56,970 nt of DNA, from NCBI GenBank assembly GCA_945865725.1, contig CAMBEO010000011.1, positions 1 through 56,970 of the forward strand, read 5' to 3'. A program made the translations under genes and the position numbers. The notes under the pieces were generated by a model. That model saw nothing but the letters and a program-made list of their open reading frames with translations, had not been told where the DNA came from and did not search any database. The DNA comes from Thermoflexus hugenholtzii JAD2 (GTDB lineage Bacteria; Chloroflexota; UBA11872; UBA12225). This document shows positions 1 through 56,970 of the stretch, one piece after another (within the stretch, counting starts at the first letter, position 1; the number at the start of each line of letters is the position of its first letter).

Positions 1-1268
1 TCGACGAACACGATTGACGTGGGCGACGCGGTCGCGAGGAAGAGGTTGCCAAGGACCGAGAAGATCGCGCATGCAACCAGCAGGCCTCCCCAGAGGGAGA
101 AGATGCGCGAAGGGGTAAAACCGGACCGCTTCATGTGCGCGGAACTGGCCCAGGCTTCCGGGATGTTGGCCATGAAGACCGCGGCCAGGAAGGTCGGGTT
201 GAAGGTGGCCCAGGTCGTGAACGCGGCGCCAAGGACGATCGCCTCCGGGATGCCGTCGAGCAAGACGCCCATGAAGATCGCGAGCGGGGAACCGTGCCCT
301 TCTTCGGCCTCGTGGTGCGCGGCCTCGGCGTGAGTAACGTGGATCTCCTCGACGCCTTGCGCGATCCACTCGTGCCGGTTGAAGTCACGAGCCTGTTGGC
401 GCAGGTGATGCTCGATATCGAAGGCTCCGTGGGTATGGACCATCACCAGCTCGTCCACCGCGGACTGAAGGAGCAACGACTGCGCCATGACGGCGTTGAA
501 GTCGTCCGCGGAGATGAACAGCAACTGGACGTCATCGACCGCCGTCGCCGTTTCCTGGCGGGTTTCCTTCGTCAGGAGCTCGAGCTCGCCAAAGCAGTGA
601 CCAGGGCCGTACCTGCCGTCCATCCCGCCGGAAACGCCAGGGGTGAACTCGACGTGACCCTTTTCGATCAGGCATACGCCGTCAGAGATGTCACCCGACC
701 GGAAAATCGTTTCGCCCGGCGAGAGGCGCCGCGTGTCGGCGTGGTGGACGAGCTTGACGAGGTCGCTCGCCGGCAGGTTGCGGAACAGGTCGCTCGACGA
801 CAGCTGGACCAGCATGTCGATCGCCTTTTCACGGCGCAGCCGGCGCACGTAGTTGCGCGCCAAGACCGCCTTCCGCATCGCGGCGCCCATGTTGTCGAGC
901 AAGTAGTTTGCGCCCGAGTACACGAGACCACCGACCACGAACCCTGAGGCGACCCACCCCCACCCGGCGAGCCAGTGCATCTTTTCACCGACTATCAGGT
1001 GCTGGGCACTCCCGAATGCCAGCTCCACGGCGAGGGCTTGGATCAAAGCGCCGGCACCGAACGCCATGACAATCGCGACGAACTTCTTTGAAACGTTCAG
1101 GTAAATCCCGAGCGCGGCGCCGATCGGGAGCGAAACCGTCGCAATAATCCCGATGATCAAACTCCCGAATACCGATCCGACGGTTACCTTCAGGTCATCG
1201 GTAGGGACTGTCGAAGCGACAGCCCCAACAGCAAGCGGGGTTAGAATCCCTGCGAGGAAATCCCCCAT
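1..1268 (-). CDS. ZIP-family metal transporter with embedded cyclic nucleotide-binding domain (3' end cut by window edge)
   Basis: The gene starts at the ATG at 1268, preceded by GGAGG eight bases upstream, and reads open to the window edge (about 422 codons visible). The N-terminus holds membrane segments with a ZIP-like LPIGAALG motif (about residues 47-54) and further helices to about residue 120. A soluble block at about 150-275 looks like a cyclic nucleotide-binding domain, with the phosphate-binding-cassette pattern FGELELL followed by R and TAT (about 226-243). A His/Glu-rich stretch (about 310-326) leads back into membrane helices carrying LDGIPEA (about 337-343) and NIPEA (368-372), the ZIP helix IV/V signatures. 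ZIP proteins move divalent metals across the inner membrane. Control of transport by cAMP or a related ligand is inferred from the domain order. The usual first His of the HNxPEG signature is replaced by Asp-Gly. Confidence 0.85.
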   Translation of the reverse strand, partial: MGDFLAGILTPLAVGAVASTVPTDDLKVTVGSVFGSLIIGIIATVSLPIGAALGIYLNVSKKFVAIVMAFGAGALIQALAVELAFGSAQHLIVGEKMHWLAGWGWVASGFVVGGLVYSGANYLLDNMGAAMRKAVLARNYVRRLRREKAIDMLVQLSSSDLFRNLPASDLVKLVHHADTRRLSPGETIFRSGDISDGVCLIEKGHVEFTPGVSGGMDGRYGPGHCFGELELLTKETRQETATAVDDVQLLFISADDFNAVMAQSLLLQSAVDELVMVHTHGAFDIEHHLRQQARDFNRHEWIAQGVEEIHVTHAEAAHHEAEEGHGSPLAIFMGVLLDGIPEAIVLGAAFTTWATFNPTFLAAVFMANIPEAWASSAHMKRSGFTPSRIFSLWGGLLVACAIFSVLGNLFLATASPTSIVFV

Positions 1269-1444
1269 GGCTATCGCCTCCTTCAGGAGATGGCCGATCT
1301 GGCCGCACGATCAAGATGCCATGCGACCGCCCAATCGCCGGTGCGACGCTATCACGCGGCGTTGCGGCGCGCCATAGATTTCCGGTCAGTGTCGGCATCG
1401 CTGCACTCGGAGGGGGAGACGGCCCCGTCGTCGAAGTGATGCGG

Positions 1445-1450
1445 TACCAT
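1445..1450 (+). promoter_or_regulatory. candidate -10 element (TACCAT) of tRNA-Thr
   Basis: TACCAT ends nine bases before the tRNA-Thr gene. Similar TACNNT hexamers lie upstream of the Lys, Leu, Glu and Arg tRNA genes in this window. No convincing -35 box is seen. Confidence 0.35.
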
Positions 1451-1459
1451 CGCTCCGCC

Positions 1460-1534
1460 GCCGATGTAGCTCAGTGGTAGAGCAGCTGTTTCGTAAACAG
1501 CAGGTCGTGGGTTCAAGTCCCACCATCGGCTCCA
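1460..1534 (+). tRNA. tRNA-Thr (CGT)
   Basis: A full cloverleaf can be drawn: acceptor GCCGATG/CATCGGC, D-arm with GCTCAGTGGTAGAGC, anticodon stem GCTGT/ACAGC with loop TTCGTAA (anticodon CGT at 1492-1494, reading ACG), and T-arm GTGGG/CCCAC with TTCAAGT. The discriminator is T at 1531, and CCA is encoded at 1532-1534. It is the only tRNA gene in the window with an encoded CCA end. Confidence 0.97.
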
Positions 1535-1760
1535 GAAGTACGCCACTCGGGATGCGAGAATCTCGGTCGCCTGACGACTTGCGTGACGGGCGTAGTCCCT
1601 GGACGGCAGGTCGATCCTGACGCAACGACGGGCGGTTTCGCAGTTTTCGGAACCCGCTTGTCGATGGCATCGAGCCGGTAGAGCGGGCCTCGGACTTTGG
1701 CTCACCCCGGCGCGGGATGCCGAATGCCAGCGATGCTGGCGCTGGCTCCCCCGGCACCGA

Positions 1761-2615
1761 CTACCCGCCTGCCTCGGCGGCCCGGATCGCCGCGACGGAC
1801 CGCGGGACATCACTCTCCGACAGGCTATGCATGATCAGGCCATTGGCGTACCCGCTTTCCGCAAGGAGGGCGAGAAACGTCTGATAGTCGAGGACACCGT
1901 CGCCGGCAGGCCGGTATTCACAGTGCGAACCACCGCTGGCGGGGGGGATGACATCCTTCGCATGGGCGAGTGCGATCCGTCCCCCTAGGCGCTCGAAGCC
2001 CTCGCGGATGACCTCGGCCATGTGTGGCAAGTCGGCGGGGTAAAAGAAGTTCGCAGGGTCAAACGTGACCCGAACTGCGGGGGAGCCGACAGCCGCGATG
2101 AGCGCCTCGGCCTTGACGAGCGTGTCGACGACGTTTGCCGTTTCCGGCTCGAATGCCATGGCGACGCCGGCTCGTTCCGCGATCCGCGCCATCCGGCCCG
2201 TGACGTCCACGACCTCGCTCCACGCCTCGGGCAACTGGTTGCCCGGGTGGGCGCGCCACATTGATTCCGGGTTGCGCGTACCGGTGCAGGTGGTCACGAC
2301 CGACGTACCAAGATCTCCGCAGGCGTCGCACATGACGGAAAATCGCGCGAGGTTCGCCTGAAGGGCCGCACGATCAGGATCGATCACGTTGAACGTCCCC
2401 GACACGGCGGCAACGGACACGCCCACGTCCCCGAAGGCTTTGGCGATGCGGCGGGCGACGGACGCGTCGATGCGATCAGGCATCGAGGCAAGGCCGGCAG
2501 ACTCCAGGCTGAGCTGTACGGCTCCCAGGCCAAGCCCAGCGATCGCCCCCGCGACGGCCTCGATCGAGTCGCGAGGCACGTGACGGGTCATGATGCCGAG
2601 GGTCATGGCGGACAT
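1761..2615 (-). CDS. sugar phosphate isomerase/epimerase family protein (TIM barrel)
   Basis: The 284-residue product resembles the AP-endonuclease-family-2 (xylose isomerase-like) TIM-barrel superfamily, which interconverts keto-sugars or their relatives through a divalent metal. Likely metal or catalytic positions are the Glu in FEPE (about residue 156), the Asp in TFDPAN (186), the His in AHAKD (218) and a C-terminal Glu in HSLSE. The ATG at 2615 is preferred over upstream starts because AAGGAG lies about eight bases before it and the barrel begins at once (MTLGIM). The neighbouring plus-strand dehydrogenases and KDPG-type aldolase suggest carbohydrate or inositol-like catabolism. The exact substrate cannot be read from the sequence. 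Confidence 0.85.
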   Translation of the reverse strand: MSAMTLGIMTRHVPRDSIEAVAGAIAGLGLGAVQLSLESAGLASMPDRIDASVARRIAKAFGDVGVSVAAVSGTFNVIDPDRAALQANLARFSVMCDACGDLGTSVVTTCTGTRNPESMWRAHPGNQLPEAWSEVVDVTGRMARIAERAGVAMAFEPETANVVDTLVKAEALIAAVGSPAVRVTFDPANFFYPADLPHMAEVIREGFERLGGRIALAHAKDVIPPASGGSHCEYRPAGDGVLDYQTFLALLAESGYANGLIMHSLSESDVPRSVAAIRAAEAGG

Positions 2616-3025
2616 CGCGTGTAGCTCCTTGCCGTGGGTCTTGCGACGGTGCCGGGCGAAGAGACCGGGTCGGACACGGTACACACCCTAGGGCGCGGAC
2701 CCGGTACTTGGCGGGCCAACCTCGGGGCGACTAGATCGCGAGGCGCTCGACGGTCGATGCGACACCAGTTGGGCGCCGGAGCGGACTAGAAATCCGCGAA
2801 CGCAGTACCCACGTCCGGCAGTCGGTACGACACAAGATCGGGCGCGCGCTAACCGTCTGGGAGTTGTCCCTCCCCACCCATCGCTGAAGCGCCATCGCCA
2901 AAGTGGCGCGACGTTATCAGGGCGGGAAAGGATTCCGGCTGACGGCGTGCGTCTTGCTCTGAAAACGCAATGCTGCGCCGGAAACGTCTGGTATTCCGGG
3001 ACGGTTCCAATCTGGTAAGGGAGGG
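2616..3025. other. intergenic region
   Basis: This 410-base stretch lies between the isomerase start and the tRNA-Lys 3' end, both on the minus strand. It should contain the isomerase promoter. Open frames across it are shadows of low coding quality. I see no RNA motif, strong hairpin or repeat. Confidence 0.6.
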
Positions 3026-3097
3026 TAGGCCGACTGGGTTTCGAACCCAGAACCAACGGATTAAAAGTCCGTTGCTCTACCGTTGAGCTATCGGCCC
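3026..3097 (-). tRNA. tRNA-Lys (TTT)
   Basis: On the minus strand the acceptor GGGCCGA pairs with TCGGCCT, followed by discriminator A. The anticodon stem ACGGA/TCCGT encloses loop CTTTTAA (anticodon TTT, complement of 3063-3065), and the T-arm is CTGGG/CCCAG with TTCGAAA. CCA is not encoded. A TACCAT hexamer on the minus strand at 3119-3114 may be its -10 box. Confidence 0.97.
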
Positions 3098-3220
3098 CGC
3101 GCAGGACGCACCAGATGGTAGCGCGTCGCATCGCGGGTGCTGGCGAGGCGCGCCGCGAGCGGGAACAGGAGTACCATCCTCGTCGGTCCGGCCCCGAAGG
3201 CCGACGAACGAGGTGGCTGG

Positions 3221-4303
3221 ATGGGATCTCGCGTGCGCTTTGGCATCGTCGGCACGGGTGGAATCGCGAACGCTCATGCCGTCGGACTTGCGGCGATGCC
3301 CGACGATGCCGAGATCGTCTCCGTCGCGGACATCGACATGGGGCGCGCCCGCGCGTTCGCCGACCGGTGGCACGCCCACCGAGCGTTCGAGTCGGCGCGC
3401 GAGATGCTTGACGCGGGTGGCATCGACGTCGTCTGCGTCTGCACGCCCCATCCGCTGCACGCGGATCCGGTGATCCTCGCCGCGGAACGGGGTATCCACG
3501 CGGTCGTCGAGAAGCCACTGACCGCCGCCCTCTCCGACGCTGATCGCGTTCTCGAGGCGCAAGCGAAGCACGGGACGATCCTGTCCTCCATGTCTCAGCG
3601 ACGGTGGTTCCCGGCGGCCCAGCGGATCCGGCGCGCGATCGACGACGGCAAGCTCGGCGACAAGGTCGTGATGGGCGAGTCGTACTGCGAGATGTGGCGG
3701 AACGAGGCGTACTACCGTCGTGACGCCTGGCGCGGCCGATGGGACACCGAAGGCGGCGGGGTGATGATGAACCAGTCCCCCCACAACATCGACTTCCTGC
3801 TCTGGTATGCCGGGCCAGCAGTCGAGATCTTCGGCTACTGGGCAAACGTCAACCATCCGTACGTCGAGATCGAGGACAACGCCGTGGCCGTGATCCGATT
3901 CAAGTCGGGGGGCCTTGGGATCATCAAGGGAACCGTGTCGATGGACCCGGCGCGCCGGATTCACGGCGTCTCGATCGTTGGCTCCTCCGGTGCGACCACG
4001 AGCCTCGACTGCTGGGAGATCCCGCCGGAACGCCGCGCATGTGTCACCGGCCCGTCGGACGTCGGTTCGAACGACATCTGGACGATTCCTGGTGAGGTCG
4101 GGCTGACGGTTGACGACGCGATCGGCGAGGGCACGCTTGGCTTGCCGAACTTTCACGCCCACCAGCTTCGCGACGTGATCGGGGCGATCCGCGAACGTCG
4201 TGAACCGGCGGTGACCGGGCTTGACGGCTATCGCGTTGTCGCCATCATCCAGGGCATTTACGAGTCGACCCGCACCGGGAGGCCGGTTGCCCTCACGATT
4301 TGA
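3221..4303 (+). CDS. Gfo/Idh/MocA-family NAD(P)-dependent oxidoreductase
   Basis: The 360-residue protein has an N-terminal Rossmann fold starting with GIVGTGGIA (residues 8-16), an acidic residue after strand 2 (ADID, 37-40) and the family motif EKP (97-99), whose Lys takes part in catalysis. The C-terminal alpha/beta domain follows, with a GGGVMMNQSPHNID-type segment supplying a substrate-binding His. Family members oxidise or epimerise cyclic sugars, inositols and glycosidic substrates in the cytosol. The ATG at 3221 was chosen because the Rossmann strand begins five residues later and a GAGGT stretch lies upstream; earlier in-frame codons add unlikely sequence. A second, divergent family member starts 44 bases downstream, so the two probably form one transcription unit. 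Confidence 0.9.
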   Translation: MGSRVRFGIVGTGGIANAHAVGLAAMPDDAEIVSVADIDMGRARAFADRWHAHRAFESAREMLDAGGIDVVCVCTPHPLHADPVILAAERGIHAVVEKPLTAALSDADRVLEAQAKHGTILSSMSQRRWFPAAQRIRRAIDDGKLGDKVVMGESYCEMWRNEAYYRRDAWRGRWDTEGGGVMMNQSPHNIDFLLWYAGPAVEIFGYWANVNHPYVEIEDNAVAVIRFKSGGLGIIKGTVSMDPARRIHGVSIVGSSGATTSLDCWEIPPERRACVTGPSDVGSNDIWTIPGEVGLTVDDAIGEGTLGLPNFHAHQLRDVIGAIRERREPAVTGLDGYRVVAIIQGIYESTRTGRPVALTI

Positions 4304-4347
4304 GACCGGGCTTTCGGGACTACCAATGCGCTTGGAGCAACCGTCAA

Positions 4348-5538
4348 ATGGGGGACGAGATCGTCGGCGCGCCTGACTATGAGCCGTTGCGCGTTGGCGT
4401 GATCGGGACCGGTCTCGCGATGGATCGCTTGCATTGGCCAGCGATCCGCCGCCTTCCTGGCCACGTGAAGGTGGTCGCGTTCGCGGAACCGGACGACGTG
4501 GCTGCCTCGCGGTTCCAAGCGACGTCGGGCTTGCCGGAAACTGCGCGCTACCTCGACTACCGGGACCTTCTGGCGCGCGACGACCTGGACGCCGCGGTCA
4601 TCCTCCTGCCGATCCCGATGCTTCACGGTGCCGCACTGGCCTCGCTCGAGGCGGGCCTGCACGTGTTCTGCGAGAAGCCGCCGGGCGGTGACCTCGCGGA
4701 GGCGCGCGAGTTCCTTTCGCTCGAGGCGGCGCATCCAGGTCGGCGGCTGTTCGTCGCCGAGAACTTTTTCTACCGTGACGACCTGCGCCTCGCTCGCGCA
4801 GCGATCGAAAGTGGTGCTCTCGGGCGCATCCACTCTATGGCGTGGCGCATCACGGGACAATACGTGCCCCGCGACGGGACCTTCTCGAGCACGCCGTGGC
4901 GACAGCAGCCCCAGTATCGCGGTGGGACGCACCTGGACGGTGGCATCCACATGATGGCGGCCATCCGGCTGCTCCTCGGCGACCCCGCTCGCATCCATGG
5001 GCTTGTCCAGCATGCAAATGGGCGGATGGGTGGCCCGTCCACGCTCTTGTTGCACGTCGTGTTCACAAGCGGTGCCGTGGGCTCGTACTCCGCGATCCAT
5101 CCAGAGATCGCCGTCCCGCCCGATGACGCCTCCCTCCGGATCTTTGGCGACGACGGGTCGATGGTCCTGACGCCGGCGTATTCGCAGGAGCACCGGGGTT
5201 ACACGATCTATCCAGCTCGGGGTGTTGCCGAGGAGGTCCGTGTCCGGCGCTCGTCAGGCGCTCTCCTCGATGGCGGGTACGTGAACGAGTGGATCGACTT
5301 TGCTGACGCCGTGCGCCGGGGCACGCCTCCAGTCGGAACCGTCGCGCAGAGCGTGATGAACATGGTCCCGATCCTGCGGGGTCTCGACTCGGCGGAGGCC
5401 GGCGGCGTCGCGATCGACGTTACGCCTGACTGCCCGCTGCAACCATCGGAAGTCTCCGTGCCCCTCTGGCGACCCGGTACGAGCGCCGACTTGGCCTGTG
5501 GCCTCGACCTCGAGGTCTCGCGACGTGCCATCACCTGA
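4348..5538 (+). CDS. second Gfo/Idh/MocA-family oxidoreductase
   Basis: The 396-residue protein has the nucleotide-binding motif GVIGTGLAM (about residues 17-25), an acidic residue after strand 2 (AEPDD) and the EKP motif at about 109-111. It is clearly divergent from the preceding gene and is not a tandem duplicate. GGAG at 4334-4337 supports the ATG at 4348; a TTG at 4300 overlapping the previous stop would also be in frame. A KDPG-type aldolase begins 33 bases after its stop. The set of two dehydrogenases plus an aldolase suggests oxidation of an uncommon sugar or sugar acid followed by retro-aldol cleavage. That pathway is an inference. Confidence 0.9.
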   Translation: MGDEIVGAPDYEPLRVGVIGTGLAMDRLHWPAIRRLPGHVKVVAFAEPDDVAASRFQATSGLPETARYLDYRDLLARDDLDAAVILLPIPMLHGAALASLEAGLHVFCEKPPGGDLAEAREFLSLEAAHPGRRLFVAENFFYRDDLRLARAAIESGALGRIHSMAWRITGQYVPRDGTFSSTPWRQQPQYRGGTHLDGGIHMMAAIRLLLGDPARIHGLVQHANGRMGGPSTLLLHVVFTSGAVGSYSAIHPEIAVPPDDASLRIFGDDGSMVLTPAYSQEHRGYTIYPARGVAEEVRVRRSSGALLDGGYVNEWIDFADAVRRGTPPVGTVAQSVMNMVPILRGLDSAEAGGVAIDVTPDCPLQPSEVSVPLWRPGTSADLACGLDLEVSRRAIT

Positions 5539-5571
5539 TTCCATGACACCAACCGCCCCGGCGAGAGCGGC

Positions 5572-6273
5572 ATGACGGAGGCCACCCCCTTGACCGATCC
5601 CTTGAGCAGCCGCACCGACCCTGCGCGCGCCGCAATCGTGTCCCGGATGACCGTCGGCGGCGTGGTCGCGATCATGCGCCACACCGAGTCGTCCTTGGCG
5701 GTGGACGCGGCGCTGGCATTGCTTGCCGGAGGCGTGGTCGTCGTCGAGGTCACCCTGAACTCGGCGGGGGCTCTCGGGATGATCGAAGCCCTCGCTAGAG
5801 CGGTAGGGAACCGGATGGTCGTTGGCGCTGGCACCGTCCTTTGCGCCGCGGCAGTGGACGAGGCCGTCGGTTCCGGCGCTCGCTTCATCGTCGCCCCGAA
5901 CACGTCACGCGAGGTCATTGCCCGCGCGGCTCACCATCACGTCCCCTCCGTACCGGGGGCGTTCACCCCAACAGAAATCCTAGTGGCCTGGGATGCGGGC
6001 GCCGACCTCGTCAAGCTTTTCCCGGCGTCCGCCGGTGGGCCACGCTACCTCCGTGACATCCGGGGGCCGCTCAACCACGTGCCAATCGTCCCCACCGGCG
6101 GCGTGAACCCGTCAAACGTGGCCGAGTTCATCCGCGCCGGCGCGGTCGCCGTCGGAGCCGGATCCGATCTCGTCGACCGGGGGGTCGTCGAGCGGCGTGA
6201 CTGGGCGGAACTCGAGCGGCGCGCCCGGTCGTTCGCGGACGCGGTGCGGGTGGGCAGGCTCGGCGAGGGATAG
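5572..6273 (+). CDS. eda: KDPG/KHG-type 2-keto-3-deoxy aldolase
   Basis: At 233 residues it is close to the usual length for 2-keto-3-deoxy-6-phosphogluconate / 2-keto-4-hydroxyglutarate aldolase. The Schiff-base Lys lies in VKLFPAS (K148), the catalytic Glu in VEVTLNS (E59), and the phosphate-binding loops GAGTVL and PTGGVNP are present. The enzyme releases pyruvate from a 2-keto-3-deoxy acid in the cytosol. It is the last gene of the plus-strand sugar module and faces the minus-strand aminotransferase, with a palindromic repeat between them. The true substrate may be a non-phosphorylated acid; the sequence does not decide this. Confidence 0.9.
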   Translation: MTEATPLTDPLSSRTDPARAAIVSRMTVGGVVAIMRHTESSLAVDAALALLAGGVVVVEVTLNSAGALGMIEALARAVGNRMVVGAGTVLCAAAVDEAVGSGARFIVAPNTSREVIARAAHHHVPSVPGAFTPTEILVAWDAGADLVKLFPASAGGPRYLRDIRGPLNHVPIVPTGGVNPSNVAEFIRAGAVAVGAGSDLVDRGVVERRDWAELERRARSFADAVRVGRLGEG

Positions 6274-6323
6274 CGGGCGAGGGATAGCGGCCGGGAAGGC
6301 CTTGAAACTAACCCTAACCCTTG

Positions 6324-6367
6324 CCCCCACCCTCAATCCCTCCCCCGCTGCGGCGGGAGAGGGAAGC
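6324..6367 (-). repeat. dispersed GC-rich palindromic repeat, copy 1
   Basis: This 44-base element differs at one position from another copy at 16860-16903. It contains an 11-bp hairpin with one mismatch (arms 6338-6348 and 6353-6363, loop TGCG). It lies between two convergent genes and could also act as a terminator, although no T-run follows. Confidence 0.75.
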
Positions 6368-6389
6368 ACCACCCCTTTGGTCCGCGGGA

Positions 6390-7601
6390 CTATCTCTGGC
6401 GAAGGCGGGTGATCCCGTGCCTGATCCGCGCCAGGCCTTCGACCAGTTCCGACCGAGAGTTGGCGAACGACAGGCGAAGGAACCCCTCGCCATTCGCGCC
6501 GAACGCGGCGCCTGACAGCACCGCGACGCCCTCCTCGTGCAGGAGCGAGTCGGCGACTTGCTTCGCGGTCATTCCCGGGACGTCGATGCGAGGGAACGCG
6601 TAGAAGGCACCGCCCGGGTCACGGCACTCGACGCCGTCGATCTCGTTTAGCCCATCAACGACGAGAGTGCGCCGGGCCTCGAACTCGGCCACCATGTCAT
6701 CCACGCGATCCTGCGGACCGTCAAGCGCGGCTGCCCCGGCAATCTGGACGAAGCTTGCCGTGCACGAGGCGACGTTCACTTGCAAGCGAACGAGGTGGGG
6801 CAGGATGGATGCCGGGGCGATGCCGTAGCCAAGGCGCCATCCAGTCATCGCATAGGCCTTTGAAAACCCGTCGAGGATGATGGTGCGGTCACGCATGCCA
6901 GGCAGGCAAGCGATGCTGTGGTGCGCCCGCCCTCCCGCGCCGTCGTCGTAGACCAACCGCGAATAAATCTCGTCGGACAGGACCCATAGGTCATGTTCGC
7001 GCGCCATGTCGGCGACGTCCTCGAGGTCGGATGGAGTAAGGACACCGCCCGTCGGGTTGTGCGGCGAGTTCAACACGATCAAGCGGGTGCGCGGCGTAAT
7101 CCGCCGGCGCATCTCGTCCGGGTCGAACCGAAAGTCCCGGTCGTAATCGAGAGGAACGGGAACCGGGGTCGCTCCGACATAGCGGACGACCGACTCGTAG
7201 ATCGGAAAGCTTGGATCCGGGATGATCGCCTCGTCGCCGCGGTCGAGAATCGCCAGGATCGAGTAGTAGATCACCGGCTTGCCGCCTGGGGTAACGATTA
7301 CTGAGTCGGGCGACACGTCGATACCGCGCGTGCGCGAGACATACCTGGCGATGGCATCGCGCGCGACCGGAAGGCCCGCCGTCGGCCCGTAGTGGGTGAA
7401 TCCATCGCGCAATGCCTTGATGCCGGCCTCGATCACGTGGGGGGCGGTCTCGAAGTCCGGTTCGCCGATCTGCAAGTGAACGATCCGACGGCCAGTGGCC
7501 TCAAGGGCGCGCGCGCGAGCAAGGACCTCGAACGCGCTCTCCGTACCCAAGTCAGCCATGCGCGGAGACAGCGGCGGCGGTGCCAGCGAGTCCAGATTCA
7601 T
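6390..7601 (-). CDS. pyridoxal-phosphate aminotransferase, class I/II (aspartate aminotransferase-like)
   Basis: The 403-residue fold-type I aminotransferase shows all key residues: HNPTG (N182), SDEIY (D210), the PLP Lys in DGFSKAYAMTGWR (K248) and a late Arg in FLRLSFANS that binds the substrate carboxylate. The N-terminal half has the IGEPDF and HYGPTAGLP signatures of aspartate/alanine-type enzymes. It transfers amino groups between an amino acid and 2-oxoglutarate in the cytosol. The start at 7601 has an AAGGGAAATAGG leader. It is the last of three minus-strand genes (rex, cvpA-like, this), a plausible redox-linked operon. Specificity (Asp, Ala or aromatic) is not resolved. Confidence 0.93.
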   Translation of the reverse strand: MNLDSLAPPPLSPRMADLGTESAFEVLARARALEATGRRIVHLQIGEPDFETAPHVIEAGIKALRDGFTHYGPTAGLPVARDAIARYVSRTRGIDVSPDSVIVTPGGKPVIYYSILAILDRGDEAIIPDPSFPIYESVVRYVGATPVPVPLDYDRDFRFDPDEMRRRITPRTRLIVLNSPHNPTGGVLTPSDLEDVADMAREHDLWVLSDEIYSRLVYDDGAGGRAHHSIACLPGMRDRTIILDGFSKAYAMTGWRLGYGIAPASILPHLVRLQVNVASCTASFVQIAGAAALDGPQDRVDDMVAEFEARRTLVVDGLNEIDGVECRDPGGAFYAFPRIDVPGMTAKQVADSLLHEEGVAVLSGAAFGANGEGFLRLSFANSRSELVEGLARIRHGITRLRQR

Positions 7602-7733
7602 CCTATTTCCCTTCCTCGTGCGCCTGCGATGGAGCCGCTGCGCGATCAGGATTGTGCCGTGCCGGTATCGGCGGTTTCGACCCGCCCGGCCTTGATCGGG
7701 AGCGCCGAAGTCTCCCCGGACCGCATTTACCTC

Positions 7734-8288
7734 TTACTCGATCCCTGCAATCGTCCTGACGGGTGGCACGAGGGTTCCAGTGACTTGAAGGAGGCGTCCC
7801 GCGACCACCGACTTCACGACCGTGTCTGAGACCGTCGGGACAAGAGTGAGTTCTCGCAACGGCATCACGGCTAGGGCGCCGATGATCACGCCGCGAGTGA
7901 GGCCCGGAACTACTCCGAGGAGCGTGTCGGCGACGCCGAGGACTGGAAGCTTCCCCCCTGTCCGCTTCCAAGCCGAGGAAAGCGCCGAGGCTACGAAACC
8001 AGCGACAACCCGCGCGGCGACGAGGGTGACGAGGAACGCAACGACCTCCGCGAACGCGCCCGACAGGAACCAGAGCCCCGCTCCGCGGACGGGTTCGAGC
8101 AGGCGGCCATATTGCGTTGCGGCGAAGGCGAGGCTCGCCCCGAGGGCAATGAGCCTCAATACGGAGGACACCAGTCCGGTCCGCATCCCTGCCAGGGCCG
8201 CGTACGTGAGCCATGCAAGCAGGGTCACGTCAACGGCGTTCAGGGCACGCAGGCCGTCAAAGAGAGAGCCCGCGTCCATGGCGCCCAC
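7734..8288 (-). CDS. CvpA-family membrane protein
   Basis: The 184-residue protein has four hydrophobic segments and the CvpA signature: an early VDVTLLAWL stretch, a Gly-containing RTGLVSSVLRL helix, and the conserved VADTLLGVVPGLTRG loop before the last helix. CvpA proteins are small inner-membrane proteins named from colicin V export; their molecular role is poorly known. The GTG at 8288 is favoured because GGGAG sits nine bases upstream; an ATG at 8279 is the alternative. It starts 35 bases after the rex stop, so the two are probably cotranscribed. Confidence 0.8.
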   Translation of the reverse strand: MGAMDAGSLFDGLRALNAVDVTLLAWLTYAALAGMRTGLVSSVLRLIALGASLAFAATQYGRLLEPVRGAGLWFLSGAFAEVVAFLVTLVAARVVAGFVASALSSAWKRTGGKLPVLGVADTLLGVVPGLTRGVIIGALAVMPLRELTLVPTVSDTVVKSVVAGRLLQVTGTLVPPVRTIAGIE

Positions 8289-8323
8289 GTCTTGGTGCTC
8301 CCGTACCGAGTCCCTTGGTCGAG

Positions 8324-9052
8324 CTAGCCGTTCGTCAGGAGGTAGGCGAGGTATTCGATCTCGATCGAGAGGTCGACGCGCGACAGATGCACGCCGGCGG
8401 GGACCCGGACTTTCACCGGGGCAAAGTTGAGGATGCCACGGATTCCTGAACCGACGACCACGTCGACGACGGCCTGTGCCTCGTCGCCAGGCACAGCAAC
8501 GATGGCAATCGAGATCTGTTCCTCACGCACTGCCCCCGGAAGTTCGGTCATCGGGCGCACTCGCAACGGTCCGAACGCCCGTCCGTGCTTTTTCGGGTCA
8601 GCGTCGAACGCACCGGCGATCTCAAACCCTTGGTGCGCGAAATTACGGTAGCTCAGGAGTGCCGTCCCGAGGTTCCCGACCCCGACCAAGGCGAGACGCC
8701 ATCCCCGATCGATCCCGAGGATCGTGCGAAGGCTTGCCTGCAGCTCACCGACCGGATACCCGACGCCCCGCTTCCCGAAGCTTCCGAAGTAGGCGAGGTC
8801 GCGCCTGACCTGCGCCGCCGTGAACCCGGTGAGGCGCGACATGCGATCAGAGGAGAGTGGCTCGAGCTCGCCGCACGCCTCGAGCGATCGGGCGACGCGG
8901 TAGTACGTCGAAAGCCGTCGAATCGTCATCTGGGGGATGCGATTGGACCGCCCCTCCCGTCCCGCGACTTGCCCGTCGCTGTCCGGTTCGCCCGTGGACG
9001 CGCCCCATCCGGGGTCCGACGGTGGATCCGAGGCGCGCCTCATAATGTCCAT
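8324..9052 (-). CDS. rex: redox-sensing transcriptional repressor Rex
   Basis: Rex senses the NADH/NAD+ ratio and represses fermentation and respiration genes. The product has the winged-helix block (IPQMTIRRLSTYYRVARSLE, then SRLTGFTAAQVRRDL and FGKRGVGY), then a Rossmann fold with VGVGNLGTALL and a dinucleotide-binding Asp in GAFDADP. It ends in the conserved ILNFAPVKVRVP and VDLSIEIEYLAY segments. Both domains are intact. The start is uncertain: the frame is open to 9223, but Rex proteins are about 210-220 residues, so the ATG at 9052 (or 9043) is preferred even though its ribosome site is weak. It heads the cvpA-like/aminotransferase group. No clear Rex operator was found upstream. Confidence 0.93.
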   Translation of the reverse strand: MDIMRRASDPPSDPGWGASTGEPDSDGQVAGREGRSNRIPQMTIRRLSTYYRVARSLEACGELEPLSSDRMSRLTGFTAAQVRRDLAYFGSFGKRGVGYPVGELQASLRTILGIDRGWRLALVGVGNLGTALLSYRNFAHQGFEIAGAFDADPKKHGRAFGPLRVRPMTELPGAVREEQISIAIVAVPGDEAQAVVDVVVGSGIRGILNFAPVKVRVPAGVHLSRVDLSIEIEYLAYLLTNG

Positions 9053-9403
9053 GTGACGTCTGGCACCGTCTTGTCCCCCTCCCGCGAAACGCGGGGCGCC
9101 TGCGCCTGACTGGGATCGCCGGCGCCCTGCCGGCCTACCCGCCCACCCCGGACGACAAGGGTCGTCGGCCCTCCCCCACTCCACATCGGGGGCTGGGCTA
9201 GGCGCAGTGCGTCCCCCCTTCATTCACACGGAAGGGGGCTAGGAGGTACGGCGGGATCATCGCTGGCGCACCTCTCCCGCCTCGGCGACGGGCGAATACG
9301 GTTTCAGCCGGGGCCTTCGTGGTTCTCACTACTCCCGCGGGGCGGCCTGAGGGTACCGAAACGTCGGCAATCGACTCTCCCGACCGCCGATGGCGTGCGA
9401 CGA
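9053..9403. other. intergenic region upstream of rex
   Basis: This 351-base region holds the rex promoter and the 3' flank of the csaA-like gene. A GGTACC-containing stretch near 9353 was compared with T-box and TPP riboswitch cores and does not fit either. No convincing RNA element or gene is visible. Confidence 0.5.
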
Positions 9404-9769
9404 CTAGAAGACGCGTCCACCGAGGGGAACCGGTAGTTGCGGTTCAAGCAGGGTGACGCGACCCGCCTCGTCCGGAACGCCGAGGACGAGCACTTCGCTC
9501 ATGAACGGGCCGATCTGGCGCGGCGGGAAGTTGACCACCGCAATGACCAGTCGCCCCACGAGCGCGACCGGGTCATGGTGGGCGATTTGCGCGCTTGACC
9601 GCCGAATGCCGAACGGTCCGAAGTCAATCTCAAGCTTGAGGGAAGGCTTCCTCGCTTGCGGGAATGCATCAACCCGGACGACGCGGCCAACGCGCATGTC
9701 GACCCGATCAAAGTCCGTGAAGAGGATGGTGTCGCGCAAGCGATCAAGTGGGGCGTCGCCGTCCGTCAT
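9404..9769 (-). CDS. csaA: CsaA-like tRNA-binding domain protein
   Basis: The 121-residue single-domain OB-fold protein matches CsaA along its length: DFDRVDMRVGRV near the N-terminus, PSLKLEIDFG, the RRSSAQI stretch, VVNFPPRQIGPFMSEVLVLG and a C-terminal PLGGRVF. CsaA family members bind tRNA or unfolded protein and have been linked to protein export in Bacillus. The start codon overlaps the stop of the upstream solute-binding lipoprotein gene by four bases, so translation of the two is probably coupled. A role for that pairing is not known. Confidence 0.88.
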   Translation of the reverse strand: MTDGDAPLDRLRDTILFTDFDRVDMRVGRVVRVDAFPQARKPSLKLEIDFGPFGIRRSSAQIAHHDPVALVGRLVIAVVNFPPRQIGPFMSEVLVLGVPDEAGRVTLLEPQLPVPLGGRVF

Positions 9770-11283
9770 TTCCGGGTGATGCTACCTGCGACCACCTCCT
9801 TTGCGACCTCCCATGGGTCTCGACCGTCGCGGATGACGGCGTGTCGGGCATCCTCCAGGGCGACAAGCCAACCTCTGGTTCCTGGTCCGAACGGGATGGT
9901 GCCGACGTGGCGAACCTGCTCGATCCCATGGTCATGGGCCTCATCAAGGGACTTGATGCCCGTGCGGTACTGGCGGGCAAGGAAACGGTCAAGGGACACG
10001 CGGCCACTAAGCGGTGGGAACCATCGCCGTGGCCCTCCAGGTAGGTCCTCCGGGGCTCGAGCGCCGGGTGCGGGGCGATCGATTGGAGGAAGCCGCATGG
10101 CGACGGCCCGGGCGCTCGCGTAGGCAGCATCCTCCCCGCTCAGGTAGCGGAGCAGGTCCCAGGCATCGTCACTCGCGCCCGTGACGAGCGCGTAACCGGA
10201 CACGTCGGCCCATCCGGCAGCCCTCGAGACTTCGGACCGTCGGGGCAACTCGACCACGCGGATCGGCAGTCCATCGTCGTGGCCAGCGAGCGCCGAAATG
10301 AGGCGGGTACTGTCGATGGCGATGGTCGCGGTCCCGGCGATGATCGGATGTCGACGCACATCGTCCGGCGAGATCCCGGCGCCGTCGGGGACCAGCCCGC
10401 CAACACCCGACCGCACGGGCGCCGGCCACGTCGGGACTGGTCGACTCGGCCCGAGGTTGAGCTCTCGCGAGAGTGCCCCCAGCCAGGCCAATGCCTCGCC
10501 AATTCGATCCAAGTCCTCGCCGGTTGGAACCCGCGTCGGCACCCCGGCCTGCCACGCCCACGCCGCCATCGGGAGCGCCGCATGGCCTGCATCGAACGCC
10601 GCGCGGCCTCGACCAGCCGGCGCGCATGCCGCGTCGATGGCCACGCGCCGCAGCGCCTCCCACGTCATCGTCGGGCGTTCAAAGTCGAGGCCGGCGCGCC
10701 GGACGTCGATTCCGGCTTCTTCAAGATGGTCCGCGCGGAAGTAGACCTGGCGCGGCGCAATCTCGTCGGGCAGGGCCATCAACCCCCGGATGGGGGAGAA
10801 CGCAGGCTGCAGGGCCTGGGGCATGAACTCCTTGAGGTCGACCCGATCCCGCGCGGCGAGGGCCCTGATCGGCGCCAAGTGGCCTCCCTCCTCAAGGTCG
10901 CCTAGGTCGATGAAGGGTGTCCACAACACGTCAATCCGCTCGCCAGCGGCAAGCGTGCGTCGGGCGGCCGCGAGCCGGTCGACGTCGGGAACCTCGTGCG
11001 CGAGGTTCCCGGGACTGGTCGGCACGACCTTGACCTCGACACCCTCGCGAAGCGCCTCGCCGCGCGACACCTGCAGGTCACGTGCTCGGTCGACGCGCGC
11101 CAGACGGTCGAGCAACGGTGGCATCGCGACCCGGACCTGGCGCGGGACTGGTGCCACGGTGGGCTTGGGCGCGGTGAGGGCACAAGCGCTGATCGCTGGC
11201 GTGATGACCAAGGCCGTGGCTAGGCCGCGACGGGTCACGCTCTTCCAACTGCCGTACGGCACGCCCGGATCGCTTCCAACCAT
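9766..11283 (-). CDS. ABC-type extracellular solute-binding lipoprotein (sugar-binding-like), orphan
   Basis: The ATG at 11283 (GAGG nine bases upstream) gives a 505-residue protein with a short signal peptide that follows an Arg pair (VTRRGLATA) and ends at a lipobox-like ISAC, so Cys34 would be lipidated. The mature part resembles family 1 (sugar) solute-binding proteins: an early VLWTPFIDLGD block, LPDEIAPRQVYFRADHLEEAGID and TMTWEALRR. It should bind an extracellular carbohydrate or similar solute. No ABC permease or ATPase is nearby. The frame stays open upstream to 11724, but that part runs opposite to tatA and is not protein-like. The gene overlaps the csaA-like gene by four bases. Confidence 0.85.
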   Translation of the reverse strand: MVGSDPGVPYGSWKSVTRRGLATALVITPAISACALTAPKPTVAPVPRQVRVAMPPLLDRLARVDRARDLQVSRGEALREGVEVKVVPTSPGNLAHEVPDVDRLAAARRTLAAGERIDVLWTPFIDLGDLEEGGHLAPIRALAARDRVDLKEFMPQALQPAFSPIRGLMALPDEIAPRQVYFRADHLEEAGIDVRRAGLDFERPTMTWEALRRVAIDAACAPAGRGRAAFDAGHAALPMAAWAWQAGVPTRVPTGEDLDRIGEALAWLGALSRELNLGPSRPVPTWPAPVRSGVGGLVPDGAGISPDDVRRHPIIAGTATIAIDSTRLISALAGHDDGLPIRVVELPRRSEVSRAAGWADVSGYALVTGASDDAWDLLRYLSGEDAAYASARAVAMRLPPIDRPAPGARAPEDLPGGPRRWFPPLSGRVSLDRFLARQYRTGIKSLDEAHDHGIEQVRHVGTIPFGPGTRGWLVALEDARHAVIRDGRDPWEVAKEVVAGSITRK

Positions 11284-11428
11284 GGCCTCTAGCCTCACCA
11301 TCCCGACGGCCCCATCCTCATGCATCCGATCCGGAGCAACTATCACCCGCACGCACGTGTTCCGTCCTGTCGATCCGAGTTCCGCTCGCTTGGGACTCGG
11401 TGCGCTCGGGCGGAAGAGAGCAGTACGG

Positions 11429-11434
11429 TATGAT
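11429..11434 (+). promoter_or_regulatory. candidate -10 box (TATGAT) of tatA
   Basis: TATGAT lies 26 bases before the tatA start and is followed by a good ribosome site (AGGAGG near 11446). No clear -35 box is found at the expected distance. Confidence 0.35.
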
Positions 11435-11460
11435 CGGGTGATCCTAGGAGGCATCTCCCC

Positions 11461-11745
11461 ATGTTTGGAAGTCTCGGCTCCACCGAGCTGATCATTGTCC
11501 TGGTGGTCATCCTGATCGTCTTCGGCGCGGGAAAGCTGCCGGGCGTGATGCGCGACCTCGGCAAGGGCATCTCGGAATTCAAGAAGGCTCAGACCGACGC
11601 GCCGGTTCAGGTCGGCGAGGCGCAGGTTGCGTCCGCAGCCACTGTTCCCGCGCCCGTCCCGGCAAGCGTGACGTCCGTGGCCACGGCAGCGCCGATCGCG
11701 GCTCCCGCGCCGGCCCGGGTGCAAGAGACCGCCCCTCGCGCCTGA
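11461..11745 (+). CDS. tatA: Sec-independent protein translocase subunit TatA/TatE
   Basis: TatA forms the pore-like assembly of the twin-arginine pathway, which exports folded proteins. The 94-residue product has the standard layout: a very short N-terminus, one membrane helix (about residues 8-21), a Phe-Gly hinge (FGAGKLP), an amphipathic helix with RDLGKGISEFKKA, and an Ala/Pro/Val-rich flexible tail. AGGAGG precedes the ATG. No tatC is in the window. It is divergent from the solute-binding lipoprotein gene. Confidence 0.95.
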   Translation: MFGSLGSTELIIVLVVILIVFGAGKLPGVMRDLGKGISEFKKAQTDAPVQVGEAQVASAATVPAPVPASVTSVATAAPIAAPAPARVQETAPRA

Positions 11746-11772
11746 CCAAGGCCCTCCTGGTCGTGGAATTCA

Positions 11773-11796
11773 GGGGCGGGCACGCTAGCCCGCCCC
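11773..11796. terminator. perfect 9-bp hairpin between convergent genes
   Basis: Arms GGGGCGGGC (11773-11781) and GCCCGCCCC (11788-11796) enclose a six-base loop, midway between the converging tatA and ndk stops. No T-run follows on either strand, so it would be a non-canonical or Rho-assisted bidirectional terminator. Confidence 0.5.
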
Positions 11797-11814
11797 GCCG
11801 TCCCCGACTAAGTC

Positions 11815-12276
11815 TTACGGCGCGCCGGTGATCCAGTGCTCGCTGCTCCGGGAGTAATCGAGCACCTCGGCCTCGCTGAAGTAGAGGCTGATCTCCTCCG
11901 CCGCCGTCTCAGGCGCGTCCGACCCGTGGATCAGGTTGCGCAAGCCTTCGACGGCGAGGTCGCCGCGAATCGTCCCGCTGGCCGCCTCGTTCGGGCGAGT
12001 CTTGCCGATCATCGCGCGGACGACCTCGATCGCCTTGGGCCCCTCAAGGACGCCTATCACCACCGGGCCCGACGTGATGTACTCGACAAGCTCGTCGTAG
12101 AAGAACTTGCCGGCATGCACCGCGTAGTGCCGTTCAGCAAGCGGACGGTCAATCCGGACCAACTTCAGGCCGACCAACTTGAGGCCGCGCCGTTCGAACC
12201 GGCCGAGGATCTCGGCGACAAGGCCTCGCTGTACGCCGTCCGGCTTGACGATGATGAGGGTACGTTCGGTTGCCAC
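11815..12276 (-). CDS. ndk: nucleoside diphosphate kinase
   Basis: The 153-residue enzyme moves the gamma-phosphate of ATP to other NDPs through a phospho-His. The family hallmarks are present: [15 protein letters not shown] at the N-terminus, [18 protein letters not shown] in the middle and the active-site His in NLIHGSD (H117). Length and motifs are normal. It is the last gene of the minus-strand run that includes the roadblock and TPR genes, with 107 bases between it and the roadblock gene. Confidence 0.97.
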
Positions 12277-12383
12277 GCTGCGCGTGCCTCCAGTGCGTGA
12301 GCGCGCCAGGCAGGCGCGCGTCGCCCGCGTCGTCGCGGGAGCACCATAGTTCTACCGGTTCGGGCCGCCGAGTCGCGCGATCC

Positions 12384-12713
12384 CTACGCGGTCACGCGCG
12401 GTAGCTTCCGCAACTCGAGGCGAATGAGGCCCAAGTTGGCCTTCGCCTCGGTGACGACGACAGCTCCCGAGGCTCCGCCAAGTGCCCTTACGACCACTGA
12501 CCCGGAGCTGCCTTCGACCATTGCCTCACTCAGCGTGCCGACGCCAACCGCGTCAGTCGCGTCGCCGAGGGCGCCAACGAGCGCCCCCAGGAGCCTTGCG
12601 ACGATTGCATCGGGATCCGTTCCCGATGGAGTAGCAAAGCTCGACGCCGAGATTAGGTATGCCGTGCGGACGCCCGGAAGGCGTCGCACGGTCGACAAGG
12701 CGCTTTCATCCAT
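12384..12713 (-). CDS. roadblock/LC7-like domain protein
   Basis: The 109-residue alpha/beta protein carries a roadblock/LC7-type pattern: helix (ESALSTVRRLPGV), strand pair with a LISAS turn, a long helix (ARLLGALVGALGDATDAVG), and paired strands (SVVVRALGG, GAVVVTEAKANLGLIRLEL). Prokaryotic roadblock proteins act as partners or GAPs of small Ras-like GTPases, as in MglB-MglA. No GTPase gene is in the window. The gene starts 45 bases after the stop of the TPR protein gene on the same strand, so a shared function is likely. Confidence 0.72.
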   Translation of the reverse strand: MDESALSTVRRLPGVRTAYLISASSFATPSGTDPDAIVARLLGALVGALGDATDAVGVGTLSEAMVEGSSGSVVVRALGGASGAVVVTEAKANLGLIRLELRKLPRVTA

Positions 12714-12758
12714 GGGATGTCTCCACGTGCCACTCCGGCATGCCGGGGCGGATCTGGG

Positions 12759-14618
12759 CTAGAGGCGTCGGAGGACCGCGGCGTAGCGCCGAACTGCCTC
12801 GATGTACTGGCGTCGGAAGAGTGCATCGTCAGCAGCCATCCGCAATTCACCGAGGTCGCCTACGTCGAGTGCGGCTGCGGGATAACCGTTCGCCTCCGGG
12901 GTCGAGTTGGAAGCCTCGGACGGCTTGTTCTCGCGCGCCGGGACGGAGACGGCCACCCGACGGTCCACCACGTTTTCGCCTGGAGACGCATCGCGGACGG
13001 GTGACGGCGGTACTCGCACGGCTGGGGGAGCGCTGTCCAGGGTGGCTCCGACGAGTGCTGGAGGGTGCGAAGCCGTTGCAGGGGTTGAGGTGGTCGTGGC
13101 GGGCACGGGCGGGTCTACCGGTGCCGCTGACGTGACCGGCTCGAAACGAGGAGGCGCCCCCACCCCCTGCCCCTCCCCCGCTTCGCGGGAGAGGGGAGTA
13201 CTGGCCAGCGGGATTCCAGCGATCCCGGCAGAGGCGGCCGACGGTTCAGATGCGGCCAGGTCCGGCGCGGCCGGTTCCGTCGCGACTTGCTCAGGTGCGG
13301 CGGGTTCCGGTGCGGCGGGTTCAGGAGCGGCCGGTCCAGGTGTGGGCGGTGGTGGCGGGGGCCTGCGGCGCGTCGTTGCCGGTGCGGATGGTTCGGGCTC
13401 GGTGATCACTCCCGACGTCTTGAAGCCCGGTGGCTTCGGTGCCTCCGACGCTGCGCCGGCGCTGGGCGCCTTGGCCCCGCCAGGCCCCGGGTCGGTGATT
13501 ACGCCGGTGCCCTTGAATGCGCCACCACCGGGCTTTGAGGCGGCGAGGGCCGCGGCCTTCTTTCGCGCCTCCTCGGCGGCGGCTTCGGCCGCGACACGTG
13601 CCGCCTCCTCGGCGGCGTCCTTCTCGGCCGCGAGGGCGGCGCGCACGACCTGCACCGCTCGAGGCATGACCGCCACGACTGGCCACTCACCGTACGAAGC
13701 GCGCGCCGCGGACCACTGATCGCCACTCCAGGCGTCCTCCATCACTGGAGGGACGTCGCGTCCCGCAAACAACTGGTGAGCAATCCTGTCAAACGGGTCG
13801 GCCTGGCGCGCCTTCTCGACTTGCTGGCGGGGGTCGCGGGCGACGACCCGCCGATGGACCGCCACGAGGAGGTTTGCCGCCACGCAGTTCGGTGCGACCT
13901 CCAAGATTGACGCGGAGACGTCGTGCGCGATCTCCGTATCGCCGGTTCGCCACCATGCCTCGGCAAGCAGCAGCTGCACGTCGATGCGGCTACGGTCCAG
14001 ACGGAGTGCCTCGATCGCGTCCAGCATCGCGTGATGGTGAAGTCCGGAGCGCATGTGGGAACGGGCGAGTGACGGATGCGTGTGGGCGATCGGTCCGTCG
14101 ATGCTTCCATCCGTCGAGAACCCAGCGGTGGTGGTGCCCTCGGCAACTTGTAGGCGACGGGCCTCGCGAAGCCGCGCGGCGACCGGCTCATACCCGGGGT
14201 CAGTCTCCCACGCGCGGCGCCACGCGCGGTAAGCGACGGCGGCGCCTTCAGTCTTCTCCTCGACTTCCGCGAGGCCGACCTGGGCCACTAAGTCGGACGG
14301 GTCTCCCTCGAGAGCGACTTCGAAGGCGCGGCGGGCGCGGCGAGGATCACCGGTTTCCAAGGCCGCGATCCCGAGGAGCCGCTGGGCATCGATCCCCGCC
14401 GGCATGTCAGCCAGTGCGGGACCGAGGATCGTGATCGCCCGACCTGCGTCATCGTTGACGATCGACTGGCGGGCCGCGAGGCAAGCCTCCGCGTACGCCC
14501 GACGTGCCCCGGTCGCGCGCGCCGCCCCGTCGGCGATCCGATCGGCGCGGCTCACCGAGGCCAGATGCCACCACGCCATCGGACGCGCACGTTCACCCAT
14601 CTCGCTTGGTCGCTCCAT
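12759..14618 (-). CDS. TPR protein with Ala/Pro-rich linker
   Basis: The 619-residue protein has TPR-like helical repeats at about residues 35-150 and 185-280, then a charged Ala-rich helix (about 325-355, AAEEAARVAAEAAAEEARKK). A low-complexity linker follows, with two GVIT(D/E)P copies and an AAPEP repeat run (about 430-455), and the C-terminus ends in a short TPR-like helix pair. It has no signal peptide or membrane segment. Its function is unknown; TPR arrays usually scaffold protein partners, and the adjacent roadblock gene suggests a joint complex. A dispersed DNA repeat lies inside the coding sequence at 13157-13198, within the linker. The start is the first ATG of the frame; ATGs at residues 7 and 14 are possible. 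Confidence 0.8.
   Translation of the reverse strand: MERPSEMGERARPMAWWHLASVSRADRIADGAARATGARRAYAEACLAARQSIVNDDAGRAITILGPALADMPAGIDAQRLLGIAALETGDPRRARRAFEVALEGDPSDLVAQVGLAEVEEKTEGAAVAYRAWRRAWETDPGYEPVAARLREARRLQVAEGTTTAGFSTDGSIDGPIAHTHPSLARSHMRSGLHHHAMLDAIEALRLDRSRIDVQLLLAEAWWRTGDTEIAHDVSASILEVAPNCVAANLLVAVHRRVVARDPRQQVEKARQADPFDRIAHQLFAGRDVPPVMEDAWSGDQWSAARASYGEWPVVAVMPRAVQVVRAALAAEKDAAEEAARVAAEAAAEEARKKAAALAASKPGGGAFKGTGVITDPGPGGAKAPSAGAASEAPKPPGFKTSGVITEPEPSAPATTRRRPPPPPPTPGPAAPEPAAPEPAAPEQVATEPAAPDLAASEPSAASAGIAGIPLASTPLSREAGEGQGVGAPPRFEPVTSAAPVDPPVPATTTSTPATASHPPALVGATLDSAPPAVRVPPSPVRDASPGENVVDRRVAVSVPARENKPSEASNSTPEANGYPAAALDVGDLGELRMAADDALFRRQYIEAVRRYAAVLRRL
13157..13198 (-). repeat. 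dispersed GC-rich palindromic repeat, copy inside a coding region
   Basis: On the minus strand this segment matches the 6324 and 16860 repeats with a few changes and a one-base deletion in the hairpin loop. It keeps the TCTCCCGC/GCGGGGGAG arms and the GGGTGGGGG tail. It adds about 14 codons to the Pro/Ala linker of the TPR protein without breaking the frame. Confidence 0.7.
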
Positions 14619-14731
14619 CGGTCATAGGAACTGGCTCGCACCCTTCCCAGCGCCCACCGCCTGCCGTCCTCGAAAATAAACGGGACGAAGGCCACTGTGG
14701 TGCGCGGCGACCTTTGGTGCCCCGCGCAGCC

Positions 14732-15397
14732 CTAGTTGCCTGGCTCGAACCCGGCCCGGTCAAGTGCCCGGATCGCGGTGCAGAATGCATGGTTCACGAT
14801 CAGGTGCCCGTCCTCCGCCTCCTCGATGGTCGCCGCCGGCACGATGATGGAGATGGTTGCGATGTCCTTGAGGCGTCCGCCATCAAAACCGATCAGGCCG
14901 ATGACGTCGCAGCCCGTCGCGCGTGCGTGGCGCGCCGCGCGCAGGACGTTCTCGGAATTCCCGCTTCCCGAGATCGCGACGAGCACGTCACCCGGGCGGA
15001 GGTGAGTCCGGACCCCTTCAAGAAAGACGTTCTCGTACCCGTCGTCGTTCGCCCACGCCGAGAAGAGCGCGATGTTGTCGGAGAGGCAGATCGTGCGAAA
15101 GCGCCCGTAGATGGACGACTGGGTGTTCTTGGAGAGGTCAGCCGCGAAGTGCGACGCGGTCGATGCGCTTCCCCCGTTCCCGACGAACAGGATGGCGGCG
15201 CCACGGCCACGCGCGGAACGCAAAGCGCCGACAGCGGCATCAACCACGGGGGCCGGTATCGCGCGCATCGCGGCATGCAAGCTTTCGACGTACGCGCCAA
15301 CGATCCTGGAAGCGCCGTGTTCGAGCGTGTTCGAGAGGTCGATCGGCACGTGCCTTCCGGGATGCCTAGGTGTCGAGGCCGGCAAGCGTGCGGGCAT
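14732..15397 (-). CDS. SIS-domain sugar isomerase (phosphoheptose isomerase GmhA-like)
   Basis: The 221-residue SIS-fold protein has the sugar-phosphate loop FVGNGGSAS (about residues 71-79), SHFAADL, a middle GDVLVAISGSGNSENVL block and an ISIIVPAATIEEAEDGHL stretch typical of GmhA, which converts sedoheptulose 7-phosphate to a heptose phosphate. No other heptose pathway gene is nearby, so a different sugar phosphate is possible. The start is unsettled: GTG 15403, ATG 15397 and GTG 15349 are all in frame, and the first two overlap the end of the preceding HpaB-family gene. The gene pair is probably translationally linked. Confidence 0.85.
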   Translation of the reverse strand: MPARLPASTPRHPGRHVPIDLSNTLEHGASRIVGAYVESLHAAMRAIPAPVVDAAVGALRSARGRGAAILFVGNGGSASTASHFAADLSKNTQSSIYGRFRTICLSDNIALFSAWANDDGYENVFLEGVRTHLRPGDVLVAISGSGNSENVLRAARHARATGCDVIGLIGFDGGRLKDIATISIIVPAATIEEAEDGHLIVNHAFCTAIRALDRAGFEPGN

Positions 15398-16814
15398 ACG
15401 CACGTGCCTGGTTCGCGTCGTACTGTCGCAGGATCGTCAACTTCTGGGCCTCGATGCTCCCCTCTGCATGGATTGCCAGGACTTCCTGGTAGCCACCGAA
15501 GTCACTCGCGGTCAGGTCGGCCGCGAGGTTCAGGGCGCGAAGGCGGTCGACCGCGTCGGTTCCGACCTTCCCTGACATCGCGAGGCGCACCCAGTCACCG
15601 ATCGCCGGATTGTCGAGGTCGGCGCCAGACGGCGCCGTTGCGAGACTTCCCCCGGCGATGTCCTGCACGCGCGCGACCGCGCCATGGTAGTTCGTTGCGA
15701 AGTGCATCTTGGCGATATTGACCGTCAGCGGATCAGGGATCGCGGTCCCGTTCGCGTGGCGGCGGAAGCGCGACGCCCCAGCCTGGACCAAGGCGCGCAA
15801 GGTCTCCGCGTACCCGATCAACCATGAGAGCTTGTCCCGCACATGGCCAGCCCGCTCGATGCCGTTCAGGTCCGCGAGGAGCAGGGCCGCGCCGACGAGA
15901 GCATCGACAAGCGGCAGCTTGTAACTGATCGCGGTGAAGCGGTGGAACTCGACAAAGGCCAAGGCGAGCGGTCCCGCCGCCTGCCATTCGCCAGCCATGA
16001 ACACGCGTTCGTTCGGAACGAACACGTCGTCGAAGATGGTCAAGGTCTCCATCATCTTGTGGCGGCTACTGATCGGATGATCGAACCGGTCGCGTTCCGC
16101 GCCGCCGTGAGGGCTCGCCACGAGCACCATGCCGGGCGTATCCACCGGGATCGCGAACGAGACCGCGTAATCGGCATCGGCCGCTGCCATCGCGCGGGTC
16201 GGCAGCACGATCAGCTCATTGACGTTGGTCGTGCATGACGTGTGAGTCTTCGCGCCGCGCACGACGATCCCGTCCGGTCGGCGGTCTACGATCCGGACGT
16301 ACGCGTCCGGGTTGCCGTGGGCAGCGAGTTCGGATGGACCTAGTGACCGGTCGCCCTTGACGTCGGTCTGTGCGACGGCGATCGCGAGGTCGTTCGTTGC
16401 GCAGTGCTCATGAAAGGCCCGGACGCGATCAGCGTACGCCGTGCCCGCACGCGCGTCGAGGTCATGGGCCACGTTACCCAGAGCGAAGAGGGCGTCGGTG
16501 CCGATCTCCTTCACGAGGACTACAAGGGTCCCGCCCAGGCGCGTCGAGGCCTCGATCAGCCGACTGCGCGCTAGGAGGTCCTTGCCGTCCCGGGGGGTCT
16601 CGAAATAGCGGCTTCGTGGACCGTGGGCGCCTTCGACTACTGCCAAGTCCCGAAACTTGGGGTCCTCCGCCATCTGGAAGTCAATCGAGGCGTGGTCAAT
16701 CGCCCGTGCGATTACCGGGTGGGTGGTGACATCTGGGACGAGCTCGCCCCGGTAGTACACGCGGCGGCCGTCGCGAAGGCTTGCGACGTACTCCTCGGGC
16801 GTTCGGATCGGCAT
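15366..16814 (-). CDS. HpaB / 4-hydroxybutyryl-CoA dehydratase superfamily protein (flavoenzyme)
   Basis: The 482-residue protein follows the 4-hydroxyphenylacetate 3-monooxygenase (HpaB) superfamily from end to end: an N-terminal helical region (RTPEEYVASLRDGR), a beta-barrel with AIAVAQTDVKGDRS and GIVVRGAKTHTSCTTNVNELIVLPT, and a C-terminal four-helix domain holding EFHRF. The relative AbfD carries a [4Fe-4S] cluster on three Cys and one His. Here the stretch matching its first two Cys reads KEIGTDALFAL and no Cys follows EFHRF, so only the His is kept. That favours a flavin monooxygenase-like or unknown reaction over dehydration. It sits between E1 alpha/beta genes and a SIS isomerase. 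The small flavin reductase (HpaC) is not nearby. Confidence 0.8.
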   Translation of the reverse strand: MPIRTPEEYVASLRDGRRVYYRGELVPDVTTHPVIARAIDHASIDFQMAEDPKFRDLAVVEGAHGPRSRYFETPRDGKDLLARSRLIEASTRLGGTLVVLVKEIGTDALFALGNVAHDLDARAGTAYADRVRAFHEHCATNDLAIAVAQTDVKGDRSLGPSELAAHGNPDAYVRIVDRRPDGIVVRGAKTHTSCTTNVNELIVLPTRAMAAADADYAVSFAIPVDTPGMVLVASPHGGAERDRFDHPISSRHKMMETLTIFDDVFVPNERVFMAGEWQAAGPLALAFVEFHRFTAISYKLPLVDALVGAALLLADLNGIERAGHVRDKLSWLIGYAETLRALVQAGASRFRRHANGTAIPDPLTVNIAKMHFATNYHGAVARVQDIAGGSLATAPSGADLDNPAIGDWVRLAMSGKVGTDAVDRLRALNLAADLTASDFGGYQEVLAIHAEGSIEAQKLTILRQYDANQARAYARTLAGLDT

Positions 16815-16859
16815 GGCGCTAGGGTACCGGTGACGCGGCAGCCCCGGTGGGGGGGTGGC

Positions 16860-16903
16860 GCTTCCCTCTCCCGCCGCAGCGGGGGAGGGACTGAGGGTGG
16901 GGG
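16860..16903 (+). repeat. dispersed GC-rich palindromic repeat, copy 2
   Basis: It matches 6324-6367 (reverse orientation) at 43 of 44 positions. The palindrome CTCCCGC..GCGGGGGAG can form a hairpin. It lies in the 109-base gap between the E1 beta stop and the start of the HpaB-family gene. Confidence 0.75.
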
Positions 16904-16923
16904 TTCCGTTGTCGGTGCGGCGT

Positions 16924-17898
16924 TCACGCGGCGCGCACGCGCTTCACGGCGTCGATCACGTCTTCCACGCTGGGGATAAAAGCGTCGCGCAGCGGCTTGG
17001 TCATCGGCAGGGGGAAGTGCGGTGCCCCAATCCGCACCGGGGGGGCCGCGAGGTCGTAGAAGCATGACTCGGCGATGGCGGCGGTGACCTCCGCCCCGAT
17101 ACCGCCGACCTTCCAAGCCTCGTGAGCGACGACCAGCCGCGAGGTCTTGCGAACGGAGGCCGCGACCGTGTCCAGGTCGAGCGGGGCAAGGGTTCGCAGG
17201 TCAATCACCTCGATGTCGATGCCTTCGGGCTCAAGCAACCGGGCCGCTTCCAGTGCCTTGTGGACCATCCATCCGGTCGCGGCGACGGTCACGTCCGATC
17301 CGGGGCGACGAACCGCCGCACGGTCAAGGTCGAACGAACCCACCTCGTCGGGAACGTCCTCGCGCACCCCGTGGTACAGCCACATGTGCTCGAAGAACAA
17401 GACCGGGTTCGGGTCCCGGATCGCCGCGACCATGGCGTCACGCGCGTCGGCGGCGGTCGAAGGCATCAGCACTCGCAATCCCGGCACATGCGCGAACCAC
17501 GCCTCGAAGCACTGCGGGTGCCCTCGGTATGGTCCATCGCCCACCCGGGTACGCAGGACCATCGGGACCGTGAGGGCCCCCGCGGTCATGTAGTGAAGGT
17601 TGGCCGCCTGCAGGACCACCTGGCTCATGCAGGTCGGGAGGAACTCGCCAAAGCTAATCTCGACGATCGGCCGCTTGCCGACCAGTGCCGCGCCGACGGC
17701 GGCACCAACCATCGCGGACTCGGAGATCGGCGTCTCGCGCACGCGGTGCCCGCCGAACTCCTCAATCAGGCCCCGGCTACCGCCCATCGCGCCGCCCATC
17801 TTGCCGACGTCCTGGCCCATCAGGAAGACGTCAGGGTCCCGGCGCATCTCGTGGCGCATGCCCTCGACGAGCCCCTCGACGAAACTCATTCGCGCCAT
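16924..17898 (-). CDS. 2-oxo acid dehydrogenase E1 component, beta subunit
   Basis: The 324-residue protein matches the E1 beta subunit of pyruvate, branched-chain or acetoin dehydrogenase: a DVFLMGQDVGKMGG segment near the N-terminus, the catalytic Glu region PISESAMVGAAVGAAL, GFLP-like EFLPTCMSQVV, and a C-terminal transketolase domain with EVIDLRTLAPLD and VVAHEAWKVGG. It supplies half of the thiamine diphosphate site that decarboxylates a 2-oxo acid. It overlaps the alpha gene by 13 bases and has GGGAGC upstream of the ATG. No E2 or E3 gene follows, so the partner acyltransferase must be elsewhere. The substrate (pyruvate, acetoin or branched-chain) is not resolved. Confidence 0.92.
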   Translation of the reverse strand: MARMSFVEGLVEGMRHEMRRDPDVFLMGQDVGKMGGAMGGSRGLIEEFGGHRVRETPISESAMVGAAVGAALVGKRPIVEISFGEFLPTCMSQVVLQAANLHYMTAGALTVPMVLRTRVGDGPYRGHPQCFEAWFAHVPGLRVLMPSTAADARDAMVAAIRDPNPVLFFEHMWLYHGVREDVPDEVGSFDLDRAAVRRPGSDVTVAATGWMVHKALEAARLLEPEGIDIEVIDLRTLAPLDLDTVAASVRKTSRLVVAHEAWKVGGIGAEVTAAIAESCFYDLAAPPVRIGAPHFPLPMTKPLRDAFIPSVEDVIDAVKRVRAA

Positions 17899-18956
17899 GC
17901 GTCGGCTCCCGCTGGTGGTCCCGTGCGAGGGTCCCTCTGGCGGTCATCGCGACCGGATGCCGCGAGCGCTTCGCTGGCACCGAGGTCCATCGCCCCCGGC
18001 TCGGGTGCCGCTTGCGCCAGGGCGACCGCGCGCGAGACGACATCGCGCGCTTCCTCCCAGATCGATTCGACTCCAGAAGCGTCAATAATCCCCGCGTCAA
18101 CCAGGTCAGCAAGCGCTCTCGGTACGGGATCACGCTGTCGCCAGCGGTCCTCGTCTTCCGGATGCCGATAGCCCCCAGGGTCTGAGGCCCAGTGCCCGCC
18201 CAACCGGTAGGTACGGGCCTCGACCAGGGTCGGACCCCGGCCGTCTCGAGCTCGCGCAACCGCGTCTCGCATCGCCTCGTGGATCGCGAAGACGTCATTG
18301 CCATCAAGCCCGACACCGGGCATGCCGTACGCCGGTGCCCGCGCCGCGACCGACTCGATCGGCAGCACTTGAGAGGAGTGCAGTGAAATGCTGTACTGGT
18401 TGTGCTGGCACACGTACACGATGGGAAGCTTCCAGACGGCCGCGAGGTTGAGCGCCTCGTGGAAGTCACCGCGATTGGTCGTGCCGTCACCAAAGGTGCA
18501 GACGACCACCCGGTCGGAACCCTCGTAATGGAAGCCAAGGGCGCAGCCGGTTGCGACGCCGATGGTGGTGCCAAGGTCACCCGCCACCCAAGGCACGAAC
18601 CCCAGGTCCGCGGGTCCAGTGAAACCAAGGGCACGCCCACGCGCATACCCGGTGGCGCGTCCAATCGACTGCGCGACCAGGCGCGACAGCGACGCCCCGC
18701 GCATGGCGTAGGCGAGGAACGGGCCTCGATAGTGGGGGGCCGCCACGTCGTCCGGGCGTAGCCCGTAGAACGCGCCGGCGATCACGGCCTCCTCGCCCTC
18801 GGCCGGAAACCAGCGCGGGTTCAACTCGCAGCAGGCTCGCTCGAGGACGCGCGAGAGGACCATCGCGCGGACGAGGCCGAGGCGGTCGGCAGGCGATATT
18901 CCGTCGATCGGGGAAGGGGTCCCGAGGAATGCGGTCGGTGTGGAGAGGGAGGCCAT
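17886..18956 (-). CDS. 2-oxo acid dehydrogenase E1 component, alpha subunit
   Basis: The 356-residue E1 alpha subunit binds thiamine diphosphate and Mg through GDGTTNRGDFHEALN (156-170) and the later Asn in QHNQYS (186). PHYRGPFLAYAMRGA supplies the phosphate-binding region, and a phosphorylation-loop-like segment YRLGGHWASDPGGYR follows. Together with the overlapping beta gene it forms the E1 heterotetramer that decarboxylates a 2-oxo acid and passes the acyl group to lipoyl-E2. The last 25 or so residues are polar and probably disordered. A palindromic repeat separates it from the upstream dehydratase gene on the same strand. Confidence 0.92.
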   Translation of the reverse strand: MASLSTPTAFLGTPSPIDGISPADRLGLVRAMVLSRVLERACCELNPRWFPAEGEEAVIAGAFYGLRPDDVAAPHYRGPFLAYAMRGASLSRLVAQSIGRATGYARGRALGFTGPADLGFVPWVAGDLGTTIGVATGCALGFHYEGSDRVVVCTFGDGTTNRGDFHEALNLAAVWKLPIVYVCQHNQYSISLHSSQVLPIESVAARAPAYGMPGVGLDGNDVFAIHEAMRDAVARARDGRGPTLVEARTYRLGGHWASDPGGYRHPEDEDRWRQRDPVPRALADLVDAGIIDASGVESIWEEARDVVSRAVALAQAAPEPGAMDLGASEALAASGRDDRQRDPRTGPPAGADAWRE

Positions 18957-19025
18957 CGCGGCCGATGGTAGCTTTGGACCCCGGCGCCGTCCACTCGCCA
19001 GCGGGCGGCGATCCCGCCTAACCCC

Positions 19026-19060
19026 CCCTTCCCCCCTCCCGGCGGGGAAGGGGGGAAGGG
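19026..19060. repeat. perfect 11-bp inverted repeat
   Basis: Arms CCCTTCCCCCC (19026-19036) and GGGGGGAAGGG (19050-19060) flank a 13-base loop just after the dehydratase stop codon and before the E1 alpha start on the minus strand. It may be a terminator-like structure or another interspersed repeat family. It differs in sequence from the 44-base family. Confidence 0.55.
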
Positions 19061-19064
19061 AGCG

Positions 19065-20240
19065 CTACCTCCGCGGCGGGTGCGCCCGTACCGCCTCCTC
19101 ATTGATCTCGGTGCCCCAGCCCGGGCCGGTCGGCACGTGCAGGTACCCGTCCCGAACGTCAGGCACGACGGTGACCAGGTCGTCCTGCCACGGCACCATG
19201 TCCGGATCAATCTCCATGATTCTCAGGTTGGGGGCGACGGCCGCGAAGTGCGCCGACTGCATCGTCGCGAGGTGGCCGTAGAAGTTGTGCGGCGCGACGT
19301 TCACCTCGTACGCGTCGGCCATCGCGGCGATCTTCAGCGATTCCGCGACGCCATTCCACGGGGTGTCGATGATCGCGACGTCCATCGACTGGTTCTCGAA
19401 GAACGGCCGGTAGTCCTTCCTCCCGAACAGGCACTCGCACGAGGCAACCGGCATGCAGACTTGGCTGCGGATGTAGTGCAGCGCCTTCGCGTCGCGCGAA
19501 TCGATCTCGAGCCAGAAGAGGTTGTACGGTTCCATCGCCCGGGCCATCTGGATGTAGCCTTCGGTCTTGTAATTGAAGTTGAGGTCGACCATGATCTCGA
19601 CCGTGGGACCGACGGCCTGCCGGAACGCCGCGAGCTGGTCCTTGATCGCCTCGACGGCGTAGCGCTCGGGGTTCAGTTCCGGGAAGCTTTCCCCGCGCGC
19701 GAATCCTGGACTGTGTCCGCGCGGATGCTCGTCGCCAAGCAACAGGACGTTGGTCTTCAGGGCGGTATAGCCTCTCGCAACGACCTCCTTGCCGCACGTC
19801 AGGATGTCATCCAAGGTCCGCACTGGAGGAATCAACATCGACTCCCAATGGGAGACGCGGTACGACGCGCAGTGTGACCAATAGAGGCGGATCCGATCGC
19901 GGACCGGGCCACCAAGCATCTCGTAGACGGGGATGCCCAGGGCCTTCGCCTTCAGGTCCAGGAGGGCGTTCTCGATAGCCCCGATCGCCTGCTGGACCGC
20001 CCCGCCGGATGCCTGCCTCCGCACCGCGTACAGGAGCGCGACGTGGGCTTCGACGGCGCGCGGATCCTTCCCGACGAGGAGCGGCGCGAGGTTGTCGATC
20101 AATGCCGACACGCCAAGACCCCCAAACGACTCGTTGAACTCGCTCCAACCGACGAGCCCCTCGTCCGTGCTGATCTTGAGGAAGTCGAGGGTCCTCCAAC
20201 CCCCGTCCGCGCGCAGCCGCTCGATCTTGGTGATTCGCAT
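19065..20240 (-). CDS. enolase-superfamily sugar acid dehydratase (mandelate racemase/muconate lactonizing type)
   Basis: The 391-residue protein has the N-terminal capping domain and C-terminal barrel of this superfamily. Metal ligands fit D219 (VDLNFN), E245 (WLEIDS) and E269 (SCECLFG). A His-Asp pair is suggested by D292 (IIDTPWNG) and H318 (APHNFYGHLA). The usual KxK motif on strand 2 is ALKTN, so only one Lys remains, as in several sugar acid dehydratases. Such enzymes abstract the alpha proton of an aldonate or aldarate and eliminate water to a 2-keto-3-deoxy acid, which would suit the KDPG-type aldolase at 5.6 kb. It starts close to a divergent kinase gene. Confidence 0.9.
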   Translation of the reverse strand: MRITKIERLRADGGWRTLDFLKISTDEGLVGWSEFNESFGGLGVSALIDNLAPLLVGKDPRAVEAHVALLYAVRRQASGGAVQQAIGAIENALLDLKAKALGIPVYEMLGGPVRDRIRLYWSHCASYRVSHWESMLIPPVRTLDDILTCGKEVVARGYTALKTNVLLLGDEHPRGHSPGFARGESFPELNPERYAVEAIKDQLAAFRQAVGPTVEIMVDLNFNYKTEGYIQMARAMEPYNLFWLEIDSRDAKALHYIRSQVCMPVASCECLFGRKDYRPFFENQSMDVAIIDTPWNGVAESLKIAAMADAYEVNVAPHNFYGHLATMQSAHFAAVAPNLRIMEIDPDMVPWQDDLVTVVPDVRDGYLHVPTGPGWGTEINEEAVRAHPPRR

Positions 20241-20312
20241 CGTGCCTCCCAGGCGGCCCGTGGGCGCCGCGGCGAGAGGGTACCGACGCGCAGGTCGGGG
20301 TACGCTGGACGT

Positions 20313-21281
20313 GTGCCAGCGTTGACGATTCCCGGCGACACGGCCTTCCGACGGCGGATGTCGGGCGCGTTCGGGGACCGCGGCGAGCGCTGGTTGACGG
20401 AACTCCCGGAAATCATCGACGCGTGCGTCGCTCGATGGGACCTGCGCCTCGGCGACCCGTACCCGGACCCGAGCTACCAGATCGTTTACCGTGCGACGGG
20501 ACCGTCAGGCGACCTGCTCGCGCTGAAGCTTGGAGTTCCCCGGGGCGAACTTCGCGACGAGGCGTTCGCTCTGCGGTCGTGGGGCGGACGTGGCGCCGTG
20601 CGGCTCGTCGCGGATGACCCCGCCGCGGGCGCGCTCCTGCTGGAACGCCTTGAACCCGGGACGCAACTCGCGGATGTCGCCGTCGTGGATGATGACGAGG
20701 CAACCAAGGCTGGCGCCGCCGTGTTTCGGCGGATTGCCGAGGCGGGCTTCCGGGATGATTGGGAAGAGGCGAAACTCGCCGTGCCGCCGGTACAGACCCT
20801 GGCCGACTGGGGCCTTGACCTGGACAGACACCTCATGGAGCATGGCGACGATGGACCGCTGCCGAGGGGGATCGTGCAATCGGCGGCGACCGCTTACTCG
20901 AGCCTGCACGCGTCCACCGATAGGAAGGCGCTCCTGCACGGGGACTTGCATCATCACAACATCCTCCTCGCAGCGGGTCGCGAGGAGGCGTGGGTCGCGA
21001 TCGACCCGAAGGGAATCATTGGTGACCCCGCGTTCGAAGTCGGTGCCTTCTTGAGGAACCCGGGCGCCGCGTTCGGGCCGGGAACCGACGGCGCCGCCCG
21101 GACCCGACGCCGGATTGACCTCATCGTCGACGAGACCGGTCTCGACCGCATGCGACTGGTGGACTGGGCGTGGGCCGGGTCGGTCCTGTCGGCGGTCTGG
21201 TGCGTCTCGGAAGAGGGACGCGAAGGAAGCTCATGGTCCTGGCCGATCCAGGTCGCGGACTGGATCCTGGCGGCAAGGTAG
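20313..21281 (+). CDS. aminoglycoside/streptomycin 6-kinase-family small-molecule phosphotransferase
   Basis: The 322-residue protein kinase-like phosphotransferase has the ATP-binding N-lobe (LLALKLGVP, with Glu in ELRDEAF), the LLLERLEPG hinge, the catalytic loop HGDLHHHNILL and the Mg-binding IDPKG motif, the arrangement of the APH(6)/hydroxyurea phosphotransferase family. Members phosphorylate aminoglycosides or unknown hydroxylated metabolites. Chromosomal copies outside producers often have no proven resistance role, so resistance is not assumed. The GTG at 20313 gives the expected VPALTIP-type N-terminus; earlier in-frame codons lie over the divergent dehydratase gene. An ATG at 20358 is the alternative start. 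Confidence 0.85.
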   Translation: MPALTIPGDTAFRRRMSGAFGDRGERWLTELPEIIDACVARWDLRLGDPYPDPSYQIVYRATGPSGDLLALKLGVPRGELRDEAFALRSWGGRGAVRLVADDPAAGALLLERLEPGTQLADVAVVDDDEATKAGAAVFRRIAEAGFRDDWEEAKLAVPPVQTLADWGLDLDRHLMEHGDDGPLPRGIVQSAATAYSSLHASTDRKALLHGDLHHHNILLAAGREEAWVAIDPKGIIGDPAFEVGAFLRNPGAAFGPGTDGAARTRRRIDLIVDETGLDRMRLVDWAWAGSVLSAVWCVSEEGREGSSWSWPIQVADWILAAR

Positions 21282-21319
21282 CGCCGCGAACACGCAACCC
21301 TTCACGGGGAGCCATGCGG

Positions 21320-21883
21320 ATGGACGAGACATTGAACGCGACGACGCGACCACCCTCCATTCCCGAACCCAACGACCTAGGTTCCACGGTCTGGGTGTAC
21401 GTGGAAACCCCGCAAGGCAGCCGCAACAAGTACGAGTACGACGCGGGCTTGGGCCGGCTAAAGCTCGACCGGACGCTGCACTCCGCGGTCCATTACCCCG
21501 CTGACTACGGGTTCATCCCCGAGACGCACGCACCGGACGGCGACCACCTGGACGCGCTTGTCATTGTCCAGCAGGCGACCTTCCCGGGGTGCTACGTGCG
21601 GGGCCGCGTGATCGGCTTTCTCGAGATGAGCGACGAGAAGGGCGAGGACCAGAAGGTGTTGACCGTCGCCGCGGAGGACCCGCGATTTGAGGGGATCCGG
21701 TCACTTGGTGACCTCGCCCCCCACTGGCTCCGTGAGATCGAGGTGTTCTTCTCGACCTACAAGATGCTCGAGGACAAGTCCGTTGAGGTGGGAGGGTGGC
21801 AAGGGAAGGAAGCCGCCCTCACGCTCATCAACGACTGCCGGATGGCCTACCTTCGGGACGGCCACCGCATGCCGCAACTCTAG
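21320..21883 (+). CDS. ppa: inorganic pyrophosphatase (family I)
   Basis: The 187-residue soluble pyrophosphatase hydrolyses PPi made by biosynthesis. It shows the metal-binding signature DGDHLDALV, KYEYD near the N-terminus, the YPADYGFIPET block and KMLEDKSVEVGGW near the C-terminus. All core acidic residues are present; His in DGDHLD replaces the more common Pro or Asn. GGGGAG lies eight bases before the ATG at 21320; an ATG six bases upstream is too close to that site. It starts 38 bases after the kinase gene, so cotranscription is likely. Confidence 0.94.
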   Translation: MDETLNATTRPPSIPEPNDLGSTVWVYVETPQGSRNKYEYDAGLGRLKLDRTLHSAVHYPADYGFIPETHAPDGDHLDALVIVQQATFPGCYVRGRVIGFLEMSDEKGEDQKVLTVAAEDPRFEGIRSLGDLAPHWLREIEVFFSTYKMLEDKSVEVGGWQGKEAALTLINDCRMAYLRDGHRMPQL

Positions 21884-21922
21884 CCCCGCGTCGCGTTGGA
21901 CCAAGCGCCATAGCGCCGGACG

Positions 21923-22066
21923 CTAGAAGTGGAGGAACGGCGTGTTTGGCAGGACCGGGTGCCCCCCGGCCGCCGCCCAGATCATCACGGTACAGAGGAC
22001 GGCGGCGAGCAGCACGACTATGGCGATTGCCCCGCCCATCGGGCTTGAATGCGGTCGGACCTGCAT
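21923..22066 (-). CDS. small single-pass membrane protein
   Basis: This 47-residue reading frame has a GGAG ten bases before its ATG and encodes a short polar N-terminus, one strong membrane helix (about residues 11-33, GGAIAIVVLLAAVLCTVMIWAAA) and a short polar tail ending PFLHF. It lies just downstream of tRNA-Ala on the same strand and converges with the pyrophosphatase gene. I recognise no family. The ribosome site and clean hydrophobic profile argue for a real gene, but the short length limits certainty. Confidence 0.55.
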   Translation of the reverse strand: MQVRPHSSPMGGAIAIVVLLAAVLCTVMIWAAAGGHPVLPNTPFLHF

Positions 22067-22116
22067 CAGGCGTGATCTCCGCGCTCGTTCGATGCACCAT
22101 GGCGGTGCAGGGCGGG

Positions 22117-22189
22117 TGGACCACCGGGGACTCGAACCCCGCACCTCCACAATGCCATTGTGGCGCTCTCCCAGATGAGCTAGTGGCCC
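22117..22189 (-). tRNA. tRNA-Ala (GGC)
   Basis: Minus-strand cloverleaf: acceptor GGGCCAC/GTGGTCC with discriminator A, D-arm GCTC/GAGC, anticodon stem CCACA/TGTGG with loop ATGGCAT (anticodon GGC), and T-arm GCGGGG/CCCCG with TTCGAGT. CCA is not encoded. Confidence 0.97.
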
Positions 22190-22593
22190 TGGGACTCCCG
22201 GCGACGCCGGCGCAGGACATCCTACCACGATGGGATGGCGTCCCATGGGAAGGGCCAACGCGACGGGCGACGCCCACCTTCCATGGGTTGTCGCGTGGGA
22301 GAAGGCGGGGCTTCCAGTGCGTCGTGCGTAGTTGGGCGCAGGGTTCGCGGCGTCCCGCGCAAGATCGGGAGGGGATCCGCTTGACACCAGCGGAAAGGAC
22401 GGCTTCCGATCCAAGGCCAGCAGCGGTGGACGCGCACGAGCGTCCCGTGCGCGAAATGGTTCCGATTATCCGTCTAACCGGAACCACAGCGTCCTGCCCC
22501 GTACCAACCCGCCAACCGGCGTCCACGCGCAACCGCGCGTCCTCCCACGACGATCACGCCCGTGGGCGTTGCCGGCGTCCCCGGTCGACCGGA
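22190..22593. other. intergenic region with a small inverted repeat
   Basis: This 404-base gap lies between tRNA-Ala and the stop of the MlrC-aminotransferase gene, both minus strand. It contains GGTTCCG (22458-22464) and CGGAACC (22479-22485) around a 14-base loop, which could be a weak terminator for the upstream gene. The long frames here have no recognisable protein. Confidence 0.5.
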
Positions 22594-25527
22594 CTACCTG
22601 CCCGCGGCGATCACGCGCGCCGCGTCGAACGTGGCGTCCACGATCCGTCGGATGTCCTCGTCGTCGTGCGCCGACGAGATCCCGTGGTGCCACACCGGCG
22701 TCGTGTAGACGCCCCGGCCCCCCATTTCACGGCACCACGCGCGTTGCACCTCGCGGTCGTAGCCTGCCGCTTGCCGGTACGACGTGACCTCCTGTTCCGG
22801 GTCGAGGCCGAAGTACATGGCGAAGCGGGCGCCGTGACCTTGGACCCTGACCGGTAGGCCCGCTGAACCGAATGCGTCGCGGAGACCGGCATAGAGGCGA
22901 TCACACCGCGAGAGGAGTTCCGGATAGAAGGCAGGATCGCCAGCGATGTCAAGGAACGCGTGCGCACCTGCGACCGGGATCGGATGGGCGTTGTACGTCC
23001 CCGTATGGACTGCCCGACCGACCGGCGTGAGGTGGTCCATCAACTCGGCACGTCCTCCGAAGGCCGACAGGGGCACGCCGCCCCCGAGCGCCTTCCCGAC
23101 CGTCGCCAGGTCTGGCGTCACGCCGAGGTGGCCGTGGGCGCCCCCAAGGCCGGTGCGAAATCCCGAGAGGATTTCGTCGAAGACCAGCACGATGCCCCGC
23201 CGGCGCGTTTCGTCACGTACGCCCTCCAGGAAGCCTGGCGCGGGCAGGACGCATCCGGCGTCGAAGTTCACCGGCTCGAGGATCACGGCGGCGACGTCGC
23301 TCCCCACGGCGTCCATCGCATGCCGGAACGCAACGAGGTCATTGAATGGCAGGACGATGACCTCCCCGGCCGCGCCGGGGGGCAGGCCGTCAGTCTCGGG
23401 CACCGCGATCGGGGCGTGCGGCGGGCCGCTGACCTGAGGGTCCCGCGACGGCCACATCGAGAACGCAAGGATGTCGTTGTAGCCGTGGAAGTGGCCCTCA
23501 AACTTGATGACCCGCGTGCGTCCCGTCGCGGCGCGTGCGAGCCGCGTCGCGTAGAACGTCGCTTCCGTGCCCGACGTGGTGAATCTGACCCGCTCAAATG
23601 CCGGAATCACCGCGCACAGGCGCTCGGCAAGGGAGACCTGCGTCGGGCCGTCATACGCGCACGCGGCGCCCAGGGTCAGCGCTCGGTTGATGGCGTCACG
23701 GACGTGGGGGTGGCCATGGCCGACAAGGGCGGCGCCATTTGAGGTGACCAAGTCGATCATCGCGCGGCCAGCGACATCGGTCACCGTCGCGCCACATGCC
23801 CCGGCGACGTACATCGGGTGACCGAGGGCGGGGTTGGTGCGTGCCCCGGCGGTGACGCCACCGGGGAGGACGGACAGGGCGCGGGCATGAAGCGCCTCGT
23901 GTCCCCGCGCCGGAGTCGCTGGTTCCCCGTCCGACGCGTCGTCCCACGGCCAGAGGGGACGGGGCAGGTGCTGGTACGGCAGGGACTTGAGGTTTGGCGT
24001 GGCCGCGCCGGGGGCATCGACGTACACCCACCCGCGGGCGATGTCGCGGTACGTCCAGCGGAAGTTGGTCGCGGACTTGACCACGACCGCCACCGCTTCC
24101 GACGGTTCCAACCCGGCGGCGCGATAGATCGCGGGGTCAAAACACGGGGCGGGATTGGACATGACCAGGACGGTCAGCCCGGGGGTGCTGTCGGTCCCGT
24201 CATCACCTTCGATGACGGCAGCGACGCCTATGTCGGCCGTGAGGCCATCGCCGACCCCGGCCGCAAAGGTGACTTGCGTGGACTGGAGCCGCCGAGCGCG
24301 ACCCGCGAAACGTACGGGTGCGAACCGTGCGGCGTCGAGGGAACCTCCGAGGGTGACCGTCACGCGCTCGCCGTCCGCGCTTGACGCCGCGCGCGCGGCA
24401 ACGGCGTCAACGACCGTCACGAGGACCGTGCCGGGCAGTCGACCGCGAGCGAGGCAGGCGCGAATGAGGACCGGCGAGTCGCCGCACGCTCCCGCGGACG
24501 GGCTGTCGGCCGAGTCGACCAGGAGGACGGGTCCGCGGGATGCAGTCGCGTGGGCGTTCGCGATCACGTCCGGGTGACCGGGCGCCAGGGCGGCCTCGAC
24601 CGCTTCCGGCGGGGTGACGAGCGGCACGCGAATCGCCTCGCGCGCGTCCCAAAGGGCGCGGGCCGCCCGGTCCAGTCGCCCCGATGCTTCGGCGGCGTCC
24701 TCGCGCGCGATCGCCCGGTCGATCACCGCGACAACCGTGCATCCGATCTCGGCGACGTCCAGCCATGGTTGGACGACAAACGTGGACGTCGAGAGGACGC
24801 CGGGGACGGCACCGATCTCTGCCTCCAGGCGCTTAACCACCGCGACCGGACCGCCCGACGTCTGGCTGTTTTCGGGAGGCACGACCATCGGCACGCGTCG
24901 ATACGAGACGCGCGATCGCGTCTTCGAGGTGACGAGGTGGTTGACGAGCCGCGCGGCCCTCGCCCCCGTATCGCGCATGTCGACGTGCGGGTACGTGGCG
25001 TAGCCCACAAGCCCGTCAGCCGCGCGTGCCATCCGTTCCGTCACGTTGGCATGCAGGTCGAGCGTCGCGACGATGGGAACGCCACCGCCGACGCGTTCGC
25101 GCACCGCAGCCAGGACGCGACCGTCTAGGTCGTCGTCATCCTCGCCGACCCACGAGCCATGCAGGGCCAGCAGGACCGCGTCAATCGGTCCAGTCCGGAG
25201 CGCCTCGCCAAGGCCCGCGAGCAACTGGCTGACCAACGCGTCCCGGTCGTCGATGCGCATCGGCCCCCCGGTAGATGCCCAGGCAACGATGGTCGGCACG
25301 AGGTCGATGCCAACCTCGTCAGCGACGTCGATGAAGCCGCCGACCTCCGCGCCCGTGCCCCGCATGGCCTCGAGGCCATCGGTTCCGGTAGCCATGAAGC
25401 CTGCCCGGAAGTGCTCGATCCCCGACGGGGTCGGGCAGAACGAGTTCGATTCCTGCACGATGGCGCCGACGACGACGCGGTGGCGACAGGTCGCGTCGCG
25501 TTCGACTAGGGCATGGGTTGGTGGCAC
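22594..25527 (-). CDS. MlrC-type (M81) metallohydrolase fused to class III (GSAM-like) aminotransferase
   Basis: A single 977-codon frame joins two enzymes. Residues about 17-520 match MlrC, the metallopeptidase that opens linear microcystin peptides: ESNSF (26-30), ALHGSW (121-126), TLDLHANVT (155-163), TYPHVDMRDTG (178-188) and DSADSPSAGACGD (338-350) carry the predicted metal ligands. A short Pro/acidic linker (about 522-543) leads to a complete fold-type I aminotransferase (546-977) like glutamate-1-semialdehyde aminomutase or beta-amino acid aminotransferases: SGTEA (652-656), FHGYND, DEILSGFR (784-791) and PLP Lys812 in VGKALGGG. The GTG start has GAGGAG seven bases upstream. It follows an APC permease gene by 67 bases. 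Both halves look active; the combined reaction is unknown. Confidence 0.92.
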   Translation of the reverse strand: MPPTHALVERDATCRHRVVVGAIVQESNSFCPTPSGIEHFRAGFMATGTDGLEAMRGTGAEVGGFIDVADEVGIDLVPTIVAWASTGGPMRIDDRDALVSQLLAGLGEALRTGPIDAVLLALHGSWVGEDDDDLDGRVLAAVRERVGGGVPIVATLDLHANVTERMARAADGLVGYATYPHVDMRDTGARAARLVNHLVTSKTRSRVSYRRVPMVVPPENSQTSGGPVAVVKRLEAEIGAVPGVLSTSTFVVQPWLDVAEIGCTVVAVIDRAIAREDAAEASGRLDRAARALWDAREAIRVPLVTPPEAVEAALAPGHPDVIANAHATASRGPVLLVDSADSPSAGACGDSPVLIRACLARGRLPGTVLVTVVDAVAARAASSADGERVTVTLGGSLDAARFAPVRFAGRARRLQSTQVTFAAGVGDGLTADIGVAAVIEGDDGTDSTPGLTVLVMSNPAPCFDPAIYRAAGLEPSEAVAVVVKSATNFRWTYRDIARGWVYVDAPGAATPNLKSLPYQHLPRPLWPWDDASDGEPATPARGHEALHARALSVLPGGVTAGARTNPALGHPMYVAGACGATVTDVAGRAMIDLVTSNGAALVGHGHPHVRDAINRALTLGAACAYDGPTQVSLAERLCAVIPAFERVRFTTSGTEATFYATRLARAATGRTRVIKFEGHFHGYNDILAFSMWPSRDPQVSGPPHAPIAVPETDGLPPGAAGEVIVLPFNDLVAFRHAMDAVGSDVAAVILEPVNFDAGCVLPAPGFLEGVRDETRRRGIVLVFDEILSGFRTGLGGAHGHLGVTPDLATVGKALGGGVPLSAFGGRAELMDHLTPVGRAVHTGTYNAHPIPVAGAHAFLDIAGDPAFYPELLSRCDRLYAGLRDAFGSAGLPVRVQGHGARFAMYFGLDPEQEVTSYRQAAGYDREVQRAWCREMGGRGVYTTPVWHHGISSAHDDEDIRRIVDATFDAARVIAAGR

Positions 25528-25594
25528 GCTTGGCTCCTCGACACCCGCGCCGCTGGCCGCGGTCCGGGTGCCGAGGATATCCGCGTGGCCGGCG

Positions 25595-27694
25595 CTAGCC
25601 CGCGTGGATGTGGGGCCGGATCAGCGGGTTCGGCTCGACCTGCCTGAGGATCTCCCGCGTCATGGTCGCGGTCTCGCCCTCGCCCCAGAACAGGAACCGC
25701 GCCGCGTGCCAGAGGGGGCTTCCCTCCGTCCACGTGAGGTATGCGTGAGGCACGACCCGGTAGACACCGTCCTCGTTGACCTGGTTCCGCATCCACATCA
25801 GCACGGCGGCGATTGTCGGTGCGACCGACGCGCCTTCGACGCGCAAGACACGGAAGGTCTCATCCCCCGTGATGAACTCGCCCGTGATGGTGCACTCGGC
25901 CACTTGGAAGTCAGACGAGTCCTTGACATCGACCTCGAGGAACACGACGTCGTCGCCGATCGGCGTGTTGAACGCCTCCTGTTCCTGCGTCAGCTTCTCG
26001 CGATAGTGGTTGTAGCTCCGTTCCCCCGGCCGGTCGCACATCACGCTCAGGCGCCCGTCCCGCACGGAATCCCGGATGATCGCGAGGGCCGTCTGGTCGG
26101 CGTTGATCATCGACAGGTCGGTGCGGAGCTCGAACGACCGGTAGATGCGTGACACGATCGAAGTAGCCACAATAAAGATAATGAAGAGGATGGCAATGCG
26201 CAATCCGTCGGGGCGTTCGATAGCGCTGACGCCCAAAGTATAGGTGAATATCAATGTGATGACCGAGAAGTAGACGGCCTGCGCGCGCCTGGCTTCGCTG
26301 TGGTACTTCAGCGCAACCGCGAACGCGGCACTTGTCATTAGAGCGAGGACGCCCGTCGCATATGCGGCGCCCTGAGCATCGACATCCGCGTCGAACAGGA
26401 TTGTGACGCCGAAACTCATCGTCGTGATGACTAGGACCAGCGGACGCACCGAGGAGATGAACTGTGGGGCCATGCCGTAACGTGGGAGGTAGTTCGGGAT
26501 CAAGTTCAGCAGGCCGGCCATTGCGGAGGCGCCCGCGAACCAGAGGATGGCGATCGTTGAGAGGTCGTACGCCGTCCCGAAGACGGGTCCGAGGTACCGA
26601 TACGCGAGGTAAGCCAAGGCACGACCATTCGCCTTCCCCCCCGTCAAGAATTCCTCGGCGGGGATCAGCGTCGTAGTCGCCACGCTGGTAAAGATCAGAA
26701 AGACCGACATGATCGCCGCCGCGGAGATGAGTAGCTTCCGCGCGTTCCTAATCCGCCCAAGCGGGCGCTCATACGTGTCTCCCGGTGCGCCTTGAATTTG
26801 AGGCATCACCGCTACGCCGGTTTCAAAACCCGATAGGCCGAGAGCGAGCTTGGGGAACAGCAACGCGGCGGCCAAAACCACTCGCGTCGGGTTCCCCCAC
26901 CCAATGATTAGCGCATCCTGCCAATCGAGCAGTACCTGCGGGCGGGAGATCATATCGGTGACCGCAAGCGCTACTACCACAGCATTCAATGCAAGGTATA
27001 CGACGACGAGCAGAACGGCTACATTGATCGCTTCGCCAAATCCGTAGAGGAATACGAATCCAAGCAACCCAACGAGTATGAGCGTGACGGGCAGTCTCTG
27101 CCCGTGCAAGTACTCCGTGACGACGGGATTCTCGAGGATATGTGCGGTCGCGTCCGCCGCTGAAAGCGTAATGGTGATAATCCAGCCGGTCGCGGCGAAC
27201 CCAAGCAGGGCCAAAATGAACGCTTTGCCTTTCCACCGGGAGAGAAGGCCCCGAAGCATGAGAATCGAGCCTTCGCCATGCGGGCTCTCGTTCGCGACCT
27301 TGATATAGATCGGCATGGCTCCAAAGAGCGTCACAAGAACCAAGATCACCGTCGCGATCGGTGACAGCGCGCCGGCGGCAACGAAGGCAATGCTTGGCTG
27401 ATACCCAAGGGTGGAGAAGTAGTCAACTCCGGTCAGGCACATCACGCGCCACCAGGAATGCGTGTGCTCGCGCCCGACGTGCTCGGGATCGCGTTCGAAG
27501 TCGTGGGTGCGTTTCGACTCGGTTGCGCCCTGGTGTTCCAACAGCCACGCCCCGACCGCATTGACTAACCCTCCCGGGCGTGCCTGGGCCGGAAATGGGT
27601 CGGGGGATACGTAGGCTCGCCGTGCAACCGGGCGGTTTCCCGGATCCTCGGGACTGACATCGTGATCGGACGGGCGGACGGGCGAAGTCGTCAC
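25595..27694 (-). CDS. APC-superfamily amino acid permease
   Basis: The 699-residue protein has a polar N-terminus of about 80 residues, then roughly twelve membrane segments starting at [13 protein letters not shown] (about 89-101), a motif typical of one group of APC-superfamily permeases. Inner segments carry ESPHGEGS and SGFETGV. After about residue 520 comes a soluble domain of about 180 residues. It should import an amino acid or related amine by cation symport. GTG 27694 has AAGGA seven bases upstream and a 7-bp hairpin just before that site. It probably forms an operon with the MlrC-aminotransferase fusion. The middle of the gene (about 26.1-27.3 kb) is less GC-rich than its surroundings. 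Confidence 0.88.
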
Positions 27695-28096
27695 GGTGAG
27701 TTCCTTATAGGGCCGTCACTTGCGGCCCTGGATCAGACTGACACGCCATGGAAGCGAGATCCAACCATTTGGCGCATCGAAGCCTGCGTGCGTCGCGTGG
27801 TGCCCCATGACAAGCTGGGACGAACCGAATCATTCTCGCCCGCGCGGAGGGACGGGCGAAATGATAGCGCCCGCCCGAGTCCCGGTCCGGTGGACCCCGT
27901 CTGGGCCAACGGTGCGGAGCACTAATTGGGTCGACGCGTAGCCCAGAACCGGGGGCAGCGAAGTCCCGTACGTTCCGACCGAGGGCAGGGGGATGCCGGC
28001 CAGACCCGGTCGGTTGGTCTCGCACAAGGACGAGCCGGTGCCGAGCTTGCGCCCGAGCGGTTACGGTAGGTCGGGCGTGCGTCCTGCCGAGTACAC
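27695..28096. other. divergent intergenic region between permease and aminotransferase genes
   Basis: This 402-base region should hold two divergent promoters and the permease leader. Apart from the hairpin at 27709-27729, nothing was recognised. I compared it by eye with ydaO, glycine and lysine riboswitch cores without a match. Confidence 0.5.
27709..27729 (-). promoter_or_regulatory. 7-bp hairpin next to the permease ribosome-binding site
   Basis: On the minus strand AGGGCCG (27729-27723) pairs with CGGCCCT (27715-27709) around a seven-base loop. It ends two bases before the AAGGAA ribosome site. Its position suggests translational control or RNA protection; this is inferred. Confidence 0.4.
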
Positions 28097-29299
28097 GTGC
28101 GCGAGAAGGCGAGCGAGTTGGAGCCATTCGCGCTCGAGCGGTACTTCGCCCGCCACGAGTTCACCGCACCGTTCCTTCTCTCGCCGTCAGACACCGAACC
28201 GCTGGCAATGGTGGACTTGCTCGCGCTCGCGGATGACGACGCGAGATCCCGGTGGGAACGGATGGTGCTCGGCTACACCGAGAGCCGGGGCCTTCCAGCC
28301 CTTCGGACGGCGATCGCCAGTTTCGTCTCGGAGGCTTTCGGCGTCAGCCGGTGCGTGATCGGACCCGAGGACGTCCTGGTGTTCAGCTGCGCCGAGGAAG
28401 CGATCTACTGCATCGTGCGCGCAATGGTCCGGCCCGGGGATGAGGTGGCGTGCACGTGGCCTGCCTACCAGTCCCTGTTCGAGGTCGCCCGAGCGATCGG
28501 CGCGACGGTGCGCCCGATACCGCTAGTCATGGTCCGAGGATGTTGGGACCTTGACCCGGAAGCGATCCAGGAGGCCATTACCGGTCGGACGCGCCTTGTC
28601 GTCACGAACGTACCCCACAACCCGACTGGCATGGTGCCTTCGCCCGGGTCATGGTCGCTCCTCCTCGACCGGCTCGCGGAGACCGGGTCGTGGCACCTCG
28701 CGGACGAGGTCTACCGGCCGCTTGCCCATCCGGGGGTCACGCTCCCGCCATCTCCCGTACTGGATCAGCCTCGCACGATATCCCTCGGATCGGTCAGCAA
28801 GGCGTTCGGCCTCGCTGGGGTCCGCATCGGCTGGGCAGCGTGCAAGGATCCGGAGATCTTGGGACGACTGGAACAGTACAAGGACTACACCACGATCTGC
28901 GCGAGCGCTCCCTCCGAGATCCTGGCGCTCGCCGCGCTACGGGCGTGGCGGGTGATCGTCGCCGGCCAACAGGCGATCATCGACGCCAACGCCCCGGCAC
29001 TGGAATCGCTCGCCGCTTCGTTCCCAGACCTCGTGGACGTTCCAATGCCGAGCGGGGGTTCCACCGCGTTCCCGTTGTGGCGCGGTCCGGGCGATGCCGA
29101 GGCGATGGCCGATCGTGCCGTCAACGAGGCCGGCGTCATGGTCCTGCCCGGATCCGTGTTCGATCCTCGCCTCGTTGGATCCAAGGACCTCCATCTGGAG
29201 CGCCGCTTCCGGATCGGCCTCGGCCGACGCGACTTCCCTCAGGTGGCGGCGCGACTCGGCGCACATCTCTCTCGGACGTATCAAACGAGGCAAGGCTAG
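28097..29299 (+). CDS. PLP-dependent aminotransferase, class I/II
   Basis: The 400-residue fold-type I protein has the expected residues: YTESRGLPALRTAI near the N-terminus, VPHNPTG (N175), ADEVY (D203), the PLP Lys in SVSKAFGLAGVRIGW (K235) and a late Arg in RFRIGLGR. It belongs to the broad class I/II family; the N-terminal EFTAPFLLSPSDTEP stretch resembles a subgroup near capreomycidine synthase, but that is a weak hint. It begins with GTG and lies divergent from the APC permease. Its substrate is not known. Confidence 0.88.
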   Translation: MREKASELEPFALERYFARHEFTAPFLLSPSDTEPLAMVDLLALADDDARSRWERMVLGYTESRGLPALRTAIASFVSEAFGVSRCVIGPEDVLVFSCAEEAIYCIVRAMVRPGDEVACTWPAYQSLFEVARAIGATVRPIPLVMVRGCWDLDPEAIQEAITGRTRLVVTNVPHNPTGMVPSPGSWSLLLDRLAETGSWHLADEVYRPLAHPGVTLPPSPVLDQPRTISLGSVSKAFGLAGVRIGWAACKDPEILGRLEQYKDYTTICASAPSEILALAALRAWRVIVAGQQAIIDANAPALESLAASFPDLVDVPMPSGGSTAFPLWRGPGDAEAMADRAVNEAGVMVLPGSVFDPRLVGSKDLHLERRFRIGLGRRDFPQVAARLGAHLSRTYQTRQG

Positions 29300-29307
29300 C
29301 CGTCAAT

Positions 29308-29937
29308 TCAAAGCCCGGCAGGCCCGACCAGGCTTCGCCAAAGGTGCAGGCACGCCACCGTCGCGTAGGGGTGCCATGCGCCCGCTTGGGCCGCCGTAGC
29401 GACCTCGATCGGTGTGGCCTTGGTCGCGAGCCCGAGCGCGCGCCCGGCCGCGACCTGGATCCCGAGGTCCGTGGTTGCGAGGACATCGGGGCGGTTCAGC
29501 GCGAAGATCAGGTACATCTGCGCGGTCCATGCGCCAACCCCATGAAGGGCCACGAGCGAACCAATGATCGCCGCGTCTTCCATCGTGTCGAAGGCGTCGA
29601 GGTCCGTCGCCCCGTCGCGGACCTGTGTTCCGATAGCGCGCACAGCGATCGACTTGGCGCGGCTCAGACCCGCTCCGCGCAGCACCTCGTCCGGTAGGGC
29701 GGCGACCGCCCCGGGCGCGAACCCGTCGGGCACGAGAGAGATCACGCGCCCCATGATCGTCGAGGCCGCGCGCGTGGAGAGCTGCTGGCTCACGATGGAG
29801 GCGACCAGCGCCTCGAACCGGTTCCGGCGGGGCGACAGGCGCATGGGACCGTGCTCGCGGACGAGCGCCGCGAGTGGCCCGGTGCCGGCCGCGAGGTGAT
29901 CATGCGCGGCGGTCCACGGGTCGGCGGCCTCCAACAT
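29308..29937 (-). CDS. alkA: DNA-3-methyladenine glycosylase II (AlkA-like, HhH-GPD)
   Basis: The 209-residue HhH-GPD superfamily protein should excise alkylated purines. It shows SIVSQQLSTRAAS (47-59), the helix-hairpin-helix LHGVGAWTAQMYL (131-143) and the catalytic Asp in TTDLGIQ (D157). It lacks the N-terminal domain of E. coli AlkA, as in many compact bacterial homologues. The ATG at 29937 follows the stop of the S9 peptidase gene by 13 bases; longer upstream starts would overlap that gene. It is convergent with the aminotransferase gene at 28.1 kb. Confidence 0.9.
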   Translation of the reverse strand: MLEAADPWTAAHDHLAAGTGPLAALVREHGPMRLSPRRNRFEALVASIVSQQLSTRAASTIMGRVISLVPDGFAPGAVAALPDEVLRGAGLSRAKSIAVRAIGTQVRDGATDLDAFDTMEDAAIIGSLVALHGVGAWTAQMYLIFALNRPDVLATTDLGIQVAAGRALGLATKATPIEVATAAQAGAWHPYATVACLHLWRSLVGPAGL

Positions 29938-29950
29938 CGAACGACCCGGC

Positions 29951-32062
29951 TCACCCACTTGGGGGGCCCACAGAATCGCCCGGGCGGAGGAACTCGCCGA
30001 ACCAGTCAAGGATGTGGCGAAACCGCTCGAGGCGCTGGCGCGGTCGGCCGGTGCGTGACAGCTCGTGGTCAGCGTCTGGTACTCGCACGAAGCGGACCCG
30101 ATGGCCCCGCCGAGCGAGGGCCACGTAGAAGCGCTCGGCCTGTTCGATCGGGCATCGGTAGTCCTGTTCCGCGTGCATCACGAGGAGTGGCGTCCGGATC
30201 GCGTTGGCGTACGTCAGTGGCGAGTGCCGGGAAGCCAGTCCAGGGTCCTCGAACGGCGACGTTCCAAGCTCGGACGTTGCAAACCAAAAGCCGATGTCCG
30301 ATGTCCCACTGAATGACACGAAGTCATTCAGCGCGCGTTCGGAGCAGGCCGCGGCGAACTGGTCACCGTGCGCGACTAGCCATGACGTGAGGTACCCGCC
30401 GTAGCTGCCGCCCATCACGCCGGAACGCGAGCGGTCCAGGCACGGAAAGGCGTCGAGCGCCGCCCCATAGGCGGCGAGGACGTCCGCCGCATCGATGCCA
30501 CCCCAGTCGCCGCGCACCGCCCGGGCGAACTCCTCGGTCCCCCCCGTGCTCCCCCGCGGATTAGTGAAGACCACCCCATATCCTGCGCCGGCATATACCG
30601 CAAACTCGTCGAAGAATCGATCCCCGTACTGCGCATGTGGTCCACCATGGATATTGAGGAGGACCGGCACGCTTCCGGTGCGCGCTTCGTCGACCCCGGG
30701 CGGCAGCTGGACCCATGCCGTGAGCTCGGTGCCAGCCCGCGTCAATGTGATTCGGCGCGCAGGGGCAAGGGAGACTGCAAGGCGCCACGAGGCATTGAGG
30801 TCGGTCACGATGGACTCGACGCGCGCGTCTTCCGGACCGGCCAGGATCGAGACCTCGCCCGGTCTCGTCGCATCACTCCATGTGAATGCAATTGCTCCGC
30901 CGTCAGGCGCGAGCGAGAAGGCACTCACATCCCGGTCGCCTCCGATGACGACCTCGGCAGACCAGTCCCCGACCGATGACACGCCACCCCCTGTCGCGAG
31001 GTTCACGCGCACGAGCGGGACGCGGCCGTCATCCTCGACGAGGAATACGATGGATCGACCGTCCGCGGTCCACGTGGGTCTCGCTCCAGCGCTTGCGGCG
31101 ACGGCACGATCACGGGATCCGGACACGCACGTTGCCCCACCACCGGACACCGGTGCTACCCATACCCGCGGATGCCTGCCGGAGTCGAGGGGCGACGCAT
31201 GCCCGACGAAGGTGATCGTGCGCCCGTCTGGCGACCACGCCGGCCAAGCCGCCGGTCCACCGGCGGACGAGATGTGGCGCGGTTCGACTTGCTCGTGGAT
31301 TGCGTCCCGAGTGCCACCACACGTGACCGCCATGACCTGCATACCGTTGTCTCGGTCACGGGAATCGTGGCGTGCGGACACGAACGCGATCTCTCGACCG
31401 TCCGGCGACCACGCCGGGTCTGCGTGGTCATAGTCGCCTTCGGTCAGTTGCCGGGGCTCTCCCGTCCCGTCCGCATCGACGGCAAAAAGGTGCCGACGAA
31501 CGTCAATAAACCCCTCGCCGTTCCGGCGGTATTTCAGGTCCTCGATGACGCGGAAGGGCCGGGACGGCGGACGGTCCCCGGTGACGACGGGTTTGCTTGG
31601 AGTCGCTGGCGTGCCCGGCCGGTCAACCTTGGCAATGAAGGCCACCCGGCGCCCGTCAGGCGCCCATGCGATCTGCGAGACACCGCCCGGGACGCCCGTC
31701 AAGCGCCTCGCCTCGCCGCCATCGGCGCCGACGACCCAGAGTTGCGGCCGGTCGGCGCCTGGTCCGTCCAGGTCGGGACAAGGCCGTTCCGAGATGAACG
31801 CGAGCCGCCCACCATCTGGCGACCACCGGGGCGAGGTGTCGCGTCGGATCCCTGCCGTGAACTGGCGGACGTCTGCCCCGCCTCCCGCGCCCCCAACCCA
31901 GATGGACGTGATCGGTTCGTCACGTTCGAACGAGAGGCGGGTCACCGTGAACGCGAGGCGGTTCCCGTCCGGCGCGAGGGCGACGTCCCCGACCCAGGCC
32001 AAGGTCCCTAAGTCATCCGGCACCATCGGTCTGGGAGATGCGCGGCCGCCTTCGATCATCAT
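29951..32062 (-). CDS. S9-family peptidase (acylaminoacyl peptidase/prolyl oligopeptidase-like)
   Basis: The protein of about 703 residues combines a WD40-like beta-propeller (repeats of SPDGRRLAF-type strands through about residue 420) with a C-terminal alpha/beta-hydrolase domain. The nucleophile Ser lies in MGGSYGGYLTSW, the Asp in HAEQDYRCP and the His in DADHELSR. Such enzymes cleave short peptides; the propeller limits access. There is no signal peptide, so a cytosolic role is likely. The start is uncertain among ATG codons at 32062, 32059 and 32026; none has a strong ribosome site. It is divergent from the HpcH/HpaI aldolase gene. Confidence 0.9.
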   Translation of the reverse strand: MMIEGGRASPRPMVPDDLGTLAWVGDVALAPDGNRLAFTVTRLSFERDEPITSIWVGGAGGGADVRQFTAGIRRDTSPRWSPDGGRLAFISERPCPDLDGPGADRPQLWVVGADGGEARRLTGVPGGVSQIAWAPDGRRVAFIAKVDRPGTPATPSKPVVTGDRPPSRPFRVIEDLKYRRNGEGFIDVRRHLFAVDADGTGEPRQLTEGDYDHADPAWSPDGREIAFVSARHDSRDRDNGMQVMAVTCGGTRDAIHEQVEPRHISSAGGPAAWPAWSPDGRTITFVGHASPLDSGRHPRVWVAPVSGGGATCVSGSRDRAVAASAGARPTWTADGRSIVFLVEDDGRVPLVRVNLATGGGVSSVGDWSAEVVIGGDRDVSAFSLAPDGGAIAFTWSDATRPGEVSILAGPEDARVESIVTDLNASWRLAVSLAPARRITLTRAGTELTAWVQLPPGVDEARTGSVPVLLNIHGGPHAQYGDRFFDEFAVYAGAGYGVVFTNPRGSTGGTEEFARAVRGDWGGIDAADVLAAYGAALDAFPCLDRSRSGVMGGSYGGYLTSWLVAHGDQFAAACSERALNDFVSFSGTSDIGFWFATSELGTSPFEDPGLASRHSPLTYANAIRTPLLVMHAEQDYRCPIEQAERFYVALARRGHRVRFVRVPDADHELSRTGRPRQRLERFRHILDWFGEFLRPGDSVGPPSG

Positions 32063-32196
32063 CGATGGATGGTGCCGCACCGGGGGTAGCTGCCCGGCAC
32101 TCGAGACGGATGACCTCCGTCCTTCGATCCAGCGGGTCGTGGCGAAGCGGACCGGCGCGACAGCGTTCGCGCCCGGCTTGGAAGGGAGCGGTGACG

Positions 32197-32958
32197 GTGC
32201 CTCGAATCAATTTGCGGGACAGGCTGCGGCGCGGTGAGGTGGTGGGGGTCGTGAGCGGTCACCACACGACGGACATGGTCGATTGGCTCGGCCAGTTCCG
32301 GCCCGATGCGATCTGGATGGAATGCGAACACGGCCCCGGCAGTTGGGAGGAGATCGGGGACTTCTCCCGCGCGTGCGACCTCTGGGGATGCGCGTCGATC
32401 GTGCGCGTCATGTCGAATGACCCCGCGATGATCACCCGAACCCTCGATCGCGGCGCAAGCGGCATCGTGGTCCCACACGTGAATACACGCGCCGATGCGC
32501 AGCGTGTTGCAACGGCCAGCCGGTTCGGCCCTCACGGCCTGCGCGGCATGTTCGGGAGCCGGCGCTCGTACGGCGTCGAGAACCAGCATGCGGACGCGAA
32601 CGAGGAAGTCGTGACCATCGTGCTGATCGAGGAAGCGGAGGCAATCGCCAACCTCGACGAGATCCTCCAGGTTGAGGGAATCGACGTCTTTTTCGTGGCG
32701 CCGTCCGACCTGGCGCAGACGATGGGGCATACCGGCAACCCGGGCCACCCCGAGGTGCAGTCGACGATCGACCGCGCCATCGAACGGATCAGCTCCGCGG
32801 GGCGCGTGCCGGGGACGCTCGTGACGGATGCCAACCGTGAACGCTACCTCGACCTCGGTGCGCGGTTCGTGATGACCAACTGGCTGCCGTGGGTCCAGTC
32901 CGGCCTCGGTGGGTTCGATGCCGCCTTGCGGCGCCGGAATGCCGGCGGGGCCCATTGA
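32197..32958 (+). CDS. HpcH/HpaI aldolase family protein
   Basis: The 253-residue TIM-barrel protein of the HpcH/HpaI aldolase/citrate lyase family uses a divalent metal to cleave or form 2-keto-4-hydroxy acids, releasing pyruvate. The metal-site motifs are visible: AIWMECEHG (early Glu/His region), RTLDRGASGIVVPHVNT, VLIEEAEAIANLDEIL (Glu) and FVAPSDLAQTMG (Asp). GTG 32197 has AAGGGAG eight bases upstream; a GTG six bases earlier is too close. A short-chain dehydrogenase gene follows after 84 bases, and the two may act together on a sugar-derived acid. Confidence 0.88.
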   Translation: MPRINLRDRLRRGEVVGVVSGHHTTDMVDWLGQFRPDAIWMECEHGPGSWEEIGDFSRACDLWGCASIVRVMSNDPAMITRTLDRGASGIVVPHVNTRADAQRVATASRFGPHGLRGMFGSRRSYGVENQHADANEEVVTIVLIEEAEAIANLDEILQVEGIDVFFVAPSDLAQTMGHTGNPGHPEVQSTIDRAIERISSAGRVPGTLVTDANRERYLDLGARFVMTNWLPWVQSGLGGFDAALRRRNAGGAH

Positions 32959-33042
32959 TCCAGGCCCCGGCGAAGGGCGAAACTACACTTCCGGCGCGCG
33001 ACCGGGGATCGCGCGCCGGATCTGACGGAGGGACCACACGAG

Positions 33043-33897
33043 ATGGCTAGGCGGTTCGACGGCAAGGTGGCGATTGTCACCGGCGGAGCGCTAGGGATCG
33101 GTGGCGCCACCGCGCGTCGCCTTGCACGCGAAGGGGCGAAGGTCGCGATCGCGGACATTGACGTCCCGGCCGCGACGGCGAACGTCGCGCGCATCGTTGC
33201 GGAAGGCGGGGAAGCGATCGCGTTTCGGACCGATGTCGCCTACTCGGCCGATGTCGAAGCGATGGTGGCGCGCACGATCGAGGAGTGGGGGCGCCTCGAC
33301 ATGCTCGTCAACAATGCCTTCAGCGTCGCTGGAGGGGGACTGGACTCAGGGTCGATCCGCGGCGGGGCGGTCGAGGTGTCAGAGGCCGCGTGGGACCGCG
33401 GCATGGCCGTCCTGGTGAAGTCGATTTTTCTCGGGGTCAAGTACGCCGTGCCGGCGCTTCGTGCCGTCGGCGGGGGAAGCATCGTCAACCTCAGTTCCGT
33501 CCACGGCCTGATGATGGCGGAGGGGTTCCTGGTCTACGAGGCCGGTAAGTCAGCGGTCATCGGCGTCACTCGCCAGATGGCGTGCGAGTACGGCAAGGAC
33601 GCCATCAGGGTCAACACCATCTGCCCCGGCCACATCCTGACCGAGCGGCAAGGTGCCCAATGGGATGCCCACCCGGATGGCCTGCAGTTCTTCGCGGAGC
33701 AATACCCCGTACGCCGGGTCGGAACGCCTGACGACATCGCGGGCACGATCGCGTTCCTTTGCTCCGACGACGCCTCGTTTATCACCGGGCAGGCGATCGC
33801 CGTGGACGGGGGCCTGACGATCCAACTCCAGGAAAACCTTGGCGTGCGCCTCGCCAAGCACGTAAAGGCGCACCCCGACACGTGGTTGCCGTACTAG
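33043..33897 (+). CDS. short-chain dehydrogenase/reductase (SDR)
   Basis: The 284-residue classical SDR has the cofactor motif TGGALGIGG (13-21), Asp after strand 2 (ADID, NAD preference), NNAFS (90-94, in place of the NNAG motif), Ser in NLSSV and YEAGK (Y165, K169), then the ICPGHILTE segment. It should oxidise or reduce a secondary alcohol in the cytosol. A GGAGG ribosome site precedes the ATG. It follows the HpcH/HpaI aldolase and probably handles the same pathway, which I cannot name. Confidence 0.92.
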   Translation: MARRFDGKVAIVTGGALGIGGATARRLAREGAKVAIADIDVPAATANVARIVAEGGEAIAFRTDVAYSADVEAMVARTIEEWGRLDMLVNNAFSVAGGGLDSGSIRGGAVEVSEAAWDRGMAVLVKSIFLGVKYAVPALRAVGGGSIVNLSSVHGLMMAEGFLVYEAGKSAVIGVTRQMACEYGKDAIRVNTICPGHILTERQGAQWDAHPDGLQFFAEQYPVRRVGTPDDIAGTIAFLCSDDASFITGQAIAVDGGLTIQLQENLGVRLAKHVKAHPDTWLPY

Positions 33898-33983
33898 TCG
33901 TGACGGCGCTTGCCTAACCCAATCATTGCGTAGTCTGGTATCTGGATCAATACGTTCGCGATTATTTGCGCGGAGACCACGAA

Positions 33984-35072
33984 CTAGCGAATCCCGACCC
34001 GGAACTGGACATTGCGGATTGCATTATTGCCGTCCATCACCCCGGTCGTGCCCGCAAAACCAATTGGACCCATAGTTGGAAGTGACGCGCCCTGAGGGAG
34101 GAACCGGGTCGCAACGATTGCAGAGATGGCGGCAGATTCGTATTCATACCGTGCGTGCACTGATAGGATTCGTCGGGCAGTACGCAGGTGGAGGGGTCGA
34201 GCCGCCGCCCTGCCTCTAACGCGATCTCCCTTGCCGAACGGGACCCCGACCAGACGCGAAAGTCGTCAACGAAGCCGGAGAACGATGCCTGCTCTGGTCG
34301 CACGGCATGAAGTGCCCGAACGCCAAGCCATCACGACCAGGCTCGACCTCGGGGGCCGCCGGCGCCTCGTCATGTGCAGTGACAGGTAGCGCGTTACCGT
34401 CAACCACGACCACTGGCAGTCCGTCACACCACGTCACGGCCACGTGATGCCAAGTGTCCGGGCCCCACGGAGTGACAGGCCAAGCACCATAATGGCTTGG
34501 GCCTCGGGAGCCAACCGTTGATCGCGCAAGGATCTCCCGCCCTGGATCCAGATGACTGGCAACGGTGCCCCCATCCCGTCGGTCTCGGCATAGACCACGC
34601 CGTCCGCGCCTGCTTGTGGACGGAGTCACGCCCCGAAAGTCCAGTCGCCGGTGGCGCGCGATCTCAGGCCGACCCAATCCAGAACCAGTTCCGACGTACA
34701 GCCATCCAAGCCGACGACGAAGCCGTCCCCGATTGGCAGCGAAGCCGCCTCGACGCTCACGGAAACTCTCCGTGGACCCGAATGGAGTTGAGACGGCTCA
34801 GGCGTTGAACTGACCACGCCAGCCCCGCCGGAGGCGGCCGAACCAAGGATCCCAGTTGGTAACGAAGGAAAACCGACGGGCTTCGCGGCTGGCCACTCGC
34901 CCGACGGCTCCTGAATTGGGTCGGGGGGGCTCGAAACCGAGCCGTGCATCGCATCCACAACGACGCGCGACCGAAAGTCCGCGCCGACGATCCAACCGAT
35001 GCAGGCCGCTAGGGCCACTGAAGTTCCGACACCTAGGATCCAGGCCGACCGGCGCGAGATCGTCACTTCCAC
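33984..35072 (-). pseudogene. frameshifted LamG/concanavalin-domain protein
   Basis: Pieces of one protein lie in successive frames. The first (35072 to about 34630) begins with a membrane helix (SAWILGVGTSVALAACIGWIVG) and ends at a TGA at 34626. The second (about 34560 to 34300) holds the LamG core, DTWHHVAVTWCDGLPVVVVDGN. The third (about 34303 to 34190) has FVDDFRVWSGSRSAREI, the usual LamG end. A fourth frame (about 34165 to 33984) reads coherently to a TAG. At least three frame changes and one stop are needed, so the gene is broken. LamG domains bind carbohydrate or protein at the cell surface; the intact ancestor was probably an anchored surface protein. Confidence 0.7.
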
Positions 35073-35359
35073 GACGTCGCGGCCTCGTAGACAAACGTCT
35101 GGCCGCTCACCAAGCGTCGGGAGCGGAGGTCGCGGATGAACGCGCGCTCCATCGGCGAATGCGTTCAGTCTTAGTGACGGGGACCGGCCTGCCATCGCGC
35201 CTGCTCGGACCTCGCCCGACGCAAGTGAAAAGGCGATCCCACGACGTTTCCACGGCGCCGAGACTGACCTTGGCCGGGAGGGCGGATGGGAAGGAGCCTG
35301 AACGAACATCGGGCACGTCGGCACGGGGGAATGGCCGACGTTCGGATACCCCACACCGG

Positions 35360-35392
35360 GCATGTTTGGTGCGTGCATCACACCAAACATGC
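35360..35392. repeat. perfect 12-bp inverted repeat
   Basis: Arms GCATGTTTGGTG (35360-35371) and CACCAAACATGC (35381-35392) surround a nine-base loop, 29 bases past the stop of the second SDR gene on the minus strand. It could be its terminator, although no T-run follows, or an operator. Confidence 0.55.
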
Positions 35393-35420
35393 GCCGCTAA
35401 CGGCAGCAGCCTTGCCCGAG

Positions 35421-36230
35421 TTACCCCCTCAAAATGGTCAGGCCCGCATCGATCACGATCTCAGCGCCGGTAATGTACTGGCTCTCATCAGAAACTAGGA
35501 AGGCGACAAGGTCGGCGACCTCGCGTGCCTCGGCAGGACGTCCTAGGTGCGGCGGCCACTTTTCCGGCATCTTCATGTCCCAGGTAACTTGCTCGAGGTT
35601 TCGGCGATAGGTCCTCTCCCCGATGTTCGTCTTGATGGCACCCGGACAGATCGTGTTTACCCGGATATCCCATCGAGACAGCTCGCCCGCCGCCATGCGG
35701 CTGAAGATCGCCTGGCCGCCCTTCGAAGTGGAATAGCACGAATAACCCGGTAGCGAAAACAACTGCGTGCCGTTGACCGACGCGGTAATGACGATGCTTC
35801 CGCCGCCTGCCGCCCGGAGGTGCGGAATGGCGTACTTGACCGTCAGGAACGTCCCCGTCAAGTTCGTATCCATGGTCGCATGCCATTCGTCGAGGGTCAT
35901 CTCCTCGATGGGGCACTGCATACCGTTGATGCCGGCGTTCGCAAAGACGGTTGTTAGCCCACCGAACGCGCCCACCGTCCGCGCGATGCCCGAGCGCACG
36001 TCATCCTCGCAGCGCACGTCCGCGACCACTGCGATCGCCCGACCGCCAGAGGCGATGATCTCGGCGGCAACCCGTTCCGCTGGTTCCGCGCGCACGTCCG
36101 CGACCGCGACCGCCGCCCCGTCCGCCGCGAGACGTCGTGCCGACGCCTCGCCAATGCCCGAACCGGCACCAGTGACGAAAGCCACCTTCCCACCCAATCG
36201 CGTGGCCTGATTCACGTTGTCTCTCTCCAT
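35421..36230 (-). CDS. short-chain dehydrogenase/reductase (SDR), second copy
   Basis: The 269-residue classical SDR has TGAGSGIG (20-27), Asp after strand 2 (ADVRAE), NAGIN (98-102), the catalytic Ser in TASVNG, YSTSK (Y166, K170) and ICPGAIKTNIGE. The C-terminal YITGAEIVIDAGLTI is typical for the fold. It is only distantly similar to the SDR at 33 kb. The ATG at 36230 is given; a GTG at 36215 with GGAG nine bases upstream is an equally good start. It lies alone between a pseudogene and a degenerate region, so its pathway is unclear. Confidence 0.92.
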   Translation of the reverse strand: MERDNVNQATRLGGKVAFVTGAGSGIGEASARRLAADGAAVAVADVRAEPAERVAAEIIASGGRAIAVVADVRCEDDVRSGIARTVGAFGGLTTVFANAGINGMQCPIEEMTLDEWHATMDTNLTGTFLTVKYAIPHLRAAGGGSIVITASVNGTQLFSLPGYSCYSTSKGGQAIFSRMAAGELSRWDIRVNTICPGAIKTNIGERTYRRNLEQVTWDMKMPEKWPPHLGRPAEAREVADLVAFLVSDESQYITGAEIVIDAGLTILRG

Positions 36231-37274
36231 CCGCCCTGTTACTGGCGCTTGCCAACACTCGGAGGCAATCTGTCGCCACGGTTAATTATAACGATCACAT
36301 ACTGTTACTCGCCGGCCACTTGCGTCGCAAGGTGGTTCGACAGGCGCCCCTCGGACCTCCTCGATCGTGCTCGAAACCATGTAGGCCGTGCATTCAATCA
36401 AGGCGCCTTCGTTGTACTTGTCGTGACGTCGTCGCGACGATTGCGCAACACGGATCCCACGCGCTTCGCTGTTCGCGCTTGGCATGCGAGTGGCTGCACG
36501 GATCGCGACGGTCAATGATCTGGTGAAGAGGTCGGCGAGAGGGATCGCGATCATACCGACCGGGGACTGACCTCTTTCGCGGGAAGGGTTCTTCGATACG
36601 GGCCTGCCTCGGCGTATTGCTTTCGTCTCGTGGTTTGGCGCCACTGGGTCTGAGGGTGCCCGATCAGACTTGGCCAGGGCCCGTAGTCCCGGGATGGTAG
36701 GCATGCCGCCGATGTGGGTGAGGCTGACCGGTCGATTCGTACGCGTGCGCCCGTGGCCGTGATTACTTGCCCAGTGACTCCGGTGTTGCGTTCGTGCCCC
36801 ATCCCCACCTGATCAGATTCGGCATGATCTGGCCCTTCCGTCGTCCTCGCACCGCGCCCGACAGCCATTCCGATGGCCCGATCACCCGCATGGCATTCAC
36901 GTCTGGCGTCGGCGGTCTTGCTGAGGGCTATCTCGCGTCGCAGAGCCAGGGTGGAACGCCGGGTTTACGGTGGCGCCGGCCCAGTTGCCAAGGATGGTCA
37001 AGCGTCTCGATTCTCCGGGCCATCGTATTCGTGGATGGAGCAGTTTGGATTAATATGGTGTCTATCTGTTCTGGGGCCGGCCGGATGGATTGGTATAGTT
37101 GCCGCACAAATATTTGCGTACCGGTCGGTCCCTTCGTCCGATCACGATGGCTGGCAACGAGTGAATTGCCATTTTCGCGTCGGGTCAGGGCCACGCGCGC
37201 AGGATTGCCCTGATGTAGGTACGCTTCGCGGCCGGTGGTTGATCGAGTTCACGTGGGTCAGTAGGAGCAACGTG
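36231..37274. other. gene-poor, probably degenerate region
   Basis: This 1-kb stretch holds no convincing complete gene. Several broken frames have coding-like patches, for instance a minus-strand piece at about 37130-36990 (DTILIQTAPSTNTMARRIE) and a plus-strand hydrophobic piece at about 37020-37120 (LIWCLSVLGPAGWIGIVAAQ). Base composition is patchy, with a less GC-rich part near 37.05-37.13 kb. Remnants of a lost gene are the simplest reading. The end of the region contains the promoter side of the amidase pair. Confidence 0.4.
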
Positions 37275-37511
37275 ATGGGGGGAGAACGAACGCCCCGGGT
37301 GGAGGCGTCTGACGCCTTCGGAGCCGAGGCGCGTGTCGATGCCGTGATCGACGCCCTGGGGATCCGGGGCGAGGTTTCGAGCGCCGTTATCGTCGAGGCA
37401 ACCCGCCAGGTAGCCGCCGCATTCGCCTCGCTCCACGACTTGGAGGTCGAGTTCCCGACGCCGTCGGGTCTGGGCGCACTTCCAACTCGTTCGCCTGAGG
37501 TCTCGCGATGA
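37275..37511 (+). CDS. small AtzG-like (DUF4089-type) protein paired with amidase
   Basis: The 78-residue helical protein has AGGAG seven bases before its ATG. Its stop overlaps the start of the amidase gene by four bases (ATGA). Small proteins of the AtzG/DUF4089 group stabilise AtzE-type amidases in this arrangement, and the helix pattern (VDAVIDALGI, then VIVEATRQVAAAFASLHDLEVEF) resembles them. The family call rests mostly on size, helices and coupling, because sequence identity to AtzG is weak by eye. Confidence 0.6.
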   Translation: MGGERTPRVEASDAFGAEARVDAVIDALGIRGEVSSAVIVEATRQVAAAFASLHDLEVEFPTPSGLGALPTRSPEVSR

Positions 37512-38941
37512 ACGCGGGTCCTGTTGCCGATGCTTGCGCGCTGGATGCATCATCGGCACTCCGGGCCTACGCGGTCGGTGACATCTCGCCAGTTGATGTC
37601 ATTAGTGCGCACATTTCCCGCATCAATAGGCTCGATGGCGGACTGAATGCGTTCGTCAACCTTCGGGCTGACTTGGCCATGGCCGAAGCACGCGCGTCAG
37701 AGGCCAGGTGGCATCGAGGTGCGCCGGTCGGTCCCCTGGACGGCGTGCCGGTCTCGGTCAAGGACCTGATGGCGGTTGCGGGCATGCCGATGACCGCCGG
37801 TTCGGCGCGTCCGTGGGCAGTCGCGGTCGAGGATGCCGAGGCCGTCCGTCGGCTGCGCGCGGCGGGCGCAATCGTCATCGGGACGAACACGCTGCACGAG
37901 TACGCGTTTGGCGGGACAAGCGTGAATGCGCACGTCGGGACCCCGCGCAACCCGCGCGATCCGTCCCGGATCGCAGGAGGTTCGAGCGGCGGGTCGGCGG
38001 CGGCGACGGCCGCCGGCATGGCGATGGCCGCCCTAGGTACGGAGACCGGGAACTCGATCCGGCGCCCCGCTTCGTTTTGCGGTGTCGTTGGCATGAAGCC
38101 CACGTTCGGGCGCGTCTCGCGGCATGGGGTCGTCCCACTCGCGCCGTCGCTCGACCACGTTGGCGCGTTCGCGCGGACTGTTCCGGACGTGGCGCTGGTG
38201 ATTGCCGCGATTTCTGGCCACGATCCGCGAGACGTCGGTAGCCGCCACCAACCGGTGAACGGTCCAGTCGGACCGCGGGCGACTGACGGTTTGACGATTG
38301 GCGTCCCCCGGTCGATGCTGCGAGGCATTGACCCGGCGATTGGATCAGCCTTCGAACGAGCGTTACGCGCATTCGCGGCTGCAGGCGCCAACGTCCGCGA
38401 CGTCGACCTCCCGCTCGCCTCCCGGTGGACTGCGCTTGTTAGTTCGATCGTGATGCATGCCGAGGCCGCGACGGTCCACCGGAGCCGTTTCACGTCAGAT
38501 CCGGGAAGCTACGGCGCGGACGTGGCGGCGCGCCTCCTGAGCGGTCATGCATTCCTGGGCTTTGGCCTTGTGCAGGCACTCGCGATGCGGGAGGCGATTG
38601 GGGCGGAAGTTTCTCGAGCGTTGGCCAGGAATGGGGGCGTCGATGCCTTCGTTGCGCCTGGCGTGCCTGGCCCGCCGCCAGTGATCGCTCCTGGCGCTTT
38701 CGTCCCGGGAGATGCCCCATGGAGTTCGGAAGTCGGCCCGTTCCACTTGCAGCGTCTCCCAAGCATGCTTGGTCTGCCGGCTGGGGCGGCGCCGGCCGGA
38801 TGGAGTAGCGACGGCTTGCCCCTGCCGATCCAGGCGTTTGGGCGCCACTGGGAGGAGTCGATCGTCCTGTCAGTACTGATGGCCGGCATGGAATCCGTGC
38901 CCGCGTCCGAGGTGCGGGGCATCGCGGGTGGGGCCGGGTAG
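37508..38941 (+). CDS. amidase signature family enzyme (AtzE/GatA-like)
   Basis: The 477-residue amidase has the Ser-cisSer-Lys triad: Lys85 in VSVKDLMA, the cis-Ser in AGGSSGGSAAA (about 157-167) and the nucleophile Ser183 in ETGNSIRRPA. The motif normally reads DTGGS; here Asp and the second Gly are replaced by Glu and Asn. It hydrolyses an amide or carbamoyl bond in the cytosol. GatA itself is unlikely because gatB and gatC are absent. The coupled small gene upstream points to an AtzE-like hydrolase of a biuret- or allophanate-type compound, which is an inference. Confidence 0.88.
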   Translation: MNAGPVADACALDASSALRAYAVGDISPVDVISAHISRINRLDGGLNAFVNLRADLAMAEARASEARWHRGAPVGPLDGVPVSVKDLMAVAGMPMTAGSARPWAVAVEDAEAVRRLRAAGAIVIGTNTLHEYAFGGTSVNAHVGTPRNPRDPSRIAGGSSGGSAAATAAGMAMAALGTETGNSIRRPASFCGVVGMKPTFGRVSRHGVVPLAPSLDHVGAFARTVPDVALVIAAISGHDPRDVGSRHQPVNGPVGPRATDGLTIGVPRSMLRGIDPAIGSAFERALRAFAAAGANVRDVDLPLASRWTALVSSIVMHAEAATVHRSRFTSDPGSYGADVAARLLSGHAFLGFGLVQALAMREAIGAEVSRALARNGGVDAFVAPGVPGPPPVIAPGAFVPGDAPWSSEVGPFHLQRLPSMLGLPAGAAPAGWSSDGLPLPIQAFGRHWEESIVLSVLMAGMESVPASEVRGIAGGAG

Positions 38942-39016
38942 CCCTGCGGGGCGGTTTTGCGTCAGGCAGGCCTGGGGCTCCCCGTCCCGCACCCTTCGGG
39001 CGCTACGGTTTAGGTC

Positions 39017-39886
39017 GTGAGCATCGACCCCCAATCCGCGTCAGCGGCTAACGTTTCTCCACCCAGCGACCGGCTTGCCGCGCAGGCACGCATGATCGGC
39101 GCGCGCTTGTTTGCTCCGGGTTGGCGGTGGATGACGATCGCGGCTCTTGGCGCGTTCGCGACGTGCCTGTGGCTCGCCGCGTGGCAGTTTGACCGTCTCT
39201 TCCAGAAGGCTGCCGCGTCGGCATCGGCTGCGACCCAATGGCACCAACCGCCACTTGCGCTTGACGTCCCGGACACATTGGAACGCCTGCTCCGGCAGGA
39301 CTCGCGTGAACTTGGCGCCCTGACCTATCGCACGGCGACCGTCCGTGGCACGTTTGACCACCTCCACGACGAGGCACTGACCATGCAAGTCGTTGGCGGA
39401 CGCCTCGGGGTTCGACTGATCACCCCCCTCCGGGTGGCTGGTTCCGATGCGGCGGTGATTGTCGACCGAGGTTGGCTACCGATCGACTATGACCGGCCGG
39501 TCATGTGGATGCCTTTCCAGATCGCTGGAAGCGTGACGGTCGAGGGGCGCTTGCGACCGGGGTTCCGGAGGGCGGGCGCGACTGGGGTCACGGAGACCCC
39601 GGCACTTGCGAGGGACCTGGACTTGGTGCGCCTCGCGGCTGCGCTTCCGTACCCGATCCTGGGTCTGGTCTTGACGGAGTCACCGGCCCCGGAAGGTGTC
39701 GCGACGGAGACGTTGCCCGTCCGGCGCGAACTCAATCCACCCCAAGACGCTGTTCCGCACCTTTTCTACGCCGTGCAATGGCTCGCGATCGCGCTAATCG
39801 TCGGCGGGGGCTACGTAAGTCTCGTCGCGTCAGACCGTAATCGTACGCGGGTCGCACGGTTGCGCGCGACCCGCGCCTCGTCCTAG
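39017..39886 (+). CDS. SURF1-family cytochrome oxidase assembly protein
   Basis: The 289-residue SURF1 protein helps build the heme a site of aa3-type oxidases. It has an N-terminal membrane helix followed by the LAAWQFDRL motif, a large extracytoplasmic domain with RTATVRGTFD and VDRGWLP, and a C-terminal helix with HLFYAVQWLAIALI. Both helices and the signature residues are present. It starts with GTG. No oxidase subunit genes are in the window. Its stop overlaps the convergent membrane-protein gene by four bases. Confidence 0.92.
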   Translation: MSIDPQSASAANVSPPSDRLAAQARMIGARLFAPGWRWMTIAALGAFATCLWLAAWQFDRLFQKAAASASAATQWHQPPLALDVPDTLERLLRQDSRELGALTYRTATVRGTFDHLHDEALTMQVVGGRLGVRLITPLRVAGSDAAVIVDRGWLPIDYDRPVMWMPFQIAGSVTVEGRLRPGFRRAGATGVTETPALARDLDLVRLAAALPYPILGLVLTESPAPEGVATETLPVRRELNPPQDAVPHLFYAVQWLAIALIVGGGYVSLVASDRNRTRVARLRATRASS

Positions 39887-40269
39887 GCCGACCCTGCGCG
39901 GGCGCGCCGTTGCTTGCCTGCGGCAATCTCGACGAAGGCCACGGTGGCGAGGCTCACCACGATGTGCACGGCCATGATGGAGAGGTACGCCTCGACCGGG
40001 ATCGCTCCCAACATCTTGAAGCCCACCCAGTTCAACGACCCCACGACGAGCGCCACCAGCGGCCCGAATCTGGCAGCTGTCCGGACGAACCCCCCAGGCA
40101 CGCCTGCCAGCGGCCGGAAAGCCCAGAACGCCACGGCAGGAATCACGAACGCCAAGGTGCGATGGGTGTGCAGGATTCCCGTCACGCCGTTTAGGACGCC
40201 GGGCGACTGGAGGATCCCAAGGACCATCTGGGCGTAAAGAAGTAGCCTCGCGGCGAGTACGAATGACAT
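39883..40269 (-). CDS. small multi-pass membrane protein
   Basis: The 128-residue protein has four membrane helices and a basic C-terminal tail. His residues lie at the start of helix 2 (LHTHRTLAF) and in the last helix (MAVHIVVSLA), which would suit heme binding, but no family is recognised. Position next to SURF1 hints at a respiratory role. The four-base overlap of the convergent stops shows the two genes are tightly packed. It could also be a quinone- or cytochrome-associated subunit; this is unproven. Confidence 0.7.
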   Translation of the reverse strand: MSFVLAARLLLYAQMVLGILQSPGVLNGVTGILHTHRTLAFVIPAVAFWAFRPLAGVPGGFVRTAARFGPLVALVVGSLNWVGFKMLGAIPVEAYLSIMAVHIVVSLATVAFVEIAAGKQRRARAGSA

Positions 40270-40312
40270 CAGAAAACCTCCAAGTCGAAGCGTCCGCGGG
40301 GATCTTGCCCGG

Positions 40313-41536
40313 TCACGGCACGTGCCGGGGCACCATGTACGCCCACGTCATCCCTTCCGGGCGAAAGTCCGAGATCGCAAGCGCGGCCTCACCATCCGAC
40401 AAGCCGGCACGGGTCAAGACTTCGTATCCCTCAGGACGACGGGGCAGCATCGCGATGTGGCCGATTTGGTGCGACGGCACGAACCGGCGGAGTAGCCGTT
40501 TCCCAAGGTTTGGAACCCACACGTCATGCAGTTCGACGATGATCGTCGTTGACGCGAGCGCTGGGACGACTGCCGGGTCGAGCAGTTGCAGTTCGTACCC
40601 CTCGCAGTCGCAGAACACGACGGTTTCGGGGCCCGCCAACTTCTGCAGCTCCTCGGGGGTGCACGCGCCCCTGATCGTCACCCGATCGGAAACCCCATTG
40701 GCCAAGGCCGCCCGGGCACACGCCTCGCGCGCCGACGCGTCGATGTCGTACGCAATCACCTGCACTTCCGGGATCCGCAAGGCGAATCCCACGGCGTAGT
40801 AGCCGCCCGAGCAACCAACATTGAGGATGACGCGTGGTTTTGACTGGATGACCTGCTCGATTGCCGGATGTAGCTCCAACTCGTAGCAACCGAGGAGAGT
40901 CGCGATCCACCCGAAGTCGTGGGCCGCCTCCAAGACTTGGCCGGCAAACGGCCCCGTGAACACGCTGCGACCGGCGACGGCGGTGATGCGTGCGCCGATC
41001 ATGGAGAGCAACCGACGTGTCCGGTCGTTCTTCTCGACGGTATCACGGACCCCAGTGACGACCTGACGACGCCCGTCCGCCCCATCGGGGTCGATACGGT
41101 CGAGCATGTCGAACCACCGGATTGCTGACGGGTAGTCGCCGCCCCGCTGGGCCTGGACCGCGAGGGCTGCCACGATCCGCGCTTGCGTCGGCGAGGCCTT
41201 GTGGGCGGCTTCGAGGAGCGCGTGGCCCCGGCCGGAATCACCTTCCGAGACGAACCTCTCTGCGATCAGGTGCAGGACGTCAATCCCGTCCTCGGACCCG
41301 AGGCGGAGGGCCTCCAACGCGGCGACGCTGGCAGGTTCGAGACGCCCGAGCTCAAGATGCCCCATCGCGATGGCGTCGAGGGCGACCGCCTGGAGCCCGC
41401 GCTGGGACGTGATAGCCAAGGCGCGACCGGCGTCGATTACCCCGGCCTCCCAGTCGCCGACCTTCAAGGACTCGAGGGCGGCCTCAAGGAAGGTGCGGGT
41501 GGCCGCCTCGTTGTGATGCGCACGAACCTCGGACAT
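40313..41536 (-). CDS. TPR-containing FkbM-like SAM-dependent methyltransferase
   Basis: The 407-residue protein starts with TPR-like helices (about residues 5-150, including ALESLKVGDWEAGVIDAGRA). The C-terminal half is a Rossmann methyltransferase with the SAM loop ILNVGCSGGYYAVGFA, the acidic end of strand 2 in IAYDID, and FCDCEGYELQLLDP, an FkbM-like segment. Such enzymes often methylate sugars or small molecules. The frame is open upstream to 41632, but that part overlaps tRNA-Trp, so the ATG at 41536 is chosen although its ribosome site is weak. It may be cotranscribed with the tRNA-Leu and tRNA-Trp genes just upstream. Confidence 0.82.
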   Translation of the reverse strand: MSEVRAHHNEAATRTFLEAALESLKVGDWEAGVIDAGRALAITSQRGLQAVALDAIAMGHLELGRLEPASVAALEALRLGSEDGIDVLHLIAERFVSEGDSGRGHALLEAAHKASPTQARIVAALAVQAQRGGDYPSAIRWFDMLDRIDPDGADGRRQVVTGVRDTVEKNDRTRRLLSMIGARITAVAGRSVFTGPFAGQVLEAAHDFGWIATLLGCYELELHPAIEQVIQSKPRVILNVGCSGGYYAVGFALRIPEVQVIAYDIDASAREACARAALANGVSDRVTIRGACTPEELQKLAGPETVVFCDCEGYELQLLDPAVVPALASTTIIVELHDVWVPNLGKRLLRRFVPSHQIGHIAMLPRRPEGYEVLTRAGLSDGEAALAISDFRPEGMTWAYMVPRHVP

Positions 41537-41605
41537 CAGTCGGCGTGAACGGCCCTGAAGTGGGACGGCCGCCCCCCCATGCGGGCAGGCGGCCGTCAGA
41601 TTGGG

Positions 41606-41677
41606 CACGGGCGGAGGGACTCGAACCCCCAACCAATGGTTTTGGAGACCACTACTCTGCCATTGAGCTACGCCCGT
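41606..41677 (-). tRNA. tRNA-Trp (CCA)
   Basis: Minus-strand acceptor ACGGGCG/CGCCCGT with discriminator G, anticodon stem GTGGT/ACCAT with loop CTCCAAA (anticodon CCA), and T-arm GGGGG/TCCCTC region with TTCGAGT. CCA end not encoded. It lies 65 bases after tRNA-Leu on the same strand, so they are likely one transcript. Confidence 0.96.
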
Positions 41678-41742
41678 TCGCGCCGGCAGGCTTCACGCGG
41701 ACCGTCGGCCGAAGCCGACGAGACGCGATCAACCGTGCCGGG

Positions 41743-41824
41743 TGCCGGTGGAGGGACTCGAACCCACACGCCTCGCGGCGAACGATTTTGAGTCGTTTGC
41801 GTCTGCCAATTCCGCCACACCGGC
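41743..41824 (-). tRNA. tRNA-Leu (CAA)
   Basis: Minus-strand class II tRNA of 82 bases: acceptor GCCGGTG/CACCGGC with discriminator A, anticodon stem AACGA/TCGTT with loop CTCAAAA (anticodon CAA), and a short variable stem (GCCGCGAGGC). T-loop TTCGAGT is present. A TACAAT hexamer on the minus strand (41843-41838) may be its -10 box. Confidence 0.97.
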
Positions 41825-41902
41825 TCGGAACGCGCCGATTGTACCAATGGCTTCCGCCGATCCGGCGACCGCGCGCAATCCACGCTCGGGGCCTGAATCC
41901 GG

Positions 41903-41908
41903 TACACT
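41903..41908 (+). promoter_or_regulatory. candidate -10 element (TACACT) of tRNA-Glu
   Basis: TACACT lies 30 bases before the tRNA-Glu gene and follows GG, as in the GGTACNNT pattern seen before the tRNA-Thr, Lys and Leu genes. Confidence 0.3.
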
Positions 41909-41938
41909 GCCCTGTCGCGTCGAGGGTTCGGCGCCGAC

Positions 41939-42012
41939 GGCGCGTTCGTCTAGCGGCCTAGGACACCGCCCTCTCAAGGCGGAGACCACGGGTTCGAATC
42001 CCGTACGCGCTA
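41939..42012 (+). tRNA. tRNA-Glu (CTC)
   Basis: Plus-strand acceptor GGCGCGT/ACGCGCT with discriminator A, D-arm GTCTAGCGGCCTAGGAC, anticodon stem CCGCC/GGCGG with loop CTCTCAA (anticodon CTC), and T-arm ACGGG/CCCGT with TTCGAAT. CCA is not encoded. Its last three bases overlap the stop codon of the convergent sulfurtransferase gene. Confidence 0.97.
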
Positions 42013-42897
42013 CCCGTTTTCTACTGGGGCGGGACCAGTTTCGACTGGCAAACTCGGTTCCGCAGACCAGTCGCTCCAGGATCCCACGTAGATCCCGGGC
42101 ACGTCCAAGCCAGCGACATACATCGCGAATGCGTTGTGGCAGGCGGTCACCCCGCTTCCGCACGACACGATCACTGGCATTTCACCCGCGGCGCCAACCT
42201 GCGCAAATCTCGCGTGCAACTCGCTCGCGCCAAGCAGCCGTGGAGCGCCGGATTTGGTCTTGGCGACAAGGTTTCCAGCGAACGGCGCGTTCCGCGCACC
42301 GGGGACGTGCCCTGCGCGGGGATCGATCGGTTCGACAACGCCTTCGAATCGCTCCGGTGCCCGGGCGTCGAGCAAGATGGCGCCGGCACTGAGCGCGGGC
42401 AAGATGTCGCCCCGGGCCACGATCGGTCCGAATGCCCCGAACGACCGTGCCGGGTAGAGCGTTGGGACGGCGATCACACGCCCCGACTCGACCGGGTTCC
42501 CACCCTCGCGCCAGGCCTCGATGCCCCCGTCGAGGACCGACACACGTTCGTGTCCGACCTGGCGCATCATCCACCACATCCGAGCGGCCGTCGACCCGCC
42601 GGTGTCGTCATATGCCACCACGTGCGTCTCGGGATTGATCCCGAGCGCGCCAAGCGACGCGGCAAATGCCTCGGCGGACGGGAGTGGGTGGCGCCCGAGG
42701 CCGGGTCCACCATGGGCCGCCAGGTCATGGTCGAGATCGACAAACGTGGCGCCGGGGAGGTGTGCGTCCTCGAACGCAACCTTGGCCGACTTTCCGGTGG
42801 TCGGCAAGTACCAGCGAACGTCGACCACTTGGACGTCCGGCATTCCGAGATGCGCTGCAAGCCATTCGACCGAGACGATCGCACGTGATCGAGGCAT
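42010..42897 (-). CDS. sulfurtransferase (tandem rhodanese, 3-mercaptopyruvate/thiosulfate type)
   Basis: The 295-residue protein has two rhodanese domains. The N-terminal one is inactive in this family (DDTGGSTAARMWW at its loop), and the C-terminal one holds the active loop CGSGVT with Cys246. The CG(S)GVT loop favours mercaptopyruvate over thiosulfate as sulfur donor, by analogy with characterised enzymes. It is cytosolic, without signal peptide. GGAGGGG just before the ATG at 42897 sets the start; an earlier in-frame codon adds non-conserved sequence. The stop codon lies in the tRNA-Glu gene on the other strand. Confidence 0.92.
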   Translation of the reverse strand: MPRSRAIVSVEWLAAHLGMPDVQVVDVRWYLPTTGKSAKVAFEDAHLPGATFVDLDHDLAAHGGPGLGRHPLPSAEAFAASLGALGINPETHVVAYDDTGGSTAARMWWMMRQVGHERVSVLDGGIEAWREGGNPVESGRVIAVPTLYPARSFGAFGPIVARGDILPALSAGAILLDARAPERFEGVVEPIDPRAGHVPGARNAPFAGNLVAKTKSGAPRLLGASELHARFAQVGAAGEMPVIVSCGSGVTACHNAFAMYVAGLDVPGIYVGSWSDWSAEPSLPVETGPAPVENG

Positions 42898-42999
42898 TTC
42901 CCCTCCAATCGCCGGGCGACTGAAAGGCCCGGGACGCGGATTCTTCCATGCAGGCCTACCGTGGGGCTGAAGGGCGGAAGTTGGATGCCGCAAGATCGC

Positions 43000-43005
43000 T
43001 ACAAT
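43000..43005 (+). promoter_or_regulatory. candidate -10 element (TACAAT) of tRNA-Arg
   Basis: TACAAT ends ten bases before the tRNA-Arg gene. The same hexamer occurs upstream of tRNA-Leu. Confidence 0.4.
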
Positions 43006-43015
43006 CCGTCCGCCC

Positions 43016-43087
43016 GCCCCCGTAGCTCAGTGGATAGAGCAGAGGTTTCCTAAACCTTGTGCGGGTGTTCAATTCACCCCGGGGGTA
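43016..43087 (+). tRNA. tRNA-Arg (CCT)
   Basis: Acceptor GCCCCCG/CGGGGGT with discriminator A, D-arm GCTC/GAGC, anticodon stem GAGGT/ACCTT with loop TTCCTAA (anticodon CCT, reads AGG), and T-arm GGGTG/CACCC with loop TTCAATT. CCA is not encoded. Confidence 0.95.
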
Positions 43088-43125
43088 CCCATTCGAGCCC
43101 GACCTCCCCATCGCGAGTGATCGAG

Positions 43126-44157
43126 TCAGTGTGGGAGGGCCGCCAGGTCGAGGATTGCTGGCGGCACGTCCGGGTACACGTGTTCGAAGGACTCGAGACC
43201 ATCGTGGGGCGGGGTGAAAAGCACCGTCCGCGCGGCGCGGGACGCCACGCGATTCGCGACGCTCCCGAACACGAACTTGCCCAGTGCCCCTCGGGCGTGG
43301 GTGGTCATCGCGATGGTGTCGGATTGGCAACGCGCCGCGGCGGAGATGATCGACCCGGCCACGTCAGGCGAGACGATCACCTCGACACGTGCCGGGACAC
43401 CCGCGGCCTCGATGGTCGTCGCCCGTTGTTCGAGGGCATGCAGGACGGCTCGCTCCAGATCGAGCGCGCGGCTTGGGCGCACGCCATGAAGGTCGAGCAC
43501 TGACAGGAGCAACACCTCGCCCCCGGCATCACGTGCGAGACGGAACGCCTCGGGAACGACCCGTGCAGTCCGGGCCGAGCCATCGAGCGGCACGAGGATG
43601 CGGCGGCCCATCGGGACTTCTGTCGTGCCCGCCGACGTCGGCAGCACGGGTTCGTCAGTTGACGGGCGATCCGGCAAGGACCAGGGCCACAACACGAGGG
43701 TTGAACCGGTCGTGCCCCTGATCAACTCTTCCGTGACGCTACCGCGGATCATCCGGGCGAGGGCGCTCCGGCCATGGGAGGTCACGATCGTCAACTGGGG
43801 CGAGTGCTCCGCTTGGGCCTCGATCAGCGCCCTTGAAGGTGTACCCGACAGGACCACGCTTGAAACCTCGAATTCCGGGTGTGCCTTTCGGACGCGAGCT
43901 ACTTCCCGGGCGAGGTACTCCTCGGCAATCGCGCGTTCGTCCTGCCTCTCACCAATCTGGTACCCAAACATGTCCGCCGGCGATTCGGGCGGAGCGACCC
44001 GCATCAAGAGCAGCGATGTCTGGCGCCGCCGTGCGAGGAGAACGCCGACGGGGACGGCTCGGGCGGCGAGACCGCTCCCGTCAAGGGCGACGATCACCGG
44101 GCGGAGCGCGCCCGTGCGGACGACCGGCGTCACGGCGAACTCGGAATCGTCTTCCAT
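43126..44157 (-). CDS. tandem universal stress protein (two UspA domains)
   Basis: The 343-residue protein has two UspA folds. The first (about residues 20-155) starts VIVALDGSGLAARAVP and ends TSHGRSALARMIRGSVTEELI. The second (about 185-325) starts ILVPLDGSARTARVV and ends THARGALGKFVFGSVANRVAS. The second carries the ATP-type GxxGx9GS motif and the first a close variant. Usp proteins bind ATP or AMP and support survival in stress or low oxygen. It neighbours a multicopper oxidase, a histidine kinase and a second Usp-like gene, pointing to a shared regulon. Confidence 0.92.
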   Translation of the reverse strand: MEDDSEFAVTPVVRTGALRPVIVALDGSGLAARAVPVGVLLARRRQTSLLLMRVAPPESPADMFGYQIGERQDERAIAEEYLAREVARVRKAHPEFEVSSVVLSGTPSRALIEAQAEHSPQLTIVTSHGRSALARMIRGSVTEELIRGTTGSTLVLWPWSLPDRPSTDEPVLPTSAGTTEVPMGRRILVPLDGSARTARVVPEAFRLARDAGGEVLLLSVLDLHGVRPSRALDLERAVLHALEQRATTIEAAGVPARVEVIVSPDVAGSIISAAARCQSDTIAMTTHARGALGKFVFGSVANRVASRAARTVLFTPPHDGLESFEHVYPDVPPAILDLAALPH

Positions 44158-44237
44158 GGCCGGGCATCTCCCTCAGGGGTCGACGAGCGGTGGCGTCCGC
44201 TTGGCTTCAAAGCCCGCGGCGCCCGGCGTGGCGGGCG

Positions 44238-45647
44238 CTAGCTGACCTTGACTACCGCTAGCATGCCACCTGGCTCGACCCCGTGGTTCGTCACGTGCGA
44301 CAGGATGTGGCAGTGGAAGACCCACAGGCCCGGGTTATCCGCAACAAACTCGATGTCGTATCGCTCACCCGGAAATATGCTGATCGTGTCCTTCTCGTAG
44401 ATCGCCGTCTCGGGAAAGGGACGGCCGTCGGTGCCGATCACCTTGAAGTGGTACCCATGCAGGTGCATCGGGTGGGGTGCTTGCCCAGCATTGACAAGCC
44501 GAATCCGGACCCGATCTCCGAGGCTCGCCTCAAGGATGTCCGTCGAGGGAAACGCATGCCCGTTGATCGTGAAGTAGCCGCTGAACTCGCTCATGACCTG
44601 CACGTAGTCACGCGTGAACCTGGCGTCGCGGAGTGCCTCCGAGGTACCGGGAGCGGGGTCGATCAGGAGCATCCCCATCAACCCCTTGGGTTCCTGCACG
44701 GCAGAATTGTGGTGGGAATGGTACATGAACGTTCCCGATGGCTTCGCCGTGAAGTCATACGTGAATGATTGTCCCGGCAGGATGACGGGTTGGGTGACGT
44801 CTGGCACCCCGTCGTGCTTGTTGTCGAGGCGCGGCCCGTGAAAATGCACGACCGTCGGTTCGGGCAACCTGTTCGTCAACGTCACCCGCACGGTGTCGCC
44901 TTCGTTCACCCGGATCATCGGTCCTGGCATCGTGCCGTTGTATGTCCACGCCTCCTCGAAGACGCCAGGGACGACCTCCCAACTCACGACCTTCGCCACG
45001 AGCTCGAACGACTTGGTCTTGCCATCAATCGCGAACGGGGCGAGGGGCACGTTTCCCGCGATCCGGGGGGCTATACCGGATGCGTGGGTCATCGCCTGGG
45101 GGGTCGGCGCGGGCGCGGGTGACTGGGGTCGTGACGCGGTCGATCTGGCCGCACCGGAGCCAACGATGATCGTCCCGACCATGCCGGCCTCCTTGTGGCC
45201 AGGGATCGAACAGTAGAACTGGTAGGTGCCAGGCTTCTCGAACAGGGTCTGGGCAGAAGCCCGGGCACCCGGTCGAGGGACAATATGTAGCCGCGGATTG
45301 TCGATCACGAGGTCGTGCTCGATCTTCCCCGCGTTTTCCAGTTCGATCATCACCGGGCCAACTGACGGGAGGGTGACGGCTTTCGGTTCGAACATGATGT
45401 CCTTCGCGACGATCGAGATTGACATCGGACCAAGGACTGCCGGGGCGGCGACCGCCCCGTGCATCGCAACTGCCGCGCCCGGGATACCGCCGATCGGGAA
45501 TGGAGCCATGCCCGCGCCTGATCGTCCGATAACCCACCCAAGACCGATGGCGGCGATGACGCCCAGGCCGGCAAGCACGCCAGCGACGCCCGGCGTGACC
45601 AGGGCATGGTCGTTCGACACGACGTTTGGTGCGGGATCTTGGCCCAT
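44238..45647 (-). CDS. membrane-anchored multicopper oxidase with extra N-terminal cupredoxin domain
   Basis: The ATG at 45647 (GGAG five bases upstream) gives 469 residues. A membrane helix (about 18-41) is followed by a plastocyanin-like domain with one type 1 copper site: H111 (EHDLVI), C146, H151 and M156 (YCSIPGHKEAGM). The multicopper oxidase part has HFHG (268-271), YHSHH (309-313), HPMHLHG (392-398) and HCHILSH (445-451), with Met462 as probable axial ligand after a longer loop than usual. It should oxidise a small substrate or metal outside the cell and reduce oxygen, with the extra domain as an electron relay. The catalytic part contains the trinuclear-site His pairs, so it is not a typical nitrite reductase. 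Confidence 0.9.
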   Translation of the reverse strand: MGQDPAPNVVSNDHALVTPGVAGVLAGLGVIAAIGLGWVIGRSGAGMAPFPIGGIPGAAVAMHGAVAAPAVLGPMSISIVAKDIMFEPKAVTLPSVGPVMIELENAGKIEHDLVIDNPRLHIVPRPGARASAQTLFEKPGTYQFYCSIPGHKEAGMVGTIIVGSGAARSTASRPQSPAPAPTPQAMTHASGIAPRIAGNVPLAPFAIDGKTKSFELVAKVVSWEVVPGVFEEAWTYNGTMPGPMIRVNEGDTVRVTLTNRLPEPTVVHFHGPRLDNKHDGVPDVTQPVILPGQSFTYDFTAKPSGTFMYHSHHNSAVQEPKGLMGMLLIDPAPGTSEALRDARFTRDYVQVMSEFSGYFTINGHAFPSTDILEASLGDRVRIRLVNAGQAPHPMHLHGYHFKVIGTDGRPFPETAIYEKDTISIFPGERYDIEFVADNPGLWVFHCHILSHVTNHGVEPGGMLAVVKVS

Positions 45648-46102
45648 CACGTCTCCATCCTCGTGCCGTGCTGTAGTCGGCATCCCAGTGGACCGCGGTC
45701 ACCGCCGCCTCCCTGAGACGTTGCTCGCGGACTGTCCAATGCGAGAATTTTTCGTCGAGGCCCGCGTGGATTGCATCGGGGAAGTCACCTATCCCGTAGC
45801 CGACGGAGGTGATCGTGACCGTCATCGCCTCCAGATCCAAACGAGGGCGGCGTGAGCCGACTGGCGAAAGGCGTGGCGCGGGCGGACCACCGTCGAGCTT
45901 CGCTCACGAGCGCGAAACTCGACGGCCCGAACTGGGGAACTACGGCAACTCGATGATCAAGGCGTCGGGACGCCGTCGGTCCCTGTACGCCTGCCCAGCG
46001 ATCAAGGGACGGCCACATCCGGTGCCCCGAGACCCGCCACAGCCACGACAAGTGCGTGCGTGACCGGCGTAGAGTGATTGCGAGAAGTCGAGCGACCGAT
46101 CA
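45648..46102. other. divergent intergenic region (oxidase / histidine kinase)
   Basis: This region should hold the promoters of the two divergent genes. A minus-strand frame from 45825 reads coherently for about 50 codons (MTVTITSVGYGIGDFPD, later VHWDADYSTA) before running into the oxidase gene without a stop. It may be the remnant of a gene. Confidence 0.4.
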
Positions 46103-48202
46103 ATGGAACGCTTTCCACGCGACATGCCCACGCGGTTCCCAGGAGCCGACGAGAGGGTGATCGAGAGTGACGTCGCGCTTGAGAGGCTCTATGCCGCGAC
46201 GGCGGCGATCAGCGCCGCGATCGACGACGAGGCCCAACTCCTGCGGACGGTTCCCGAGGAGTTTGCGCTCCTTCTGAACGTTAGGTACGGCGCTCTAGGC
46301 CTCCTTGGCGAGGAGGGCGGGCTCACGGAATTCCACACGCACGGATTGACACCCGAGCAGGAGGAGTTCCTTCGGCCAACCCCGCCGGTCGGGCGTGGAA
46401 TTTTGGGCGCGCTCCTGCACGAGGGACGGCCCCTCCGGATTGGCGACATTGAGGCGGATGACCGGCGCGCCGGCATGCCCGTCGGGCACCCGCCGATGCG
46501 CAGCTTCCTCGGGGTACCGCTCATCGCTTCGTCCCGTGTGATCGGTCGCCTCTACGCGACGGACCGAGAGGACGGGACTTTTTCCGCGAGTGACGAGGCC
46601 CTCGCGATGGGGTTCGCCGCCGCCGCGGCCGTTGCAATCGAGAGTGCGCGTCGCACCGCACGCCTCGTCAACTCGGAACGGCTCCGGGCCGCTGGTGAAC
46701 TTGCGCTCGGCATCTCGCACGACTTCAACAACATTCTCGCCACGATCCTGGGGCGGGTCGAGGTCATGTTGAGCCACGCGCGCGACCCGGAGGTCGCGGA
46801 CGGATTGATCGCGATCCGGCGCGCGGCGCGCGATGGGGCGTCGATCGCTGGCCGGATCCGGGAGTTCGGGCGCGCCATTGACCTCAACGATTTTCGTGCG
46901 GTTGACCTGCGGGTTCTTGCCATTGACGCGGTCCAGTTCACTCGCCCGCGGTGGGATCGCGCCTCGAGCGGGGACCAAAACGCGCCAGACATTGACGTGA
47001 CGTTCGACTTCGTCCCGATCCCGCCGGTTGACGGCGACCCGGTGTCGATCCGGGAGGTCCTGGTCAACCTCCTCTTCAATGCCCTGGACGCACTGCCAGG
47101 GGGCGGCCGGATCGTCGTGGGCGTGAGGCCCGCGGCCGGAGAGAGCGTCCTCCTCCAAGTGCGTGATAGCGGTACTGGCATTCCGGTGGGCGCGCAAGCC
47201 CACGTCTTCGCCCCGTTCTTCACGACCAAAGGTTCTCGGGGCAGCGGTCTCGGTCTCGCGATGGTCAGGCGTGTCATGGACGGGCATGGCGGGTCCGTGC
47301 ATTTCGAAACGGCTCCCGGACGCGGCACGACCTTCACCCTCACGTTCCCCGCGGTCGCGGTCATGGGACCAACACGCGAGGACGACCACTTGGATCTGCC
47401 AGCCGCCCCGATCCGTCAAGGACGCCCGGAGGAGGTGTCCCGACGCGCGCCTTCACCGCCGTCACCATTGTCGATCGTGCTCGTCGATGACCAGGAGGAC
47501 GTCCTCGAGGCTGTCGCGATGCTCATTCGACTGGATGGACACGCCGTCCGGACGTTCAGCGATCCCCGCGAAGCGGTTAAGTCGATCGGTGCCACGATCC
47601 CGGATGTCCTCATCACGGACCTGTCGATGCCGGAGATGGACGGCTGGGACCTCGCGAGGGCCGCCCAGGGCGCCGTGCCAGGCTTGCCGGTCATCGTGCT
47701 CACGGGCCTGGGACGGACCGTGACGCAATCGCAGTCGGAGGCACACGGCGTTGCGCTCGTGCTGACGAAGCCCCCGGACCGCGAAGGGCTACTCGCGGCG
47801 ATTGCGAGCGTCACGGCAAGCGGTCATCGTCCACGCCCGCCCCTGTGCATCCTCATCGTCGATGACTCGCCGTCATTCTTGCTTATATTACGCATGCTTA
47901 TCGAGCAGAAGGGACACGCCGTGGTTGCCGTCAGCGGCGTCGCGGACGCTCGCATCCAACTCGCCACGATGGCGTCGTGCGACCTCGTCCTCGTTGATGC
48001 CCACCTCGCGGACGGGGACGCGCGGGAGGTGGTCGCAGCGGCGCGCGAGTGGCATCCCGGGGTCCGGTCATGCGTCATCAGCGGGTCGGATCTCGCGACG
48101 AGCCGTCAGCTGGTACCCGGTGCAGACGACTACGCGGAGAAAACCGACCTTTCCAAGCACCTCGATGCCCTCATCGGGGCGACCTGGTCCTCACGCCGGT
48201 GA
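46103..48202 (+). CDS. GAF-domain hybrid sensor histidine kinase with two receiver domains
   Basis: The 699-residue soluble kinase has a GAF domain (about 20-182), a dimerisation helix with the phospho-His in ALGISHDFNNIL (H206), and an ATPase domain with the N-box VLVNLLFNALDAL, G1 DSGTGIP, F-box FAPFFTTK and G2 GSGLGLAMVRR. Two receiver domains follow: the first (about 463-575) with VDD and the Asp in ITDLSMPEMDG, the second (about 588-697) with VDDS and the Asp in LVDAHLADGD. No membrane segment is seen, so it senses a cytosolic signal, perhaps through the GAF domain. A small gene overlaps its stop by four bases, and a NarL-type regulator is convergent, a likely partner. Confidence 0.93.
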   Translation: MERFPRDMPTRFPGADERVIESDVALERLYAATAAISAAIDDEAQLLRTVPEEFALLLNVRYGALGLLGEEGGLTEFHTHGLTPEQEEFLRPTPPVGRGILGALLHEGRPLRIGDIEADDRRAGMPVGHPPMRSFLGVPLIASSRVIGRLYATDREDGTFSASDEALAMGFAAAAAVAIESARRTARLVNSERLRAAGELALGISHDFNNILATILGRVEVMLSHARDPEVADGLIAIRRAARDGASIAGRIREFGRAIDLNDFRAVDLRVLAIDAVQFTRPRWDRASSGDQNAPDIDVTFDFVPIPPVDGDPVSIREVLVNLLFNALDALPGGGRIVVGVRPAAGESVLLQVRDSGTGIPVGAQAHVFAPFFTTKGSRGSGLGLAMVRRVMDGHGGSVHFETAPGRGTTFTLTFPAVAVMGPTREDDHLDLPAAPIRQGRPEEVSRRAPSPPSPLSIVLVDDQEDVLEAVAMLIRLDGHAVRTFSDPREAVKSIGATIPDVLITDLSMPEMDGWDLARAAQGAVPGLPVIVLTGLGRTVTQSQSEAHGVALVLTKPPDREGLLAAIASVTASGHRPRPPLCILIVDDSPSFLLILRMLIEQKGHAVVAVSGVADARIQLATMASCDLVLVDAHLADGDAREVVAAAREWHPGVRSCVISGSDLATSRQLVPGADDYAEKTDLSKHLDALIGATWSSRR

Positions 48203-48528
48203 CATCCTCCGATCTCTCGAGCAAACCGATGACTGGTCGCACGACGTCCGAGACGGTCCCGGCAATGCTCGTACGGGACCTCCTCCGACGCTTGCATCGC
48301 GAGCCGATGCAGCATGCGGCGGGGGCGGCGATGCTCCTCGCCGCCTGGGAACGTGCGGTCGCTGACGGCGACCTTGACGTCGCGGTGAGCGCGGCGCGCC
48401 TGCTCAAGGCGGAGGTGCGGGCGATCGCGGTCACACTGCAAGCGGTGGAGGTTGATGGGCTTGTCCTGCTCGAAAGGGCAGCGCACGAGTCGATGCCCAG
48501 CGAAAGCACCGGGTCGAGCGAGACTTAG
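48199..48528 (+). CDS. small hypothetical protein coupled to the histidine kinase
   Basis: The GTG at 48199 overlaps the kinase stop codon (GTGA), giving a 109-residue helical product. Its middle (MLVRDLLRRLHREPMQHAAGAAMLLAAWERAV) and the following helices could form a small helix bundle like a phosphotransfer or PAS-adaptor protein, but I see no clear phospho-His motif and no named family. Tight coupling suggests it works in the same signalling pathway. Confidence 0.7.
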   Translation: MTSSDLSSKPMTGRTTSETVPAMLVRDLLRRLHREPMQHAAGAAMLLAAWERAVADGDLDVAVSAARLLKAEVRAIAVTLQAVEVDGLVLLERAAHESMPSESTGSSET

Positions 48529-48546
48529 TGCCGACCGGGTCTGGCG

Positions 48547-49239
48547 CTATGAACCTGTCGCGTCCGCCTCGGTGAGGAAACCCTCCCGCAAGGCGTACCG
48601 CACGAGTTCCGAGCGGGTTCGGAGACCGAGCTTGGTCATGATGTGCGACCGGTGAGTTTCGACCGTCTTCACCGTAATGAATAGTTTCTTGCCGATCTCC
48701 ACGTTGGTGTGCCCCACGGCGATCAGGCCAAGGACCTCGCGCTCACGCTCCGTCAACGCCTGGAAGGCCGTTGCCGCGCGCGCGCCGGCGCGGCGAGCGC
48801 GGCTGACGAGCTCCGTGAGGATGCGGTCCTCGGTCTCGGGCGACACGAACGAATGGCCACTGATGATTTCCCGCACGGCGCGCGTGACCAGCGTCGGCTC
48901 GGCGCTCTTCGTGAGAAAGCCCGAGGCGCCGGCCTGGATCGCCTGGAACATGAAGGCTTCGCTCGAATGCATCGTGAAGATGAGAACCGGCAGGGTGGCA
49001 TCCCGGCGCCTCAGCCGTCGCAGCGCTTCGAGGCCGTTCAGGTTCGGCATCGCGACATCCAAGATCACCACGTCGATGCCGTCTTGCGCGCGAAGACCTT
49101 CGATGCGTTCAATCGCCTCGGTACCGTCGCTCGCCTCCCCGACGACCTCCATGTCGATCTCGGCGTCAATGAGCATGCGAAGGCCGGCCCGCATCGCCAC
49201 GTGGTCATCCGCCAGGAAGATGCGCACCGGTCGAGACAT
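48547..49239 (-). CDS. NarL/LuxR-type response regulator
   Basis: The 230-residue regulator has a receiver domain with LADDH at the start (acidic pocket), the phospho-acceptor Asp in VVILDVAMPNLNG (D61), a Thr/Ser switch (IFTMHSS) and Lys in FLTKSAEP. The LuxR-type helix-turn-helix LTEREREVLGLIAVGHTNVEIGKKL, then TVKTVETH, binds DNA. A short insert precedes the Asp strand. It sits convergent to the hybrid kinase operon with an 18-base gap and is its probable output, though the pairing is inferred from position. Confidence 0.94.
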   Translation of the reverse strand: MSRPVRIFLADDHVAMRAGLRMLIDAEIDMEVVGEASDGTEAIERIEGLRAQDGIDVVILDVAMPNLNGLEALRRLRRRDATLPVLIFTMHSSEAFMFQAIQAGASGFLTKSAEPTLVTRAVREIISGHSFVSPETEDRILTELVSRARRAGARAATAFQALTEREREVLGLIAVGHTNVEIGKKLFITVKTVETHRSHIMTKLGLRTRSELVRYALREGFLTEADATGS

Positions 49240-49442
49240 CGCCGACCTTCACCCTTGGCCGTCGGCATCCCACGACGCGAGCGGCCTCTCCGGCCTCTAG
49301 CGTAGCCGGATCATGGGAATCCCCGATGACCAACCGATCACGCACCCATACCGTGGACGCAGGCGCTCGGCAGGTGCCAGAGGATCGCGCGCGATCACTT
49401 CGTCAATGAAGGTGCCGTCGGCGCGTCAACCGGGAGAAGGCA

Positions 49443-50459
49443 GTGTCCACGGAGGGTCGGCGACACGTCGCAGTCGCGCTTGACGGGTTGCGCCCCTTCG
49501 ACGAGAGCGTCCGCGCCCTGGCCATCGCCCGCGGTCTGTCGGAGCGCGCGGGCGCAAAGGTCATCGCCGTTCGGGTTGGATCGTTCGAGGATGGCGTGTC
49601 GATCGCCAGAGCGGAGGCCACGGCACGACTTCTCGCGGAAGCCGGCGAGGAGACTGGCGGCGGGATCGACGTTCGCGATGTCCCAGCGAGGCAACTCGGG
49701 CGCGAGGAGTGCTGGGATGAGCTTCTCGAGGGCTCGTCATGCGCCGGGGCCGAGGCGTTTGTCGCGACCGCCGCGGGCCTGGGCGCTCTCCTGCTCGTCA
49801 TCTCATCCGCAAGCGTGACCTGGCCGACCGGAGGCATGGTCGGCGCGGTCGCCCGCGCGGCCGACGTTCCCGTCGTCGTGGTGCCTCCTGGGGTCAAGGA
49901 CCTCCAATTGGGGGCATCACACGTCGTGATCGCGCTTGATGGCCACGCGCAGGTCGAAAGCGCCGCGGCGCCAGCGTGCCGCCTCCTCCGCTGGCTAGGA
50001 GCGAGCGCCAGCCTCCTTCACGTCCTGCTCCAAGGTGGGGGCCGCGTCGAAGGCGTTCCGGTACTCGCCCGCGACAGGGCAGCCTTAATGCTTCAGCGTT
50101 CGGCCATTCAGTTCGGCGCGTGCGGCCTTGATCCACGACAAATCCACGCCGTCGTCCGGTATGGGCCAACGTGCGAGGTCATCGTTGACCAGTTGCGCCG
50201 GGAGCGCGCCATGCTCGGCTTCTTGCCGATCGCATCGGACGAGATCGGCTCCCGGCGGCCACACGGCGTGACGAATGCGGTCCTTGCGGCGACACCCGTC
50301 CCGATTGTCCTGTTCAGATCAGGGGCAGGGGTCTCCGCCGCATCTGCGGAAGCAGACCGGTCACGCGTCGCGCGCGAGGCGGGCGCCGATAAAGCACACC
50401 ATGCCGACGCCTCACCCCGGCGTACGCATCCCGCGCGGTTGGCGGGGTCGGCGCGCTAG
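49443..50459 (+). CDS. UspA-like universal stress protein, divergent tandem form
   Basis: The 338-residue protein has two alpha/beta halves. The first begins RHVAVALDGLRPFDESV (about 7-23) and its strand 4 and 5 region (GALLLVISSASV, VPVVVVPPG) fits a Usp fold. The second starts SHVVIALDGHAQVESAAA (about 159-176) and ends with TPVPIVLFR. The second half's nucleotide loop (GFLPIASDEIGSRRPHG) lacks the normal GxxGx9GS motif, so ATP binding is doubtful. The GTG start has GGGAG nearby. The last 40 residues are polar and probably disordered. Its stop abuts the convergent LysM gene. Confidence 0.8.
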   Translation: MSTEGRRHVAVALDGLRPFDESVRALAIARGLSERAGAKVIAVRVGSFEDGVSIARAEATARLLAEAGEETGGGIDVRDVPARQLGREECWDELLEGSSCAGAEAFVATAAGLGALLLVISSASVTWPTGGMVGAVARAADVPVVVVPPGVKDLQLGASHVVIALDGHAQVESAAAPACRLLRWLGASASLLHVLLQGGGRVEGVPVLARDRAALMLQRSAIQFGACGLDPRQIHAVVRYGPTCEVIVDQLRRERAMLGFLPIASDEIGSRRPHGVTNAVLAATPVPIVLFRSGAGVSAASAEADRSRVAREAGADKAHHADASPRRTHPARLAGSAR

Positions 50460-50717
50460 TCAGACTGGCTGACCGTCCAGGCCAAACTTCGCTCCCTTGA
50501 TGGTGAGTTCGGTGCCGGGCAGCAACTTGTCGGAGCCGGACTGGACCTCTTCCTTGAGGCGCCACTCGTTCGGCTTGTACACCTTCTCCCACTGGGTCTC
50601 GTCGCCGTAAAACTTCCGGGCGACGGTTCGACAGGTCTCACTCACGCCCACCTTGTACGTGAGCACCGGTCCGCTGTCCTTCTTGCCACCGCCGAAGAGC
50701 TTATCGAGCAGGCCCAT
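50460..50717 (-). CDS. small LysM-domain protein
   Basis: The 85-residue protein has a Gly/Lys-rich N-terminus (MGLLDKLFGGGKK) and a LysM-like fold: YKVGVSETCRTVARKFYGDETQWEKVYKPN, then LLPGTELTI. LysM domains bind peptidoglycan-type glycans, though cytosolic ones with this short form (as in YgaU) act with stress response. GGGAG five bases before the ATG fixes the start; longer frames upstream are not supported. It has no signal peptide. Confidence 0.8.
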   Translation of the reverse strand: MGLLDKLFGGGKKDSGPVLTYKVGVSETCRTVARKFYGDETQWEKVYKPNEWRLKEEVQSGSDKLLPGTELTIKGAKFGLDGQPV

Positions 50718-51073
50718 GGCACTCCCTCTGGTCGCACCCGCCAGGCACGACCTGTCGCCGGGCCAGTATACGCGCGAGCACCGATCCAACTCGACGGACT
50801 TCTGCGGAAAGTCGTTCTCGTCGGAATCAATTGATGTCGTTTCGGTCCCCGGGTCAGCTGGGATCAGGAGCGAGGTAAACGGTCTCCGCGCTCGCGGACG
50901 TACTCCGGCACGGGTCCGAAGCGTGGTGGGTCCTGGAACACTGTGACACTCGGCCCCAGATTGATCTGCCATCAAGGACCGCGTCCCTAGACATCAAGGA
51001 CTGGGCGGGGCGTCAGCGCTGCAGGAGCGAACCTCGCCCCGCACTTGGCCGGACCGCCTTGGCTGGGGGCCTC
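50718..51073. other. intergenic region
   Basis: This 356-base gap includes the LysM gene promoter side and the 3' flank of the next minus-strand gene. Nothing recognisable was seen; longer frames here are unconvincing. Confidence 0.5.
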
Positions 51074-51682
51074 TCAGGCGACGAAGAACCCGCGACGGGC
51101 GGCACGTTCCCGCGCGGACGACGCACGGGCATCCGGGTCCACGGCCGTCGGGGCTATGCCCCGAGCCAGGCTCGGCGATAGCGGGCCGACACTTGCCGGA
51201 TGACGCAACGGGTGATCCACCTTCGCGACACGGGCCAAAGCTCGGGAGACGGCACGAATTCCAAAGTACTCGACGAGCGACTCGACCGCGTCCGGGGCGG
51301 TGCCCGGAATGACGAGACGAGCGTGGCCGACGGGACGCGCCCGGCGTCGCACGCGGTCGAGACGCTCAACCTCGTGGCGGAACCACGCCCGTTCCTGCAT
51401 CTGAGGCCCGACACGCTGGCTTGGTGACTGGTCCTCGCGCCTGACGTATTCGAGGTGCAAGCGCAGGCGCCCCAGGACCGGCATCGCCGCGATCCGGCGG
51501 GGAACGGCGCGATGGACAGCCGGTTCAAGGGTCGCCACGGGCCGGACAGGCACTGCAGGCAAATCCACCGGCGGAATCGCGATCGGGCGCGAGGCGACCG
51601 CACGGAACCGGACCGGGCCTACCGTTCCGTCGGCACGCAGTTGGGATTCGAGCGGGGCTAGAACCTGCTCCCAGCGGGGCAT
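51074..51682 (-). CDS. hypothetical protein
   Basis: The 202-residue frame has GGGAGG six bases before its ATG. It is rich in Arg, Ala, Val and Pro (VDLPAVPVRPVATLEPAVHRAVPRR), with a helical middle (EVERLDRVRRRARPVG) and a basic C-terminus ending RRGFFVA. No membrane segment, signal peptide or known motif is visible. The opposite strand also has open frames, so some doubt remains; the ribosome site and smooth composition favour this strand. Confidence 0.55.
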   Translation of the reverse strand: MPRWEQVLAPLESQLRADGTVGPVRFRAVASRPIAIPPVDLPAVPVRPVATLEPAVHRAVPRRIAAMPVLGRLRLHLEYVRREDQSPSQRVGPQMQERAWFRHEVERLDRVRRRARPVGHARLVIPGTAPDAVESLVEYFGIRAVSRALARVAKVDHPLRHPASVGPLSPSLARGIAPTAVDPDARASSARERAARRGFFVA

Positions 51683-52040
51683 GCGAAAACCTCCCGCCAT
51701 CGTCACGACCCGCCAGCCAGTCGAAAGGCTCGGCGCGTCTCGGTGACGCGTGGACGTCTCACGCCGCCGCTTGCGAAATGCGGCCGCGCGACCGTCGGTC
51801 TCCCCGCCATCCTACGCAATGCGGCGGGCGCGGCACGGAACACGCGAGGCCATTGACCGTTTGCGCGCGTCAAGTCGGCCGAAGTGAAGCCACCGCACCC
51901 GGAGTTGGGCATCACCGAGATGACCCCGGTCTCCTTCGAGATCGCTGGGGGCAGGCGTCATGTGGGTGGCTCGTTGGCCGATTCGTCTCGTGCTACGGTG
52001 GGCCGACGGCGACGAACCTCGTGTTGGTTGCTTGGAGAGA
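51683..52040. other. intergenic region
   Basis: A divergent gap between the minus-strand hypothetical gene and the plus-strand small pair. An in-frame ATG at 51960 could extend the first small gene, but that part is not protein-like. No other signal was found. Confidence 0.4.
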
Positions 52041-52232
52041 ATGTGCATCATTTGGTGTATCTCGAGCGGACAAGCCGCGGGACGATCGAGGAAAGGCGTC
52101 GGCCGGTGTCAGGAGTGCCGTTGGGGTCACCTCGGGTCCCTGCGCTTCTTGCAGATGACCAGGCGCGAGGCACTGGCACGGAAGGAGCGCTCGAGGAGGT
52201 CCATCGTCGTATCGCAAGCACCCGTGAAATGA
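52041..52232 (+). CDS. small Cys-containing protein (first of coupled pair)
   Basis: The 63-residue product begins MCIIWCISSGQ and continues with RCQECRWGHLGSLRF, giving two Cys pairs about 18 residues apart, as in a small zinc-binding module. The remainder is basic (MTRREALARKERSRR). Its stop overlaps the start of the next gene by four bases (ATGA), which strongly supports translation. A GGAG lies three bases before the ATG, tighter than usual; an ATG at 51960 is the alternative start. No family is recognised. Confidence 0.5.
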   Translation: MCIIWCISSGQAAGRSRKGVGRCQECRWGHLGSLRFLQMTRREALARKERSRRSIVVSQAPVK

Positions 52233-52603
52233 CCCGACTCCTTGAGGCGATCGGTCGACGGCTCGTCGCGCGGGCGTGCGATGACCAGTACGACGCGGAC
52301 GGCCTGCCAATCATCACGACCTCCGTCGCGGCGATCCTTGGCGGTCTCGATCCTGAGGGGAACCTCGAACTCCCGGACTGGCTCGACGCCGGAGAGGAGG
52401 ATGACCTGCCACTTGAGCTTTCTGGCCTTGTCGATCGGCTCGATCATGCGAGAACCGACGCCGTGCGTCGCGACGCCTTCCTATTGATGGCGCTCCGGCG
52501 CCTCGCGGATGACCCGACACGCCCCTACGAGCGCGCCGTCGGTCGCTTCAACGTCGACGCATCCACCAGTGGGCCGACGCCGCTCGGGCGAATCGATCGC
52601 TGA
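52229..52603 (+). CDS. hypothetical acidic protein (second of coupled pair)
   Basis: The 124-residue protein starts at the ATG overlapping the upstream stop. It is mostly helical: TRLLEAIGRRLVARACDDQ, an acidic middle (PDWLDAGEEDDLPLELSGLVDRLDHA) and ALRRLADDPTRPYERAV. No motif is known. Its frame is open upstream to 51884, but the four-base overlap makes the internal start more likely. The last 56 bases overlap the convergent methyltransferase gene. The acid-rich body and the basic small partner could interact; this is speculative. Confidence 0.6.
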   Translation: MTRLLEAIGRRLVARACDDQYDADGLPIITTSVAAILGGLDPEGNLELPDWLDAGEEDDLPLELSGLVDRLDHARTDAVRRDAFLLMALRRLADDPTRPYERAVGRFNVDASTSGPTPLGRIDR

Positions 52604-53288
52604 GGTCGACCTCCAGGTCCAGCGACGCGGCATTCGCGGCCGCCATCACCTCCTCTTCCGGCCACCACGTCGCGAGAAAACGCTCGGACGCCCGCACGAA
52701 ATGCGGTGCCTTGACACGAGTGTCATCGGAGTAGATGAACCGGCGTCCGGTCGTGTCGAGCGGGTCAGGTTCGATCGTGACGCGCCGGTGGATCGCGTCA
52801 TTGTCCGCCTCATACCCGCTGAAGAGCGAAATCCGGGGCACGTCGACCAGAAGCCTCCCTCCGGACCGCAGCGCTCGGGCGATGGCGACGAATGTCGCGT
52901 CAAGCGTCGGGCGGTCCGTGATGTAAAGGAGGACCGTGAAAACACAAACGGCGACGTCAAACGTCTCGTCAAGCGTCATCTGGTCCATCGCTGCGCACTG
53001 CGCCGTCACTCGGCCACCGACGCCCTCCGCATCAGCGCGGACGAGCAGGCGATGCAGCATCGCGGGCGATCGGTCGATCGCGTGTACCGACATCCCATGT
53101 CGAGCGAGTGGCACCGCGAGGCGTCCGGTTCCGGCACCGACGTCAAGTACGCGATCGCCGGGTCGCGCAATCTCCAATACCGCACGAAGGCTCTCGTCGG
53201 TCAACCAGCGGTAACTCTCCCCATACGTTCGCTCGTAAATGAAGTCGTACCAGTCGGCCCACGAGTCGTGGGCAATGCGCTCTCGCAC
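52548..53288 (-). CDS. class I SAM-dependent methyltransferase
   Basis: The 246-residue enzyme has motif I VLDVGAGTGRLAVPLA, the acidic end of strand 2 (HAIDRSPAML), motif II FDVAVCVFTVLLYI and motif III LRSGGRLLVDVP, as in ubiquinone/small-molecule methyltransferases. The N-terminal DSWADWYDFIYERTYG is common in this group. The GTG at 53288 with AAGGAG ten bases upstream is preferred over the longer frame to 53414. The substrate is unknown. Its 3' end overlaps a convergent gene. Confidence 0.88.
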   Translation of the reverse strand: MRERIAHDSWADWYDFIYERTYGESYRWLTDESLRAVLEIARPGDRVLDVGAGTGRLAVPLARHGMSVHAIDRSPAMLHRLLVRADAEGVGGRVTAQCAAMDQMTLDETFDVAVCVFTVLLYITDRPTLDATFVAIARALRSGGRLLVDVPRISLFSGYEADNDAIHRRVTIEPDPLDTTGRRFIYSDDTRVKAPHFVRASERFLATWWPEEEVMAAANAASLDLEVDLSDRFARAASAHWWMRRR

Positions 53289-53902
53289 GGATGGGGCGCT
53301 CCTTTGAAGGATTAGCGTCGTATCGCGAGCACGCGTCTGGCGAGTGCCTCGGGCTGGAGGTAACGCATTGCACCCAACGGCGATCCGGTAGTGGCCGGGC
53401 TTGCGACGTTCCATCGAGCATCCACGATCTCACCGAAGTAAGAACCGAAGTTGCCGCCTTGCTTCGTGATCGTACCGACGGGTTCGGCGCCGAATTGCGT
53501 CGCCGTCGTCGGCGTGATCAGGATGACAAGTGCAGCGAACGTAATGTCCACGGTTCGACACGGCATCATGCCGCCAACGGGATTGGGCGAGTGCTTCGGC
53601 AGTCGATGTCGGGGATGAAACATCCACGCACCAGTTGATCGCGATGAGAGCCATCTGGCTGAGCTCAACAGTTTTCGGCCGGGCCGAGCGATGGGGCGAT
53701 GGGCAACAGTTCGACAAACCGTGAACAGACTCCGGGGGCCGTTTCTGGGACCGCTGACATCCCGCCAGATTATGGGCGTCGGCGATTCCCTGGCACTTCC
53801 GCTCCTGGACGAGCGAGGAAGCGGTACGACCGAGTACCGATTCGTGTCAGAACCACCGCCACACGAATGCGGTCACCATTCGCGGCGCGCAGGATACCGA
53901 GG
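53289..53902. other. intergenic region with a possible small gene
   Basis: This 614-base gap lacks a clear gene. A minus-strand frame at 53312-53569 (85 codons) begins with a possible signal peptide (VDITFAALVILITPTTAT) and ends RRVLAIRR. It has no good ribosome site and no recognised domain, so it is not called. The rest shows nothing. Confidence 0.4.
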
Positions 53903-55069
53903 CTACACCTTTCGAAACTGCACCTTTCCAACGGCCGCGATGAAGTCCGCCGAGGTCGCCGCGAAGGTCGACGGATCCTCCGAGAACACGCGGATCTCGT
54001 AGCCCCACTCTCCGCGCAAGAAGAACAAGTGGGTTGCGACCCACTCGTGCTGGATAAATGCCGGCGCGCCCCCGCCGTCAGGGGTCGACCAGTACTCGAC
54101 CCGTGATCGCGTGTCGTAACGAAGTGCCGACATGCCTCCGACGGTCAGCGCGCCGACAGGGCCATCGACCCCATCGCATTTCGTGACATCCGCGCAATAT
54201 GTCTTGAACACTTTTCGCGCCAACGCTGGGATCGAAATGACGTCCTTGTTGTAGTCGAGGTTGACTGCCACGACGGTCGCGTACGTCGGCGAGCCACCGC
54301 CGCGCACCGTCCAGCTTGCGAGCATGTGCGAGGAATAGGGCACGTCCAAGCGATGATCCCTCGCGCCAACGGCGATCCCGTCGGTCCAACCATCGCCGAC
54401 GCCAAGGGGCAAGTCACCGTCGGCACGCACCAGCGGTGTTCGATTGAGCCGGTGCGTGTCAGGCGTCGCCGTCAGTGGAACCGATGATGGTGACGGGTCG
54501 GGCGTGGGTGCTCTTCGCGGCACGTCCGGTGAGGCAGGCACCAACGCAGTGAATGCCTCCGGAACGGTTGCGCGCGGAAGCGCCTTGCGGGCCAGTGAAC
54601 TAATCGAAATGCCGAATCGCCGTTCCCAGAGCGCTTGGTCGTAGACCAGGGATCCCCAGTTCGCGTCGTCGATCCCGAAAAGCTCGAGGTCACGTACGGA
54701 GGCGACGTGGTTCAGCGTCGGCGATGTCTCGGACGTCTCCCACTTCACGAGGTACACGGGGTCACCAACCTTCAGGAGCCCCGACGAAAGCCAGGGAGCT
54801 CCGCGAGGCATCGCGAGGAGGTCGGCGAGATGGACCTCCCGCCGCAAGTCCCAGTTCGCCGCCCTCCCAGCGAGGGCGCGCGTGTCGCCAGCCCAGTGGA
54901 GGATGCCTCCGTCGTCGGCAACCCAGACGTGGGCCGTCCCACTTAACACGACCACCGTGCCCGGAACGATTTCAGACTGTGCGTGAGCGCGAACCGTCGC
55001 ACTCATGGTCGCACTCATGATCGAGGCAACCGTCGCCGCGATCGCAACTGCTATCCGATAGCGAGACAT
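53903..55069 (-). CDS. secreted protein with N-terminal WETSxTSP-type domain, unknown function
   Basis: The 388-residue protein has an N-terminal signal peptide (MSRYRIAVAIAATVASIM to about residue 31, ending AHAQ). A first domain (about 32-150) contains VVVLSGTAHVWVADDGGILHWAGDTRALAGR, WLSSGLLKVGDPVYLVKWET and LELFGID. A Pro/Ser linker (about 165-190) precedes a second domain (about 200-388) with Cys pair YCADVTKCDG and a beta-rich end. I recall the first domain pattern only as a recurring unannotated one in environmental genomes. GGAGG six bases upstream fixes the ATG at 55069. It is exported; its job is unknown. Confidence 0.8.
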   Translation of the reverse strand: MSRYRIAVAIAATVASIMSATMSATVRAHAQSEIVPGTVVVLSGTAHVWVADDGGILHWAGDTRALAGRAANWDLRREVHLADLLAMPRGAPWLSSGLLKVGDPVYLVKWETSETSPTLNHVASVRDLELFGIDDANWGSLVYDQALWERRFGISISSLARKALPRATVPEAFTALVPASPDVPRRAPTPDPSPSSVPLTATPDTHRLNRTPLVRADGDLPLGVGDGWTDGIAVGARDHRLDVPYSSHMLASWTVRGGGSPTYATVVAVNLDYNKDVISIPALARKVFKTYCADVTKCDGVDGPVGALTVGGMSALRYDTRSRVEYWSTPDGGGAPAFIQHEWVATHLFFLRGEWGYEIRVFSEDPSTFAATSADFIAAVGKVQFRKV

Positions 55070-55365
55070 GCCGACCTCCGCGGCCGCACGGTCGCGCCCG
55101 CGCGGCTCATCTTCCTGCACTGGCACGCGTCCAAAACTGGCGCGTGCCCAACGAATCACGTCCTCATCACGATACGGTGACTGCCGCGGGGAGATCGCAC
55201 GACACGACTGGCCCCACCCATTCCGCCATCGCGAACGTGCCGCAACCGGGTGTATCGTAACTTCACGGCTAATCGCAGTCCCATCGAGAGTGGATGAGGT
55301 AGTGCCGCGACGTAGCGTGATCGAATACCGACGGAAACATCGTTGTGGCGCGGGAGGGGTTGGGC
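55070..55365. other. divergent intergenic region
   Basis: A region between the secreted protein gene and the basic repeat protein gene, nearly 300 bases. It presumably has two promoters; no strong hairpin or motif was seen. Confidence 0.4.
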
Positions 55366-55878
55366 ATGAGTGTCAGTGCGACCATGGGACCTAAGGCGGG
55401 GCGCAAGGCGCGTCGCGCGGCGTCCAAGGCCGAGAAGCTGTCCCGGCGCGCGGCGTCCAGAGCGGAACGCAAGTCGCGTCGCGCGTCGTCCAAGGCCGAA
55501 AGGACCTCTCGGCGCGCGGCGTCCAAGGCGGAGAAGAGATCTCGACGTGCGGCATCCAAGGCCGAGAAGATTTCCCTCCGCATCGCCCGTAAGGCCCGGC
55601 CCCGCCTCGAGTCAGTTGATGTCACGATCGACGTCATTGGCGACCACCACGACCCGCCCTTGACGGCATCCGGTGATGCTCCGGAGTCTGCTGCTCATTT
55701 TTCGATTGACCTAACCGTGGCCTACAACGAAGCCCGTACCGCCCTTGCGCTCGCGCGCATCGAGTTCGACAGCGCGAACTGGGCGAACTCCACGCGGGAG
55801 GACTGGGTGAATGCCTCGACCAGACTTCGGACCGCGTGGAGCGCAGTTGATGACGCGCGCAGCGCGAGTGGTCGATAG
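55366..55878 (+). CDS. very basic 11-residue-repeat protein (histone H1-like / coiled-coil)
   Basis: The 170-residue protein has five near-identical 11-residue units (residues 15-69) of the type SRRAASKAEKx, giving a strongly basic helix. The 11-residue period is the hendecad of right-handed coiled coils. A neutral to acidic linker (about 76-105) follows and the rest (about 106-170) is a second, mixed helix region with YNEARTALALARIEFD. GGGAGG eight bases before the ATG supports the start; a GTG at 55345 is the alternative. Such Lys/Arg/Ala helices bind DNA in histone H1-like bacterial proteins. The family is not known. Confidence 0.75.
   Translation: MSVSATMGPKAGRKARRAASKAEKLSRRAASRAERKSRRASSKAERTSRRAASKAEKRSRRAASKAEKISLRIARKARPRLESVDVTIDVIGDHHDPPLTASGDAPESAAHFSIDLTVAYNEARTALALARIEFDSANWANSTREDWVNASTRLRTAWSAVDDARSASGR
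55408..55572 (+). repeat. five tandem 33-bp coding repeats
   Basis: Five head-to-tail units of 33 bases encode the 11-residue repeats. Third-position changes between units (for example CGGCGC, CGTCGC and CGACGT for the Arg pair) show the array is not of very recent origin. Confidence 0.85.
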
Positions 55879-56337
55879 TCACGCTCGAGGACGCATCGGA
55901 AGAGCTCGCGAATAGCCGTGCCTTGCTCCAACCCTTCGCCGCGGGTGGAGTGCATCAGGTGGCGATGCGCGACATTACGTCGAGGTAGTTTCCATCTCGC
56001 GACCGTCGGCGCCTAATGGTGCCAACTCTGCGATTGCCCTCGGAGTGCTGGTCGCATCCGCCAGGTGGATCGCGCCGGGCCAGACCTGTCTCGCTCGCAC
56101 CGGAGTAGGGGCGGATGTGAAGTACCGTCGTGCTACTCGGCACCCATGCGAGGCCACACCAATCGCAGTGGGTGCGGGCGCGTGGCAGGCACGAGCCCAA
56201 GACGGCGGATCCCACGATTGTCGCGATCGACTCGTGGATGCATTGGCCCACCTCGTTCGACCGCGCGATGCGCGCCGATCAATCGCGAGCCTAAGGGGGC
56301 CTTCAGTCAGCACTCCGCTCGCGCGCATGGCGATTGC
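55879..56337. other. intergenic region
   Basis: This 459-base stretch is downstream of the repeat protein and of the truncated ada gene (convergent). No gene, RNA or repeat is recognised; frames here are weak. Confidence 0.45.
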
Positions 56338-56574
56338 CTAGTCGGCATTTGAATGAAGCGGCCGACAGCGGAGGCAAGCCCGGAAGCCAGCGGCGGAGGC
56401 TGCCGCGCCATTCTGGAAGTACGACACGTTTTCGCGCCGCGGGCGCGCTGGGCAGGACGGGCGGCAAAAGATTCGCGTCGTCCGGACCCCATACACGAAG
56501 GTGCCATCGCGGGCCCGGTCACGGCGAGTGATCGCGTCCCAGAGGTGATCCTCGATGGAACCGCTGTCAGCCAT
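56338..56574 (-). CDS. Ada metal-binding domain protein, truncated
   Basis: The product of about 78 residues is only the N-terminal zinc domain of Ada, which takes a methyl group from phosphotriesters on a Cys. The four metal-binding Cys are in FCRPSCPAR (two) and CLRCRP (two), with the typical DGTFVYGVRTTRIF and AAGFRAC segments. The frame stops ten residues after the last Cys, so the AraC-type DNA-binding domain and methyltransferase domains are absent. It is either a broken ada or a stand-alone sensor domain. ATG 56574 is the first plausible start; its ribosome site is weak. It is downstream of flagellin on the same strand. Confidence 0.7.
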   Translation of the reverse strand: MADSGSIEDHLWDAITRRDRARDGTFVYGVRTTRIFCRPSCPARPRRENVSYFQNGAAASAAGFRACLRCRPLHSNAD

Positions 56575-56737
56575 TCGCCGCGGATCGGAGTTCGACGTGT
56601 CCACGGTGAGACCGTTGCCCTTCGACCTGACGTGATGCGACCAACGCAAACTTCCTGCGTCATTTCCAGGCAGAAAGACGGAACGGGTGGACACGCTCAT
56701 GCGCATCCACCCGTCGTCGCCGGTCAGGCGCCTCGCG

Positions 56738-56970
56738 TTACTTGAGCAACTGGAGGGCCATCTGCGGGGTCTGGTTCGCTTGCGCGAGGACGGCCATTGT
56801 CGACTGCTGCAGGATTTGGGTCCGCACCATCTCCGACACCGCCTGCGCCACGTCCGCGTCCCGGATCCGGCTGTTCGCCGCCCCGGTGTTCTCGGACGCC
56901 ACGCCCAGGCTGTTGATCGTGCTCGCCAGCCGGTTCTGCATCGCGCCGATCCGTCCGCGCGACGTGCTGA
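56738..56970 (-). CDS. flagellin, C-terminal part (5' end outside window)
   Basis: The visible 76 or so codons are the conserved flagellin C-terminal D0/D1 region: GAMQNRLASTINSL, NTGAANSRIRDADVA, MVRTQILQQSTMAVLAQANQTP and a terminal LQLLK. This part forms the inner core helix of the flagellar filament and the end recognised for export. The gene continues beyond the window edge upstream. The stop is 163 bases before the truncated ada start on the same strand. Flagellin presence implies motility, though no other flagellar gene is in view. Confidence 0.95.
   Translation of the reverse strand, partial: STSRGRIGAMQNRLASTINSLGVASENTGAANSRIRDADVAQAVSEMVRTQILQQSTMAVLAQANQTPQMALQLLK

Follow-up and report, generated by a model that had tools for sequence, protein, structure and literature searches.

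The window analysed here, a stretch of 56,970 nucleotides, comprises the entire contig C11 of a fragmented metagenome-assembled genome (MAG; 2.3 Mb, 85% complete). Its first gene, on the minus strand, encodes a ZIP-family membrane protein carrying an inserted cyclic nucleotide-binding domain (CNBD), an architecture referred to below as CNBD-ZIP. The reading frame, complement(3..1268), is open at its 3' end because the window starts within the gene, and about 50 aa of the C-terminus are cut off. Transmembrane helix (TM) coordinates of the window protein were transferred by alignment from a model of the ortholog P0001/L038, giving the following features.

3..1268, minus strand: CNBD-ZIP gene (422 aa), truncated at its 3' end where the contig begins (ORF listing; the window is contig C11 from base 1)
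1101..1181, minus strand: TM1, aa 30-56 (ortholog model and alignment)
987..1088, minus strand: TM2, aa 61-94, with the motif MAFGAGAL, aligned to FAAGMML of BbZIP (ortholog model, BbZIP alignment)
891..974, minus strand: TM3, aa 99-126 (ortholog model and alignment)
432..869, minus strand: inserted CNBD with flanking helices, aa 134-279 (PF00027 match, beta barrel in the model, Foldseek matches to CNBDs)
552..593, minus strand: phosphate binding cassette FGELELLTKETRQE, aa 226-239 (sequence alignments; compared with TbPKAR RBC-A, GELELMYQTPTVA)
288..431, minus strand: linker with the His/Glu-rich loop HVTHAEAAHHEAEEGHG before TM4, aa 280-327 (direct reading, family His counts)
222..287, minus strand: TM4, aa 328-349, with LLDGIPEA; D338 corresponds to BbZIP H177 and E342 to E181 (ortholog model, BbZIP alignment)
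126..197, minus strand: TM5, aa 358-381, with MANIPEA; N368 corresponds to BbZIP D208 and E371 to E211 (ortholog model, BbZIP alignment)
36..113, minus strand: TM6, aa 386-411 (ortholog model and alignment)

Directly upstream of the gene lies a tRNA-Thr (1460-1534), and four tRNA genes (Trp, Leu, Glu and Arg), with both strands represented, are clustered at 41604-43089. Contig C18 of the same genome opens in frame with AMVAQTMLPHAFEEGGAPVGIASIAGFLAAFVFTAQSLATVAAH and a stop (G000:C18:3-137, L121), which are probably the last 44 aa of the window gene; with a 483-aa ortholog as the yardstick, about nine residues are missing between the C11 and C18 pieces. On C18, AMVAQTMLPHAFEEGGAPVGIASIAGFLAAFVFTAQSLATVAAH is followed by a gene that, judged from its sequence, resembles a peptide ABC-transporter substrate-binding protein, and in related genomes, too, the CNBD-ZIP is followed by such a gene. 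From these contig ends we infer a C11/C18 join. The probable gene end reads LPHAF where relatives have MPEAY/F, a family-conserved Glu being replaced by His.

For the full-length ortholog of 483 aa, AlphaFold2 with an alignment of 28 sequences (mean pLDDT 77.6, pTM 0.62) placed TM1 at 32-58, TM2 at 63-96, TM3 at 101-128 and the CNBD at about 136-281, followed by further helices (287-325), a disordered loop (326-338), and TM4 to TM8 at 340-361, 370-393, 398-423, 428-458 and 461-482. The CNBD therefore lies between TM3 and TM4, at the counterpart of the BbZIP loop L(3,4), although its orientation to the membrane is uncertain at this pTM, and the order TM1-3, CNBD, TM4-8 is that of the full-length relatives of about 480 aa. 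An earlier note on this DNA had proposed a CNBD embedded in a ZIP transporter with a His/Glu-rich loop behind it, and both parts are borne out: the domain search returned a significant PF00027 match (aa 180-263, nt 731-480, E=3e-18, 66 bits against a cut-off of 27.5), and the stretch HVTHAEAAHHEAEEGHG occupies aa 310-326, after the CNBD and just before TM4. According to the His counts, this stretch is typical of the clade to which the window protein belongs (the window clade) and is largely missing in the rest of the family.

The membrane part belongs to a divergent ZIP subfamily. Pfam Zip gave no match at E<=1 against the window protein alone, because the gene is truncated and divergent; in ten relatives scanned, the best match reached E=6e-8 and all remained below the curated gathering cut-off, which marks the subfamily as divergent. 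A profile of members lacking the CNBD matched BbZIP over TM1-8 with E-values of 9e-10 to 5e-9, giving sequence homology to a known ZIP. Since the Foldseek ranks of the full ortholog model were topped exclusively by CNBDs, a CNBD-less member was modelled to check the ZIP fold; this model matched nine BbZIP chains (TM-score 0.68-0.79), the next match having E=0.13. Thus the CNBD-less model fits BbZIP significantly and no other fold, and eight TM helices are present in the ortholog from the window clade.

The subfamily has neither HNxPEG in TM4 nor the full binuclear metal site. Relative to BbZIP, H177 is replaced by Asp in all 88 aligned members, N178 mostly by Gly, Q207 by Ser or Ala, D208 by Asn, E240 by Ser and M99 by Leu, while E181 and E211 remain Glu in 88/88; hence Asp/Glu/Glu at the M1-site positions is invariant, with or without the CNBD, and the M2-site residues N178, D208 and E240 and the gating residue E276 are unconserved. 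The earlier note had described the altered signature DGIPEA as a feature of this gene. The motif LLDGIPEA is indeed present, but with the D and E of DGIPE invariant in 88/88 members the signature is a trait of the whole subfamily, CNBD or not; all that sets the window protein and its nearest ortholog apart is the closing Ala, a Ser in relatives. The exchange of H177 for Asp in TM4 is accordingly read, from the alignment, as subfamily variation. Human ZIP13 likewise has Asp at the H177 position, so this substitution alone does not exclude transport, and the M2 site is described as auxiliary (PMC9530640).

The identity of the inserted domain is supported from several sides. Its PDB sequence matches are the PKA and PKG regulatory domains and the MloK1 channel, Foldseek places it among HCN, CAP, MloK1, PKG and SLC9C1 domains with probability 1.00, and PF25562 (CNBH) matches the window protein weakly (E=0.019). 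Among 32 CNBD-ZIPs, the ribose Glu and the phosphate Arg are each present in 31 and Ala occupies the PKA Ala202 position in 26; most cassettes resemble FGEMALLTGEPRSAT and are fully canonical (FGE[LIV]AL...R), and a cNMP, cAMP or cGMP, would, judged from these cassettes, be the canonical ligand across the family. Damaged pockets occur in the relatives L057 and L008 and in the tandem form L168.

In the window protein, the ribose Glu is E228 and the PKA Arg209 position is R237, so that the pocket Glu and Arg on which the earlier note had proposed to judge the domain are both in place. The PKA Ala202 position is E230 and the Arg+2 position is E239. All six members of the window clade, from two genera and including two paralogs, share this pattern (FGE[LV]EL...R.E), with Glu at both the Ala202 and Arg+2 positions. 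L127, a canonical CNBD-ZIP of the same family but of a third genus, retains FGEMALLSGEPRSAS; the other aligned CNBDs from the sampled Chloroflexota loci, L127 included, mostly have Ala (24) or Ser (12) at the Ala202 position, and just one of them aligns a Glu, beside a gap. Kannan et al. tabulated 30 CNB families, none of which has Glu at this position (PMC2246266).

The closest parallel is the trypanosomatid PKA regulatory subunit, whose Ala202 position is likewise Glu, at the same spacing (GELELMYQTPTVA compared with GELELLTKETRQE). There, Glu at this position underlies the switch from cAMP to nucleosides, with E311/E435 binding the ribose 3' and 5' hydroxyls and clashing with the cAMP phosphate (PMC10959531). 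The two systems differ in that Arg209 is lost in the kinetoplastid subunit and retained in the window clade (R237), and in the output domain, which is a kinase inhibitor in the kinetoplastid protein. The kinetoplastid protein also has an alpha-D capping helix. Thus, of the two marks of a nucleoside-type CNB, the window clade shows the Glu (6/6) and lacks the loss of the phosphate Arg. The combination of Arg and Glu found in the window clade is that of TbPKAR mutant 4, in which Arg alone was restored; its response to inosine was about unchanged, and it responded to cIMP with an EC50 of 24 uM (PMC10959531). With that Glu in the pocket, cAMP would not be the safest assumption as the ligand of the window clade. 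By analogy with the trypanosomatid subunit, that ligand is probably altered, with weaker cNMP binding and possibly a purine nucleoside in its place. Selection on the CNBD is purifying in the window clade (dN/dS about 0.02-0.15, with saturation in many of the dS estimates), and the domain is therefore not decaying.

Of 301 genomes surveyed in the window's phylum, a handful have full CNBD-ZIPs, alongside shorter relatives without the domain. In a wider scan with one genome per species, CNBD-ZIP records carried the labels Chloroflexota, Bacteroidota, Ignavibacteriota, Pseudomonadota (mainly Competibacteraceae), Deltaproteobacteria, Latescibacterota, Handelsmanbacteria and one cyanobacterium, about eight phyla in total, although most carriers are metagenome assemblies and single taxon labels may therefore be wrong. 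Members without the CNBD came from Actinomycetota, Microvirga and others. For Bacteroidota and their relatives, the share of genomes with a family member was about 3% (297 genomes). In a maximum-likelihood tree of the membrane part alone, with the insert columns removed and no root inferred, the 32 CNBD proteins and the CNBD-less Chloroflexota proteins L011 and L012 were separated from the rest by a branch with 100/99 support, and the presence of the CNBD required two changes of state against a mean of 21 after shuffling. The simplest reading of this pattern would be one insertion followed by one loss. The Chloroflexota proteins L011 and L012, and also L063 and L065, have apparently lost the CNBD and kept a stretch resembling its first helix together with the His-rich loop.

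In BbZIP, the TM3-TM4 loop connects the TM3 scaffold with the mobile elevator bundle of TM4-6. It is zinc-sensing and autoregulatory, two of its His residues locking the inward state together with Asp144 and Glu276 (PMC10256678). The CNBD-ZIP protein would be an eight-helix ZIP-family transporter of divalent metals in which this cytoplasmic loop is replaced by the CNBD. CNBDs shift their C-helix and N-terminal helices upon ligand binding. As the ends of the domain are tied to TM3 and TM4, such ligand-driven movement should bias the elevator: binding would alter the packing of the CNBD helices, the elevator would be freed or locked, and transport would come to depend on an intracellular nucleotide signal. 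In the window clade, the His/Glu-rich tail behind the CNBD may provide a second, metal input. Ligand-gated metal transport, canonically by cNMP and with a ligand that is probably altered in the window clade, is the reading we favour and hold to be rather probable. Sequence and model show the ZIP and CNBD folds, the insertion site, the conservation of the transport-site carboxylates and of the pocket, selection on the domain and a shared ancestry, and we infer transport activity, the metal, the ligand and the direction of regulation. A more far-reaching version is unlikely when taken as a whole, namely that these proteins form an undescribed, widespread family of second-messenger-gated ZIPs in which the sensor of the window clade, in a change convergent with that of trypanosome PKA, came to respond to purine nucleosides instead of cyclic nucleotides and thereby couples metal transport to nucleoside levels.

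The genomic surroundings were considered for hints to the ligand and metal. Class III nucleotidyl cyclases were found in 23 of 24 CNBD-ZIP genomes outside Chloroflexota and in 12 of 13 tested genomes of the window's phylum, but these are raw counts without a background rate. Sister genomes in the family of the window genome encode such cyclases, and in the window's own genome neither a class III cyclase nor a GGDEF protein was found, the CNBD-ZIP being its sole PF00027 protein at E<=1e-8. With that genome 85% complete and no background rate, the counts decide nothing, and the co-occurrence of cyclases with CNBD-ZIP is suggestive at best. Beyond close relatives, no gene neighbour of the CNBD-bearing loci was common across phyla, and gene context therefore gives neither a metal nor a ligand.

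It is conceivable, if somewhat unlikely, that the CNBD of the window clade is no longer a ligand sensor, E230 and E239 neutralising the pocket Arg, and serves as a structural or oligomerisation module. The CNBH domain of the CNNM metal transporters is thought to have such a role, and the replacement of two pocket Ala by Glu in all clade members, the degenerate pockets of L057, L008 and L168 and the lack of a detected cyclase in the 85% complete genome would all fit. Against this, every clade member keeps the ribose Glu and the phosphate Arg, purifying selection on the domain is strong, trypanosomatid PKA offers a known case of a functional, ligand-binding pocket with Glu at the Ala202 position, and sister genomes of the same family do encode class III cyclases. 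A sensor or other non-transporting homolog with a ZIP fold, for instance a receptor reporting metal or nucleotide state, appears distinctly improbable. The substitutions at H177 (Asp), Q207 (Ser/Ala), D208 (Asn) and E240 (Ser), together with the unconserved E276, are what such a protein might show, but the three M1-site carboxylates are invariant in 88/88 members, human ZIP13 also has Asp at the H177 position, and the M2 site is described as auxiliary (PMC9530640).

That the fusion arose from assembly or gene calling has almost no probability. The window does derive from a fragmented MAG, with the gene cut by a contig edge, yet genomes of about eight phyla, independent of one another, have the same uninterrupted architecture, and these proteins group as a single clade. 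An artefact or a chance fusion was accordingly rejected on the intact orthologs in related genomes, the single clade and the purifying selection.

The combination of domains sets the family apart from the known systems with which it was compared. BbZIP of Bordetella bronchiseptica (PDB 5TSA, 8CZJ, 8GHT) shares the eight-TM fold, the PE motifs in TM4 and TM5 and, with the window clade, His residues in the TM3-TM4 loop, but has a short loop in place of the CNBD. The channels MloK1, SthK and HCN, the top Foldseek and sequence matches, have the same CNBD fold and the canonical cassette of most family members, with the domain C-terminal to a channel instead of within an elevator-type transporter. 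The sperm Na+/H+ exchanger SLC9C1 is likewise a secondary transporter carrying a CNBD (structure 9YDF against the model, TM-score 0.82 by target), and differs in transporter fold, domain position and organism. CNNM/CorC proteins are also metal transporters with a CNBD-like domain; they combine a DUF21 membrane domain, non-homologous to ZIP, with a C-terminal CNBH. Bacterial MFS transporters with a fused CNBD are the only such fusions mentioned in a review, according to which fused domains of this kind are usually C-terminal (PMC10710835); they too use the CNBD as a plug-in regulator, on a different transporter family.

The earlier note had called the design unusual, and this view is upheld: no description of the CNBD-ZIP architecture was found in the open-access literature searched. 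The transporter fold and the sensor domain are both known, and it is their combination, conserved over many phyla, that is undescribed. It suggests that some bacteria turn metal uptake on or off by a small signalling molecule. If this is true, bacterial cyclic-nucleotide signalling extends, in many phyla, to direct post-translational control of metal uptake. The way in which the TM3-TM4 regulatory loop of ZIPs acts on the elevator is a matter of ongoing work, and a natural family with a well-understood ligand-switched domain at that loop offers a direct test of loop control. The clade with the change from Ala to Glu could be used to test whether, beyond trypanosomes, one residue in the pocket is enough to turn a CNBD from cyclic nucleotides to nucleosides.

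Several family members depart from the common architecture. In a 685-aa ORF (L168, G386), the insert between TM3 and TM4 is a tandem pair of CNBDs whose cassettes (FSRLAFITGSPNATAA and FGALSMITGAHHAAAA) are both damaged. At L013 (G006:C2), the CNBD-ZIP gene lies in two overlapping frames, 2328-1357 and 1384-911, with the break between the CNBD and TM4, so that one ORF holds TM1-3 and the CNBD and the next TM4-8, pointing to either a frameshift or two subunits. Finally, at 1-660 of L033 a stretch containing HELSH is followed in frame by the C-terminal part of a ZIP (LPHAFEDGG); this fragment lies immediately upstream of an intact CNBD-ZIP paralog and looks like a remnant or a misassembly.
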